Notes under the pieces: model-generated
Databases searched by the model: none
What the model was told of the DNA's origin: nothing
What the model saw: the letters and a program-made list of their open reading frames with translations, nothing else
Shown here: positions 1-56,684 of the stretch, one piece after another
Layout of the letters: each line of letters opens with the position of its first letter
Numbering within the stretch: the stretch's first letter is position 1
Program-made: the position numbers and the translations under genes
Assembly: GCA_019351955.1 (NCBI GenBank)
Contig: JABBOE010000006.1
Location: 1 to 56,684, forward strand
Length of the DNA: 56,684 bases
DNA from: Pseudomonadota bacterium
Lineage (GTDB): Bacteria > Pseudomonadota > Gammaproteobacteria > Burkholderiales > Burkholderiaceae_C
Reading direction: 5' to 3'

Positions 1-456
1 CGACCTCCCAACATCGTCTTCATTCTCGCGGATGATATGGGGTACGCCGACGTGGCCTGCTATGGGCGCCCGGATCTGAGCACGCCGAACATCGACGGCA
101 TCGCGGCCAGGGGAGTTCGATTTCTGCAGGCGTATGCCAACTCTGCGGTATGCACTGCATCGCGCGTTGCGTTGATCACGGCCGCTACCAGGATCGTTTG
201 CGCGTGGGTCTGGAGGAGCCTCTTGCGGGCAACGCGAATGTTGGACTTCCGCCAGGATTTCCAACGCTGCCGTCGCTGCTCAAGAAGGTTGGATACGGTA
301 CGACGCTGGTAGGTAAATGGCATCTTGGATTTCTGCCAAAGTTCGATCCGATGAAGAGCGGGTACGACCATTTTTATGGATTTCGCGCTGGCGCGATGGA
401 CTACTATTCGCATGAGCATGGAGGGCGCAGCGACCTGTGGGATGATGAGGTTCCGC
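1..456 (+). pseudogene. Sulfatase, N-terminal fragment, frameshifted
   Basis: The window opens inside a sulfatase-family gene; its start lies upstream. The frame beginning at base 1 reads the typical N-terminus (PNIVFILADDMGYADV), with the paired aspartates that bind the metal. It then reaches the formylglycine signature CTASR, whose cysteine is normally oxidised to the catalytic residue. Directly after this (around base 180/181) the family sequence (ITGRYQ, then the KVGYGTTLVGKWHLG block) continues in another frame. Adding one G between 180 and 181 would restore it. The sulfatase similarity stops at about base 456 after SDLWDDEVP, and hydroxypyruvate isomerase sequence follows. Only about the first third of a sulfatase is present, so the product cannot be active. 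Substrate class cannot be judged. Confidence 0.8.
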
Positions 457-635
457 GTATTGCCCACATTCAGCTGGCGGACAACCCGGGCCGCAATGAA
501 CCGGGCACAGGCGAGATCAACTACCGCTTCCTGTTCCAGCACATCGACCGCATCGGCTATCAAGGGTGGATCGGCTGCGAATACAAGCCGAAAACCACGA
601 CCACGGCCGGACTGGGCTGGCTGGCAGCACCTTGA
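457..635 (+). pseudogene. hyi: Hydroxypyruvate isomerase, C-terminal remnant
   Basis: These bases encode about 57 residues matching the end of hydroxypyruvate isomerase (Hyi, roughly 260 residues), with its conserved QLADNPGRNEPGTGEIN stretch and the terminal GCEYKP...AGLGW block. Hyi interconverts hydroxypyruvate and tartronate semialdehyde and normally sits between gcl and glxR. Here the first ~200 residues are absent, and the remnant is fused in frame to the preceding sulfatase fragment. The next gene is glxR, so the stub is in its ancestral operon place. Without the rest of the barrel it should be inactive. The identification rests on recalled family sequence. Confidence 0.8.
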
Positions 636-664
636 ACAGCAACACGACACATACGGAGATCGAC

Positions 665-1555
665 ATGGCAACTCTCGGATTTATCGGCCTTGGCATCATG
701 GGCTCACCGATGGCGGGGCATCTGCTCGCTGCGGGCCACCAGCTCTACGTCAACACGCGCGGCAAGGTGCCGCAGGCGTTGCTCGACGCAGGCGCAAAGC
801 CCTGCGCGAACAACACCGAAGTCGCGCAGAAGGCCGACATCATTTTCATCATGGTGCCCGACACGCCCGACGTCCAAAAGGTGCTGTTCGATGATGATGG
901 CGTGGCCAAAGGCTTAAGCACGGGCAAGATCGTGGTGGACATGAGCTCGATCGCGCCGATGGAGACGAAAGAATTTGCCAAGCAGATTAACGCCTTGGGC
1001 GGCGCATACCTGGACGCACCCGTTTCAGGCGGCGAGGTGGGCGCCAAGGCTGCCACGCTCACCATCATGGTAGGCGGCCCGCAAGAGAGCTTTGAGAAGG
1101 TGCTACCGCTGTTCCAACTCATGGGCAAAAACGTCACCTTGGTGGGCGGCAACGGCGACGGGCAAACTTGCAAGGTCGCCAATCAGATCATCGTCGCGCT
1201 CAACATTCAGGCCGTGGCCGAAGCCCTGCTGTTTGCAAGCCGCGCCGGCGCCGATCCGGCCAAGGTGCGCCAGGCACTGATGGGTGGTTTCGCGTCGTCG
1301 CGCATTCTTGAGGTGCATGGCGAGCGCATGGTCAAACGGACCTTCCAGCCGGGCTTTCGGATCAACCTGCACCAAAAGGACCTGAATCTGGCGCTCGCTG
1401 GTGCCAAGCAACTCGGGCTTTCGCTGCCCAACACCGCCATCGCGCAACAGTTGTTCTCAGCCTGCGCTGCCCACGGCATGGACGGGCTGGACCACTCCGC
1501 CTTGTGCCGTGCGATTGAGATGATGGGCAACCACACAATCGCTCCCGACGCTTGA
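665..1555 (+). CDS. glxR: 2-hydroxy-3-oxopropionate (tartronate semialdehyde) reductase
   Basis: A 296-residue enzyme of the beta-hydroxyacid dehydrogenase family that reduces tartronate semialdehyde to D-glycerate with NAD(P)H in the cytoplasm. The N-terminal Rossmann motif is GFIGLGIMGSPMAGHL (residues 5-20). The substrate signature DAPVSGGEVGAKAATL is near residue 120, and the catalytic lysine lies in GQTCKVANQ near residue 170. The ATG at 665 is chosen because it starts directly at the Rossmann strand and has GGAG 5 bases upstream. Longer upstream frames only read into the hyi remnant. It is followed by a glycerate kinase gene, giving a glyoxylate-to-glycerate salvage pair. 3-hydroxyisobutyrate dehydrogenase is the main alternative, but the context favours GlxR. 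Confidence 0.9.
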   Translation: MATLGFIGLGIMGSPMAGHLLAAGHQLYVNTRGKVPQALLDAGAKPCANNTEVAQKADIIFIMVPDTPDVQKVLFDDDGVAKGLSTGKIVVDMSSIAPMETKEFAKQINALGGAYLDAPVSGGEVGAKAATLTIMVGGPQESFEKVLPLFQLMGKNVTLVGGNGDGQTCKVANQIIVALNIQAVAEALLFASRAGADPAKVRQALMGGFASSRILEVHGERMVKRTFQPGFRINLHQKDLNLALAGAKQLGLSLPNTAIAQQLFSACAAHGMDGLDHSALCRAIEMMGNHTIAPDA

Positions 1556-1693
1556 GTGGCGGTTCACTGGCCATGAAAATACCGCCATCAGCCGAGGTGC
1601 GAATCACTGCGGCTTAACTCCAACGGCGGATTGCACGCGTTGCAAGGTGCCGTGTTGCCCCCCCTGCAATGGTGGATTCCCACGTTTTCGACC

Positions 1694-3001
1694 ATGTCCC
1701 TGCCCAATCCCTCCACCGAGCCTGTTCGCTTTCTCCGCGCCCTGTTCGACGTGGCCGTCGCACGCGCTCAGCCACGCCAGGTCATGGCCTCGGTCCTGCC
1801 CCCGCCGCCCAAGGGCCGAACGATAGTTCTGGGTGCCGGAAAGGCTGGCGGCGCGATGGCTGCCGCTCTGGATGCGCTCTGGCCCGAGCATGCGCCGCTA
1901 ACAGGGCTCGTTGTGACGCGCTACGGCTATGTACCTCCGGAGCTGCGCACGCAAAGTGGGCGCATCGAGGTCGTGGAAGCCGCGCATCCGGTGCCCGACG
2001 CTGCCGGCCAAGCGGCTGCAGCCCACATGCTCGAGTTGACCCGCTCCCTTACCCCGGACGACCTGGTGATTGCCCTGATATCCGGCGGCGGCTCGGCGCT
2101 TCTGGCGCTGCCGGCGGCAGGCCTGAGTCTGGCGCACAAACAGGCGATCAACCGCGCGCTTTTGCTCAGCGGCGCCACCATTACCGAAATGAACTGCGTG
2201 CGCAAGCACCTATCCGCCATCAAGGGCGGGCGCCTGGCCGCTGCGTGTGCCCCAGCGCCGGTGCTCAGCCTGTTGATTTCTGACGTGCCCGGCGACGACC
2301 CTGCCGTCATCGCCAGTGGGCCCACCGTGCCCGATCCCACCACCTGCGCGGATGCACTGGCCGTGCTCGACCGCTATGCGATCGATCTACCCCCGGGGGT
2401 TCGGGAACGACTGGAGACTGGTGAACTCGAGACGCCCAAGCCGGACGACGCGGTATTCGCCCGTAACCGGGTGGAGATCATTGCAACCCCTGAGCAGATG
2501 CTGCAGGCGGCGGCAGCGGCCTGCCGTGAATCGGGCATTGACGCGCACATCCTCGCCGATGACGTCGAGGGAGAATCCCGCGACGTTGCACTCGTGCATG
2601 CGGCGCTGACACGGCACGTGGCGCGCACTGGCCAGCCGTTCGCCAAACCATGCGTGATCCTCTCTGGCGGAGAAACCACCGTCACTGTGCAGAAGGGCAC
2701 GACACCTGGCCGTGGCGGGCGAGGCAGTGAGTTTATGCTGGCACTCGCACTGGGCCTCAAAGGCCAAGCCGGGGTTTGGGGGCTGGCTGGCGACACGGAC
2801 GGCATCGACGGCAGCGAGAACAACGCCGGCGCCTGGATCACGCCGGATACGCTGCAACGCGCCGCAACCGCGGGTGTCAAGCCCCGCGTCATGCTTGAAG
2901 CGCATGACGCTTATGGATTCTTCGAGGCCTGTGGGGACCTGCTCGTGACGGGGCCAACCTATACGAATGTGAACGATTTTCGAGCCATTCTGGTGCAATG
3001 A
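1694..3001 (+). CDS. ttuD: Glycerate 2-kinase, MOFRL family
   Basis: A 435-residue protein of the GckA/TtuD family (often annotated hydroxypyruvate reductase). It phosphorylates D-glycerate to 2-phosphoglycerate, feeding the GlxR product into central metabolism. Visible landmarks are [14 protein letters not shown] near the N-terminus, the glycine-rich [13 protein letters not shown] segment, and the C-terminal MOFRL domain with [11 protein letters not shown] and GDTDGIDG. The ATG at 1694 is preferred over an in-frame start 63 bases upstream because the protein then begins just before the usual family N-terminus. The gene is 138 bases downstream of glxR on the same strand and ends before a stem-loop, so it is probably the last gene of the operon. 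Confidence 0.88.
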
Positions 3002-3002
3002 A

Positions 3003-3040
3003 CCTCCGCGATGCGGGCAGGGGAGTTTCCGCATCGCAGG
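3003..3040 (+). terminator. Stem-loop after glycerate kinase gene
   Basis: Perfect 9-bp inverted repeat GCGATGCGG / CCGCATCGC (3008-3016 and 3029-3037) with a 12-base loop. CCT/AGG extends the base of the stem beyond a 2-base bulge. It begins two bases after the stop codon of the kinase gene. There is no run of T after it, so intrinsic termination is uncertain. It could also simply stabilise the mRNA 3' end. Confidence 0.4.
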
Positions 3041-3119
3041 TTGCCGGCGTAGGCTCTGGCGTGCCTGCTGTCCGATATGCTTCCTGTTTGCACCGTCACC
3101 TAGGCTCAGGAGCCAACGC

Positions 3120-4334
3120 ATGACCCCGACTTACCGTATCGGCACGCCGCTCACCACTTCCGCCCTGCGGGTCATGCTGCTCGGCGCGGGTGAATTGGGC
3201 AAGGAGGTGATCATCGCCTTGCAGCGTCTGGGCGTTGAGGTGATCGCGGTGGACCGCTATCCGAACGCCCCCGGGCATCAAGTCGCACACCGCGCCCATG
3301 TCATCAACATGGCCGACCCACAGGCCTTGCGATCGTTGATCGAGGCGGAGCGGCCCCACTTGATCGTGCCTGAAATTGAAGCCATCGCCACTGACGCGCT
3401 GGCGGCGATCGAGGCCGAGGGCTTGGCGGAAGTCATCCCCACAGCGCGCGCCGCGCAACTGACCATGAACCGTGAAGGGATACGGCGACTGGCTGCGGAA
3501 GAACTCGGTCTTGCCACATCTGCATATGCCTTCGCCGATTCGCTGGACGCCTTGCAATCCGCGATCGATCACGGCATTGGATATCCCTGCGTCGTCAAAC
3601 CGGTGATGTCGTCGTCGGGCAAGGGCCAATCCGTCATTCACGGCGCGCGCGACGTGACGGCTGCTTGGAACCACGCGATGACCGGTAGCCGCATCAACTT
3701 TGGTCGCGTCATTGTCGAGGGGTTCATTCGCTTTGATTATGAGATCACACTTCTTACCGTGCGCGCCATGGACCCGCGCACGGGCAAAGTCGCCACATTC
3801 TTTTGCGAACCCATTGGCCATGTGCAGGTGCATGGAGACTACGTCGAGTCCTGGCAACCGCAGCCAATGTCGGCTCTAGCCCTCGAGCGAGCACGGGACA
3901 TTGCTCATCGCGTCACGGCGGCGCTGGGTGGACGCGGTATTTTCGGCGTCGAACTGTTCGTAAGGGGCGATTCGGTGTGGTTCTCCGAAGTCAGCCCCCG
4001 TCCTCACGATACGGGTCTGGTCACGCTGTGTTCGCAGCGCCAGTCGGAGTTTGAACTGCATGCGCGCGCGATCCTTGGCCTGCCAGTTGACACAGCACTT
4101 CGCGAGCCCGGGGCCTCTGCCGTCATTTATGGGGGCCTAGATGGCCGGGCCATCGCCTTCGAGGGAGTGGCCGAGGCTCTGGCCATCCCACGCTCGGATC
4201 TGCGGCTCTTCGGCAAACCTGAAAGCTTCGTCAAGCGACGCATGGGCGTAGCACTCGCAGCAGGCGCAAGCGTTGAGCAGGCCCGCGAGCGTGCGAAACA
4301 GGCTGCGGCCTGCATCCGACCGGTCAGCGGCTAA
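3120..4334 (+). CDS. purT: Formate-dependent phosphoribosylglycinamide formyltransferase
   Basis: A 404-residue ATP-grasp enzyme that makes N-formyl-GAR from GAR, formate and ATP, the folate-independent form of the third step of purine synthesis. The N-terminal domain has the [19 protein letters not shown] dinucleotide-like motif (about residue 20). Central ATP-grasp landmarks are [17 protein letters not shown] (about residues 157-173) and [10 protein letters not shown]. The C-terminal part carries [12 protein letters not shown], the usual PurT metal/ATP end motif. Length is close to that of E. coli PurT (392). It stands alone: the preceding operon ends 118 bases upstream and a 380-base non-coding stretch follows. 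Confidence 0.95.
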
Positions 4335-4714
4335 GCTTCGCACCGCAATCGCATGGCGGCGCCGATGGGGTGCGAGCCCGATTGATGCTGGATCGCGTTG
4401 CGAGGCGATGCAGTATCGGGAAGCCATCAGAATCAGCGACGCCCTTCGGCACACAAGATCCACGAAGGCGCTGTGTTTCGGAGGTATCGGCCAGCACCGG
4501 ATGCTGGGGAGTGCGCGCGCCGGCGTCTGACCCCACGGCGCCTCGGGTTTGCGCGAGTTGGCCATGCCGTGGGATGGATTGGGCGGAACTTGGCGAGCGG
4601 ACCCCAAAAAATGCGAAACTACGACATATTTCGCCTTTTGAGCCATCAGGGGCAAGTCGCCTGATTTACAAAGTGGCTCTCAGCCTGCATCATTGAATAG
4701 CCGTCTTTCCGACC
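4335..4714. other. Intergenic region between purT and pilB
   Basis: This 380-base stretch holds no reading frame I can recognise. The last ~100 bases before pilB are more AT-rich and presumably carry its promoter. The clearest structure is a nested inverted repeat at 4640-4679: GAGCCA (4640-4645) pairs with TGGCTC (4674-4679), and inside it TCAGG (4646-4650) pairs with CCTGA (4660-4664). This would form a leader stem-loop with an asymmetric bulge about 35 bases before the pilB start. I found no convincing -24/-12 or -35/-10 promoter. Confidence 0.45.
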
Positions 4715-6460
4715 ATGTCTACAGTCATTGCACCCTCACCAACGCAGGTCCGCGGACCCTCGCAGCTCGCCGGGCTCGCGCATGCGCTAGTGCAGTCAGA
4801 CCAGTTGCAGCGCCCCGTAGCCGAACAGATTCAAAGGCGAGCGATTGAGTCCCGGGCGAGCTTCATCGCAACATTGCTCGCAAGCGAATTGATGAGCGCC
4901 TCCGATCTGGCGCACTGGGTCAGCAAGACTTTTGCCCTGCCCATGCTGGATCTGAACGCGTTTGATCCATCGCGTGTTCCCGCAGGCGCGATCGATGCGA
5001 AAATCGTCAAGGCCTACAAGGTTCTTCCCCTGATCAAACGCGGGAACAAACTGGTGGTAGCTACCGCCGACCCCGCGGATCACGAGGCCGAGGACAAGAT
5101 CAAATTCCAGTCGCAGTCGGCTGTCGACCTGGTGGTCGTCGAGTATGACAAGCTTGCGCGCTGGATCGACCAGAGCACCCAGTCTGCTACCAGCCAGATC
5201 AGCGCGCTTATCGGCGACGACTTCGATCTCGCCGATTTGGACGATGGCAGCCCCGATGTCGCCGCAGAAAAGGATCTTGGGGCCGACGTCGACGACGCGC
5301 CTGTCGTCCGTTTTTTGCAGAAAATGTTGGTCGATGCAATCAATATGCGCGCATCTGACCTTCATTTTGAACCGTTTGAGAATTTTTACCGCATCCGCTT
5401 TCGTGTTGACGGGGAGTTGCGCGAAATCGCGCAGCCGCCTGTGGCGATCAAGGAAAAGCTTGCGTCGCGCATCAAGGTGATTTCGCGTCTGGACATCGCG
5501 GAGCGGCGTGTACCACAGGACGGGCGCATGAAACTGCGCTTCGGCCCCGACCGCGCCATCGACTTCCGTGTGAGCACGCTGCCCACCATCCATGGCGAAA
5601 AAATCGTCATCCGGATTTTGGACTCCACGCTGGCCAAGATGGGGATCGAATCGCTGGGCTACGAACCGGAAGAGAAGGAGCGAGTCCTGCGCGCGATCAA
5701 GCGACCTTACGGCATGGTTCTGGTCACCGGACCCACGGGCAGCGGCAAGACCGTATCGCTTTATTCGTACCTGAACCTTCTCAACCAACCAGGGGTCAAC
5801 ATCTCGACTGCGGAGGACCCGGCCGAAATCAACCTGCCCGGTGTCAACCAGGTCAATGTGAACGAAAAAGCCGGGTTGAATTTTGCGACCGCGCTGCGCG
5901 CGTTCCTGCGGCAAGATCCAGACATCATCATGGTGGGGGAGATCCGCGACCTGGAAACAGCCGATATTTCGATCAAGGCGGCCCAGACAGGCCACATGGT
6001 GTTCTCCACCGTGCACACGAATGATGCGCCCACCACGCTGACTCGCCTCATGAACATGGGTGTGCCGGCGTTCAACATCGCCTCCAGCGTCATTCTCATC
6101 ACGGCCCAGCGCTTGGCGCGCAAGCTATGTCCTCAATGCAAAGCCCTGATTGACATTCCCAATGCGGCGCTGCTCGAGGCCGGTTTCAAGGAGAGCGAAC
6201 TGGATGGATCCTGGAAGCCCTATAAGCCTGGCAAATGCAACGCGTGCAACGGCAGCGGATACAAGGGCCGCCTGGGCATCTACCAGGCCATGCCCATCAG
6301 CGAGGAAATCCAGCGCATCATCCTCAACCACGGAACCGCGTTGGACATTGCCGAGCAGGCCAAGCGGGAAGGCGTGCGTACTCTGCGCGAATCGGGTCTC
6401 GTCAAGGTCAAACAGGGACTGACCTCGCTTGAAGAAGTGTTGGCCGTCACCAACGAATAG
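4715..6460 (+). CDS. pilB: Type IV pilus assembly ATPase PilB
   Basis: A 581-residue GspE/PilB-family hexameric ATPase that powers pilin polymerisation at the inner membrane. The N-terminal MshEN-type domain (about 1-150) is followed by the N2 domain. The Walker A box GPTGSGKT is at residues 339-346, the Walker B region is DPDIIMVGEIRD, and the His box is AQTGHMVFSTVHTNDAP. The zinc tetracysteine motif is CPQC (about residue 472) plus CNACNGSGYKGR. All catalytic elements are intact and the length is normal (E. coli HofB/PilB relatives 460-580). In related genomes pilB-pilC-pilD is an operon; here pilC survives only as a remnant in the following 250 bases. PilB would need its platform protein supplied from elsewhere. 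Confidence 0.96.
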   Translation: MSTVIAPSPTQVRGPSQLAGLAHALVQSDQLQRPVAEQIQRRAIESRASFIATLLASELMSASDLAHWVSKTFALPMLDLNAFDPSRVPAGAIDAKIVKAYKVLPLIKRGNKLVVATADPADHEAEDKIKFQSQSAVDLVVVEYDKLARWIDQSTQSATSQISALIGDDFDLADLDDGSPDVAAEKDLGADVDDAPVVRFLQKMLVDAINMRASDLHFEPFENFYRIRFRVDGELREIAQPPVAIKEKLASRIKVISRLDIAERRVPQDGRMKLRFGPDRAIDFRVSTLPTIHGEKIVIRILDSTLAKMGIESLGYEPEEKERVLRAIKRPYGMVLVTGPTGSGKTVSLYSYLNLLNQPGVNISTAEDPAEINLPGVNQVNVNEKAGLNFATALRAFLRQDPDIIMVGEIRDLETADISIKAAQTGHMVFSTVHTNDAPTTLTRLMNMGVPAFNIASSVILITAQRLARKLCPQCKALIDIPNAALLEAGFKESELDGSWKPYKPGKCNACNGSGYKGRLGIYQAMPISEEIQRIILNHGTALDIAEQAKREGVRTLRESGLVKVKQGLTSLEEVLAVTNE

Positions 6461-6485
6461 GCGATTGGCTTAAACCGGAACGTTG

Positions 6486-6707
6486 ATGGCAACAACTGCA
6501 GTGCGGATCCCTGCCGCCTTCTTGATTGCATGCAAAGGACAAGAAGCACGTGGCAGACTGCCACGCGACTGGATAGGCGGGGCTGGCGTCGAGAAGGTAG
6601 GAAACGCCTCGCTCAAGCAGGGTTTGAACGCCGTCTGCATTGCGACTTCATCCGCAAATTCGCAATCATCGTGCCTGCACCATTTTTCAGCAGCCATCGG
6701 GCCATAG
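6486..6707 (+). pseudogene. pilC: Remnant of pilC (type IV pilus platform protein)
   Basis: Between pilB and pilD, where a ~1.2 kb pilC is expected, there is only a 73-codon frame starting MATTAVRIP. Residues 12-27 (FLIACKGQEARGRLPR) resemble the PilC N-terminal pattern F-x-W-x-G-x-D-x-x-G-x-x-x-R. Residues 40-52 (NASLKQGLNAVCI) resemble the following A-x-L-x-x-Q-G-I-x-V-x-x-I pattern, but key residues such as the tryptophan are gone. The last residues (CLHHFSAAIGP) may be the out-of-frame end of PilC (YLPIF...IG). I infer a large internal deletion plus point decay. The three transmembrane segments of PilC are missing. The ATG at 6486 has GGAA upstream, as expected for the old pilC start. Confidence 0.6.
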
Positions 6708-6714
6708 CTTAGCC

Positions 6715-7584
6715 ATGCAGCACATCTTCATGGGGGTTCCCCCCGATTTCTGGGTTTTCGCCGCTGGGCTTGCCGGTCTCACCGTGGGCAGCTTTCTGAA
6801 CGTCGTGATCTACCGGCTTCCAGTGATGCTGGAGACCGCCTGGCAGCGTGACGCCCAAGCCACCCTGCAACCGAAGCTCGCACCATCCACAAGCGAGCCC
6901 TTTAACCTTTTGCATCCGCATTCACGCTGCGGCCACTGCGGACACGCGATCCGCTGGTGGGAGAACGTTCCTGTCCTGAGCTGGATCCTGCTGCGGGCGC
7001 GCTGCTCGGGTTGTGGCACGCACATCGCGGCACGTTATCCGTTGGTGGAACTGCTCTCCGGCATCCTGAGTGCCTCGGTGATTGCGCTGCATGGATTGTC
7101 ACCTTGGTCCCTGGGGCTGGTGATGCTCCTGTGGGCACTGATTGCCCTGGCTTTCATCGATTACGACACCACGCTCTTGCCGGACAGCATCACGCTGCCG
7201 CTCCTGTGGCTGGGCCTGCTGCTGCATGCCAGTCTGGATCCCGGCTTTCTGCCGCAAGCCGTATGGGGGGCTGCCGTCGGTTATGCCAGCCTATGGACCG
7301 TGTATCAGGCGTTTAAGCTGCTCACGGGCAAGGAAGGCATGGGCTACGGCGACTTCAAGCTCTTCGCGGCGCTTGGCGCCTGGTTCGGCGTGGTCGCATT
7401 GCTGCCTATCATTTTGCTGTCGGCTGTCGCCGGCGCCGTCATTGGCATTGCGCTGCAGTTCAGCGGTCTGGCCGAGCGCGGCAAACCCATCCCCTTTGGT
7501 CCGTTCCTAGCAACGGCCGGTCTGATCATGCTGTTGCTCGGCCCCGCACAACTCATCGCCTGGGTGCTGCCCGGTGGCGCCTGA
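6715..7584 (+). CDS. pilD: Prepilin peptidase / N-methyltransferase PilD
   Basis: A 289-residue, polytopic inner-membrane aspartic protease that cleaves the leader of type IV prepilins and type II secretion pseudopilins and N-methylates the new N-terminus. The N-terminal signature is GLTVGSFLNVVIYRLP. Two CxxC pairs (CGHC and CSGC, about residues 74-104) form the cytoplasmic zinc site. The two catalytic aspartates lie in IDYDTTLLPD and GMGYGDFKL (GxGD). About seven to eight hydrophobic segments follow. The ATG at 6715 gives the usual short N-terminus before the first membrane segment. An in-frame start at 6640 would lie within the pilC remnant. Intact PilD can still serve other prepilin-like substrates. 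Confidence 0.95.
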   Translation: MQHIFMGVPPDFWVFAAGLAGLTVGSFLNVVIYRLPVMLETAWQRDAQATLQPKLAPSTSEPFNLLHPHSRCGHCGHAIRWWENVPVLSWILLRARCSGCGTHIAARYPLVELLSGILSASVIALHGLSPWSLGLVMLLWALIALAFIDYDTTLLPDSITLPLLWLGLLLHASLDPGFLPQAVWGAAVGYASLWTVYQAFKLLTGKEGMGYGDFKLFAALGAWFGVVALLPIILLSAVAGAVIGIALQFSGLAERGKPIPFGPFLATAGLIMLLLGPAQLIAWVLPGGA

Positions 7585-7596
7585 TCGGGTACAGGC

Positions 7597-8235
7597 ATGG
7601 TGGCGTCGTCCCCGGCACTGACCCCGCGTCGTTTCACAGTCGGTCTCACAGGAGGCATCGGGTCGGGCAAATCTGCCGTGGCCGAGCTACTTGCTGAAAT
7701 GGGAGCCGCGGTGTTGGATGCTGACCGCATCTCGCATGAACTCACCGCCCCTGGCGGCGCCGCCATCGAGCCTCTGCGGGCAGCGTTTGGTGATGCCATG
7801 ATTACTGCACGGGGTGCACTTGACCGTGCCCGTATGCGCGCGGCCGTATTCGCCGATCCGGCGTTACGCCACCAACTTGAGTCCATCCTCCACCCCCGCG
7901 TGGGCGAGGTCCTGCGCGAACGGGCAGCCACGGTGAAGGGCAACTACCTCGTTCTCGTCATTCCGCTCCTGGTCGAGGGTCTCGCGCGCTGGCGCGCTTA
8001 CCTGTGCCGCATCGCTGTGGTCGACTGTCCCGAGGCGCTTCAAATCGCGCGCGTGATGCACCGCTCGGGGCTCAGCGCCGAAGATGTGCGTGCCATCATG
8101 GCAACCCAGGCCACGCGCGAAGCCCGTCGTCGCGCTGCCGACGACCTGATCGATAACAGTACAAGCCTCGACGCATTGCGGTCGCGCACGCGCGCGCTTC
8201 ATGCGCAGTATCTGGAGATGGCCCGCGCAATTTGA
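7597..8235 (+). CDS. coaE: Dephospho-CoA kinase
   Basis: A 212-residue cytoplasmic P-loop kinase catalysing the last step of coenzyme A synthesis, phosphorylation of the ribose 3'-hydroxyl of dephospho-CoA. The Walker A motif GLTGGIGSGKS begins near residue 11, followed by the conserved DADRISHEL (substrate-binding aspartate). The lid/base region shows LVVIP-type LVLVIPLLVEG and CPEALQIARVMHRSG. It starts 12 bases after pilD. The pilD-coaE-zapD-yacG order is standard in betaproteobacteria and gammaproteobacteria. Length is typical (about 200). Confidence 0.95.
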   Translation: MVASSPALTPRRFTVGLTGGIGSGKSAVAELLAEMGAAVLDADRISHELTAPGGAAIEPLRAAFGDAMITARGALDRARMRAAVFADPALRHQLESILHPRVGEVLRERAATVKGNYLVLVIPLLVEGLARWRAYLCRIAVVDCPEALQIARVMHRSGLSAEDVRAIMATQATREARRRAADDLIDNSTSLDALRSRTRALHAQYLEMARAI

Positions 8236-8367
8236 ATTCCCGTGCCACATGCATGACAATATCAAAGAGCGTGCTTGGCGCCTACCCTTTTTTCTTTTGA
8301 CTCTGAAGGGCACGAGGCGGCATGGGCGTTTCACCCGATCGCTGCGCATCCAACCCCCAACCGGCCC

Positions 8368-9120
8368 GTGATCCTTTACGAATATCCCCTGAGCGAACGC
8401 GTTCGCACCCTGTTGCGCCTCGAATACCTGTTTCGCCGGGTGAATTTTCTGTTGCAGCGTGCCCACCCGTTTGATCATCATTTCGCCCTACTCTCGATGT
8501 TCGAGATCATGGACGTCGCCACGCGTCAGGACCTCAAATCCGATCTGTTGAAGGATCTGGAGCGTCAACGCCAGCAATTCCTTGCCTTTCGCGGCAATTC
8601 AGCCGTGTCAGAGCATGCCCTGGACGAGGTGCTGGCGGAAATTGATGCTGCATTTCAAGGCTTGAGCCAGCAGCTCGGCAAACCTGGCCAGCCTCTGCTC
8701 GAGAACGAGTGGCTGATGGCCATCCGCAGCCGCGCCAGCATCCCGGGGGGCACCTGTGAATTCGACTTGCCTGCCTACTATGCATGGCAGCATCTGCCGG
8801 AAGACCAGCGACGGTTGGACATGGCGCGCTGGATGGAGGTTTTCAGCCCGCTGGCGATGACCGTTGAATTGCTTCTGCGCCTCCTTCGTGATTCCGGGAC
8901 GCCCCACAAGACCCTGGCTGCGGGCGGCACGTACCAACAGAATCTGGCGGGGCGCACGTACCAGCTCATGCGCTTGCGGGTGGACGGAGCGCTGGGCGTG
9001 GTGCCCGAGACCACGGGCCATCGCCTCATGGTGTCGATACGCTACATGCGGCCTGACGCTGATTGGAAGCTGAGGCCCGTGACAACGGACGTCGCCTTTG
9101 AAATTGCCCTGTGTCCATGA
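8368..9120 (+). CDS. zapD: Cell division protein ZapD
   Basis: A 250-residue protein of the ZapD (YacF, DUF1342) family, a cytoplasmic factor that cross-links FtsZ filaments and stabilises the Z-ring. Family landmarks are ILYEYPLSERVRTLLRLEYLF at the start (shown in part), FDLPAYYAWQHLP near the middle and GTYQQNL near the C-terminus. I chose the GTG at 8368 because known ZapD proteins begin at this ILYEYP motif and are 245-255 residues. A longer frame from a TTG at 8275 adds 31 residues without family support. No strong ribosome site precedes either start, so the N-terminus is not settled. The stop overlaps the yacG start. Confidence 0.88.
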   Translation: MILYEYPLSERVRTLLRLEYLFRRVNFLLQRAHPFDHHFALLSMFEIMDVATRQDLKSDLLKDLERQRQQFLAFRGNSAVSEHALDEVLAEIDAAFQGLSQQLGKPGQPLLENEWLMAIRSRASIPGGTCEFDLPAYYAWQHLPEDQRRLDMARWMEVFSPLAMTVELLLRLLRDSGTPHKTLAAGGTYQQNLAGRTYQLMRLRVDGALGVVPETTGHRLMVSIRYMRPDADWKLRPVTTDVAFEIALCP

Positions 9121-9356
9121 GTGCCTCTGAGAAATCACCCACGATACGCACTGTACGCTGCCCGGCTTGCGGTGGAGCCAGTCGTTATGCCGTTGATAAT
9201 CCCTGGCGCCCTTTTTGCAGCGAACGCTGCAAAAACATGGATTTCGGCGCCTGGGCCAGTGAGCAGTACCGTGTCGCGACCACGCCCATCACGGGCGAGG
9301 AGACCGATGATCCGTCGGCCGGGGCGTCCAAGCCACATCAGCCGGCCAAACACTGA
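9117..9356 (+). CDS. yacG: DNA gyrase inhibitor / zinc-binding protein YacG
   Basis: A 79-residue protein with the YacG zinc motif: CPACGG followed about 20 residues later by FCSERCKNMDFGAWASEQY. In E. coli YacG binds GyrB and blocks DNA binding by gyrase. The ATG at 9117 overlaps the zapD stop (ATGA), which indicates translational coupling. A GTG two codons earlier is also possible. The C-terminal tail is acidic and low in complexity, as in relatives. It is the last gene of this + strand group and meets mutT end to end with 25 bases between; a GC-rich hairpin (CGCGGC...GCCGCG near 9364-9377) lies there. Confidence 0.92.
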   Translation: MSASEKSPTIRTVRCPACGGASRYAVDNPWRPFCSERCKNMDFGAWASEQYRVATTPITGEETDDPSAGASKPHQPAKH

Positions 9357-9381
9357 CCAAGTGCGCGGCAAGCCGCGTGCG

Positions 9382-9828
9382 TCAATCCGTGGCCAAACGC
9401 CGCGCAGCCGTGCGACCGCGCTCCTCGGCCAGCCATTGCAGCACGGGGAGAGTCCCAGGCAACACTGGCGTTACGCGCACTGGCAGGCGTTCCCAAGAAA
9501 GGGCTTGCCCCTCACAAGGTCGCAGATCACCCTCCCACTGCGTGACCTTGCAGAACTGGAGTTCGACCCGGGCGTGGGGGTAGTCCATCACGCAAGATCG
9601 CCAGTAAGACGCCTGGATGTGGTTGATGCCGAGTTCCTCGCGCAGCTCACGTGCCAGAGCCTGCAGAAGCGTCTCGCCTTGTTCGATCTTCCCGCCGGGA
9701 AATTCCCAATAACCTGCATAGGGCTTGCCCGCAGGCCTGCTCGCCAACAGGAAACTGCCGTCTTCCCGCAGCAGTACGCCGACCGCAACGGGCACGAGCG
9801 GGCGCTGGACCTGTGAAGGCTCGTGCAT
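9382..9828 (-). CDS. mutT: Nudix hydrolase, MutT type (8-oxo-dGTP diphosphatase)
   Basis: A 148-residue protein with a complete Nudix box: GGKIEQGE...REL-REELG (pattern Gx5Ex7REUXEExGU) about residues 42-64. It is preceded by the MutT-like GVLLREDG...LLASRPAGKPYAGYWEFPGG. MutT hydrolyses 8-oxo-dGTP and keeps oxidised guanine out of DNA; mutM and mutY for the same damage are also in this window. The ATG at 9828 overlaps the stop of the upstream ATPase gene (ATGA), so I prefer it to longer in-frame starts. It is the last gene of the secA-argJ-ATPase-mutT group. Exact substrate is inferred from similarity and context. Confidence 0.85.
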   Translation of the reverse strand: MHEPSQVQRPLVPVAVGVLLREDGSFLLASRPAGKPYAGYWEFPGGKIEQGETLLQALARELREELGINHIQASYWRSCVMDYPHARVELQFCKVTQWEGDLRPCEGQALSWERLPVRVTPVLPGTLPVLQWLAEERGRTAARRLATD

Positions 9829-10733
9829 CAGCGCGCCTTGCGACCGGCATAATCGCGCGCGAACTGCCACGCGATGCGCCCGGAGCGTGAACCTCTCTCG
9901 AGTGCCCACACCAACGCCTCTGCGTGCGCACTGCTTGCTTGTTTGGGTGTGGCGCCGAACGCCTGCAGCCAATGCTCGACGATTCGCAGGTAATGATCCT
10001 GATCGAAAGGATAAAAGCTCACCCACAGGCCAAAGCGGTCGGAAAGGCTGATCTTTTCCTCCACTACTTCGCCAGGGTGCACCTCGCCACTTTCGGTATG
10101 CTGGTAAGTGAGGTTCTCGTGCATGTACTCGGGCAGCAGGTGACGTCGATTGGACGTGGCGTAGATCAGCACATTGTCGGCCTGCGCTGCGATGGAACCA
10201 TCGAGCACGGACTTGAGCGCTTTGTAACCGACTTCCCCCTCGTCAAACGAGAGATCGTCCGCGAATACGATGAAGCGCTCGGGGCGGTCCATGAGCAGAT
10301 CCATCAGGTCGGGGAGATCGACCAGATCCGTCTTGTCCATCTCGATCAGGCGCAACCCCCTGGGCGCGAATTTGTTCAAGCAGGCCTTGACCAGCGAGGA
10401 TTTTCCCGTACCCCTGGCACCAGTTAACAGGACGTTGTTCGCGGGCTTGCCTGCTGTGAATTGACCCGTGTTGCGCTCCACGCGTCGCTTTTGCTCGTCA
10501 ATGCCCTGCAGGTCGTCGAGCGCAATAGGGGAGAGGTGGCGCACCGCTTGGAGCCAGGTGTGGTTGCCACGCTTGCGCCAGCGAAAGGCTGCCGCAGAGT
10601 CCCAATCCGGGGCAGCTGGAGCAGGTGCGAAAGCCTGCTCCAGGCGGGTCAGAACCCGCTCGGCCTGCTCAAGCAGCGCCGATAGTTGTCCTCCCCGATC
10701 CAAGACGGCGTGGGCATCATCGCGCTTGCCCAT
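9828..10733 (-). CDS. AAA-type ATP-binding protein (DUF815 family)
   Basis: A 301-residue protein of the DUF815 ATPase family. An N-terminal helical part (about 1-90) precedes the P-loop LLTGARGTGKSSL (about residues 106-118). A Walker B-like FIVFADDLSFDEGE and a sensor-like IYATSNRRHLLPE follow. The family is widespread in proteobacteria, commonly beside argJ and mutT as here, but its biochemical role is not established to my knowledge. The ATG at 10733 lies four bases after the argJ stop and is preferred over an in-frame start 36 codons upstream inside argJ. It is cytoplasmic, with no signal peptide or membrane segment visible. Confidence 0.88.
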   Translation of the reverse strand: MGKRDDAHAVLDRGGQLSALLEQAERVLTRLEQAFAPAPAAPDWDSAAAFRWRKRGNHTWLQAVRHLSPIALDDLQGIDEQKRRVERNTGQFTAGKPANNVLLTGARGTGKSSLVKACLNKFAPRGLRLIEMDKTDLVDLPDLMDLLMDRPERFIVFADDLSFDEGEVGYKALKSVLDGSIAAQADNVLIYATSNRRHLLPEYMHENLTYQHTESGEVHPGEVVEEKISLSDRFGLWVSFYPFDQDHYLRIVEHWLQAFGATPKQASSAHAEALVWALERGSRSGRIAWQFARDYAGRKAR

Positions 10734-10737
10734 CGCT

Positions 10738-11973
10738 TCAGCTCCGGTAGTCGGCGTTGATCGAGACGTACTCGTGCGAGAGGTCGCACGTCCACACCGT
10801 GGCGTGCGCGTCGCCACGGCCGAGAACGATGCGTACGCCAATTTCCCGCTTCGCCATCACACGCTTGCCGTCAGCCTCCTGGTACTGTGGGTGGCGGCCA
10901 CCTTGCGTGGCGACATGAACCTCGTCAAGATAAAGGTCGATCCCGCCCACCTCAAGATCCTCAATTCCCGCGTAACCGACCGCTGCCAGGATGCGTCCGA
11001 GATTCGGGTCACTCGCGAAGAAGGCCGTCTTCACCAAGGGTGAGTGTGCCACGGCGTACGCCACCAGGCGCGCCTCATCGCGCGTTTTTGCACCTTGTAC
11101 CGCGATGGTGATGAACTTGGTTGCACCCTCGCCGTCACGCACGATGGCCTGCGCCAGTTCCAGCGCGACCGCCGTGAGCGCCTGGCGCAACAACTGCGCC
11201 TGGGGGCTGGCGACCGCGCGAATGACGGGAAGCGCTGCACGGCCCGTCGCGGCGACGATGAGCGAATCGTTCGTGGAGGTGTCGCCATCGACCGTGATGC
11301 AGTTGAACGACGCGTCGGCCACCTCACGCGCGAGCTGCGCCAAAACAGCAGCAGCCACAGGCGCATCGGTTGCAACGAAACCCAGCATCGTGGCCATGTT
11401 CGGGCGGATCATGCCCGCGCCTTTCGCAATGCCCGTGACCGTCACGGGCACCCCGTCAATCACGACGCGCGCGCTTGCCGCCTTGGGCACCGTGTCGGTT
11501 GTCATAATGGCCGCCGCCGCGTCTGCCCATGCATCCGCGCGGGCATCAGCCAGCGCCGCGGGCAGCCCGCCAACGAGTCTGTCCACCGCAAGCGGCTCCA
11601 GAATGACCCCCGTGGAAAACGGCAGAACTTCTTGCGCCTGCACGCCCACAAGCGCCGCCACGGCCGTGCAGCTTTGGCGTGCGGCAAGCAGGCCTGGAGC
11701 CCCGGTGCCTGCGTTGGCGCAGCCCGTATTGACAACCAGTGCGCGCATCGGCCCGCACTGCGCTTGCCCCAGATGTTCTCGACAAACCTGTACCGGCGCC
11801 GCACAGAACCGGTTGCGCGTGAATACGCCTGCAACCTGGGTGCCAGCGTCGAACAAAAATAAGGTCAGATCGGTACGGCCCGCCTTGCGAATGCCCGCTT
11901 GCGACACGCCCATGCGCACTCCCGCCACAACATGCAAGGCAACGGGGTCGGGAGGAAGAAGATTCACAGCCAT
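10738..11973 (-). CDS. argJ: Glutamate N-acetyltransferase / amino-acid acetyltransferase ArgJ
   Basis: A 410-residue enzyme that transfers acetyl from N-acetylornithine to glutamate, recycling the acetyl group in arginine synthesis. Some members also use acetyl-CoA. The hallmark autoproteolysis site ATML is present ([13 protein letters not shown], about residues 185-197). The precursor is cut before the threonine, which becomes the N-terminal nucleophile of the beta chain. The C-terminal part has [15 protein letters not shown] and ends with [12 protein letters not shown], as in other ArgJ proteins. I use the ATG at 11973 (MAVNLLPPD); an ATG three codons earlier is possible. It follows secA by 117 bases. 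Confidence 0.95.
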
Positions 11974-12090
11974 GGCGCGCACTCCATCAGGGCCTAGGTC
12001 ATTGGATCGTCAGGTGGGACGGGCTTGCACTGTCGCGCAAAACGCACTCCAGGTGGCAAGAGCCAAACCCCCGGGTACGCTCGTCGCAAC

Positions 12091-14886
12091 CTAGTTCAGC
12101 TTACCGTGGCAATGCTTGTATTTCTTGCCACTGCCGCACGGGCAAGGATCGTTGCGGCCGACTTTAGGCAAGGCGTTGACGATCGGTTGCATCACTGCCG
12201 TGCCTGCGGCAGCTGCGGCCACCGCTGCATCCGCGCCTTCCGGCCCTCCATCGGCCAGCACGGCACTCCCCGCCTCGGGATGCTGGTACACGACATTGAT
12301 CAAACTTTGCGCTCGCTGCTCAATCTGCTCTGCCGCAGCGTCCGCCTGTTCCTGAGTCTGCACCTGTACCGTCATGAGGGTGCGTGTGACATCGTTCTTC
12401 ACCGCGTCGAGCATTTGCCCGAACAGTTCGAAAGCCTCTCTCTTGTATTCCTGCTTGGGCTGCTTTTGGGCATAGCCACGCAGGTGAATACCCTGACGCA
12501 AGTAATCAAGCGCTGAGAGATGCTCGCGCCAGTGCTGGTCAAGCGACTGCAGCAACACCATGCGCTCGAAGCCAGCAAAGTTGCCCACACCGACGCTGTC
12601 GACTTTCGCCTTGTAGTGGACGTTGACGGCTTCCAGGGCACGCTCCAGCACATCTTCATCCGTAATGGTCTGGTCCGCCTCGATCCAGTCCTTTAGGTTC
12701 AACTCGACCTGCATGTCGTCACGCAACGCACGCTCCATGCCAGCGACATCCCACTGCTCCTCCATGCTCTGCGGCGGCACATACAGATGCACCAGATCCG
12801 TGACGCCGCCTTCGCGCAAGTCGGCGATTTGCGCACTCACGTCCTGGTTGTCTAGGATCGTGTTGCGCTGCTCATAGAGAATCTTGCGCTGCTCATTGGC
12901 AACGTCGTCATATTCGAGGAGCTGCTTGCGCACGTCGAAATTGCGTGCCTCGACCTTGCGCTGGGCTGATTCGATCGACCGCGTGACCATGCCAGCCTCG
13001 ATCGCCTCACCCTCGGGCATCTTGAGCCGATCCATGATCGCGCGCACGCGGTCACCGGCAAAAATGCGCATGAGTGAATCGTCCAGCGAGAGGTAAAACC
13101 GCGACGAGCCCGGATCCCCTTGGCGGCCCGACCGACCGCGCAACTGGTTGTCCACGCGACGCGACTCGCTGCGCTCGGTGCCGACGATGTGCAGACCTCC
13201 CTCGGCAATTACATGATCGTGCAGCGCCTGCCACTCCTCACGCAGTTGCTCGACGCGTTGGCGCTTGTCTTCATCGGCAAGATTGGCGTCGGCCTCGATG
13301 ATCTCGCACTGCTTCTCCACGTTGCCGCCGAGCACAATGTCGGTGCCCCGACCGGCCATGTTGGTGGCAATGGTGATCATCTTCGGCCGTCCAGCCTGCG
13401 CAACGATCTCCGCCTCGCGCGCATGCTGCTTGGCGTTCAGCACCTGGTGCGGCAGCTTTTCCTTGTTCAGCAGCAGCGAGAGGTGCTCGCTGGCCTCAAT
13501 GGAGGCGGTGCCCACGAGCACGGGCTGACCTCGTTCGTAGCACGCCTTGATATCGGCCACCACCGAAAGGTCACGCTCGCGCGCGGTCTTGTAGACCTTG
13601 TCCTGATAGTCCTTGCGCTGGCTGGGACGGTTCGTGGGGATCACCACGGTTTCCAGCTTGTAGATTTCCTGGAACTCGTAGGCCTCTGTGTCGGCCGTGC
13701 CCGTCATACCGGCGAGCTTGCCGTACATGCGGAAATAGTTCTGGAATGTGATCGACGCAAGCGTCTGGTTCTCGTTCTGAATCCTGACGCCTTCCTTGGC
13801 TTCGACGGCTTGGTGAAGTCCATCCGACCAACGGCGCCCGACCATGATGCGACCGGTGAACTCGTCGACGATGATCACCTCGCCGTTCTGGACCACGTAA
13901 TGCTGGTCGCGGTAATAGAGGTGATGCGCGCGAAGTGCTGCATACAGGTGATGCATCAGCGCGATGTTGGATGCGTCATACAGCGAGCTGCCTTCGGGAA
14001 TCAAGCCCATCTCGCCCAGAATGCGTTCGGCCTTCTCGTGGCCGGATTCGGTGAGGTAGACCTGATGACTCTTTTCGTCAACCGTGAAGTCACCGGGCTT
14101 TTCCACGCCCTTGCCCGTGATCGGATCTTCCTCGCCGATCTGGCGATCGAGAAGCGGCACCACCTTGTCAAGTTTGATATAGAGCTCAGTGTTGTCCTCG
14201 GCCTGGCCCGAGATGATGAGCGGTGTGCGTGCCTCGTCAATCAGAATCGAGTCGACCTCGTCAATCAACGCATAGTTCAGCCCGCGCTGCACCCGCTCAC
14301 CGGGCTCGAAAACCATGTTGTCACGCAGATAATCAAAACCGTATTCGTTGTTCGTCCCGTAGGTCACATCGGATGCATACGCCGCCTGCTTTTCCTCCCG
14401 CGGCATATTGGGCAGGTTGATGCCCACGCTGAGTCCCAGAAAGTTGTAAAGCCGACTCATCCATTGCGCGTCGCGCTGGGCCAGGTAATCATTCACCGTG
14501 ACCACATGCACACCCTTACCGGACAGCGCATTGAGATAGACCGGAAGCGTACCGACTAGCGTCTTGCCCTCACCGGTGCGCATTTCGGCAATCTTGCCGT
14601 CGTGCAGCGCCATACCGCCGATGAGTTGCACGTCGAAGTGGCGCATTTTGAGCGCTCGCTTGCCGCCTTCGCGTACCACGGCAAAGGCCTCCGGCAGGAC
14701 ATCGTCGAGCGATCGGCCGTTCGCAACCTGTTGCTTGAACTCAGCTGTCTTGGCGCGCAGCTCGGCGTCGGAGAGTCCTTCAAACTGCGACTCCAGCGCG
14801 TTAATGCGCTGCACAACGCGGCGATATTGGCGGAGCAGGCGCTCGTTGCGGCTGCCAAAGAGACGGGTCAGGAAGGTTGCAGGCAT
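12091..14886 (-). CDS. secA: Preprotein translocase ATPase SecA
   Basis: A 931-residue motor that drives unfolded preproteins through SecYEG. The N-terminal membrane-associating helix [18 protein letters not shown] is followed by NBD1 with Walker A MRTGEGKT (about residue 105) and the [16 protein letters not shown] motif (about residue 210). Next come the preprotein cross-linking domain and NBD2 with [15 protein letters not shown] (about residue 510). The C-terminal zinc/SecB-binding motif is [17 protein letters not shown]. All expected domains are present and the length is typical. The ATG at 14886 gives the classical N-terminus; an in-frame start 33 codons upstream looks spurious. A TAGAAT (-10-like, 14992-14997) lies upstream on this strand, without a good -35. 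Confidence 0.97.
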
Positions 14887-15059
14887 GGGTCGTTTTGGAT
14901 GCGGCACGCCGGGCAAGCCAAAGCGGCCAAACCCTGGACGGTGGGACAAGCGGCGCATCACGCCCCGCTTGTCAGCGCAAGTCAAACCTGCATTCTACCC
15001 AGCGCTCCCAGAATATGATGCTGTCGGGCATTGCGGGACAATGGAGCCAAATTGCGACC

Positions 15060-15530
15060 ATGTCCACCAACGCTCCTCCACTGCGCAAGCTCCGCAGATC
15101 TGCCACTCCTGCGCCAACGGGCCTCAGCATGGCTGCGCTGCCCTTGTGGATGCAGCGCACGCAAATCCTGGTTTCCCTCAAGGAACAAGCACTCGCGTCG
15201 AAACAGATGTGGGCGATGCTCCAGACAGCGCTGCCTGCCGAACTCGCCAGTGCCGTACAACCTGGCAAGTGGGTCGACGGGGTGTGGGCACTCACCGCGT
15301 CCTCACCTGCGGTTGCGGCCAAGCTCAAACTCTACGGGCCGTTATTGCTGCGCCAGTTGCAAAAGGCCGGTTGGCCGCTGGTGCGCATTGCAGTGCGGGT
15401 CAAGGAACCGGGGAGAGAGCTGGGAACCACAACTCCGGCCACCCGGACCGGTGCCAGTTCGCCGGCCCCGGCGGACGTGCGCGCTCGGCTGCGCGAATTG
15501 CGCATCCGCCACGCGAAGGCCGGAGGTTGA
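15060..15530 (+). CDS. dciA: DciA-like DUF721 protein
   Basis: A 156-residue protein of the DUF721 family, located between divergent secA and convergent lpxC, the place of dciA in many proteobacteria. DciA loads the replicative helicase DnaB in bacteria lacking DnaC/DnaI. The recognisable part is the central LPAELASAVQPGKWVDGVWALTA-type segment (about residues 57-80), with the conserved ...LTASSPAVAAKLKL stretch forming the KH-like fold. The C-terminal ~40 residues are proline/alanine- and arginine-rich. The ATG at 15060 was chosen because family members are 140-170 residues; longer frames read into the secA promoter region. The family is divergent, so the assignment relies partly on position. 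Confidence 0.75.
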   Translation: MSTNAPPLRKLRRSATPAPTGLSMAALPLWMQRTQILVSLKEQALASKQMWAMLQTALPAELASAVQPGKWVDGVWALTASSPAVAAKLKLYGPLLLRQLQKAGWPLVRIAVRVKEPGRELGTTTPATRTGASSPAPADVRARLRELRIRHAKAGG

Positions 15531-15584
15531 TTGAGGGGCGTGGCGTGTTGACCGGCATGGAGTGCGCGGCGCGTCCGGCCTTAC

Positions 15585-16511
15585 TCAGGCCGCCGCCTTG
15601 AACGTGCTGCGGTAGCCGATAGGGGCGTCCTCTGCGTGCGCAAAACTGACCACTTCGAAAGCATCTGGATCGGCCATGACGGCGCGCAGCAACGCGTTGT
15701 TGACTGCATGACCGCTGCGATACGCACTGTAGGCACCGATGATCGGATGCCCCGCGACGTAAAGGTCTCCAATGGCATCGAGCATCTTGTGCTTGACAAA
15801 CTCGGCGTCAAAGCGAAGCCCCTCCTGGTTCAGGATCCGCGACTCGTCCATCACGATGGCATTTTCCATGCTGCCACCCTGCGCTAGGCCCCGCTCGCGC
15901 AGCGCATCCACATCGCGCATAAAACCGAATGTTCGGGCACGCGCGATTTCGCGCACGTACGCCGTCATGCTGAAGTCAAAAGCGTAATCCTGCGCGGTCT
16001 GGTCAATGGCGGGATGGTCGAACTCGATAGCGAAGTGCAGGCGAAAACCATCGTAAGGCTCTAGACGGGCCCATTTATCGCCATCACGATCGTGCGTGCG
16101 CACCTCGACCGGTTTACGCATTCGAATGAAACGCCTAGGCGCCGCTTGGTCCTGCAAGCCCGAGGATTGCAGCAGGTAGACGAAACTCGAGGCCGATCCA
16201 TCCAGAATCGGAATTTCCTCCGCGTCCACATCCACCAGCAAATTGTCAATGCCAAGACCTGCGCAAGCAGACAACAGATGCTCAACCGTGTGAATCTTTG
16301 CATCACCCACGCCCAGCGTCGTGGCCATGCGCGTGTCCACGACCGCGTCTGGCCGCAAAGCGATGCTCACCGGCTTGGGCAGATCGACGCGCCGAAAGAC
16401 GATACCCGTGTCGGCAGCAGCCGGGTGCAGCGTGAGCTCGACGCGCTCACTGCTGTGCAAACCCACACCAACGGCGCGGTTGGTCGAGCGAATGGTGCGC
16501 TGGGACAGCAT
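15585..16511 (-). CDS. lpxC: UDP-3-O-acyl-N-acetylglucosamine deacetylase LpxC
   Basis: A 308-residue zinc amidase catalysing the committed step of lipid A synthesis. It starts [20 protein letters not shown], as in most LpxC proteins. Zinc ligands are visible as the histidine in TVEHLLSAC (about residue 78) and the histidine and aspartate in [12 protein letters not shown] (about residues 236-240). The catalytic histidine is in [11 protein letters not shown] near the C-terminus. It closes the dcw cluster, 212 bases downstream of ftsZ, so it probably has its own promoter. The ATG at 16511 gives the standard N-terminus. Confidence 0.97.
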
Positions 16512-16703
16512 GATTATCGGTTTTCCGATCAGACCTGTATCTTGTTCAATGCGAGGTGGCCATTTTAAAGAGGCCTCGATAAGCCTGCACGCCACCGCGC
16601 GCGGGAGGCAACACGCGCGGCGGGGTGTGGCGTACCGCGAGCTGGGCGAGCCGCGGAACGCACCAGTGGAACGGGGTCATCCACCGGTGCTATACCCACA
16701 TCT

Positions 16704-16720
16704 CGACGGTGGAACCGTCG
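16704..16720 (-). terminator. Short stem-loop after ftsZ
   Basis: Perfect 7-bp inverted repeat CGACGGT / ACCGTCG with a 3-base loop, three bases after the ftsZ stop codon. No T run follows on the minus strand, so it is at most a weak or factor-dependent terminator or a mRNA end-stabilising hairpin. The rest of the ftsZ-lpxC gap (to 16512) presumably carries the lpxC promoter, but I see no clear -35/-10 pair. Confidence 0.3.
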
Positions 16721-16723
16721 CCT

Positions 16724-17911
16724 TCAGTCGGCTTGCTTGCGCAGGAAAGCCGGGATCTCCATCTCGTCCATGCCGCTTTGCATCAGCGCGTTGACGTGGG
16801 CTGAGGGCGCGTTGCCGCGCGGGTTGCGCCAGATCGCGGGAATCTGGGTGGAATCAATGCCCGCTCCATGACCCATGCTCACCGGCCCGGCATCGGTGCC
16901 GTTGCGCAGGATGGTCAGGCTCGGCGCTGCCTTCAAGGCGGCCTTTGCACGAGACAGTCCGGTGGCGAGAACCGTCACGCGCAGCGAGTCACCCATGCTC
17001 GGATCGTTCACCGTGCCAAAAATGATGTGGGCATCGGCTGCCGCGTAGGCGCGGATCGCGTTCATGGCTTCACGGGTTTCACTCAATTTGAGCGAATCAT
17101 CGGCGGTGATGTTCACCAGCACACCCTTTGCACCGGACAGATCCACCCCGTCCAGAAGCGGGCAGACCACAGCCTGCTCGGCTGCCAATCGTGCGCGATC
17201 GGCGCCACTGGCTACAGCGGTACCCATCATGGCCTTGCCGGGCTCGCCCATCACTGTTTTCACGTCCTCGAAGTCGGCGTTGATCATGCCTGGCACGTTG
17301 ATGATCTCGGCGATGCCTCCAGTGGCGTTTTTCAACACGTCATTGGCCTTGGCGAAAGCTTCCTTCTGCGAGATGTCGTCGCCGTACACCTCGAGGAGCT
17401 TTTCGTTAAGCACAACGATGAGCGAATCGACATTCTTCTCCAACTCCTCCAAACCTATTTCGGCGTTGGACAGTCGCTTGGTTCCCTCAAACTCGAATGG
17501 CTTGGTCACCACGGCGACGGTCAGGATGCCCATTTCCCGGGCGATGCGCGCAACCACCGGAGCGGCGCCGGTGCCTGTACCCCCACCCATCCCGGCGGTA
17601 ATGAACAGCATGTGCGCCCCAGTCAGGGCCTCCCGAATCTGGGCCTGTGCTTGCTCAGCTGCATCGCGCCCCACCTGCGGCTTGCCGCCAGCGCCGAGCC
17701 CCGTTTTGCCAAGCTGGATGAAACGATGTGCGCTTGGACGCTGCAGGGCCTGGGCGTCCGTGTTGGCGCAGATGAATTCCACACCCTTCACGCCACTGGC
17801 GATCATGTGCTCAACGGCGTTTCCACCGCCCCCGCCCATACCGATCACCTTGATGTTCGTCCCGCGGTCGAACGCGCTGTCGCCGATGTCCTCAATCATT
17901 TCAAAAGCCAT
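16724..17911 (-). CDS. ftsZ: Cell division protein FtsZ
   Basis: A 395-residue tubulin-like GTPase that forms the cytokinetic Z-ring. It starts MAFEMIEDI, with GMGGGGGNAVEHMI directly after. The tubulin signature GGGTGTG is in FITAGMGGGTGTGAAP (about residue 108). The T7 synergy loop is recognisable as NADFEDVKTVM (about 210). A variable linker leads to the conserved C-terminal peptide MDEMEIPAFLRKQAD, which binds FtsA, ZipA-type anchors and regulators. It follows ftsA by 84 bases. ZapD, encoded at 8.4-9.1 kb, is expected to bundle these filaments. Confidence 0.98.
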   Translation of the reverse strand: MAFEMIEDIGDSAFDRGTNIKVIGMGGGGGNAVEHMIASGVKGVEFICANTDAQALQRPSAHRFIQLGKTGLGAGGKPQVGRDAAEQAQAQIREALTGAHMLFITAGMGGGTGTGAAPVVARIAREMGILTVAVVTKPFEFEGTKRLSNAEIGLEELEKNVDSLIVVLNEKLLEVYGDDISQKEAFAKANDVLKNATGGIAEIINVPGMINADFEDVKTVMGEPGKAMMGTAVASGADRARLAAEQAVVCPLLDGVDLSGAKGVLVNITADDSLKLSETREAMNAIRAYAAADAHIIFGTVNDPSMGDSLRVTVLATGLSRAKAALKAAPSLTILRNGTDAGPVSMGHGAGIDSTQIPAIWRNPRGNAPSAHVNALMQSGMDEMEIPAFLRKQAD

Positions 17912-17995
17912 GATGCACCTCCGTCGATAAAGTTGAAAAGCCCTGCCCTGCCAAACACTGCCTGCCGCCCTGAGGCCGCAGACCCCGTAAATCCG

Positions 17996-19240
17996 CTAAA
18001 AATTTCCCGCGAACCAATCCCGCACGCGCGTCATCAGAGTGCGGGCGCTGCCGCTTTTCTGCGCAATGCGTGCACCGCGCTGACGCTGCGTCTGCGCTTC
18101 CACGAGCAACCCCATGGCTGTCGCGTTGCGCGGGCTGCGCACCATGTCGGAAAGCGGACCGCTGTACTGCGGCAGACCCATGCGAACTGGCTTCAAGAAA
18201 ATGTCCTCACCCAGTTCCACCATCCCCGGCATCAATGCCGCCCCTCCGGTGAGCACCACTCCGGACGACAACACTTCCTCGTAGCCGGAGTCACGCACCA
18301 CCTGCTGCACCAGGGAGAAGATCTCCTCCACGCGCGGTTCGATCACGCCGGCAAGCGCCTGGCGCGAAAGCATGCGTGGCCCTCGATCACCCAAGCCTGG
18401 AACTTCAAGCCTCTCGTCAACGCCCGCCAGCAACTGCTTAGCGACGCCGTGTTCGATCTTGATGTCTTCGGCATCTTTGGTGGGCGTGCGCAGCGCCATC
18501 GCGATATCGCTCGTGATGAGCTCGCCAGCGATCGGAATGATCGCCGTATGGCGAATCGAACCACCGGTGTAGATCGCCACGTCGGTCACCCCTGCACCAA
18601 CGTCCACCAGCACCACGCCGAGCTCCTTCTCGTCCTCGGTAAGCACTGCATGGCTCGATGCCAGCGGATGCAAAACGACGGCGTCGACCTCGAGCCCACA
18701 GCGACGCACGCATTTGATGACGTTCTCGGCGGCGGTTTGCGCGCCGGTGACGATATGCACCTTGGTTTCCAGGCGGATGCCGCTCATACCCACGGGCTCC
18801 TTGACTTCCTGCCCGTCGATGATGAACTCTTGCGGCTCCACCAGAAGGAGTCGCTGATCAGTGGGAATATTCACCGCCTTGGCCGTTTCGATCACGCGCG
18901 ACACATCGTTCTGCGTGACCTCGCGATCCTTGATCGCCACCATCCCTTCGGAGTTTTGACCACGGATGTGGCTTCCGGTTATGCCTGTGATCACACGGGT
19001 AATCCGGCAATCGGCCATCAACTCGGCTTCCTTCAGCGCAGCCTGGATCGACTGCACGGTCGCCTCAATATCCACCACCACGCCACGGCGCATCCCCGCC
19101 GTGGCAGCTTGACCCATGCCCACGACTTTGAGCGTGGCTGCCGGGCTGTCCTGTTGCGGCAGGATTTCCGCCACCATCGCAAGCACCTTGGATGTGCCGA
19201 TGTCCAGCCCCACCACCAAATCTTTATAGTCCTTGGCCAT
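17996..19240 (-). CDS. ftsA: Cell division protein FtsA
   Basis: A 414-residue actin-like ATPase that anchors FtsZ to the membrane and recruits later divisome proteins. Phosphate loops of the actin fold are visible: VVGLDIGTSKVLA near the start, VLVDVGAGVTDVAIY (about 205) and VVLTGGAALMPGM (about 335). The C-terminus RDWFAGNF is the amphipathic membrane-targeting helix. The start codon overlaps the ftsQ stop as TAATG, so translation is probably coupled. Confidence 0.97.
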   Translation of the reverse strand: MAKDYKDLVVGLDIGTSKVLAMVAEILPQQDSPAATLKVVGMGQAATAGMRRGVVVDIEATVQSIQAALKEAELMADCRITRVITGITGSHIRGQNSEGMVAIKDREVTQNDVSRVIETAKAVNIPTDQRLLLVEPQEFIIDGQEVKEPVGMSGIRLETKVHIVTGAQTAAENVIKCVRRCGLEVDAVVLHPLASSHAVLTEDEKELGVVLVDVGAGVTDVAIYTGGSIRHTAIIPIAGELITSDIAMALRTPTKDAEDIKIEHGVAKQLLAGVDERLEVPGLGDRGPRMLSRQALAGVIEPRVEEIFSLVQQVVRDSGYEEVLSSGVVLTGGAALMPGMVELGEDIFLKPVRMGLPQYSGPLSDMVRSPRNATAMGLLVEAQTQRQRGARIAQKSGSARTLMTRVRDWFAGNF

Positions 19241-20058
19241 TACCGAGCTCCCGTCGCCATGCCTTGTTGTTTCTTCATCGTGGTGCCGGGCTGGACGCCC
19301 GGCGCATCGACCCCTTGCAGACGCACCGCAAACCCGTTGCTGTACCGCAAATCAGCGCTTTCGATCCTGCGCCCGTAATGCGTCTGCACACCCTGCGCCA
19401 GCGCCAAAAACCGTTGCAGCCGCTGCCGGAATGCTTGCGCATCGGCGCCGCTGCCCAAATCCAGACTGGGTCCGGCATCGATCTGCACCCGCCAGTTGCC
19501 TTCGGTGCCCAATTCCAGCGCGGAAATTTTCCATTTCATCGGGGCGAAATCCTGGGTGAGCGCGGCATACATCTGCGACACGCGCTGCTCGCTGCCGCTG
19601 GGTCCTGCAAAGCGAGGAAGGTCCATGTCCTGCACCTCGCCAAGATTGGCCTCAAATAACTCACCATCCGTGTTCACCAGGCCTGCAGTGGTCGTGCCGT
19701 CGCTCCAGGAAGCCAACGGCTTCTGCGACTCCAGTGTGACCAGCAGGGAAAGCGGCCATACCCGCTGCACCACAGCCCTGCGCACCCAAGGGACCTGGTC
19801 GAAGACCTTCTGGGCTGCGGCGAGGTTCACGGTGAACCAGTTGCCTTGCAGGCGCGGCAACACCTCGCCGCGCAGGGCGGTGGCACTGACGTGCTGCAAG
19901 CTGCCTTCGACCTGGACGCTGCGTATGGCCCACCACGGCTGTCGCAGGAACCAGTTGCCGGCTACCAGCAACGCACCGAGCAAAAACACCCACACCAAAG
20001 CGCCACTGGTGAAATTCATCAACCGGATGTCGCGCGGCAGGTCTGGGCGTGTGCTCAC
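19240..20058 (-). CDS. ftsQ: Cell division protein FtsQ
   Basis: A 272-residue bitopic membrane protein linking the cytoplasmic divisome to FtsB/FtsL and the septal synthase. A short cytoplasmic N-terminus is followed by one transmembrane segment ([17 protein letters not shown], about residues 22-40). The POTRA domain starts at [19 protein letters not shown], and the beta domain carries the FtsB-binding end. I chose the GTG at 20058: it overlaps the ddlB stop as GTGA and gives the usual short cytoplasmic tail. A frame starting 22 codons earlier would lie inside ddlB. The C-terminal ~20 residues ([15 protein letters not shown]...) are an extended tail. Confidence 0.93.
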
Positions 20059-21044
20059 GAGCGTCCTCCAGATGCCGTGCCGGCGGCTGTGTCCAGGCGC
20101 GCCTCGGCCAGAATGCGAAGGCACAGGTCTTCATAGCTCAACCCTGCCACGCGAGCTGCCATCGGCACCAAGGAGTGACCGGTCATGCCTGGGCTCGTGT
20201 TCATTTCGAGGAGGAACGGCTTGCGATCGGCTGCACGGATCATGATGTCTGCACGACCCCAGCCGCGGCATCCCAGACTGCGATAGCTGGCGAGCACGAG
20301 TTGAGCGATCGACTCCTCCTCACCTGCAGGCAGGCCCGCTGGGCAGATGTAGCGAGTCTCATTGCTGTAGTACTTGTGCTCGAAGTCGTAATTACCCCCG
20401 GGGGCAACGATATGAATCAGCGGCAGCGCAACGGCCGCATCCCCCTCGCCCAAAACCCCACAGGTCACCTCGTCACCTGCGATGAACTGCTCTGCCAGCA
20501 CGGCGCAGTCAAACCGTGCTGCTTCCCGGTACGCATCGTCCACCGCGCGCATATCATCCGCGCGCGCAAGCCCGAGCGTGGACCCTTCGTGCGCCGCCTT
20601 GAACATGAGCGGCAAACCCAACTCACGCGCCGCGGCCTGGGCTTGTTCGACACTTTCGACCATGCGCCACGCAGGAGTGCTCAGGCCCTCGCATTGCCAC
20701 AGGCGCTTGGTCATGTGCTTGTCGATCGCAAGCGCCGAGGCCAGCACACCGGGTCCTGTATAGGCAAGCCTCAGCAGCTCTAGCGCGCCTTGCACCGTAC
20801 CGTCCTCGCCATGGCGCCCATGCAAGGCGATGAACACGCGCGTAACGCCCAGTTCGCGTAGTGCACAAAGGGGCTTCTCCGCTGTATCGAAGGCGACCGC
20901 ATCCACGCCGCGTGATTGAAGCGCGGCAAGCACCCCCTTGCCTGACATGAGCGAGACTTCACGCTCGCTGGAGCTGCCACCCATGAGCACGGCCACGCGG
21001 CCAAACGCCCGCGGATTCACGATTGGAGGCTGTAGATGCGTCAT
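20055..21044 (-). CDS. ddlB: D-alanine--D-alanine ligase
   Basis: A 329-residue ATP-grasp ligase that makes the D-Ala-D-Ala dipeptide for MurF. It shows [14 protein letters not shown] at the N-terminus, [16 protein letters not shown] (ligand-binding loop, about residue 75) and [14 protein letters not shown]. The metal-binding C-terminal [17 protein letters not shown] is also present. The ATG at 21044 overlaps the murC stop (ATGA), and its own stop overlaps the ftsQ start (GTGA), so it is embedded in a coupled run of genes. Confidence 0.96.
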
Positions 21045-22456
21045 GCTGCAATCTCCGCTGCGCGCGCCAGTTCCACCACCTTGTTTGGTACCGCGCCGAT
21101 CGACCCTGCACCCATGCACAGCACGACGTCACCATCGCGCGCGGCATCGAGGATCGCCTGCGGCATGGCGCGGATGTCGTCGACAAACACGGGCTCGGCC
21201 TTGCCCACCACGCGAAGGGCCCGCGCAAGGCTGCGCCCGTCGGCCGCCACCAGCGGCGGCTCGCCGGCTGCGTACACCTCCGCCAGCAGCACGGCGTCAG
21301 CCCGGCCGAGAACGGACACAAAATCCTCGAAAAGATCACGGGTACGGGTGTAGCGGTGCGGCTGGAACGCCAGCACGATGCGCCGCCCCGGATATGCGCC
21401 ACGCGCCGCCTCCAGCGTGGCGGCCATCTCAACGGGGTGATGTCCGTAATCATCGATCAGCAGGAAGCTGCCGCCAGCGTTCAGCGTGATAGCCCCATAG
21501 GATTGAAAGCGCCGACCCACACCATGAAAATCAGCCAGCGCCTTGAGCACCGCGGCGTCATCCACCCCCAATTCTGCCGCCACCGCGATGGCCGCCAGCG
21601 CGTTGCGCACATTGTGCAGACCCGGCAGGTTAAGGGTCACAGCGAGAGGCGGAAGCACCACGCCGTTGCGCCGCAGCGCAGTGAAGTGCATGCGCTGGCC
21701 TTCGGCGCGCACGTCCACAGCGCGCACCTGCGCATCCTCGCTCAGGCCATAGGGCGTGATCGGCTTGGAGACAAAGGGCAGGATGGCGCGTACGCCCGGG
21801 TCGTCCACGCAAAGGATCGCAGCGCCATAGAAGGGCAGACGGCCAATGAACTCGACAAAGGCGTGGCGCAACCGAGCCATGTCGTGGCCATAGGTGTCCA
21901 TGTGGTCGGCGTCGATATTGGTCACCACTGCCATGACCGGCAGCAGGTTGAGGAATGATGCGTCTGACTCGTCAGCTTCCACCACGATGTAGTCGCCCTG
22001 CCCGAGCTTGGCATTGGCCCCGGCGCTTGTAAGCTTGCCACCAATGACGAAGGTCGGATCCAACCCGCCTTCGGCCAACACGCTGGCGACCAAACTCGTT
22101 GTTGTGGTCTTGCCGTGCGTTCCGGCGATGGCAATTCCACGCTTGAGACGCATCAATTCAGCCAACATGACCGCGCGGGGAACGACGGGTATATGTCGCG
22201 CTCGCGCTGCGCGCACCTCCGGGTTCTCTGCCCCGACAGCAGTGGACACCACCACGGCGTCCGCGCCCGCGATATGCGCCGCGTCGTGGCCGATGGCCAC
22301 ACGGGCACTCAAGCCGCGCAGGCGCTGCACGGCTGCGCCTTCCGCAAGGTCGCTGCCCGTGATCTCGTAGCCGAGGTTGAGCAGCACCTCGGCGATACCG
22401 CTCATCCCGGCGCCGCCGATGCCCACGAAGTGAATCTGTCGAATCGCGTGTTTCAT
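21041..22456 (-). CDS. murC: UDP-N-acetylmuramate--L-alanine ligase
   Basis: A 471-residue Mur ligase adding L-alanine to UDP-MurNAc, the first peptide step. The N-terminal [20 protein letters not shown] binds the nucleotide sugar. The ATP loop is [14 protein letters not shown] (about residue 110), and the central domain has [12 protein letters not shown] and [12 protein letters not shown]. The C-terminal domain shows [18 protein letters not shown] and [10 protein letters not shown]. The ATG at 22456 overlaps the murG stop by ATGA; an in-frame start eight codons earlier is unlikely. Confidence 0.97.
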
Positions 22457-23526
22457 AGCGGGCTCTCCAGTGACTCGCAAGCGGCCACGATGCGCTCAAC
22501 TGCATCGCGCCGAGCCAGCCGGTGCGCCTGTAGTGCCATCGCGAGCAGGCGGGGGCGGTCCAGCGTACGCAGTTGTGCGGCGAGAAACTCAGGTGTGAAG
22601 TCAGTTTGTTGGACAAGTAAGGCGGCGCCTGGCTCCGCCAGGAAGCGGGCGTTAGCTGTCTGGTGATCGTCCACCGCGTGCGGGAAGGGGACAAACAGCG
22701 CCGCGGCCCCAGCACAGGCGATCTCGCTGACGGTAGAAGCTCCAGCACGGCAGATCACAAGATCGGCCTCTGCGTAGGCTGCAGCCATGTCATCGATAAA
22801 CTCACGGCACTCGGCGTGCACGCCAACCTGCGCGTAGCGATGTTGCAAGGACTGCAAGTGGCCACGACCGCTTTGATGCAGAACCCGTGGACGCTGCTGC
22901 GTTGGCAACAGCGCAAGCGCCTGAGGCACGCGCTCATTGAGCGCCGCTGCGCCTAGGCTGCCGCCCACCACCAGCACGCGCAACGGGCCGCTGCGCGTGC
23001 CATAGCGCTGCGCTGGCGGCAACAGCTCTCGAATGCTCCGGCGCACCGGGTTGCCGACCCAGTCGCCGGTGGGCAGTGTGTGAGGGAATGCCGTGAGCAC
23101 GCGATCGGCCAACCGCGCCAGCAGGCGATTGCTCATGCCGGCCACCGCATTCTGTTCGTGCAGCACCAGCCGGGCGCCAGCCCAGTCGCTCATCAACCCA
23201 CCGGGAACCGTGATGTAGCCCCCCATGCCCAGCACCACGCTGGGACGCACGCGACGCAAGGCACGCAGCGCCTGCCCGAAGGCACGGAAAAGCCTCACAG
23301 GCAACAGCAACTTGGTCATCAGCCCTTTGCCGCGCACGCCGCCAAAATTCACCCAAAGCATGGGATAGCCCTGCGCGGGAACGAGCCGCGCTTCCATGCT
23401 GCCTGGCGCGCCCATCCAATGCACCGTCCAGCCAGCAGAGCGCAGTCCCTCACCCACTGCGAGCCCAGGGAAAATATGCCCTCCGGTTCCGCCGGCCATG
23501 ATGACTGCCGTTTTCTGCGCACTCAT
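22453..23526 (-). CDS. murG: UDP-GlcNAc:lipid I N-acetylglucosaminyltransferase MurG
   Basis: A 357-residue peripheral membrane GT-B glycosyltransferase that converts lipid I to lipid II on the cytoplasmic face. The first glycine loop is [16 protein letters not shown] (about residues 9-24). [14 protein letters not shown] and [17 protein letters not shown] follow, and the C-terminal donor-binding region has [13 protein letters not shown] and [15 protein letters not shown]. All key loops are intact. It is 79 bases downstream of ftsW and is coupled to murC by overlap. Confidence 0.97.
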
Positions 23527-23605
23527 TGGCGTCTACCCGCCGGCATGATCAGACCCTGACGGCGCATGCGCTGCACTGCAGGCCACCAGCTGTGCTTGCG
23601 TGCGC

Positions 23606-24838
23606 TCATACGTGACCTCCGCGCATGAGGACACGATTTTCGAAATCCACCCGGAGCAAGATAGCCATGGAGAGCAGCGACACCAATGTCGCTGAGCCCC
23701 CATAGCTCAGTAACGGCAGGGTCAGCCCCTTGGTCGGCAAAAGCCCGAGGTTTACGCCGATGTTGATGAACGCTTGCCCACCAACGAGCACTCCCACACC
23801 CTGTGCCACGAGCGATGCGAACATGCGATCCGAGGCCAGCGCCTGGCGACCGATGTCAAACGCGCGCTTGGTAATCCAGGCGAACACCAAGGTGACGGTC
23901 AGCACGCCTGCAAAACCCAACTCCTCGCCGATGATTGCGAGAAGAAAGTCTGTCTGAGGCTCCGGCAGGTAATGCAGCTTTTCCACGCTCCCGCCCAGGC
24001 CCACGCCCAGCCAATGACCCCGCCCCATGGCAATGAGGGCATGCGCTAACTGGTAGGCGCTTCCCAGAGCCTGCCCCTCAGCCCAGGGATTGAGGTACGC
24101 GAAGATGCGGTCGCGCCGCCATGGCGACAGCACAATCATCAGCACGAAGGCACCGATCATCACCACGGTCAGGGCGGCAAACATCTTGCCGTTCACGCCA
24201 CCAAGGTACACGATGACCATGGCCACCGATGCGATGACGAGGAATGCGCCCATGTCAGGTTCGGCCAATAGAAGCACGCCGATCAAGGCAAGCGCGGCAG
24301 CCATGGGCACGAAGGCTTTGCCGAACTTCTGCTTCACATCTTGCTTGCGCACGATGAAATCGGCGGCATACAGAATCGTGGTGAGCTTGACGAGTTCCGA
24401 AGGCTGAAAATTGAACACGCCCAGCGGAATCCAACGCCGCGAGCCGTTGACACCCTTGCCGAGGAATGGAACGAGTACTGCCACGAGCATGACCAACGAA
24501 CCCACAAACAGGTAGGGAGCCCATCGCTCCCAAAATTTCATCGGAAACTGGAATACCACCCACCCGCCGATCAAGCCAAGGGCGATCGCGGCAAGATCGC
24601 GCCAGAAGAAATGAAACTGCGTCCAGCGTGCGAAGTGCGGGTCTTCCGGAATGGCCACCGTGGCGGAATACACCATCACCAAACCGAAGGCCAGGAGCAG
24701 CACGATGACCCAAAGCAAGTTTTGGTCAAAGTCCAGCATGCGGGAGGCAGCAGGGCCGACATAGGCGATGCGAACGGGCATTGGCGATGGCTTGTCGGCG
24801 CTACCCTTGCGGCGCCACATCGGAAAGAGCAGCTTCAT
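23606..24838 (-). CDS. ftsW: Septal peptidoglycan glycosyltransferase FtsW
   Basis: A 410-residue SEDS-family polytopic membrane protein that polymerises lipid II at the septum together with FtsI. About ten hydrophobic segments are visible. Conserved SEDS motifs include NGSRRWIPLGVFNFQPSE, LLAEPDMGAF (the functional aspartate loop) and YLPEPQTDFLLAIIGEELGF, and the end GLTLPLLSYGGSA. The ATG at 24838 overlaps the murD stop (ATGA), giving a basic ~30-residue cytoplasmic N-terminus. Confidence 0.96.
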   Translation of the reverse strand: MKLLFPMWRRKGSADKPSPMPVRIAYVGPAASRMLDFDQNLLWVIVLLLAFGLVMVYSATVAIPEDPHFARWTQFHFFWRDLAAIALGLIGGWVVFQFPMKFWERWAPYLFVGSLVMLVAVLVPFLGKGVNGSRRWIPLGVFNFQPSELVKLTTILYAADFIVRKQDVKQKFGKAFVPMAAALALIGVLLLAEPDMGAFLVIASVAMVIVYLGGVNGKMFAALTVVMIGAFVLMIVLSPWRRDRIFAYLNPWAEGQALGSAYQLAHALIAMGRGHWLGVGLGGSVEKLHYLPEPQTDFLLAIIGEELGFAGVLTVTLVFAWITKRAFDIGRQALASDRMFASLVAQGVGVLVGGQAFINIGVNLGLLPTKGLTLPLLSYGGSATLVSLLSMAILLRVDFENRVLMRGGHV

Positions 24839-26427
24839 TGCGCGCCCTCCAGCACCACGCCATGCTCCAGCGCCCATTCGGCCACGGCGCCTGCGAACAC
24901 CTTGGCCCGGTGCGTGTAGTTCTGGAACATGTCCAAGCTGGCACACGCCGGGGACAGGAGCACGATGTCACCCTCGCGGGCCAAGGAGGCCGCGCGGCGC
25001 ACGGCCTGCTCGAGGCTCGGGGCCTGGTCGATCGGGCACACGCCATTCAATGCCTGCGCCAGCCGTGGCGCATCGCGCCCAATCAGCACGGCTGCACGCA
25101 GACGGCCGGTTGAAGCGCGCAGCAGCGGGGAGAAATCCTGGCCTTTGCCATCGCCGCCGGCGATAAGCACGACGGTGCGATCCACGCCCATCAAAGCCGC
25201 CACGGTGGCCCCTACGTTGGTGCCCTTGCTGTCTTCAATCCACTCCACGCCAGCGATCACACCAAGCGACTGCATGCGGTGCGGCTCGCCGGCATAACTA
25301 CGCAGGGCATGCAACATGGGGGCAAGGGGCGCGCCCGTGCTCGCCGCCAAACCCAGCGCTGCCAGCGCATTGGCCCAGTTGTGACGGCCGTGGATACGCA
25401 GTGCGTCGGCTGGCATCAGCAGCTGCATGCTCGGCGACCCGGATGGCTCAGCAACGGTACCCTTGCCCCGCCGCCGCGGATGATCCTCGCCCTGCTGCGC
25501 CTGGCCGCGGGCAAGCCAAGCCATGCCATGCTCGACCACGACCCCCCAGTCGCCGACGCGCCGCGGCGCGTCCAGTCCGAAGGTTTGCTCCTGCCGTCCG
25601 TCGCGCCGCATGGCCACAACCCGCGCATCATCGCGGTTTAACAGCATCAGACCAGGCGACTGCCATTCGCCCACCCAAGCGCCTGCACGGGTCATGAAGG
25701 TCTGATGACGCCCCGAGGGCGCTTCGGAACCGGGCCGCGCAGGCCAAGGCTGCGGGCCGAAGATGCGCGCCTTGTCCGCACCGTACGCCTCCATGCTGCC
25801 GTGCCAGTCCAAATGGTCTTGTGTGAGATTAAGAACCGTGGCAGCCGTGGCGGCGAGATCATCCACGCCATGCAACTGAAAGCTCGAGAGCTCCAACACC
25901 CAAGCCTGTGGCAGACTCCCGCCGCGCATGCGCTCGCCCAGCGTGTCGAGCAAAGCGGGGCCAATGTTCCCGGCGACCGCCGTGTCGACGCCCGCGCCAT
26001 GCAAGAGGTGGGCAGTCAGCGCCGTCACGGTGGTCTTGCCATTGGTTCCGGTGATGGCTAGCAACGCAGGCGCGTAGCCCTGGGTTCGGTGCAGGTCGCG
26101 GAGGGCATCAGTAAACAAGCCGAGTTCAGTGGTTAACCTCACGCTCGAGGCGCGTGCTTTGTCGAGCAACCCGGCGAATGCTGGGTCAGCGGGCGCGATG
26201 CCGGGGCTCACGCATACACAATTCACACCGTCTGGAAGGTATGCCCCGGCGCTGCCCGTGCGAACCACAACTTGTGGCAATTCGGCGCGCAATGCGGCGA
26301 GTTGAGGCGGTTCGGATCGGCTGTCGGCCACGCACACGACGGCGCCCTGGCTGGAGCACCACCGCGCCATAGACAAGCCGGAGATGCCCAGCCCCAGAAT
26401 CAGAACGCTATGGTCGCTTAGGCTCAT
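24835..26427 (-). CDS. murD: UDP-N-acetylmuramoylalanine--D-glutamate ligase
   Basis: A 530-residue Mur ligase adding D-glutamate. It begins VLILGLGISGLSMARW. The ATP loop is ITGTNGKTTVTALT (about residue 122), then ELSSFQLHGVD and LNLTQDHLDWHG, and later IHGRHNWANALAAL and WIEDSKGTNVGATVAAL. It is longer than E. coli MurD (438) because of an insertion of roughly 70-80 residues, rich in P, G, R and Q, between the central and C-terminal domains (about residues 230-330). Burkholderiales MurD proteins tend to be long, so this is probably normal. It starts seven bases after mraY. Confidence 0.96.
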   Translation of the reverse strand: MSLSDHSVLILGLGISGLSMARWCSSQGAVVCVADSRSEPPQLAALRAELPQVVVRTGSAGAYLPDGVNCVCVSPGIAPADPAFAGLLDKARASSVRLTTELGLFTDALRDLHRTQGYAPALLAITGTNGKTTVTALTAHLLHGAGVDTAVAGNIGPALLDTLGERMRGGSLPQAWVLELSSFQLHGVDDLAATAATVLNLTQDHLDWHGSMEAYGADKARIFGPQPWPARPGSEAPSGRHQTFMTRAGAWVGEWQSPGLMLLNRDDARVVAMRRDGRQEQTFGLDAPRRVGDWGVVVEHGMAWLARGQAQQGEDHPRRRGKGTVAEPSGSPSMQLLMPADALRIHGRHNWANALAALGLAASTGAPLAPMLHALRSYAGEPHRMQSLGVIAGVEWIEDSKGTNVGATVAALMGVDRTVVLIAGGDGKGQDFSPLLRASTGRLRAAVLIGRDAPRLAQALNGVCPIDQAPSLEQAVRRAASLAREGDIVLLSPACASLDMFQNYTHRAKVFAGAVAEWALEHGVVLEGAQ

Positions 26428-26434
26428 CAGTGCT

Positions 26435-27613
26435 TCACCGCAGCTTTAGGCTGGCCAGACCAGCAAGACACAACATCATGGTGACGATCCAAAACCGGAT
26501 CACCACTTGCGATTCCTTGACCCCGAGCTGTTCGAAGTGATGATGCAGCGGCGCCATTTTGAAAATGCGGCGTCCCTGGCCGTATTTGCGCTTGGAATAC
26601 TTGAAGTAGCCGACTTGGATCATCACCGACAAGGTCTCGACCACGAACACCCCGCCCATGATGAAAAGCACGATTTCCTGACGGACGATCACGGCGATGG
26701 TTCCCAGCGCCGCCCCCAGCGCCAGCGCCCCCACATCGCCCATGAACACTTGAGCGGGGTAGGCGTTAAACCAGAGAAACGCCAGACCGGCGCCGACCAT
26801 GGCGCCGATGAAGATGAGCAACTCGCCGGTGCCTGGAATGTAGGGGAAAAGAAGATATTTGGAGAACACCGCATTGCCGGTGACGTAAGCAAAGATGCCC
26901 AGCGACGCGCCGACCATGACCGTGGGCATGATTGCCAGCCCGTCGGCACCGTCAGTCAGATTCACTGCATTGCTGGCGCCGACAATGACAAAGTAGGTCA
27001 GAACAATGAAGCCCACGATCCCCAAGGGATAGCTCACCGTCTTGAAAAATGGCACGATCAGGTCCGCTGCAGGCGGCAGCGGCATCGAAAGCCCGCTGCG
27101 CAGCCACTCGACAAAAAGGTGCCAGACCTCGGCATTGCCCTTGCCCGATACGGCAAACGCCAGATAGAACGCTGCCAAAATGCCGATCAGTGACTGCCAA
27201 AAATATTTCTCGCGCGAACGCATGCCGTTGGGGTCGCGATGCACGACCTTGCGGTAGTCATCGACCCAGCCGATGGCGCCGAATCCGAGGGTGACCAGCA
27301 ACACGAGCCAGACAAATCGATTGGAAAGATCCATCCACAACACAGTGGACGCTGTGATGGCGATGAGAATCAGCACGCCGCCCATCGTGGGCGTGCCAGT
27401 CTTGATCAAATGGGTTTGCGGACCATCCTGCCGCACCGCTTGGCCGACCTTCATGGCGGTGAGCTTTCGGATGACCCCGGGACCTGCAGCTAGCCCGATA
27501 AACAAGGCTGTCAACGTGCTCATCACCGCGCGAAAGGTGATGTAGTTGAAGACGCGGAAGAAACGCAGATCAGGCGAGGCGGTCATCAGCCACATGGCCA
27601 GGCTATGCAGCAT
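26435..27613 (-). CDS. mraY: Phospho-N-acetylmuramoyl-pentapeptide transferase MraY
   Basis: A 392-residue integral membrane enzyme that transfers phospho-MurNAc-pentapeptide to undecaprenyl phosphate, making lipid I. Ten hydrophobic segments are apparent. Active-site motifs are [53 protein letters not shown] and the C-terminal [13 protein letters not shown]. The ATG at 27613 is used because it fits the family N-terminus (MLHSLAMWL); this overlaps the murEF stop by 11 bases. Longer upstream frames lie entirely within murF and are not credible. Confidence 0.96.
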
Positions 27614-30563
27614 GGGCGTCTTCCTTGATGATCTTCGGCTGCTGCCCGAATGCGCGCAGGGACTGCGCCACGCGCTCCATGCGCATGAATCGCGAACCCT
27701 TGACGAGCACAGCGTCAAAGGACCCGAGATCCTGCTGCGTAGGCGCCAAGCCCTCAAGAGTTTGAGCATGGCGCACCGCCACGGCCCCGCGGCCGGCAGC
27801 CTGGGCCGCGTGCAGCGCCAAATCACCCACGGCCCACAGCGCGTCAATACCACGCGCAACGGTGTAATTGCCTGCCTCGGCATGGAATGCCGGGCCTTCA
27901 ATCCCCACCTCGCCCATATCCCCAAGGATGAGAAGGCGGCGCCCCGGCATTGCCGCGAGCGCGTCGATTGCGGCGCGCACCGAGTCCGGATTGGCGTTGT
28001 AGGAGTCATCGATCAGGGTGATGCGATGCCCATCGGAGAGGACGATTTCGCTGCGCTGCATGCGGCCTGCCACAGGTTCGAACGCCTCGAGTCCGGCGAC
28101 GACCGCGTCCAGCGGGGCCCCACAAGCCAGCGCTGTAGCGGTCGCGGCCAATGCATTGTGAGCGTTGTGCGAGCCCATGACGCGCAGGCGCAGTTGGGCC
28201 TCGCCTGCGGGGGTACGCATGTGCAAGCGCATCGCTGATGTGGCGTCCTGCTGGTCAATCCAGCCGACGACCTCGCCCTGCGCTTGCGCTTGCCCCGGTT
28301 CGACCAACATAAACCGCATGCAGCGTCGCGTTCCCGCAAGGTCCGCCCAAATCGCCGTGAATGCATCGCCGACAGGAAACACGGCCACGCCGTCGGGCGG
28401 CAAGGCTGTCATCACGCTACCGTTTTCGCGTGCCACGGCGTCGACCGTATGCATGAATTCCTGATGCTCGCGCTGGGCGTTGTTGACTAACGCAATGGTG
28501 GGCTCGGCAATCGCAGCCAGTTGAGCCACCTCACCGGGATGGTTCATCCCCAGCTCCACGACGCCGGCCACATGCTGCGGACGCAACCGCAACAAGGTCA
28601 ACGGCAACCCAACCGCGTTGTTGAAGTTGCCCGACGTGGCAAGCCTGCGATCTTCACCAAGCCAGGCAGCGAGGATGCTCGCGACCATCTGCGTAACCGT
28701 CGTCTTCCCGTTGCTGCCCGTGATGGCCGCAAGCGGCATGGCGGGCTGCTGGCGGCGCCACGCGCGTGCAAGCAGTCCGAGCGCCTGCAGGCTATCGTCC
28801 ACCTCGACTGTGGGCAGGCCGCATGCCGCGCTGGCGCGCTCGGCGAGCACGGCAGCTGCGCCGGCAGCCTTCGCCTGTGGCAGGAAGGAATGCGCGTCAA
28901 AGTGGTCGCCCCGGAGCGCAACGAACAGGTCACCCGGGCGCAACTGACGCGTATCCGTGCAGACGCGGGCGATCGCGGTTGCGCCATCGCCATGCAGTTG
29001 ACCGCCGACCCATGTTCGCAACTCGCGCAGCGCAAACAGGCCGCCTGCCCGCCCGGCAAGCGCCATGCGGGCATGGAAAACATCGGAAAACGGCGTTTTG
29101 CGCCCTTCTTCGTCGTGCATGGCCTCGTGGCCCTTGCCCGCGACCAGCACCACGTCTGCTGCACTTGCATGCGCGATGGTCTGTCCAATGGCCTGGGCGC
29201 GATCGACTACCACCAGCACCTGCGCTGGCGCCACGACGCCCAGCAGGAGATCGTCGATGATGGCCTGTGGTGCCTCGCTTCGTGGATTGTCGCTCGTCAG
29301 CACGACGCAATCAGCCATGCCCTCGGCAGCGGCAGCCATCGGTGCGCGCTTGCCGGGATCCCGATCGCCGCCTGCGCCAAAGACGCACCAGAGCTTGCCG
29401 CGGCGGCGCTGGGCGATGGGGCGCAGCGCCAGCAGTGCTTGTGCGATGGCGTCAGGCGTGTGCGCATAGTCGACTACGGCAAGCGGTGCCTCGTGTCCAC
29501 CCAGGCTCTGCATGCGCCCTGGCGGTGCGTTGATCGCATCAAGCGCCGCGATCGTGGCGCCGAAATCCAGGCCACAAGCCTGCAGCAAGCCACAGACCAC
29601 CAATACGTTGGACGCGTTAAAGCGTCCCAGCAGCGGGAGGTCCACGTCAGCTTGACGATTGGCGTGACCGATCCTCAGTTCCATGCCGCGATCGTGGTGT
29701 GCGATATGCGTGGTGTGCCAGTCCGCTTCGGCCTGGAGCGACACTGTTGCAACCTGCATTTCGCGCTGACGACAGTGCTTTGCCAGCTCCACGCCGATTG
29801 CATCGTCCACGTTCAGCACGGCTGCGGTCAGTTGCGGCCAATCGAACAGGCGGCGCTTGGCGGCGGCATAGGCCGCCATGCTTTCGTGGTAATCAAGGTG
29901 ATCGTGAGTCAGGTTGGTGAACGCAGCACCATAAATTCGCAAACCCGCCAGGCGAGACTCCTCGATGCCGATTGATGAGGCCTCGATGGCACAGTATTTA
30001 AGGCCCTGTGCGCGCATTGCAGCGAGTTCGCGATGCAGGCGCACCGGATCTGGCGTGGTCAGGCCCGTGAGCGTCAACTGCTCCGGCAACCCAACGCCAA
30101 GCGTCCCGATCACGCCGCAGGGCCGGCCCGCCGCGGCCAACGCCTGGGCCGTCCACAGTGCGCATGACGTCTTCCCGTTGGTCCCGGTGACAGCCAGCAC
30201 GGTCATGTGGCGCGAGGGGTGCCCATACCAAGCGTCAGCCAGCGGGCCCGACAACGCCTTGAGACCACGCACGCGCACGACCTGCACCGGCATTGCGAAC
30301 GAGTCGGCACCTTCCTCCTCCACCAACGCACATGCGGCACCACGCGAATAGGCGTCAGCAACGAAACGCCGGCCGTCGGTGGCTGCTCCCGGCCAAGCAA
30401 CGAACACATCGCCCGATCGCACATCACGCGAGTCACTGGTCCATGGCGCTGTGGCCGCCACCCCCGCTGCGCTGAGCGCATGCAGCACGGCCCCCACGGA
30501 ATCCAGCCCGAGGCCACGCTGGATTCCGTGGGGGTCCTGATCAGGATGACCCTGTGAACTCAT
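27603..30563 (-). CDS. murE/murF: Fused MurE-MurF ligase
   Basis: A single 986-residue frame carrying two complete Mur ligases. Residues 1 to ~500 are MurE (adds meso-diaminopimelate): [17 protein letters not shown], the ATP loop [10 protein letters not shown] (about 125-134) and, near residue 423, the DNPR motif that selects meso-DAP over lysine. From about residue 510 to the end is MurF (adds D-Ala-D-Ala): [19 protein letters not shown], the ATP loop [12 protein letters not shown] (about 612) and [15 protein letters not shown]. No stop codon or internal start separates them; the linker is about 10-20 residues. It starts on the ftsI stop (ATGA). Fusions of this kind are known in some betaproteobacteria (Bordetella, for example). 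Consecutive reactions on one polypeptide suggest channelling, which is inference. Confidence 0.96.
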
Positions 30564-32344
30564 GCTCCGCCTCCACTTGTGGCCGCACCCTGTGCCTTCG
30601 TCATGATGGCCGGGGGCACTTCGGGCTTAACTGGAAGATCGGGGGGCACACCGAGAATGCGCAATGCCTGCGGCACCACCTCGGCGAACACGGGCGCCGA
30701 CACGTCGCCGCCGAAGTGCTTGCCGCCGGTCGGCTGATCGACCGAGATGGCCATCACGATCTTCGGATGGCTGATCGGCGCCAATCCGACGAACTGGGCC
30801 CGAAAGAGGCGCTTGTCATAACCGTTGCCCTTCCAGATATAGGCAGTGCCCGTCTTACCGCCCGTCGAATAGCCGGGAACGGCGGCCGACGGCGCTGTCC
30901 CGCCCTTTTCCGTAACAAGCGCAAGCATGCCCCTCATCTCACGCGCCACTTGGGGGGACACCACCGGCACGCCATGCACGGGTGCATCAGTCTTGAGTAG
31001 GCTGGAAGGGATGATCTCGCCGTGATTGGCAAAGATGAGATACGCGTGGGCGAGTTGGAAGGTCGATACCGAGATGCCGTAGCCAAAGCCCTGGGTCACC
31101 GCGTCGATAGGGCGCCACTTTTCCCAGGGCCGCAAGATTCCACTTGCGGCGCCGGGGAATGGCACCTGGGGACGCTGACCGAGACCCACGGCGGTGTACA
31201 TGTCCCACTGCATATGCGCACTCATGCGCATGACGATCTTGCTCGTGGCCACGTTGCTGGAATACTGGATCACCTGGGGCAGCGCAATGGTGCCGTTATC
31301 CGAGTCATCGCAAATGTTGTTGCCATACACGCGCAAGCAACCAGGCGCGGTGTGAAACACAGTCTGCGGCGTGACGAGCCCGGCCTGTAACGCTGCGCTG
31401 ATCGTGATGGGCTTCATCACCGAGCCTGGCTCAAAACTGTCAGTCAGCGCGTAGTTGCGCATGTCCGCCTGCGTCATCCCGTGTCGGCTGTTTGGATTAA
31501 AGCTTGGATAATTGGCCATGGCCAGAACTTGGCCACTCGTGGCGTCGAGCATGACAGCGCTCCCGTTCTTGGCCTTGTTGTTCACCACGGCACTCTTCAG
31601 TGCTTGGTAGGTCAGGTATTGGATCTTGCTGTCGATCGACAACTGGACATCCTGGCCATTGACAGGCGGAACCCCACCGTCGACGTCTTCGATCACATTG
31701 CCCAAGCGGTCGCGCATCACCTTGCGCGTGCCCGGGTGTCCGGCGAGGTCTTTCTGAAAGGTGAGTTCGATGCCACTCTGCCCCAGATTCTCGATATCCG
31801 TGAAACCGACCAACTGAGCAGCGGCAGAACCTTCGGGGTAATAGCGCTTGTAGCTCGGCGAAAAGTAGATGCCCTTGATGCCTAAAGCCTGCACTTTGCG
31901 CGCAGTATCAATGTCCACCTGACGCATCACGTAGACGAACTGCCTGTCCAAGCTCAAACGGCGCTGCAGTTCGGCGGCGTTCAGGCCCAGAATCTTCGCC
32001 AAATCGGCAACTTTCTGCGGATCCGCCTCGAGCGTCTCGGGATCCGCCCAGATCGTCTTGACCGGAATGCTAGACGCCAAAATGTTGCCATGCCGGTCGA
32101 GGATGCGTCCGCGCATCGCAGGCAGTTCGATGGTTCGAATGAAGCGCAGGTCGCCCTGCTGCTGGTAGAAGTTCGTGGTGATCACCTGAACCCAAAGCGC
32201 CCGGGCGGTCAGCACGACAAACGCGAGATACAGGAGGCTCCTGACAAGCCAGGCGCGCCCCGGCGGCAGGCGCAGGCGCAGGAGATGACCCTCCTTACGA
32301 TGTGAAGGCGTATACGTACCGAACGGACGCGAAGCAAGTTTCAT
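30560..32344 (-). CDS. ftsI: Septal peptidoglycan transpeptidase FtsI (PBP3)
   Basis: A 594-residue class B penicillin-binding protein, the septal cross-linking enzyme paired with FtsW. After a basic cytoplasmic N-terminus there is one membrane anchor (LVRSLLYLAFVVLTARALWV). The pedestal domain with RGRILDRHGNILA follows, then the transpeptidase domain. Catalytic motifs are intact: SVMK in FEPGSVMKPITI (about residue 300), SSN in QYSSNVATSK and KTGT in STGGKTGTAYI. The ATG at 32344 lies ten bases after ftsL; a frame extending 70 codons further upstream is an artefact inside ftsL. Confidence 0.96.
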   Translation of the reverse strand: MKLASRPFGTYTPSHRKEGHLLRLRLPPGRAWLVRSLLYLAFVVLTARALWVQVITTNFYQQQGDLRFIRTIELPAMRGRILDRHGNILASSIPVKTIWADPETLEADPQKVADLAKILGLNAAELQRRLSLDRQFVYVMRQVDIDTARKVQALGIKGIYFSPSYKRYYPEGSAAAQLVGFTDIENLGQSGIELTFQKDLAGHPGTRKVMRDRLGNVIEDVDGGVPPVNGQDVQLSIDSKIQYLTYQALKSAVVNNKAKNGSAVMLDATSGQVLAMANYPSFNPNSRHGMTQADMRNYALTDSFEPGSVMKPITISAALQAGLVTPQTVFHTAPGCLRVYGNNICDDSDNGTIALPQVIQYSSNVATSKIVMRMSAHMQWDMYTAVGLGQRPQVPFPGAASGILRPWEKWRPIDAVTQGFGYGISVSTFQLAHAYLIFANHGEIIPSSLLKTDAPVHGVPVVSPQVAREMRGMLALVTEKGGTAPSAAVPGYSTGGKTGTAYIWKGNGYDKRLFRAQFVGLAPISHPKIVMAISVDQPTGGKHFGGDVSAPVFAEVVPQALRILGVPPDLPVKPEVPPAIMTKAQGAATSGGGA

Positions 32345-32354
32345 GACTGCATGC

Positions 32355-32654
32355 TCATCGCGTGGGAATCGATGCCGGCAGACTCGGCAACTGGGCCGCG
32401 CTGATGTAGTCGGTGCGAGCAGGTGTGGCGGCCACAAATCCCAGTGTCTTGCGCGCCAACTCCTCGATTCGACCGGGCACCGACAATGCGCGCACCTCCA
32501 CCTGCAAGCGGTCATGGTCAAGCTGCAATTGCACAGCGCGCTGTCGCGCCGCATCCAGCGTCGCGAAGGTACGGCGCGCCTCGTACTGTGCTCGCACCAC
32601 GCTCATCGCGCTGGCCATTGCAATCACCAGGAGCAGGAGGTTGAGACGGGTCAT
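32355..32654 (-). CDS. ftsL: Cell division protein FtsL
   Basis: A 99-residue bitopic protein with an N-terminal transmembrane segment ([17 protein letters not shown]) and a periplasmic coiled-coil rich in Q, L, R and D (about residues 25-75). FtsL forms a complex with FtsB and FtsQ and activates FtsWI. Sequence conservation in this family is low. The call rests on topology, size and its position between rsmH and ftsI. The ATG at 32654 overlaps the rsmH stop. Confidence 0.9.
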
Positions 32655-33628
32655 GCGGCTGCACCCTGCGGGAGGCGCTCGGCGGCGCGCAGCACGGCCG
32701 AGCGCGACCGCGGGTTGGCCGCGACCTCGTCGGCTCCCGCGCGCAACCGGGCCAAGACTTTCAGACCGGGCTGAAACACGGCTGGGTTGACGGGAAGGCG
32801 GCGTTGCTCGCGGGTCAACTCGGGCGCGCGAGCGTGGCGCGCCATGAAATGCTTGACGACACGGTCTTCGAGGGAATGAAAGCTGATGACCACGAGCCGT
32901 CCTCCATCAGCCAGCCTGTCCATCACCTGCGCGAGTGCCGCCTCAAGTTCGGCGAGCTCGGCATTGACGTGAATCCGAAGAGCCTGAAAGGTGCGCGTGG
33001 CCGGGTCTTGCCCCGGTTCGCGACTGCGCACCGCTTGCGCCACAAGGGCGGCAAGCTCTGCAGTGCGGGTGACGGGCTCGCCGCGTTCGCGGCGAGCCAC
33101 AAGCGCCTTTGCAATCGGGAAAGCAGCCCATTCGTCCCCATAGTCCCTCAGCACCTTGGTGATTTCATCGACGCTGGCCTGTGCCAGAAATTGCGCTGCA
33201 GTCATGCCGCGCGTGGTATCCATGCGCATATCCAGAGGGGCATCGCCACGGAAGCTGAAACCGCGCTGCGCATCGTCCAACTGCGGTGAGGACACCCCCA
33301 GATCGAAGAGCATGCCCTGCACTTGGCCCAATCCCAAGCGGTCCAGCACAGCGCCATAGTCGGAGAAGGCTGCATGCATGAGCGAGAGCCGCGCATCGGA
33401 CTGCGCCAGATCTTGCCCAGCGGCGATTGCCTGTGGGTCGCGGTCCAGCGCCACCACTCGGGCTTGTGGCGCCAGACGCGAGAGCAACTCGCGCGTGTGG
33501 CCGCCACGACCGAACGTCGCGTCCAGATAGACACCCGCCGGGTCCGTGACCAGTAGGTTGACGGCCTCGTGCAGCAACACCGTGCGGTGCTGCAGCGCCT
33601 CTGCAACTTTGAATCGTGGAGTCGGCAT
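32651..33628 (-). CDS. rsmH: 16S rRNA (cytosine(1402)-N(4))-methyltransferase RsmH
   Basis: A 325-residue SAM-dependent methyltransferase (formerly MraW) acting on C1402 in the ribosomal P site. The start [13 protein letters not shown] is typical. The SAM-binding loop is [12 protein letters not shown] (about residue 38), and [19 protein letters not shown] and [15 protein letters not shown] follow. The C-terminus has [14 protein letters not shown]. It is 12 bases downstream of mraZ and overlaps ftsL. Confidence 0.97.
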
Positions 33629-33640
33629 CGTGGCTCACCT

Positions 33641-34069
33641 TCACACCACAATTTCGCGCACGGCGTCGGGCATACCGGCCTCGATCACCGCCGCTTCGCG
33701 CGACTGGTGGGTCGCACGGTCCCACACTTCAAAATGCGAACCCATCCCGATGAGATCAATTTCGCGTTCGATCCGCGCCGCCGCACGCAACTCGGGGGAG
33801 AGCAGGACGCGACCCGTCGCGTCGATCTCGGTTTCGGTTGCATGCCCCAGATAAATGCGCTTCCAGCCCTGCGCTGCCATGGGCAAAGCGGCGATCTTGG
33901 CACGAAATTCCTGCCACTGGGGATCAGCGAACAAAAGCAGACAACCCTCGGGACTCTTCGTCATCGTGAGGCGACCCGCCGCCTGCGCAAGCAGCATGTC
34001 GCGGTGGCGCGCGGGCACAGTCATACGACCCTTGCCGTCCAGCGTCAAAGCCGATATGCCGATGAACAC
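33641..34069 (-). CDS. mraZ: Transcriptional regulator MraZ
   Basis: A 142-residue protein with two AbrB-like SpoVT domains: DGKGRMTVPARHRDML in the first half and DATGRVLLSPELRAAA in the second, each holding the family DxxGR motif. MraZ forms ring-like oligomers and binds direct repeats upstream of its own operon, repressing the dcw cluster in the cases studied. It starts with GTG at 34069, with GGAG six bases upstream, and is the first gene of the cluster. Its likely operator is directly upstream (34108-34143). Confidence 0.96.
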   Translation of the reverse strand: MFIGISALTLDGKGRMTVPARHRDMLLAQAAGRLTMTKSPEGCLLLFADPQWQEFRAKIAALPMAAQGWKRIYLGHATETEIDATGRVLLSPELRAAARIEREIDLIGMGSHFEVWDRATHQSREAAVIEAGMPDAVREIVV

Positions 34070-34107
34070 GCGTTTCTCCGATTGCCGTCAGTCCAGGGAT
34101 ATCTCCC

Positions 34108-34143
34108 TGCACTTTTACCCACTTTTTTGCACTTGGCTGCACT
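34108..34143 (-). promoter_or_regulatory. Four phased MraZ boxes
   Basis: Read on the minus strand there are four direct repeats, AGTGCA, AGTGCA, AGTGGG and AGTGCA, at 34143-34138, 34133-34128, 34123-34118 and 34113-34108. Their spacing is exactly 10 bases, one helical turn. Known MraZ operators are three or four GTG-containing boxes with 10-base spacing just upstream of mraZ. The first box overlaps the -10 element and the others cover the predicted start of transcription, a layout that suits autorepression. MraZ binding here is inferred. Confidence 0.8.
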
Positions 34144-34169
34144 GTATGAGGCAAAAAGGACAGCGTCAA
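34141..34169 (-). promoter_or_regulatory. Promoter of the mraZ/dcw cluster
   Basis: On the minus strand a -35 element TTGACG (34169-34164) and a -10 element TACAGT (34146-34141) are separated by exactly 17 bases, matching the sigma70 consensus at most positions. Transcription would start near 34134, leaving a leader of about 65 bases before the GTG of mraZ. It is the best promoter match I see in the window. Confidence 0.75.
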
Positions 34170-34340
34170 TAGGAAAAATGAAAAATTCGCTTTTCAAACA
34201 AGCACTTAGCGGCAGCATGAAAACTGTTTTTGTTTACAGCAAATAAGAAAAAAAATGCCACAAATGAAGCACTTGAAGCATCACTTGAAAGTTTTGGTTT
34301 GAGATCTGAGGTGCTCTAGCATGCAACCCGGTGGAGGCCG

Positions 34341-34358
34341 CACGCCCGCGCGGGCGTG
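34341..34358. repeat. Perfect 18-bp palindrome
   Basis: CACGCCCGC followed directly by its reverse complement GCGGGCGTG. It lies about 200 bases upstream of the mraZ promoter, in otherwise non-coding DNA. It could be a binding site for a dimeric regulator or a transcription-end hairpin, but there is no T run on either side and no known motif that I recognise. Confidence 0.5.
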
Positions 34359-35089
34359 TGATCGAGGCGTGAGCGCATGAGTCCGGATCGGTTTTAGGTT
34401 CGGATTTCCGATAACCTTCATGACAGCCGAATTGGAAAGATCGATAGATTTGCTGGTTCATGCGTCGTGGCCCGCCCCGCGCTCTGTGGCCGGCATTGCG
34501 GGACCGGATGGCGCGCCGCGTGGAGGCCCAATATGCCCCCGTTTATGGCGATTTGCGCGTGAAAGCGCAGCGCCAGGGTATGCGAGGGATCGCCGGCGCG
34601 GCATCGCTCACTGGTTTTGACGCCACGCACCTGCGACAGTCCGCGCCAAAGACATCTCGCCACGATGACCGTGCAATGCCTGGGAGTGGTTATCACCCTC
34701 GGCGATCTGCAGGCATCCCGCCTTCAGTGTTCTCGCCTGGCTCGCGCCCACGTTCGGGTCGGCCGATGCCCGCAGCAATGCAAAGACCGGGCACATATCC
34801 GCGGCAGCTTGCGCTTGGCGCGGTTGCACAGCGTCGCTGCACACTGGAACAGGGGCCATTCCGGCCAGCCCTTGTTAGACTTTCCGTCTTGCACCGCTTA
34901 CAGCAGCATGCCCCGCAATCCAATCGGCTAGTGAGGCTGCAAGACGTGGGAAATCTTGACGGCAGTTTGCCGCGGCTGGGCGCTGAAGGGGCTTGGGGCA
35001 ACAGCGATTCATCCGCCTGCACGATGCTTCGCGATCCAGAAATCCATTGGAGCGACCGCACAACGCACCACGCAACGCCGTCGTAGGAA

Positions 35090-35108
35090 CCCCGCAATTC
35101 ATGCGGGG
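35090..35108 (+). promoter_or_regulatory. Stem-loop and mini-ORF in the crcB leader
   Basis: CCCCGC (35090-35095) and GCGGGG (35103-35108) can pair over a 7-base loop. The 3' arm overlaps a GGGGAGG Shine-Dalgarno-like run (35105-35111). Directly after it an ATG at 35112 opens a nine-residue frame, MPISDPHSP, whose stop overlaps the crcB start as ATGA. The purine run is too close to the first ATG and too far from the second for ordinary use, so any role in controlling crcB translation is speculative. Confidence 0.35.
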
Positions 35109-35137
35109 AGGATGCCAATCTCTGACCCGCACTCGCC

Positions 35138-35521
35138 ATGACCCTTCTCTACGTTGCCGTATTTGCGATTTTCGGGGCTTTTGCCCGATATGGGCAGTCC
35201 ATAGCCGTCCAGACCCTGCTCGGCCGGTCATTTCCCTTCGCTACCTTGTCGATCAACGTGATCGGTTCGTTTCTCATGGGTTTTTTGTTTTTCGCGACCC
35301 TCGAGCGTGTGAACATCAGCCCAGAACTGCGCACCGGCTTACTGTCCGGGGGATTGGGAGCGTATACGACCTTTTCCACCTTCTCGCTCGAGTGCCTCAA
35401 TCTGATCGAAGGCGGTGAACTCCTCAAGGCTGGACTGTATGTCGCCGGCTCAGTGATCCTTTCCATCGCGGCGGCGATTTTGGGCGCCTACCTGGCTCGT
35501 AACCTCGGAGTCTCGACATGA
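35138..35521 (+). CDS. crcB: Fluoride ion channel CrcB/Fluc
   Basis: A 127-residue membrane protein with four hydrophobic segments. Fluc channels are dual-topology dimers that let fluoride leave the cytoplasm. Family motifs are GAFARYGQS near the N-terminus, the pore asparagine in SINVIGSFLMGFL (about residue 45), and the sodium-site/phenylalanine-box region GGLGAYTTFSTFSLE (about residues 71-85). Length is typical. The ATG at 35138 is in the standard place. The next gene overlaps its stop (ATGA). I could not find the conserved core of a fluoride riboswitch upstream. Confidence 0.93.
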   Translation: MTLLYVAVFAIFGAFARYGQSIAVQTLLGRSFPFATLSINVIGSFLMGFLFFATLERVNISPELRTGLLSGGLGAYTTFSTFSLECLNLIEGGELLKAGLYVAGSVILSIAAAILGAYLARNLGVST

Positions 35522-35835
35522 AGACCATCACCATGGTGCGCATTTACATCCGCGAGGGCGACAAGGTCGAAAAGCAGGATCTGATGCGCGCCCTGTTCAA
35601 GCATTTGCATGATCAGCACAAAGTGCGTGGATTGACCGTGTTCCGCGGCGTAGCCGGATTTGGCAGCAACGGCGAAGTGCACGCGGACGACCTGCTGCGG
35701 CTGACGGTCCATCTGCCGCTTGTCCTGGAGTTCTTTGACGCTCCAGAAGTCATCGAGGCGGTTCTACCCCAAGTGCAGTTGATGGTGCCAGCCGAGCACA
35801 TCGTGTGCTGGCAAGCGCAGTGCGGGTTTGACTGA
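35518..35835 (+). CDS. DUF190 family PII-like protein
   Basis: A 105-residue protein of the DUF190 family, related in fold to PII signalling proteins. The family start is visible in VRIYIREGDKVEKQDLMRALFKHL (quoted in part), followed by GLTVFRGVAGFGSNG and the C-terminal LPQVQLMVPAEHIVCW. DUF190 genes are often next to crcB, and this one overlaps crcB by four bases, so the two are almost certainly co-translated. A role in sensing or modulating fluoride export is plausible from context only. Function is not established. Confidence 0.87.
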   Translation: MKTITMVRIYIREGDKVEKQDLMRALFKHLHDQHKVRGLTVFRGVAGFGSNGEVHADDLLRLTVHLPLVLEFFDAPEVIEAVLPQVQLMVPAEHIVCWQAQCGFD

Positions 35836-35851
35836 TAAGGCCGTCGACACA

Positions 35852-36226
35852 TCAGTATTTTTGGCGTGCTGGGATGACCCCGCGCACGCCGCCCAGCGGA
35901 TTGTCCATGTCACCGCGGTAGCGTGGAATGAGATGCATGTGAACGTGAAAAATGGTTTGCCCGGCCACCTCCCCGCAGTTCACCCCGAAGTTGAAGCCCT
36001 CGGGCCGGCGCTCGCGTCGCAGAAGAGTGCGCGAAAGCTCAAGCAACGCGAGCATGGCGCTCTTTTCCTGTGGAGTTGTGTCGAACCAGTCAGCCACGTG
36101 GCGGCGCGGGATGAGGAGCATGTGGCCCGGCGTCACTGGCGCACGGTCGTAGATCGCAAAGGCAAGGTCATTGCGAAGGATCTCCTTGCTGGCCTTGCAA
36201 AACGGACAATTTGCCGTGGTGGACAT
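35852..36226 (-). CDS. HIT family protein
   Basis: A 124-residue histidine-triad nucleotide-binding protein. The HIT motif HVHMHLIPR is near residue 98, preceded by the typical VTPGHMLLIPRRHVADWFD (quoted in part) around residue 31. An N-terminal CPFCKA suggests the subgroup with a zinc-binding CxxC. HIT enzymes hydrolyse nucleoside phosphoramidates or related dinucleotides; the exact substrate cannot be told. The ATG at 36226 gives the normal length; an upstream start 23 codons earlier runs towards the rnpB end. It converges on the DUF190 gene with 16 bases between them. Confidence 0.9.
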   Translation of the reverse strand: MSTTANCPFCKASKEILRNDLAFAIYDRAPVTPGHMLLIPRRHVADWFDTTPQEKSAMLALLELSRTLLRRERRPEGFNFGVNCGEVAGQTIFHVHMHLIPRYRGDMDNPLGGVRGVIPARQKY

Positions 36227-36300
36227 CCTCGCTTCCTTCCAGGACCAAGCGGGCGCACCGGTGTAATTGGCGCTCGCGCATCGCCCCAAAGCCAAAAAAG

Positions 36301-36650
36301 TGCGAAGTGGGCCTATAGGCCGGATTCTGTGCGTCGGTTGCCCGACGTGGCAGCCATTCCTCTGGGCCGCGCGTTACCGCATCGGCTCGGTGCCACCTAC
36401 CCGCAGACTCGCGCGAGCCGCGCTTTCACGAGGCCAAAAGTCCCGCATCGTCTGCCTATTTGGTGTTGCTCCGGGTGGAGGTTGCCGCGTTTCACGTCCG
36501 CGCAACTTGCGCTGCGCATACTCGTCTCTGTGGTCCTGTTCGTCGCGTCACCGCGCACGGCCGTTAGCCGTCACCCTGCCCTCTGGAGTCCGGACCTTCC
36601 TCACCGCGTGAGTTGCCCCACGCCGGCGCGGCTGCCCAGCCCACTTCGCA
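36301..36650 (-). ncRNA. rnpB: RNase P RNA, bacterial class A
   Basis: The catalytic RNA that removes 5' leaders from pre-tRNAs. On the minus strand the universally conserved 5' core GAGGAAGGTCCGGACTCC lies at about 36610-36590, followed by AGAGGGCAGGGTG. The conserved 3' core ACAGAATCCGGCCTATAGGC lies at about 36330-36311. The ends form a perfect 12-bp P1 helix (36639-36650 with 36301-36312). A run of six T follows on the minus strand (36294-36299), so P1 may act together with it as the terminator. The length, 350 nt, is normal. Confidence 0.95.
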
Positions 36651-36656
36651 GCGTTC

Positions 36657-36662
36657 ATTATG
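36657..36662 (-). promoter_or_regulatory. -10 element of rnpB
   Basis: CATAAT on the minus strand, ending seven bases before the predicted 5' end of the RNA at 36650, which is the ideal distance for a -10 box. A CTGGCA resembling a -35 element lies about 15 bases further upstream, rather close, so the -35 assignment is weak. Confidence 0.55.
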
Positions 36663-36811
36663 CGCTTTCAGCAGCGATGCCAGACCTGCGGCACGCACGT
36701 AGGGCCCGGCAGGCCCGCCGCCATGCGCCACGTCCTTCGCGTGCCAAGCACTGCAATGCGCCTGCTCGATCTTAGGCGCTGGCCGCGCGAGGCAAACCGC
36801 AGCGCACGCGA

Positions 36812-37894
36812 TCAACTGGGACGTGAGCCACTCAGTTCCAGCCGCCAGTCCAGCCTTCGCCCCGCGTCCAGGGGCACGATGTCGCCATCGACATACGGCA
36901 GCCGCTCAGGCACCATACTCCCCGCTCGCACCAACATCACGCGTGAAGCGTTGCGCTTCAATCCATAGAAGTCCGCACCGTAAAAGCTCGCAAAGCCCTC
37001 CAGCCTGTGCAATGCGCCGCACTCCTCGAAGGCGTGCGCGTAAAGCTCCAGTGCGTGTGGAGCGGTGAGGCAACCTGCGCAGCCGCAGGCGGCCTCCTTG
37101 AACACCCGCGCATGCGGAGCCGAGTCGGTGCCGAGAAAGAAACGCGCATCGCCGCTGGTGGCTGCCTCAAGGAGCGCCTGCCGGTGCTGCTCGCGCTTGA
37201 GAATTGGCAGGCAGTAATAGTGAGGTCGCATGCCGCCGGCAAACATGGCGTTGCGGTTGTAGAGCAAATGGTGAGCGGTGATCGTGGCGGCAAGCAGCGG
37301 AGTGCCACGTACGTCCAGTTCAGTCTGGTCACGAACATAACGTACCGCATGCGCAGTGGTCACGTGCTCAAGGACGATCTTGAGCGCCGGGAAATCCCGC
37401 CTGATGCGCACCAAGTGGCGCTCGATAAACACGGCCTCGCGGTCGAACACGTCCACCTGCGGGTCTGTGACTTCGCCGTGGATCAGAAGCGGCATCCCCT
37501 CGGCCTGCATGACCTCGAAGACCGGATAGACCCGGTCCAGGTCAGTCACCCCGCTGTCTGAGTTCGTTGTCGCGCCGGCCGGATAGAGCTTGACGGCATA
37601 CACCACGCCACTGGACCGTGCTCGGACGATTTCCGCCGGCGGCGTGGAGTCCGTCAGGTATAAGGTCATGAGCGGCTCAAACACTGAGCCGCTCGGCCGC
37701 GCGGAAAGGATGCGCGTGCGGTACTCGAGCGCCTGCGCAGTGCTGACCACTGCGGACCTGAGATTGGGCATCACAATGGCACGTGCGAACTGTGCGGCGG
37801 TCCACGGTACCGTGTAGGCCAGCGCTGCGTCGTCACGCAGGTGCAGATGCCAATCGTCGGGGCGGGTGATTGCAAAGGTTTGCGGCTGGGTCAT
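36812..37894 (-). CDS. pyrC: Dihydroorotase
   Basis: A 360-residue zinc amidohydrolase interconverting carbamoyl-aspartate and dihydroorotate in pyrimidine synthesis. The metal-binding HLHLRDD is near residue 17. The carboxylated lysine lies in [15 protein letters not shown] (about residue 110). Further ligands are in LLIHGEVTD and IVLEHVTT, and the catalytic aspartate is in [10 protein letters not shown]. It is the E. coli PyrC-like type (348 residues). The ATG at 37894 is chosen for family length; an in-frame extension of 51 codons has no support. It is probably transcribed alone or with the ABC transporter gene upstream. Confidence 0.95.
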
Positions 37895-38059
37895 GGATCG
37901 GTGCGGGAGGATCGCCAATGATGGTACGGCCACTGCAGGGCACGCTGGCGGCCCGCCCCGTGATCTTGGCGAGGACTGGATGAAAGCCAAGGCGCTGGTG
38001 CTGCCGCAGAATTCGCGCGTCGCCATGTATTCGGACGCATCGGTCACCTCCCCGTCAAC

Positions 38060-39901
38060 TCAAGCCGCCTGCAAGATTCCAGGCGATTGTGGGAAATTCG
38101 CCTGCTCCTGCTGCAAGGCCCACATTCGCGCATAGACACCGCCGAGTTCCAGCAGCTGTGCATGCGTACCTCGCTCCTTGATGCGCCCGTCGTCGAGGAC
38201 CAAGATCTGGTGGGCGTCCACAACTGTGGACAGACGGTGCGCGATGATCAAAGTCGTGCGATTGCGGGCCGCCAAGCGAATCTCACCCTGAATCGCCTTT
38301 TCATTGGCAGAGTCGAGCTGTGAAGTGGCTTCATCGAAGATCAGCACGGGTGGGTTCTTCAGCAACGCGCGCGCAATGGCCACCCGCTGCTTTTCACCAC
38401 CCGACAGCTTCAGCCCGCGTTCGCCAACCTGGGTCTGGTAGCACAGGGGCTGCCGCACGATGAAGTCGTGAATCTGTGCAGCCCGCGCCACCGCCTCCAC
38501 CTCCGCTTGGCTGGCGTCCGGCCTCCCATACGCGATGTTGTAGCCAATGGTGTCATTGAACAACACCGTGTCCTGAGGCACCACACCCAAGGCCGCGCGC
38601 AGGCTCGCCTGGCTGACCGTTGCGATGTCCTGGCCGTCAATGGTGATGCGCCCGGCATCCACGTCATAAAAGCGAAACAGCAGGCGCGAAAGTGTGGATT
38701 TTCCGGCCCCCGACGGGCCGACAATGGCGAGGGTCTCGCCCCCCGCCACCTCGAAACTCAGCCCTCGGAGTACCTGCCGGCCCGGTGCGTAGCCGAAATG
38801 CACCTCCTCGAATCGCAGCGTGCCACGGGAAACGATAAGTGACTTCGCGTCGGGCGCATCGGCGACGTCGCGGTTCTGCTCCAGGATGGTGAACATGCGC
38901 TCGATATCCGTGAGCGACTGGCGAATCTCACGGTAAATCACGCCAAGGAAGTTCAGTGGCGCGTAGAGCTGGATCATAAAAGCATTGACGAGCACCAGGT
39001 CGCCCAGATTCATCGTGCCGTTGACCACACCTGCGGTGGCGCGCCACACGAGCAACGTCACGGCCACGGCAATAATGAAACTCTGCCCCAAATTGAGCAG
39101 CGACAGGGAATTTTGCGATTTCACAGCAGCTGTCATCCACCGATGCAGGTTCTCGTCGTAGCGCCGCGCCTCATGCGCTTCGTTGCCGAAGATCTTCACC
39201 GTCTCATAGTTCAACAAGGCATCCACAGCGCGCTGGTTGGCGCGCGAGTCTTGCTCATTCATCGTGCGGCGAAGATTCGTGCGCCATTCGGTGACCACCA
39301 CCGTGAATCCGATGTACAACGTGAGCGCGACCAGTGCGATGCCGGCGAACCACCAGTCGTACTTCACCATCAGGATCCCGATCACCAGCGTCATCTCCAC
39401 CAGCGTGGGCAAAATGCTGTAAAGCGTGTAGGACACCAGGCTTGAAATCCCGCGGGTACCACGCTCGATGTCGCGCGACATGCCCCCCGTCTGACGCTCC
39501 AGGTGATAGCGCAATGGCAACGAGAACAGGTGATCGAACACCTCGAGTGCGATCTTGCGTACAGCGCCTTGCGTGACGCGCGAGAAAACCATTTCGCGCA
39601 ACTCGGTGAAGAGCGACACGGAAAGGCGCAGCGCCCCGTACGCTACGAGTAGCGCCACCGGCACGATGAGCACGGCGCGCGCATCCCCAGGCTTGGCGTC
39701 GAGGGCATTCACGATATCCTTCAGCACCACTGGAACACCGACGTTGGCGACCTTCGCAGCGACCAGCATGAGCAGCGCAATCAGGACGCGCGCACGGTAT
39801 TGCCACAGATAGGGAGCTAGATTGCGCAAGGCCGCCCGGCGCGAATGGCCCTGCGTGCTGGAAGTCGGAGGTGGGAGCTCGGTGGAACCGTGGTGTCGCA
39901 T
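38060..39901 (-). CDS. ABC transporter, ATM1/HMT1 type (permease-ATPase fusion)
   Basis: A 613-residue half-transporter: an N-terminal six-helix membrane domain (about residues 30-330) followed by an ATPase domain. Walker A is GPSGAGKST (about residue 403), the signature LSGGEKQRVAIARALL and Walker B VLIFDEATSQLDS, with the H-loop in LIIAHRLSTV. The sequence is of the ATM1 group (ALRLSVSLFTELREMVFSRV and NYETVKIFGNE are typical), whose members export glutathione-linked compounds, metals or Fe-S precursors. The ATG at 39901 is preferred to a TTG three codons earlier. It is divergent from the thioesterase gene, 157 bases away. Confidence 0.88.
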   Translation of the reverse strand: MRHHGSTELPPPTSSTQGHSRRAALRNLAPYLWQYRARVLIALLMLVAAKVANVGVPVVLKDIVNALDAKPGDARAVLIVPVALLVAYGALRLSVSLFTELREMVFSRVTQGAVRKIALEVFDHLFSLPLRYHLERQTGGMSRDIERGTRGISSLVSYTLYSILPTLVEMTLVIGILMVKYDWWFAGIALVALTLYIGFTVVVTEWRTNLRRTMNEQDSRANQRAVDALLNYETVKIFGNEAHEARRYDENLHRWMTAAVKSQNSLSLLNLGQSFIIAVAVTLLVWRATAGVVNGTMNLGDLVLVNAFMIQLYAPLNFLGVIYREIRQSLTDIERMFTILEQNRDVADAPDAKSLIVSRGTLRFEEVHFGYAPGRQVLRGLSFEVAGGETLAIVGPSGAGKSTLSRLLFRFYDVDAGRITIDGQDIATVSQASLRAALGVVPQDTVLFNDTIGYNIAYGRPDASQAEVEAVARAAQIHDFIVRQPLCYQTQVGERGLKLSGGEKQRVAIARALLKNPPVLIFDEATSQLDSANEKAIQGEIRLAARNRTTLIIAHRLSTVVDAHQILVLDDGRIKERGTHAQLLELGGVYARMWALQQEQANFPQSPGILQAA

Positions 39902-40058
39902 AGCGTGCAATGAGAATCAGCTGGATCTGTCCCGCAGACCACCGATCCCCGGCGGCGGGACAGCAAAGCAGAGCGGCACACGCATCGCGTGCCGCTCACC
40001 TGCAAAATCATGCATTATTCGGGGGAAACCGCAACCATTGCAGAAAGAGAGAAATTCC

Positions 40059-40454
40059 GTGAACCAACTTGATCGCCTTCCCGCGCACCGCGAACCTGTG
40101 CTCCGCATCCAACCCAAGCCTGCCGATGTGAATATGCACGGCGATATTTTTGGCGGCTGGATCATGGCCCAGGTCGACATGGCTGCGGGCATTGTTGCGG
40201 CACGTCGCGCCAAGGGGCGAGTCGCGACTGTGGCGGTCAACCAATTTGTCTTCAAGCACCCGGTATTCGTCGGTGATCTTCTGTCACTGTATGCCGATGT
40301 CATCCGGGTGGGACGCACGTCGGTCACCATCGAGGTCGCGGTATTTGCCGAGCGTGGCATACCCGACACTCAGGTGTTTCGCGTGACCGAGGCCACACTC
40401 ACCTTCGTTGCCGTAGGCGAAGACCGTCGCCCACGGCCTGTCCCCGAACCTTGA
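40059..40454 (+). CDS. yciA: Acyl-CoA thioesterase, YciA type
   Basis: A 131-residue hot-dog fold thioesterase that hydrolyses a range of acyl-CoAs. The family core [20 protein letters not shown] (about residues 26-45) contains the catalytic aspartate region, followed by [19 protein letters not shown] and [16 protein letters not shown]. The GTG at 40059 has a purine-rich AGAGAG upstream and gives the usual length. A longer frame starting at 39822 is unsupported. It ends shortly before a strong bidirectional terminator shared with the convergent L25 gene. Confidence 0.88.
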
Positions 40455-40502
40455 CGCACACGCGCTCCAAAGCGGAGCCCGCGCACAGGTTTGTGCGCAA
40501 GC

Positions 40503-40532
40503 AAAACGCCACCCTTCCATGGGTGGCGTTTT
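40503..40532. terminator. Bidirectional intrinsic terminator
   Basis: A 12-bp perfect inverted repeat, AAAACGCCACCC and GGGTGGCGTTTT, with the loop TTCCAT. The stem ends in A/T tracts, so it works in both directions: for yciA on the plus strand and for the L25 gene on the minus strand. Because of a frameshift in the L25 gene, its open frame now runs through this element. Confidence 0.85.
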
Positions 40533-40598
40533 GCTGTACGACGGCCGAACGACGCCGCCCAAAAAACGGAGTGCAGACTCCGGCGTCGAGGCCTTTGA

Positions 40599-41218
40599 TT
40601 ACTTTTTCTCGGCTTCGGTGCAGCTGCGGTTTCCGCCGACGCTTCAGCTGAAGCCTCTGCTGCCTGCGTGAGCACAGTGACGATGACCGGATTTTCGGTG
40701 CCGTGAGTGACCACAGTGACCGAGCCGGGAAGCTTCAGGTCGTTGGCGTGCAACGAATGGCCCTTGTGCATGCCACTCAGGTCAACTGCGATGAACTCGG
40801 GCAAATCCCCCGGCAGGCAGCTGATTTCAAGTTCGCTCAGCACGTGGCTAATCATGCCTCCCTCAACCTTGACCGCTGGGGATTCCTCGGCGCCTACAAA
40901 GTGCAGGGGCACCTTCATCGTGATTTTGCGGTCGGCCGCCACGCGCATGAAATCCACGTGCAGGACAATCGCCTTGAAGGGATGGACTTGGTAATCCTTG
41001 AGCAAAACTTTGGTTTGCGCTTCACCCACGGTCAAGTCAAGGATGGACGAATGGAACTGTTCCTTCTTCAGTGCGTGATACAAAGCGTTGTGATCGAGCT
41101 CGATCATCTGCGCCTTTTGTTCACCACCGTAAATGATGCCGGGAACCTTACCAGCACGGCGCATGCGGCGGCTCGCACCAGTACCTTGCGCCTGACGTTC
41201 AAATGCGACGACTTTCAT
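40599..41218 (-). CDS. rplY: 50S ribosomal protein L25 (Ctc form), frameshifted at the end
   Basis: L25 binds 5S rRNA. The long form with an added C-terminal TL5/Ctc domain is seen here: the start [20 protein letters not shown], then [10 protein letters not shown] and [16 protein letters not shown], then the second domain [25 protein letters not shown] (quoted in part). The family tail should read AAPKPEKK and stop at 40599-40601. As given, one G is missing (between 40610 and 40611 on the plus strand). The frame therefore continues for about 75 more codons, through the terminator and antisense to yciA, to 40370. Restoring the base gives 206 residues, the usual length. It is either a sequence error or a real recent mutation. 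Confidence 0.88.
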
Positions 41219-41358
41219 GTCGACTCCTCAAAGGGGGCCATAGGCCCCGGATTACAAATCGGGATGCTCGCGACCAGCATCCCGCAGGGTTCGCGTCAGC
41301 CCCTCGGGCTCACGCGAATGCGGAAAGGCGTGGAGCATCGTGCAACCACGCCGGATGA

Positions 41359-42330
41359 TCAAAACAGGGTTTCCTGCTCGTTGAACAACTGCAGCACGGA
41401 CCCACCCTGCGCAATGCGCAGCATGGTCTGCGCAATGAGCTGGGCAGCTGAGAGTTGACGGATCTTGGTGCACTTCAGTGCATTCTCGCGCAGCGGAATG
41501 GTATTGGTGACGACCACTTCATCCAGATCGCTGGCGTTGATGCGTTCAATGGCCGGCCCTGAAAACACGGGGTGGGTACAGTAAGCCACAACCCGTTTGG
41601 CGCCGCGATCCTTCAACACCTCTGCAGCCTTGGTCAAGGTGCCGGCCGTGTCCACCATGTCGTCCATGATGATGCAATTGCGGCCATCAATCTCGCCGAT
41701 CACGTTCATCACCTCCGACACGTTTGGCTTGGGACGGCGCTTGTCGATGATGGCCAGATCGCAATCCATCAGCTTAGCCAGCGCACGCGCTCGCACCACA
41801 CCGCCGATGTCGGGCGATACAACGATCAAATTGGCATAATTCTTTGCGCGCAGATCACCCAGCAGGATCGGCGAAGCGTAGATGTTGTCAACAGGGATGT
41901 CGAAAAAACCCTGGATCTGGTCGGCGTGCAGATCCATGGTGACCACACGCGCGATGCCCACCGCCTGCAGCATATTGGCCACGACCTTGGCGGTGATGGG
42001 AACGCGCGACGAACGCGGGCGACGATCCTGACGCGAATAGCCGAAATATGGGATCACTGCAGTGATGCGCTCCGCGGACGCGCGCTTGAGGGCGTCCGCC
42101 ATCACAAGAAGCTCCATCAGGCTGTCATTGGTCGGGGCACAGGTCGACTGGATGATGAAGACTTCGCGTGCACGCACATTTTGCTGAATCTCAACCGTCA
42201 CTTCACCGTCGGAGAACCGCCCGACGAAAGCATGCCCCAGACCAATGCCCAGTTGCTCAACCACCTGCTGCGCCAGCGCCGGATTGGCATTACCGGTGAA
42301 AACGACAAAGTCAGCCGCGTTCTGATTCAT
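41359..42330 (-). CDS. prs: Ribose-phosphate pyrophosphokinase
   Basis: A 323-residue enzyme making PRPP from ribose 5-phosphate and ATP, the precursor of nucleotides, histidine, tryptophan and NAD. Conserved segments are [20 protein letters not shown], the divalent cation site [12 protein letters not shown] (about residue 135), [16 protein letters not shown] and the PRPP loop [12 protein letters not shown] (about residue 224). The ATG at 42330 gives the classical length (315 in E. coli); a 50-codon upstream extension would run towards the tRNA-Gln gene. The order ispE, tRNA-Gln, prs, L25 is typical for betaproteobacteria. Confidence 0.97.
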
Positions 42331-42492
42331 GGTTTGGATGGGGAACTGCAGTGGGCAGCCGTTGATGAGGGTTGTGGCACGCCACTGGAGAGCAATCAGA
42401 CGGGTTTCCGCGCAACCTCGAAGTTTGCCAAGGGAAGCAGGGTGGCGCAAACACCCACGCGAGCACAGCCCACAACACACGCCGACCTGAGG

Positions 42493-42569
42493 TGGCTGGG
42501 GAGGAAGGATTCGAACCCTCGAATGCCGGAATCAAAATCCGGTGCCTTAACCAACTTGGCGACTCCCCA
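42493..42569 (-). tRNA. tRNA-Gln (TTG anticodon)
   Basis: A full cloverleaf can be drawn on the minus strand. The acceptor TGGGGAG pairs with CTCCCCA, followed by discriminator G and an encoded CCA. The anticodon stem is CCGGA/TCCGG with loop TTTTGAT (anticodon TTG, 42535-42533), and the T arm holds GGTTCGAATCC. The U1-A72 acceptor start is typical of glutamine tRNAs. Seventy-seven bases including CCA. Confidence 0.97.
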
Positions 42570-42748
42570 ACGGCACAACGCTGACCACCTTGCCCGACGC
42601 ACGTCAAACCGTCACGCAAGGCGGTCGAAAATTGAACTTCAAGACTGCTTCAACATGGATACTGCAAAACAGAATCCGAAATTGTACGAAATTTCCACGC
42701 CGCATCCACGATGCGCCCCACAAACAACCTCCGACTGCCCGCGTTGGC

Positions 42749-43729
42749 TTACTCCTGCTGCCGATCGCTTGCCCAGGCCAGCAACGGGTGACCCAGCAAG
42801 GCGCGGCACTTGCGCACCTTCCAGGCCGGCGCCATTGCAACGTGCCCAAACTCGACACTGGGGTCGCATGGCGCAAACATCGCCGAACCGGATCCGCTCA
42901 TGGCGACGAAGCCACTGCCAGTACGCGCCTTGAGCCAGTCTGCGAGTGCGCCAATTTCAGGCAACGCTGCTATCGCCACAGGCTGCAGATCGTTATGACC
43001 ATATTCAAGCCCCAGCCTACGCGCCAAACCTGCATCATCGCACTCGGCCGGTTCAACCGTGCCGGCGCGAGCGCCCTTCGCACTTTTGAGGCTTTCAGCA
43101 AAGCTCGAAATTGTCTCGGCAGGCGTATTTCTTGTCAAGAGATGCGAGCCAAACATCGCCGTCGTGGACAGCCCCGTACCCGGCCAGCCGACCAGTAGAC
43201 TCCAAGCGGGCAGCTCGACGGCGGCAAGCTGCTCTCCGACACCCTGGGCAAAGGCATTGCGGCCAAACACGAAAACCGGCACGTCCGCGCCGAGTCCTAA
43301 GGCCAGATCCATCAGCTGTGCGCGCCGCAGGCCCAGGCCCCAAATCAAGTTCAGGGCCAGCAAGGTACTGGCCGCATCGGAGCTGCCGCCACCCAGGCCG
43401 GCCTCAGCGGGTATGGCCTTGCGGAGCCGAATGTGCACCCCGAAGCGGCATCCGCTATGCGTTTGCAGCAAGCGTGCCGCTTTGACGCTGAGGTCTTCGG
43501 CAGGCAGACCGTCGCCACCTTCACGCGATATGACTCCATCGTCCCGGCGCTCAAAATCCAGCCAGTCGCACCAATCGATGAACTGGAACACGGTTTGCAG
43601 GTCGTGATACCCATCGGCCCGCCGGCCGAGCACATGCACGAACCAATTCACCTTGGCAGGCGCTGGAACGTTGTAGAGCGCAGCGAAGCCAGCGCCTGAG
43701 GCCGTGCAGCAACCGTCTGCTCGACTCAT
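42749..43729 (-). CDS. ispE: 4-diphosphocytidyl-2-C-methyl-D-erythritol kinase
   Basis: A 326-residue GHMP kinase of the MEP isoprenoid pathway. Substrate and ATP motifs are PAPAKVNWFVHVLGRRADGYH near the N-terminus (shown in part), the glycine-rich GHMP loop PAEAGLGGGSSDAAS (about residues 108-122) and the C-terminal MSGSGSAMFA. All are intact. It is slightly longer than E. coli IspE (283) because of an insertion around residues 200-230. The ATG at 43729 overlaps the lolB stop. The lolB-ispE-tRNA-prs-rplY order is conserved in related bacteria. Confidence 0.95.
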   Translation of the reverse strand: MSRADGCCTASGAGFAALYNVPAPAKVNWFVHVLGRRADGYHDLQTVFQFIDWCDWLDFERRDDGVISREGGDGLPAEDLSVKAARLLQTHSGCRFGVHIRLRKAIPAEAGLGGGSSDAASTLLALNLIWGLGLRRAQLMDLALGLGADVPVFVFGRNAFAQGVGEQLAAVELPAWSLLVGWPGTGLSTTAMFGSHLLTRNTPAETISSFAESLKSAKGARAGTVEPAECDDAGLARRLGLEYGHNDLQPVAIAALPEIGALADWLKARTGSGFVAMSGSGSAMFAPCDPSVEFGHVAMAPAWKVRKCRALLGHPLLAWASDRQQE

Positions 43730-44337
43730 GGGGCCGAAACCGCGGAGGCCGTTACGGCGGGCGAAGCGGAAGCCGCAGGCGCAGAAGCGGCCACCTCGGG
43801 CCGAGCACGATCCACCACCAAACTGAGTTCGGCGGGCGGACCCTGCACGCGGCTGGCGCGCAACAGGTAAAGCTGGCCATCGCGCAGGCGGGGCTGCACG
43901 CGCCAGCCCACTTGCTCAAAAGCCCCATGTCCCAACGTCTCGAATGGAAGGTCTGCCGCGGGCATGCCGCGCACCCAGTCCTGAAGTGCTGCGCGCGGCA
44001 AGGCAAGCCCCAGCGCCGCAAATGTCATGTCTTCGAAGGAGGTGAAGCTTCGAGTTTGCTTGCCATCGTCAAGCCTTGCCGACCGTGTGGACCACTGAGC
44101 TTGCGCCAGCATTTGGCCCAGTGGCGAGTACACGTCAAACTCCCCATCCCCGCCGGGAAAGAGTTCAAGCCTGAAACCCCCGTAGATGTTGTGCTGGGCT
44201 GGCGGGGTCCCCGTGACCACGGAAATGCGCCCGCGAATGTCCTGCGCTGCCGGCACGGCTTGTGCGGTCCGACCTCGCGCAGCAGGCGTGGCGCACCCCC
44301 CGAGCGTGAGCGCTCCAGCCAGCACGCAGGCCCACAT
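43726..44337 (-). CDS. lolB: Outer-membrane lipoprotein receptor LolB
   Basis: A 203-residue putative lipoprotein. The signal peptide MWACVLAGALTLGGC ends in a lipobox (LTLGGC), so the mature protein begins at cysteine 15. The LolB fold is suggested by RGRISVVTG, YGGFRLELFPGGDGEFDVYSP (in part) and WVRGMPAADLPFE. LolB receives lipoproteins from LolA and inserts them in the outer membrane. The family is weakly conserved, but the place between the TPR gene and ispE is diagnostic. The ATG at 44337 is chosen for the signal peptide. The A/S/P-rich C-terminal tail looks like an unstructured extension. Confidence 0.85.
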   Translation of the reverse strand: MWACVLAGALTLGGCATPAARGRTAQAVPAAQDIRGRISVVTGTPPAQHNIYGGFRLELFPGGDGEFDVYSPLGQMLAQAQWSTRSARLDDGKQTRSFTSFEDMTFAALGLALPRAALQDWVRGMPAADLPFETLGHGAFEQVGWRVQPRLRDGQLYLLRASRVQGPPAELSLVVDRARPEVAASAPAASASPAVTASAVSAP

Positions 44338-44420
44338 GGCTCGTCCACAACTCTGGCCGGGAACGGGCGTCCACGGGTCCACTGTGCCCAGCAGCCTGCC
44401 TGGGCTTAGGCGCCACGCCC

Positions 44421-46178
44421 TCAAAACCGTACACCCATGCGCTGCATCGCCGCCTGGACACCCCCGTCCTGCGGCGCGCGTTCGAAGGCCTGCCGCAGAA
44501 TGGCACGCGCCCGAGCCTTGTCCCCGCGTTGCCATAGCACCTCGGCCAGATGCGCGGCGATCTCGGGATCGGGTCGCGCAGCAAAAGCGGCCTCCAGGGT
44601 CGCCGCGGCCTTCTTCAGATCCCCCGTGCGGAACTGCGCCCAACCTAGGCTATCGAGCACGAAGGGGTTGCCAGGGGACAGTTTCAAAGCTCGGGCGATG
44701 AGCTTCATCGCCTCGGGCAGTTGTCGACCCTCATCGGCCAGCGTATAGCCCAGCGCGTTGTACGCTGGCTGGTATTGCGGGTGGTCCGCAATCAACTTGC
44801 GAAGCATCCGTTGCATTTTGTGGGGATGCCCGCTTTTCTCGGCCATCATCGCCGTTTCGTACGCATAGTCGGGTTCCGCTCCGAATTGCGGCATACCTGA
44901 TGCGAGAACAGCATAGGCGTTGCCGTACTGCTTGGCCGTACGGTAGATCTGGGCACGTGCCAGAAGCTTCTCGCGTTGCTGCTGCGCCGTCGCCGCGGGC
45001 AACTTATCCAGCAGGCCCAAGCCCGACTCGAGCTTACCCTGCCGCACCAGAATGGTGGCCTGCTGCAAGATGGTGACGACCGTTCGTTGACCGGTCGGGA
45101 TGTTTTCGAGCCATCGCTCGGCCTGCTGAAATTCACTCTGCTGCAGCGCCGCGTCGGACAAGGCCACATAGGCGCGTTCCAGGGCAGGCGGTGGCGCAGC
45201 ATGCTTCGACGCTCCGATCAGGCTCAGGTACCGGAGGAGCGCGCTTTGAGCCTGAACAGCCTGGTCCTGTCTGAGTTGCAATGATCCAAGAACAAACCAG
45301 ACGTCCGGGACGTCTGGTTTGACCTTGGACAGCGCCTCGGTCTGCGCCAGAGCAACGCCATCACGCTGCTGACCAAGTGCCGCTTGGATCCACGCCATAC
45401 GCAAATCGGCGTCTTGCGGCTTCGCAGCGACATACTGAGCAAGCAACTGATCGGCCCGCCCAGGATCTGCCGTGTAGGTTTGCAGCACCAGCTCAGCTGC
45501 CTCGCGCATGCCCGGCTCCGCAACCAGTGCCCTCGAGGCATGGGCGAACGCAGCATTGGCGCTTCCCGCTCGCGCGTACAACTGCCCGATCACCACGCTC
45601 GATTGGGGGATGCCCCCATACGGCGTCAAGACTTTTTTTGCCAAATCGACCGCGATTTGCCCGTCACCCGCGCGTGCGAAAAGCCCTGCCAGGGAAAGGA
45701 TGGTGTTGGGACGCTGCGGCTGGGGTGTCAGCGCGATCAGCCGTGAAATGGCTCCGACGGCCTCAGTATGGCGACCGAGCGCCACGAGAATCTGAGCCGT
45801 CCAACTCTGCGCTTTCAGGGAATCGGGTTGGTCTGCGCGCCAGGCGTTTACAGCGTCCAACGCCTGTTGCGGAGCCCCGGCAGTCAGCGCGATTTCAGCG
45901 GCACGCTGGAACAGCGCTTCGGAGTGCAAGTCACGCGCCGCCTTGAGCAATTCAGCATAGGCCGTGCCCGGGTGGCCCGTGTGAGCCGCAATTTCTCCAG
46001 CCAACACCGCATAGAACCAACGGGCCAGATCCTGCGCGTCCGGCCGCTCATCATTGACGGACGCTGAAGCCCGTTCGGCGATCTGACCGGGTTTGGCTGT
46101 GGCGCCTGGCGCTTCGGCATGCGCCTGGGAAGCCCAGGCTGTAAAAACGAACGCGGCGGCAAATACGGCTAGGCGCAT
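44421..46178 (-). CDS. Exported TPR-repeat protein
   Basis: A 585-residue protein with a signal peptide (MRLAVFAAAFVFTAWASQAHA) and tandem tetratricopeptide-like helices through most of its length. They are clearest near the C-terminus (YQPAYNALGYTLADEGRQLP, then NPFVLDSLGWAQFRTGDLKKA and IAAHLAEVLWQRGDKARAR). It is expected to lie in the periplasm as a protein-binding scaffold. Homologues sit beside lolB in many betaproteobacteria, which suggests a link with outer-membrane lipoprotein handling, but no defined function is known to me. It is 83 bases upstream of lolB on the same strand and divergent from mutM. Confidence 0.85.
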   Translation of the reverse strand: MRLAVFAAAFVFTAWASQAHAEAPGATAKPGQIAERASASVNDERPDAQDLARWFYAVLAGEIAAHTGHPGTAYAELLKAARDLHSEALFQRAAEIALTAGAPQQALDAVNAWRADQPDSLKAQSWTAQILVALGRHTEAVGAISRLIALTPQPQRPNTILSLAGLFARAGDGQIAVDLAKKVLTPYGGIPQSSVVIGQLYARAGSANAAFAHASRALVAEPGMREAAELVLQTYTADPGRADQLLAQYVAAKPQDADLRMAWIQAALGQQRDGVALAQTEALSKVKPDVPDVWFVLGSLQLRQDQAVQAQSALLRYLSLIGASKHAAPPPALERAYVALSDAALQQSEFQQAERWLENIPTGQRTVVTILQQATILVRQGKLESGLGLLDKLPAATAQQQREKLLARAQIYRTAKQYGNAYAVLASGMPQFGAEPDYAYETAMMAEKSGHPHKMQRMLRKLIADHPQYQPAYNALGYTLADEGRQLPEAMKLIARALKLSPGNPFVLDSLGWAQFRTGDLKKAAATLEAAFAARPDPEIAAHLAEVLWQRGDKARARAILRQAFERAPQDGGVQAAMQRMGVRF

Positions 46179-46316
46179 GGGCGAATCCTGGTTATCAGCG
46201 CGATTTTAGGTGCCGCACCAAGCGCATCCATGACGTGGGGTCGCGCGGTACGCTAGACGCCACCACCTGCGGCCTGCAATCAGCAACGGCTTCTGCGTCT
46301 CAAGCACAATGCCGGC

Positions 46317-47135
46317 ATGCCAGAACTTCCCGAAGTTGAGGTCACCCGCCTGGGTCTGCAAGCCGCGCTCATCGGCAGCGAGATCACGGGATTGAGCATG
46401 GGCAAGCCCCTGCGCTGGCCGCTGGGCTGCGGCCCGCAAACGCTGGTTGGGCAGCGCATTGAGCGTCTGGAGCGACGGGGCAAATACCTGTTGCTGCAAT
46501 TGCAGCGCGGCCAACTCATCATCCATCTGGGCATGTCCGGCTCGCTGCGCTGGATTGCGGCGGGATGCCGAGATTTTCTGCCGCGAGCGCACGAGCACTG
46601 CACCGTGCACACCGATCGCGGCCAGTTGCGCCTGCGTGACCCGCGGCGCTTCGGTGCCGTCATGTGGCACGCCCCAAGCGCAGCTCCGCACCCCCTGCTT
46701 GCGCGGCTGGGACCGGAGCCGCTGAATGACGATTTTGACGGGCCGGCCCTGCACCGGCAACTGAAGGGCCGCTCGGCCGCAATCAAACTCCTTCTGCTTG
46801 ATCAATCCATCGTTGCAGGAGTGGGCAACATTTACGCCAGCGAGGCCCTGTTTCGCGCAGGGATCAACCCACGCACCCCTGGCGGAAAGCTCTCACAGCC
46901 CCGTTGTACGCGCCTAGCAGCCGAAATCCGCGCGACCCTGCGCGAAGCTGTGGCTTCGGGCGGTACATCCCTGCGTGACTTCGCCCATGCAGACGGCGAG
47001 CTCGGCTATTTCCAGCACGCCACGCGCGTCTACGGGCGGACGGGTGAGCCGTGTCTCGTATGCGGCGCTTCCATTGCGCATATCACCCAAGGGCAACGCA
47101 GCACGTATTTCTGCCGGCATTGCCAGAAGCGCTGA
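46317..47135 (+). CDS. mutM: Formamidopyrimidine-DNA glycosylase
   Basis: A 272-residue base-excision repair enzyme that removes 8-oxoguanine and formamidopyrimidines and nicks the strand. The catalytic N-terminus MPELPEVEV (proline 2 nucleophile, glutamate 3) is intact, so the ATG at 46317 is certain. The helix-two-turn-helix region has DQSIVAGVGNIYASEALF (about residues 161-178). The C-terminal zinc finger is CLVCGASI...FCRHCQ. Together with mutY and mutT in this window it makes the complete GO system. Confidence 0.97.
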   Translation: MPELPEVEVTRLGLQAALIGSEITGLSMGKPLRWPLGCGPQTLVGQRIERLERRGKYLLLQLQRGQLIIHLGMSGSLRWIAAGCRDFLPRAHEHCTVHTDRGQLRLRDPRRFGAVMWHAPSAAPHPLLARLGPEPLNDDFDGPALHRQLKGRSAAIKLLLLDQSIVAGVGNIYASEALFRAGINPRTPGGKLSQPRCTRLAAEIRATLREAVASGGTSLRDFAHADGELGYFQHATRVYGRTGEPCLVCGASIAHITQGQRSTYFCRHCQKR

Positions 47136-47222
47136 AGGGCATCGGCCCGATTGACCAAGGCACCCGCTGTCAGGATACGCTATAGGTTCGCACATCCAAC
47201 CGCGCTGCCTTGCTCGCATCCT

Positions 47223-49145
47223 ATGAATGACCAGGCCTTACCCGTCGAATTGCAAGCCGAATGGACACGCTTCGGCCCTTGGCGCGAACAGCGCCTAGCT
47301 CGCCTGGCGCTGTTGTCGAATTGGCTGCGCCAGTCAGGATTTGACCCGTCGCTTTGGCAAGACTCGCTCAGTGGGATGGAACAGCGCTTGCGACAAGATC
47401 TGGTGCAGTTGGCATTTGTCGCGGAATTCTCGCGCGGCAAGTCCGAGCTGATTAACGCCATCTTCTTTTCGGGTCACGGGCAGCGCATCTTGCCCGCTGG
47501 CGCCGGGCGCACGACCATGTGTCCGATGGAGCTTGCGAGCGATCCGCGCCTTCCAACCGGACTGCGCCTGTTGCCCATTGAAACCCGGCTCGACGCAGCA
47601 ACGCTCGCGCAGTGGAAGGCGCGCCACGACGCTTGGCAAGACCATCCGTTTGCCGCAAACGACGCCGCGGATATGAGCGCATCCCTGGCAAGACTGTCGG
47701 ACACGCTGGCCGTGCCGATTCAGCGCGCACAGGAGCTGGGTTTTTACCTGGACGATGCCGCGCGTGCCACGATCTTGCGCACCGAAGACGGTTTGGTCGA
47801 AATTCCGCGCTGGCGACATGCCCTCCTCAATGTGGATCACCCTCTGCTTTCACAGGGGCTCACCATTCTGGATACGCCGGGGCTGAACGCACTCGGGGCT
47901 GAGCCAGAACTCACGCTCTCGTTGATCCCCGCCGCTCAAGCTGTTGTGTTTCTGCTCGGCGCCGATACTGGTGTGACACGCAGCGATCTTGAACTTTGGA
48001 CCCAGCATGTGGGGGAGGCCGGAAGGCTGCGCAGCTTCGTTGTGCTCAATAAGGTCGACACGCTATGGGACCCGCTGCTGAACGCGGCACAAGTTCAGGC
48101 GCAGATCGAGCGCCAGCGCGAATCGGTCGCATCCATTTTGCAGATTCCCCTTCATCGGGTCTTTGCCCTCAGCGCGCGAAAGGCATTGCTCGCGCGCATC
48201 CAGCACGATCCCGAGTTGCTCGAGATCTCGGGTGTACCGGCCCTGGAGGCCGCTCTGAGCAAGGTGGCCGATCAGGAGCGGCGCGACCTCATCGACAGCG
48301 GCTGGCGCGCCACCTTGCTCGACACCCTGATGCTTCTGGAGCGGCAGTTCCAGCAGCAGATCCAGCAAACCGACGAGCAGCGCCTTGAACTCGCAGCGCT
48401 GGAAGGCAAGAACAAGCATGTGGTCCGCAACCTTGTCATGCGCATCGCCATGGAGCGCAAAGAGTTCGACACAGGCCTTGCCAAGGTAAGGGCACTGCAT
48501 GCAGTCAACGCCAGACAGATCGAAGGCATCGCCCAACTGCTGGACGCCCAGGCAGTGCTCGCTCCATTGGCCGAATTGCGTCAGCGCGTCAAGACTGCGG
48601 TACTCAAGACCGGCGTGCGTGCCGCCTTGGAGGCCACGTTCGCCGAAGTGCGCGGACGCATCGAGGAGGCCGAGCGGCAGCTCGAGGAAAACCGTGCCAT
48701 GCTTACTGGAGCTTGCGAGCAACTCAACATGGAGTTTGCCTTCTCCGTGCCGAGCCCGAAAGCCCTCAAACTCGAAGGCATACGGTTAGAGCTCGACAGC
48801 ATGCAACAGGACTATCTGCGCTACCTGACCCCCGCGCGCTGGCTCAGGTTGCAAAACACCGCACACGCCGAACGTCTACTTCTGTCCGCGCTGGCGCGAC
48901 TGCGCAGTGTGCTGGAGCGCGGCGTACGTGACACCCAACATTGGAACCGCGCGGCGCTTGCGCAGCTCGACGTGCAGGTTCGCGAGCGCAAGCGCAACAT
49001 GAACCGCCGCATGCAAAGCCTGGAGTTGGTGGAGCATGCCGAAGGCGAACTGGGTCAGCGCATCGCACAGCTGCGCAAACAAGCCAGCGAGCTTCGCAAT
49101 CAGCGCACCCAGTTGCGCGTGCACTTTGAGGGCGCGATGCGGTGA
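47223..49145 (+). CDS. Dynamin-like GTPase
   Basis: A 640-residue protein with an N-terminal GTPase domain. The G1 loop reads AEFSRGKS (about residues 66-73), in which the first glycine of GxxxxGKS is alanine. A G2-like GRTTMCPMEL, G3 DTPGLN (about residue 215) and G4 LNKVD (about 275) follow. The rest (about 380-640) is helical with strong coiled-coil character (heptads rich in E, Q, R and L), as in dynamin-family stalks. There is no clear membrane segment. Homologues between mutM and mutY are known in betaproteobacteria, with no assigned function that I know of. The ATG at 47223 is preferred to one 24 codons upstream. It overlaps mutY by four bases. Confidence 0.8.
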   Translation: MNDQALPVELQAEWTRFGPWREQRLARLALLSNWLRQSGFDPSLWQDSLSGMEQRLRQDLVQLAFVAEFSRGKSELINAIFFSGHGQRILPAGAGRTTMCPMELASDPRLPTGLRLLPIETRLDAATLAQWKARHDAWQDHPFAANDAADMSASLARLSDTLAVPIQRAQELGFYLDDAARATILRTEDGLVEIPRWRHALLNVDHPLLSQGLTILDTPGLNALGAEPELTLSLIPAAQAVVFLLGADTGVTRSDLELWTQHVGEAGRLRSFVVLNKVDTLWDPLLNAAQVQAQIERQRESVASILQIPLHRVFALSARKALLARIQHDPELLEISGVPALEAALSKVADQERRDLIDSGWRATLLDTLMLLERQFQQQIQQTDEQRLELAALEGKNKHVVRNLVMRIAMERKEFDTGLAKVRALHAVNARQIEGIAQLLDAQAVLAPLAELRQRVKTAVLKTGVRAALEATFAEVRGRIEEAERQLEENRAMLTGACEQLNMEFAFSVPSPKALKLEGIRLELDSMQQDYLRYLTPARWLRLQNTAHAERLLLSALARLRSVLERGVRDTQHWNRAALAQLDVQVRERKRNMNRRMQSLELVEHAEGELGQRIAQLRKQASELRNQRTQLRVHFEGAMR

Positions 49146-50287
49146 CCAGCGCACAGGCTGCGGCGAGTGCCGTTCCCGGGCCACTGCGCTTCGCGCAGCG
49201 GCTCATCGCATGGCAGCGCGCGTATGGCCGCCATGACCTGCCCTGGCAGGCAAGCCGCGAGCCATACCGTGTATGGCTGTCGGAGATCATGCTGCAGCAA
49301 ACGCAGGTGCGCGTCGTGCAAGCGTATTACGACCGTTTTCTGCAACGCTTCCCCACGGTGGGTGACCTGGCGGCCGCCAGCATCGACGATGTCCTCGCCC
49401 AATGGAGCGGCTTGGGCTATTACCGGCGCGCGCGCTACCTGCATCTGTGCGCGCAGCAAGTATGGACCCGACACGCTGGAGAGTTTCCCCGCACCCAACG
49501 CGAGCTGCAGCTCCTAGCTGGCATCGGCCGATCAACCGCCGCCGCCATCGCAGCGTTCTGTTTCGGTGAGCGGTCAGCCATCCTTGACGGCAATGTCAAA
49601 CGGGTGCTCGGCCGCGCCTTCGCCCTGCCCGCCAGAGCCACGCAGGCGGCCCAACAGAGGGCACTTTGGGAACTTGCTGAGACCCTGCTTCCCGAAGAAC
49701 ACCTCGCCGCCTACACGCAGGGCCTGATGGACCTGGGTTCGACGGTGTGCAAGCCGCGCAATCCGCAATGTGCCGCCTGCCCTTTTGCGATCGACTGCCA
49801 GGCCCGCCTTGCACAGCACCGCGCAGCAGCACTTTCCGACGCGGGTGCATCGATCAAGCCCCACGCGCGCCCAGCAGGCACTCCCGTCCGCAAAGCCCAA
49901 CACTGGGTGCTGTTGTGGGCCGAAGATGTGCAGGCCCCAGAGCCCCGGGTCTGGCTTGAGCGCCGCAATACTCAGGGCATCTGGCCAGGGCTATGGAGTC
50001 TGCCTCAGTTCCATTCCGTTACCGAAGCCCTGCGGCGGGCTGCGCTGCTCGGCATGGTCAGGGAACAAATCGAGCTTGCGTGCGCCACCCACGCGCTGAC
50101 ACATCTGGATCTGCAACTGCAGCCCTTGCTCGTTCGCCTCGACCGAGTATCAGCTGCGCAGGAACATGCAGGCCAGTGGTACACGCTTGGCGCGGCGCTT
50201 GACCTCGGGCTCCCGGCACCGATCCGCCGACTTCTTCAAAGCCGCTCGCGTAGCCAAGCGCCGGTGCAGCACGCCGACTTGAGCTGA
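49142..50287 (+). CDS. mutY: Adenine DNA glycosylase MutY
   Basis: A 381-residue repair enzyme that removes adenine mispaired with 8-oxoguanine. The catalytic glutamate is in LSEIMLQQTQV (about residue 47), and the helix-hairpin-helix and catalytic aspartate are in LLAGIGRSTAAAIAAF and ILDGNVKRVLGR. The iron-sulphur cluster cysteines are C-x6-C-x2-C-x5-C (CKPRNPQCAACPFAIDC, about residues 200-216). A C-terminal MutT-like 8-oxoG recognition domain follows (GIWPGLWSLPQF). It starts with GTG at 49142 overlapping the GTPase stop (GTGA). Confidence 0.96.
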   Translation: MTSAQAAASAVPGPLRFAQRLIAWQRAYGRHDLPWQASREPYRVWLSEIMLQQTQVRVVQAYYDRFLQRFPTVGDLAAASIDDVLAQWSGLGYYRRARYLHLCAQQVWTRHAGEFPRTQRELQLLAGIGRSTAAAIAAFCFGERSAILDGNVKRVLGRAFALPARATQAAQQRALWELAETLLPEEHLAAYTQGLMDLGSTVCKPRNPQCAACPFAIDCQARLAQHRAAALSDAGASIKPHARPAGTPVRKAQHWVLLWAEDVQAPEPRVWLERRNTQGIWPGLWSLPQFHSVTEALRRAALLGMVREQIELACATHALTHLDLQLQPLLVRLDRVSAAQEHAGQWYTLGAALDLGLPAPIRRLLQSRSRSQAPVQHADLS

Positions 50288-50336
50288 GAGCTGGTAGGCT
50301 CACCAGAGCATTGCAATCCGCGCGCAACGTCGACAC

Positions 50337-50969
50337 TCATTGCAGCGCATGCGCGCCGTCCAATATCCCGTGCTGGCGGAGATAGCGCTGCACCACATCC
50401 AGGCGCTGGGTTCCATCCGGCAGTTCCATCAGGCGCTGCCGGGCCAGTTGACCAATCGGCAGGACTTCGGCCCAGCGATTTGCCACCCAGCCCGGAAGGT
50501 CCAGCCGATAGGGTGGCAAAAAAGGTTTCTGACCCTGAGCGTCGAGCGCAGCGATCGCACGCCCCAAGGCCATCGCGGCTGCGACATGGCGTGCGTCGAG
50601 TACTGCGGGAAGGTCATCGACCGTCGCCTGAATTCGCCCCGTCTGTAGGCCCAGTGCCCCTTGTGCGTGGCTGTGCAGCATGAAGCGGCCACCGCCCTTG
50701 CACCGCACCTGCAGGAGGCCGGGCTGTTGCATGTCGACGTCCAAAACACGTGCGCGGCAACCCACGGCTGCCAGCCGGACGGTCGTGCCGGGCTCGTGCA
50801 CCTCGTTGCCGTCGAGGATGAGCACGACCCCAAATTCTTCGCCGGTCTTCAAACAACGGGTGACGAGATCCATGTAGCGCGCCTCGAACACGCGCAGCGC
50901 AAGCAGGCCGCCCGGGAACAACACGGTGCGCAAAGGAAACAGGGGGAGCTCGTGCACATCCTCGATCAT
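50337..50969 (-). CDS. LON substrate-binding domain protein
   Basis: A 210-residue protein consisting only of a LON N-terminal domain (ELPLFPLRTVLFPGGLLALRV at the start, quoted in part, and FEARYMDLVTRCL). The AAA ATPase and Ser-Lys protease domains of Lon are absent. Such stand-alone proteins are common and their role is unknown, perhaps substrate binding or adaptor function. The ATG at 50969 is chosen because the family begins just before ELPLFPL; a frame extending 79 codons upstream lies over rapZ. It is 70 bases after rapZ on the same strand and converges with mutY. Confidence 0.88.
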   Translation of the reverse strand: MIEDVHELPLFPLRTVLFPGGLLALRVFEARYMDLVTRCLKTGEEFGVVLILDGNEVHEPGTTVRLAAVGCRARVLDVDMQQPGLLQVRCKGGGRFMLHSHAQGALGLQTGRIQATVDDLPAVLDARHVAAAMALGRAIAALDAQGQKPFLPPYRLDLPGWVANRWAEVLPIGQLARQRLMELPDGTQRLDVVQRYLRQHGILDGAHALQ

Positions 50970-51039
50970 GCGAGCCTCCGGCACCCGCGCTGCTCGCGGC
51001 TTCCTCGCCTGCGTACCGGCACGCTGCAGTGAGGTCCGC

Positions 51040-51996
51040 TCATATTGCCTCGCCTGGCAGCTGGATTGTGCCGATGGTGGCAGCGGCATCGAGTTCACGG
51101 TGCCGCACCAGCACGCTGTAGCGACGGCCGAAGTAACGGCCGAGCTCCTGGGCCAGGAACACCGAGCGATGCTGGCCTCCAGTGCAGCCAATGGCCACGA
51201 CCACATAGCTGCGCTGGTCTTCAGCCATCGCCGGAAGCCATGTATCGAGGAAGGTCGAAATGTCGCCGAGCATCCGCATAACCGATGGCTGCGTGCGCAA
51301 AAAAGCGGCCACCGGCTCGTCGCGCCCGGTCATGCCACGCAGCAACGGGTCATAGTGGGGGTTGGGGAGCATGCGTACATCAAACACAAAGTCCGCGTCC
51401 AGCGCGACGCCGCGTTTGAAGGCAAAGGATTCAAACAGGAGTGTCAATTGCGCAGCCTCGACGCCGACAGCCTGCCGGACCCACGCACGCAGCTGGGCAG
51501 GGCGAAGGCCGCTGGTGTCGATGTGCAGCCCCAGACGCGCCACGGGCGCGAGCAACTCGCGCTCAAGCTCGATCGCTTCGATCAAGGCTGGCGCCGAGAC
51601 CGGGAGAGGTTGATCAGGCGCGATCGACTTCACACCGCGAGCCGTCAGGGGATGGGCGCGGAGGGTTTCGGAGAAACGCTGCACCAGCGTATCAGTACCA
51701 CAATCGAGGTAAATGAAATGCAGGTCGCAGCGACTGCGCAAGCGTTGCGCCAGTTCGGGCAGAAGGCCCAGACTCTCGACGCTGCGCACATCCATCGCAA
51801 TGGCCACGCGCGTGTGGCCAGCCTCCGTGGCAGCCGTGAGCAATTCGTCAACGAGCTGCGGCGGCAAATTGTCCACGCAGTAGTAACCCGCATCCTCCAA
51901 GGCATTGAGCGCTATGGATTTGCCGGACCCCGAGACCCCGGACAGGAGGACGACACGCAGATGCGCGGGCCAGTCTGGTGCGGGTGCCCGGTTCAC
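51040..51996 (-). CDS. rapZ: RNase adapter protein RapZ
   Basis: A 318-residue P-loop protein (formerly YvcJ/YhbJ). In enteric bacteria RapZ presents the small RNA GlmZ to RNase E and so controls glmS and amino-sugar supply for the envelope; whether it does so here is unknown. Walker A is LLSGVSGSGKS (about residues 17-27) and VDNLPPQLVDELL follows. The C-terminal domain has RMLPNPHY, RGMTGRDEPV and the conserved AIGCTGGQHRSVFLA. It starts with GTG at 51996 overlapping the recN stop (GTGA). Confidence 0.95.
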   Translation of the reverse strand: MNRAPAPDWPAHLRVVLLSGVSGSGKSIALNALEDAGYYCVDNLPPQLVDELLTAATEAGHTRVAIAMDVRSVESLGLLPELAQRLRSRCDLHFIYLDCGTDTLVQRFSETLRAHPLTARGVKSIAPDQPLPVSAPALIEAIELERELLAPVARLGLHIDTSGLRPAQLRAWVRQAVGVEAAQLTLLFESFAFKRGVALDADFVFDVRMLPNPHYDPLLRGMTGRDEPVAAFLRTQPSVMRMLGDISTFLDTWLPAMAEDQRSYVVVAIGCTGGQHRSVFLAQELGRYFGRRYSVLVRHRELDAAATIGTIQLPGEAI

Positions 51997-53678
51997 GCCT
52001 GCACCTGCACGGTATCGCCGCGGCCAACAAGGCTGGAATGCAGAAGCTCGCGTGCGTGCGCCTGTGCCACCGCTGATTCGGCATCGCCACCGAGCATGCG
52101 GGCAATCTCGGCCACGCGCTGCTCAGTGCCCAGTTGCTCGATTTGGCTTTGCGTGCCGGTGCTGGTGCTGCATTTGCTGACCTGAAGGTGACAGGCGGCG
52201 CATGCCGCGACCTGAGCTAGATGCGTCACGGCCAGCACCTGTCCGCTTTGGCCCAGGCTCGCCAGCAGACGACCCACAGTATGCGCAACACTGCCACCAA
52301 TGCCGGCATCCACCTCGTCAAAAATCAGCGTCCCGACGGGTTGCTGCGCGGCCGTGGTGGCAGCAACGGCCAAGGCAATGCGTGAAAGCTCCCCACCGGA
52401 AGCTACGCGTGCAACCGAGCGCAGCGCAGCACCGGGATGACCAGCCACCAAAAGCTCGACGCCTTCGGCTCCCGAGACCTGGATGTCGCCAAGCGGCTGC
52501 AACGCCACATCGAATCGTCCCCCCTTCATGCCGAGTTGCTGCATCAACGCCTGCACGCCTTGGGTCAGCGCGGGAGTCGCCGCGGCGCGCAGGGCGCTCA
52601 GGCGTGCGGCCGCTTCGCCCAAGGCCTCCTGCGCAGCCTGAACCTGTTTTTCAAGGGCAGGCAGGTCCGTCCCGAGCTCGATCTCCGCCCATCGGGACTG
52701 CAAGCCTTGCCAAAGCGCAGGCAGTTCAGAGGGCGACACACGATGGCGCCGCGCCACGCCCATCCAGGCCGAAAGGCGTGCGTCGACTTCGGCCATCCGA
52801 TCCGGGTCAACGTCGGCTTGGCGCAGTTTGGCGCCAAGCTCATGCGCCAGGTCACGAGTAACGGATTGGGCCGATTCCAGTTGATCGGCCCACGCGACCA
52901 GTTGTGGATCAATCTGCGCCGCAGCCTGCAGCAACTGATGCGCGCGCGCCAATTGGCGGTTGGCGCCGACTTCCTCATCGTCCAATAATTGATCCACCGC
53001 CTGAAGCTGTTCGATCAGCTCGGCGGCATGTGCCAACCTGTGGTGCTCCACATTAAGCGGCTCCCACTCCTGTGCAAGCGGGGCGAGCCGGGCAAGTTCA
53101 GCGATCTGCGCTGAAAGTTGCTCACGCTCCTCAACCAGGCGCCCGGCATTCACCCGCGCAGCGTGCAGCCGCTCGCTGAGCAGCTTCCAGTGATGCCAGG
53201 CGCTGGCGCAGGCTTGCCGCGCATCCTTGGCTTGCGCGTACGCGTCGAGCAGGTCGCGCGCTGCATCGCTGCGCGCCAAGCTCTGCCAGGCATGCTGGCC
53301 ATGAATATCCACAAGCATGGCGCCTGCCGCCCGCAACTGCGTGAGGGTGGCAGGGCTGCCGTTGATGAAACCCCTCGAGCGCCCCTGAGCGTCAATGACG
53401 CGTCGCAGCAAGATGGTGTCTTGTGCCTCGAAGCCCTGCTCATCGACCCAGCCGGCAAGCGCCAGCGGCACGTCGAATTCGGCGCTGATCTCGGCACGCA
53501 TGCTGCCCGGGCGCAGCGCCGTGGCGTCCCCACGTTCCCCCAGGGCCAGTTTAAGCGCGTCGATGAGGATTGATTTGCCCGCTCCTGTCTCACCTGTAAG
53601 CACGGTGAAGCCCGCGCCGAGCTCGAGCTCCAGCGCATTGACCAGGACGAAGTCGCGGATATGCAGACGGCGCAACAT
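51993..53678 (-). CDS. recN: DNA repair protein RecN
   Basis: A 561-residue SMC-like ATPase needed for double-strand break repair. It has MLRRLHIRDFVLVNALEL at the start and Walker A LTGETGAGKSILIDAL (about residues 28-43). A central coiled-coil (about 160-370) follows. The C-terminal half has the signature VASGGELSRIALAV and Walker B TLIFDEVDAGIGG (about residue 455). All elements are intact and the length matches E. coli RecN (553). It lies six bases after nadK; no LexA box was recognised upstream. Confidence 0.96.
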   Translation of the reverse strand: MLRRLHIRDFVLVNALELELGAGFTVLTGETGAGKSILIDALKLALGERGDATALRPGSMRAEISAEFDVPLALAGWVDEQGFEAQDTILLRRVIDAQGRSRGFINGSPATLTQLRAAGAMLVDIHGQHAWQSLARSDAARDLLDAYAQAKDARQACASAWHHWKLLSERLHAARVNAGRLVEEREQLSAQIAELARLAPLAQEWEPLNVEHHRLAHAAELIEQLQAVDQLLDDEEVGANRQLARAHQLLQAAAQIDPQLVAWADQLESAQSVTRDLAHELGAKLRQADVDPDRMAEVDARLSAWMGVARRHRVSPSELPALWQGLQSRWAEIELGTDLPALEKQVQAAQEALGEAAARLSALRAAATPALTQGVQALMQQLGMKGGRFDVALQPLGDIQVSGAEGVELLVAGHPGAALRSVARVASGGELSRIALAVAATTAAQQPVGTLIFDEVDAGIGGSVAHTVGRLLASLGQSGQVLAVTHLAQVAACAACHLQVSKCSTSTGTQSQIEQLGTEQRVAEIARMLGGDAESAVAQAHARELLHSSLVGRGDTVQVQA

Positions 53679-53684
53679 GATGCG

Positions 53685-54584
53685 TTAGCCTTCCGCGCCC
53701 AGAATTTCATGCCAGTGCAGTTTCTTGCGCAAGGTGGCGTAATAGCTCCAGCCCGGCGGGTGAAGAAAAACGGCACGATGGGGAGACACGTGCAGGGTGA
53801 TGCGATCGCCACCAAGAAGATCCGCGAAATGCTGCATATCAAAATTCACGCCCACGTCCTTTGGCGAGACCACCTCAATGTCGATGCGCACATGCTCGGG
53901 AAGCACGATGGGCCGGTTGGAGAGGGTGTGCGCCGCGATCGGCACCAATACGAGGCCGGGCACGCTGGGATGCAGGATGGGGCCGCCAGCTGACATGGCA
54001 TACGCGGTGGAGCCCGTCGGCGTGGCCACGATCAGGCCGTCAGCTCGCTGCACGTACATGAAGCGCTCGTCAACATCCACGCGCAGCTCGACCAGCCCAT
54101 AGGCACCGCTGCGGTTAACGACCACATCGTTGATGGCGATCCCCTCGAAAATACGTTGACCGCCGCGCACGACCTCGCCGGCCAACACCGCCCGCTGCTC
54201 GCGCTCAAAACGTCCGGCCAGCATCGCGCCAAGGGCCAAGCGCCAGTCAGCCTCGGTGATGTCGGTGATGAAGCCCAGACGCCCGGCGTTAATGCCCACC
54301 AGCGGGATCCCGAACGGCGCGAGTTGGCGCGACGCGCCGAGCATCGTGCCATCGCCTCCGACCACCACCGCCACCCAGCCGCCAGTGGCGGCACGCTGGC
54401 CAACCTCGGCCAAACTGAGATCGGCATGGCCCGGAACGTCACAATGGTGGGCGGTCTGGCGCTCCACAAATACCTCCACCCCGTTTTCCGCCAACCAGCC
54501 ACCAATCTCGGCCAAGGTGTGGCTGACGCCCGCAGCTTGGTACTTGCCGATGAGAATCGCCTGCTGAAACACGGGGGTTGGCAT
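53685..54584 (-). CDS. nadK: NAD kinase
   Basis: A 299-residue enzyme phosphorylating NAD to NADP. It has the catalytic GGDGT motif in VVVGGDGTMLGASR (about residues 75-88), GINAGRLGFITDI and NDVVVNRSG. The second conserved part TPTGSTAYAMSAGGPILHPSV follows (about 190-210, quoted in part). Length is typical (E. coli 292). It is followed by recN on the same strand. The 235 bases upstream, shared with divergent hrcA, hold no recognisable gene. Confidence 0.96.
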   Translation of the reverse strand: MPTPVFQQAILIGKYQAAGVSHTLAEIGGWLAENGVEVFVERQTAHHCDVPGHADLSLAEVGQRAATGGWVAVVVGGDGTMLGASRQLAPFGIPLVGINAGRLGFITDITEADWRLALGAMLAGRFEREQRAVLAGEVVRGGQRIFEGIAINDVVVNRSGAYGLVELRVDVDERFMYVQRADGLIVATPTGSTAYAMSAGGPILHPSVPGLVLVPIAAHTLSNRPIVLPEHVRIDIEVVSPKDVGVNFDMQHFADLLGGDRITLHVSPHRAVFLHPPGWSYYATLRKKLHWHEILGAEG

Positions 54585-54819
54585 GGGACTGGGCTGAGTA
54601 GCGTAGGGCCGTTGCGTTCGGGTTTTTCCGGGCGTGGTGCGGGGCGCCTGCCATGGATTACATCACAGCGCCGCTGTCCCTGGGATCTCCCACCAATTGC
54701 TCAGCGTCCCGCTTTGGCATCGTGGGCGGATCTCGCCGCAAGGCGCGTCGTGCTCGAGCGTGCGGCCACCGATGCATGCACATGCAGCCCCAAGTTCGAC
54801 AGGCACCTAAAATTAGCCA

Positions 54820-55839
54820 ATGGACGAACGTGCGCGCGTACTGCTCAAGACACTGATCGAACGGTATATCGCCGATGGTCAACCTATCGGGTCGCGCACT
54901 TTGTCGCGGGCTTCGGGCCTTGAGCTTTCTGCGGCGACCATCCGTAACGTCATGGCCGACCTGGAGGACTTGGGTCTTATTACGAGCCCGCATACCTCCG
55001 CGGGGCGGGTGCCCACCCCGCGCGGTTATCGGCTGTTCGTCGACACCATGCTCACTGTGCATCCTGTGACTGGCACAGATGACGTCGGGGAGAATTTCAG
55101 GTCGCAGCTTGCCACCGTCGAGCCACAAAAAGTCATTGTGCAGGCAGCGCAGTTGCTGTCGAATCTGTCCCATTTCGTCGGCGTGGTGATGAGCCCACGG
55201 CGCAATGCGGCGTTCCGGCACATTGAATTCCTGCGCCTTTCCGAGCAGCGCATTTTGGTCATCCTTGTCGATGCAGGCGGCGATGTGCAAAACCGCATCA
55301 TTCTGACGGACCAACCCTACACGCAGAGCCAGTTGATAGAGGCAGCCAATTATCTCAATGCCAACTACAGCGGCTTGAGTTTCGAACAAGTCGCAGGGCA
55401 TCTTCGCGGCGAGGTGGAACATTTGCGCAGCGAAATTGTCACGCTGATGCAAGCAGCCGTTGCTGTAGGCAGTCAAGCGCTGGCCGAACAACAGGAACAG
55501 GTTGTCATCTCCGGACAGCAGCAGTTGCTCAACGTGGAGGATCTTTCCAGTAACCTCGCCAGTCTGCGCCGCCTGTTCGACCTGTTTGAACAGAAATCGC
55601 ACCTGCTCAAGTTACTCGACGTCTCGGCGCGTGCCGAGGGGGTGCGCATTTATATTGGTGGCGAAAATGATGTCGTGCCGTTCGAGGAACTCTCGGTGAT
55701 CACGGCACCCTACGAGGTCGACGGCAAAGTGGTGGGCACGCTAGGTGTCATTGGCCCAACCCGCATGGCCTATGACCGAATGATCCAGATCGTCGACATT
55801 ACCGCCAAGCTTGTGAGCAACGCGCTGAGCCAGCGCTGA
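54820..55839 (+). CDS. hrcA: Heat-inducible transcription repressor HrcA
   Basis: A 339-residue repressor that binds CIRCE elements before groE and dnaK-type operons and needs GroEL for activity. The winged-helix N-terminus shows [21 protein letters not shown] (quoted in part), [16 protein letters not shown] and [18 protein letters not shown]. The GAF-like middle and dimer domain follow, with [18 protein letters not shown]. No CIRCE inverted repeat is visible in the upstream 235 bases, so autoregulation is not evident here. The nadK-hrcA divergent arrangement is common in betaproteobacteria. Confidence 0.95.
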
Positions 55840-55972
55840 GTTTGACGTTCCACTGGGTCTGGGCACGCTGCGAAAGAACGGAGATTTCTGCGGCGATCGA
55901 CCGAATCCGGATTCAGGCAATGCGCAATGCGCAGGTCCTGGCACAGGGCGCCGACCCGATACGCTGGACGGT

Positions 55973-56410
55973 TCATCGCACAATCAGCACCGGTACGCGG
56001 CAAGAAGCCAACACCTTGGTAGCGACGGAACCAAGCGCCACACTGCCGAGAGCCGTGTGACCGTGCGAGCCCATGACAATCAGGTCAATCTCATGCTCGA
56101 GCGCGAACTGGGTGATGCGTCCCGCCGCATCGCCCACCAGATGGTGGGGCCGCACGTCCAAACCGGAAGCAGCAAAAGCGGATTGCGCTGGCGCCAGAAC
56201 CGCCTCGCTCTGCTCGGCGTAATAGCCGTCGAGCACCTCGCGCGAAAGATAGGAGCGTGCCAGCGCCGTTCCCACAGGCGGTTCGACGTGAAGCAAATCC
56301 ACCTGCGGCAATTCCCGCCACCACGCAAGCCGCTGCAGGAGAAAATCCACCGCGCGTTGTGTGAAAGGAGATCCATCAATCGGGAGAAGGCAGCGAATTG
56401 TCGGGCTCAT
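55973..56410 (-). CDS. Universal stress protein, UspA family
   Basis: A 145-residue protein of the Usp alpha/beta fold, cytoplasmic and probably dimeric. The start IRCLLPIDGSPFTQRAVDFL holds the conserved aspartate. The ATP-binding loop GSHGHTALGSVALGSVATKVL fits the pattern G-x2-G-x9-G(S/T) (about residues 114-134), and the protein ends SCRVPVLIVR. It therefore belongs to the ATP-binding subgroup. What stress it answers cannot be told. It converges with hrcA across 133 bases that contain a 12-bp palindrome (GAATCCGGATTC, 55903-55914) but no clear terminator. Confidence 0.93.
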   Translation of the reverse strand: MSPTIRCLLPIDGSPFTQRAVDFLLQRLAWWRELPQVDLLHVEPPVGTALARSYLSREVLDGYYAEQSEAVLAPAQSAFAASGLDVRPHHLVGDAAGRITQFALEHEIDLIVMGSHGHTALGSVALGSVATKVLASCRVPVLIVR

Positions 56411-56487
56411 TCTCTAATTATGTCAAAGCGACCGCCTTCACACAATACAAACCTACTGTTGGTCTCTCCTGCCTGCTACCACTCGCT

Positions 56488-56493
56488 TAGAAT
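56488..56493 (+). promoter_or_regulatory. Possible -10 box of the tRNA gene
   Basis: TAGAAT, followed by a GC-rich discriminator (CGGCGCC), lies 28 bases before the mature 5' end of the tRNA. Spacing and composition suit a stable-RNA promoter. No good -35 element is at 16-18 bases; TTGGTC at 56459 is too far. Confidence 0.4.
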
Positions 56494-56520
56494 CGGCGCC
56501 TCGCTTACAGACACCCTGAG

Positions 56521-56597
56521 GGGCCGTTAGCTCAGCTGGTTAGAGCAGAGGACTCATAATCCTTTGGTCGTTGGTTCAAGTCCAACACGGCCTACCA
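56521..56597 (+). tRNA. tRNA with CAT anticodon, probably tRNA-Ile2
   Basis: A complete 77-base cloverleaf. Acceptor GGGCCGT pairs with ACGGCCT (one G-U), followed by discriminator A and an encoded CCA. The anticodon loop is CTCATAA with CAT at 56555-56557, and the T arm is GTTGG-TTCAAGT-CCAAC. CAT can mean elongator Met or the isoleucine tRNA whose C34 is turned to lysidine by TilS. The body (AGCAGAGGACTCATAATCCT and the TTGGTCG variable region) and the C4-G69 and C5-G68 pairs resemble tRNA-Ile2 rather than tRNA-Met, so I favour Ile2. Confidence 0.85.
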
Positions 56598-56684
56598 TTA
56601 AAATCAATAACTTAGGTGTTTTCAAGCAGCTATTGATCCGGCCCTCAAACAGTGTCATGCGGCGTATTTGACAAACGGATCTTG

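Follow-up and report, generated by a model that had tools for sequence, protein, structure and literature searches.

Displacement of one gene by another very probably explains the state of the type IV pilus locus in the DNA analyzed here (the window, a stretch of 56,684 nucleotides at its full length), where a core gene of the pilus machine, pilC, is reduced to a 254-base relic between intact pilB and pilD genes: the resident pilC would have been lost, and a divergent pilC situated in an exchangeable pilin island, whatever its source, would have taken over. We propose that the common ancestor of the window's own genome (G000) and of two congeners (G003 and G021) lost the resident gene through a deletion that removed about 1 kb net, and that the leftover has been decaying between its two neighbors ever since. 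The platform protein would now come from a strongly diverged, full-length PilC whose gene lies at the pilA locus, flanked by pilA and an operon of minor pilins. The features of the window locus are as follows, G006 being the nearest congener.

4715..6460, + strand: pilB, intact, encoding the type IV-A pilus extension ATPase of 581 amino acids (open reading frame; NCBIfam TIGR02538)
6461..6613, + strand: head of the pilC relic, degraded, spanning the old pilB-pilC junction and some 42 codons from the start of pilC (collinear with the G006 interval, 2-150)
6614..6714, + strand: tail of the pilC relic, maybe the last pilC codons to a stop at 6710-6712 (weak and mixed shuffle results; otherwise assigned from position)
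6715..7584, + strand: pilD, intact, encoding a prepilin peptidase of 289 amino acids (Pfam)
7597..8235, + strand: coaE, named by eye, next in the conserved order (open reading frame; 93.4% amino acid identity to G021)
8371..9120, + strand: zapD, named by eye, next in the conserved order (open reading frame with a listed start at TTG 8275; 98.4% amino acid identity to G021)

The two genes flanking the gap are whole, as the first-pass annotation of the window had stated. The pilB frame is full, and its product passes the PilB model TIGR02538 (803.8 bits against a cut-off of 675.65) and contains the Pfam domains T2SSE and MshEN; the pilD frame is likewise full, with both A24 domains above their cut-offs (A24_N_bact, 108.5 bits; Peptidase_A24, 92.8 bits) and no NCBIfam match at 0.001. 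Between G000 and G021, PilB is 97.8% and PilD 95.2% identical in amino acids. The pilB stop (TAG, 6458-6460) and the pilD start (ATG, 6715) leave a gap of 254 bases, 6461-6714.

That these bases are a remnant of pilC, as the annotation had proposed, is borne out by their head. Roughly the first 150 bases are collinear, in unshifted register, with the stretch that runs from the pilB stop into the start of pilC in G006, the G000 spacer being identical to it in 99 of 165 alignment columns. Anchored against G006, the G000 spacer scores 108.5 (94.5 for the head only), where the maximum of 30 dinucleotide shuffles is 43.5; G003 scores 104.5 (shuffle maximum 51.5) and G021 104.0 (shuffle maximum 42.5), and the local score of the head is 98.5 against a maximum of 66 in 500 shuffles. 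An nhmmer profile of the three spacers (G000, G003 and G021) matched the G006 interval at 2-150 with an E-value of 2.8e-6, and when 456 sequences were ranked with it (20 real intervals, 400 shuffles and 36 pieces of the window) the top eight were all real pilC intervals, the best decoy having an E-value of 1.4 and the weaker real intervals being intermixed with decoys below it. In the reverse search the signal was clear for G000 only (13.3 bits, against 5.4 for G021, 2.3 for G003 and 0.3 for the best decoy). The anchored, profile and shuffle comparisons all drew on 20 congener intervals, the 21st, of G007, being cut by a contig end. Alignment to related pilC genes, the check that the annotation had suggested, therefore gives similarity above chance. 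The reading frame that the annotation had likened to the PilC N-terminus is present (ATG at 6486; listed as an open reading frame from TTG 6483 to 6707) and contains FLIACKGQEARG and NASLKQGLNAVCI; against a PilC N-terminal profile this G000 frame ranked first of 2,718 sequences, with 18.9 bits (G021, 6.7; best decoy, 6.5), and it is the only one of the frames in which the N-terminus stands out at the protein level. Elsewhere in its own genome the spacer has only matches of 15-29 bases with E-values of 0.13 or worse.

The relic is real, yet the last PilC residues, which had been read as CLHHFSAAIG, are not demonstrable, the tests of the tail being weak and mixed. A PilC C-terminal profile placed no real frame among its best 12. 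When the tail was anchored at its end against G006, shuffled sequences scored as high in 6, 2 and 5 cases out of 60 (G000, G003 and G021, in that order throughout); against the congener interval L017 they did so in 2, 0 and 0 of 60, against L019 in none, and in unanchored local alignment in 18, 31 and 108 of 500. As judged from its sequence, then, 6461-6714 is a genuine pilC relic by its head only.

The spacers of the three species are mutually homologous (83-90% identical), that of G003 being 4 bases and that of G021 12 bases longer than that of G000. Over spacer positions 70-252 the species differ by 11.5-17%, and these differences show no bias among codon positions in any of the three species pairs (13/7/11, 6/8/7 and 8/7/12) when counted in a frame some 60 codons long (window 6530-6712). 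None of the three species interrupts this frame ahead of the stop that precedes pilD or has an indel inside it, and in G003 an open frame extends from an ATG to the same stop. Together with the 74-amino-acid frame that is open in G000, and with a relic that changes more slowly than the four-fold sites of pilB (11.5-17% against 22-26% among the three species), such features could be taken to mean that the 254 bases are a new small gene or RNA, or else a spacer unrelated to pilC. We consider this reading very improbable. An unrelated spacer is at odds with the collinear pilC similarity of the head, and the candidate small protein or RNA was rejected on several grounds: the codon-position bias expected of a gene is absent from the 60-codon frame, the frame picked out in the first-pass annotation is shifted in G003, owing to the 4 extra bases, and contains stops in G021, neither spacer frame has a Pfam match, and the predicted RNA fold does not go beyond that of shuffled sequences (z 0.95; 166 of 200 shuffles fold as well). 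The relic thus looks dead and free of coding constraint, in keeping with the large deletion and subsequent decay that had been suggested for it.

The distribution of the relic was read from a search with the PilB end in 60 genomes (G000, 27 congeners and 32 genomes from outside the genus), which returned 30 loci whose downstream sequence was then read, six of the 32 outside genomes being represented among them. Within the genus, pilC adjoins pilB in 22 of the 28 genomes, 21 of them by locus comparison (in G007 the contig ends inside pilC) and G020 by coordinates; three (G000, G003 and G021) carry the relic, and three cannot be judged, pilB lying at a contig end in G002, G004 giving no good pilB match and a partial ordinary PilC, and G025 giving neither. 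In the sister genus the order pilB-pilC-pilD-coaE is found in 5 of 5 genomes, coaE lying downstream of pilD in each, and in the six genomes of other families pilC follows pilB in all six loci read. The order pilB-pilC-pilD, which the annotation had taken as usual, is therefore indeed the usual one. In the pilB tree, in which the row of G011 is 41% filled, the three relic-bearing genomes form one clade (support 100/99) with G006 as its sister (100/100), and a single loss of pilC consequently suffices. It might be objected that G000 is a draft of 282 contigs, such that the junction could be an artefact of assembly or binning; this we regard as extremely improbable, the short junction being common to genomes of three species and, in G021, sharing a 2.78 Mb contig with the island, from which it is about 335 kb distant.

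Some congeners show peculiarities of their own in these genes. G002, which is 94% complete and has its pilB at a contig end, has neither a PilC-like nor a GspF-like match to the island PilC used as query. G027 has, besides the pilB-pilC pair on C109, another pilB on contig C57 (3985-5649) with a match to the N-terminal part of pilC (residues 9-154) behind it, which represents either a second system or a mixed bin. In G011, a genome that is 99% complete, pilB is split into two frames, one with an internal stop (contig C4, 1382587-1383740), through either a sequencing error or a broken gene.

Loss of type IV pili, which the first-pass annotation had entertained, was rejected as an explanation. 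The G000 genome retains pilM-N-O-P-Q in order on contig C82, where PilN was recognized by Pfam and the remaining genes by their order and size and by eye; it also has pilA with minor pilins on C224 and, to judge from its position, a PilT-like ATPase on C133. The annotation had alternatively supposed another PilC copy, perhaps of the GspF/TadC family, and another copy does exist: a full-length PilC is encoded on C224, and it is a highly diverged PilC that groups with those of the genus and sister genus, rather than GspF or TadC. Two proteins of the genome match PF00482, namely this one, with two T2SSF stretches (221.5 bits), and a protein on C137. The latter passes the GspF model (484.8 bits, cut-off 424), and GspF was accordingly discarded as a stand-in for PilC; the C224 protein falls below that cut-off (345 bits) and groups with the PilC proteins encoded beside pilB, which marks it as PilC rather than GspF. 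Neither the C224 protein nor the ordinary PilC of G006 reaches the cut-off of 700 in the two NCBIfam PilC models, which, judging by their names, relate to Myxococcus and Thermus. A GspF-similar protein (30-34% identical to the C224 PilC) occurs in 27 of the 28 genus genomes, the GspF model having been run on that of G000. The search of the rest of the genome that the annotation had advised for pilC, pilMNOPQ and pilA thus found them all. The C224 PilC is the only PilC found in the genome, and we infer that the PilB of the window drives it; PilB, PilM-P and this PilC would together form the base of the pilus, while the PilD of the window would process the pilins of the island.

On C224 the genes run pilA, pilC, pilE-like, fimT-like, pilV and pilW (pilV being assigned by similarity to G021 and by place, with no Pfam match). 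In G021 the order, with names given by eye and by order, is pilA1, a large pglL-like membrane protein, pilA2, pilC, pilE, fimT, pilV, pilW, pilX and pilY1. The sequence upstream of pilA and into its start is 86% identical between G000 and G021, and the genes neighboring the G021 island are found at the end of contig C148 of G000, the flank genes agreeing at 87-98% of amino acids; the two islands therefore seem to occupy the same site, although the place of C224 in the G000 draft, being that of a contig of only 5.9 kb, rests on similarity to G021. In G011 the pilA locus is bordered by the same genes, named by eye as AKR at one end and merR, acdh and an aminotransferase at the other, and contains pilin and pglL-like matches, with no pilC and no minor pilins inside it. 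Twelve minor pilin regions were fetched, and the 11 that belong to congeners other than G003 hold no pilC. The twelfth, of G003, has pilV, pilW, pilX and pilY1 that are 96-98% identical to those of G021 and lies on a contig that begins inside pilV; the stretch with the island pilC was not found in this 86% complete genome, which probably carries the copy as well. Across the 28 genus genomes the C224 type of PilC occurs in two (G000 and G021), the ordinary type in 23, neither type in three (G002, G003 and G025) and both together in none, though the lack of either type in a single genome is weak evidence, since several of the genomes are incomplete drafts. Between pilA and the island pilC on C224 lies a terminator-like hairpin (L043 1240-1272) with 13 pairs and a T-rich tail, one of 3 such sites against 2.5 expected in shuffles; if the hairpin is functional, the island pilC may be expressed below the level of pilA or from its own promoter. 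A sigma-54-like site with one mismatch, identical in G000 (L043 373-387) and G021 (L075 13682-13696), lies about 325-340 bases upstream of pilA, total counts of such sites being near chance.

The island PilC proteins of G000 and G021 share 88% identity; with the 21 full-length ordinary PilC proteins of the congeners, themselves 82-99% identical to one another, they share 61-64% (the comparison kept 132 rows and omitted the partial PilC of G007 and G004). A stem of 1.23 leads to the two, which join the genus and sister genus with 99/100 support. Topology tests leave their exact place broad: p-AU is 0.29-0.37 for branching within the genus or else beyond it and the sister genus combined, 0.299 for a clade with the G006 group, and 0.078 for one with the sister genus alone, in careful trees for which 20 rows (L109 included) were hand-picked from the 109 without a genus label and five rows represented the sister genus. 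Of 191 columns found near-invariant in a set of 46 other PilC rows from across the order, 30 are changed in both island copies, many of these conservatively, as against 0-8 in seven controls (hand-picked rows or pairs). Among 394 near-invariant PilB columns, defined from 21 rows of the genus and sister genus without that of G011, none is changed in all three relic-bearing genomes, and single rows (G006, G017 and G008) are changed at 6, 8 and 8; the figures of 30/191 and 0/394 are not strictly comparable, as the row sets and the rules (both copies as opposed to all three species) differ.

Between G000 and G021 the differences in the island pilC fall at 34, 20 and 167 first, second and third codon positions, and on this pattern the gene is under purifying selection. 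Its standing as the sole PilC found in the genome and this selection suggest that it performs the function of the old PilC. The four-fold sites point to a separate history, five genes around pilB having diverged by 0.12-0.23 between the two genomes, the island pilC by 0.45 and five pilin genes by 0.62-0.77 (from 39-145 sites each). From this excess, the island versions seem older than the split of G000 and G021, as exchange by recombination would give. The products of pilA and the minor pilin genes are 48-60% identical between G000 and G021 (L043 710-5788 against L075; L228). As a side observation, the island alleles are out of step with species distance, pilV, pilW, pilX and pilY1 being 96-98% identical between G003 and G021 and the island pilins 48-60% between G000 and G021.

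If displacement took place, a horizontal origin of the island pilC is likely, and two other origins have to be weighed against it. In the first, a duplicate of the resident pilC would have arrived at the pilA locus and evolved extremely fast once the original had been deleted. The closest relatives of the island PilC are indeed the PilC proteins of the genus and sister genus, the topology test leaves room for a clade with the G006 group, and a burst of change would fit the 30 altered near-invariant positions; it would, however, have to reconcile a stem of 1.23 with a pilB branch to the three species of only 0.033, a roughly hundredfold excess by rough scaling, and the synonymous excess of the island pilC (0.45 against about 0.2) is not expected from change at the protein level alone. 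We therefore hold this internal move to be rather unlikely. Distinctly less probable still is that the ancestor of the genus had two pilC genes, of which the three species kept the divergent one and the others the ordinary one. The tree position beside the genus and sister genus, with its long stem, would suit an old paralogue of this kind, but with no genome of the 28 retaining both types, many independent losses would be needed. As to a donor, samples of 399 genomes of the order and 399 of the family yielded nothing closer than the genus and sister genus among the matches listed, the best PilC beyond these being about 58-59% identical, again among the matches listed. One scan of genome contigs gave no confirmed locus; in a profile scan, the best 80 of 587 confirmed loci reached at most 62%, in genus members or near relatives.

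Under displacement from a horizontal source, the most likely order of events, favored with some reserve, is that an island with its own pilC recombined into the pilA locus, that its PilC worked with the old PilB, and that the resident pilC was lost thereafter. More tentatively, and with the balance of our judgment against it, PilC may have become uncoupled from the ATPase as part of an exchangeable cassette, one that would carry pilA, pilC and the minor pilins together from species to species and in which the pilins, not PilB, would shape PilC. This thought arises because PilB is ordinary at its near-invariant columns and both new PilC copies have broken with 30 of their 191.

Clusters of the kind pilA-pilB-pilC-pilD, with pilC near pilA, are familiar from Pseudomonas and Xanthomonas among others. 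There too pilC can adjoin pilA, whereas in the present case the pilC that accompanies pilA and the minor pilins is remote from pilB and pilD, which still enclose a dead one. Gene displacement is itself a known process, described in the part of PMC1274311 used here as xenologous gene displacement, in which the gain of a gene is followed by loss of the ancestral orthologue. The present case shares that sequence of gain and loss, and differs from the account in that part of PMC1274311 in that the ancestral relic is still visible, the gene encodes the core platform of the pilus, the newcomer sits in a pilin island, and its donor was not found in our searches. In Myxococcota the clusters of minor pilins and pilY1 differ between lineages, and a horizontal acquisition of PilY1.3 has been proposed, according to the portion of PMC13190605 drawn on here. 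In two families of that phylum, as the same portion reports, the major pil cluster contains the minor pilins as well as pilC, and the company of pilC and minor pilins therefore has a precedent (PMC13190605); that portion contains no displacement of a platform gene. Literature searches confined to open-access full texts turned up no earlier description of pilC displacement that left a relic.

The case is of interest in that a core gene of the pilus machine seems to have been caught in displacement with the old gene still visible. It offers a natural test of which surfaces of PilC must match PilB and which the pilins, PilB being nearly unchanged and PilC altered at 30/191. It also indicates that the absence of pilC from a pilBCD cluster does not imply the absence of pili. 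Elsewhere in the window, near the contig end, a frame of 161 amino acids at 150-635 has, by eye, an arylsulfatase-like start and a hydroxypyruvate isomerase-like end, and would be another relic of fusion or deletion.
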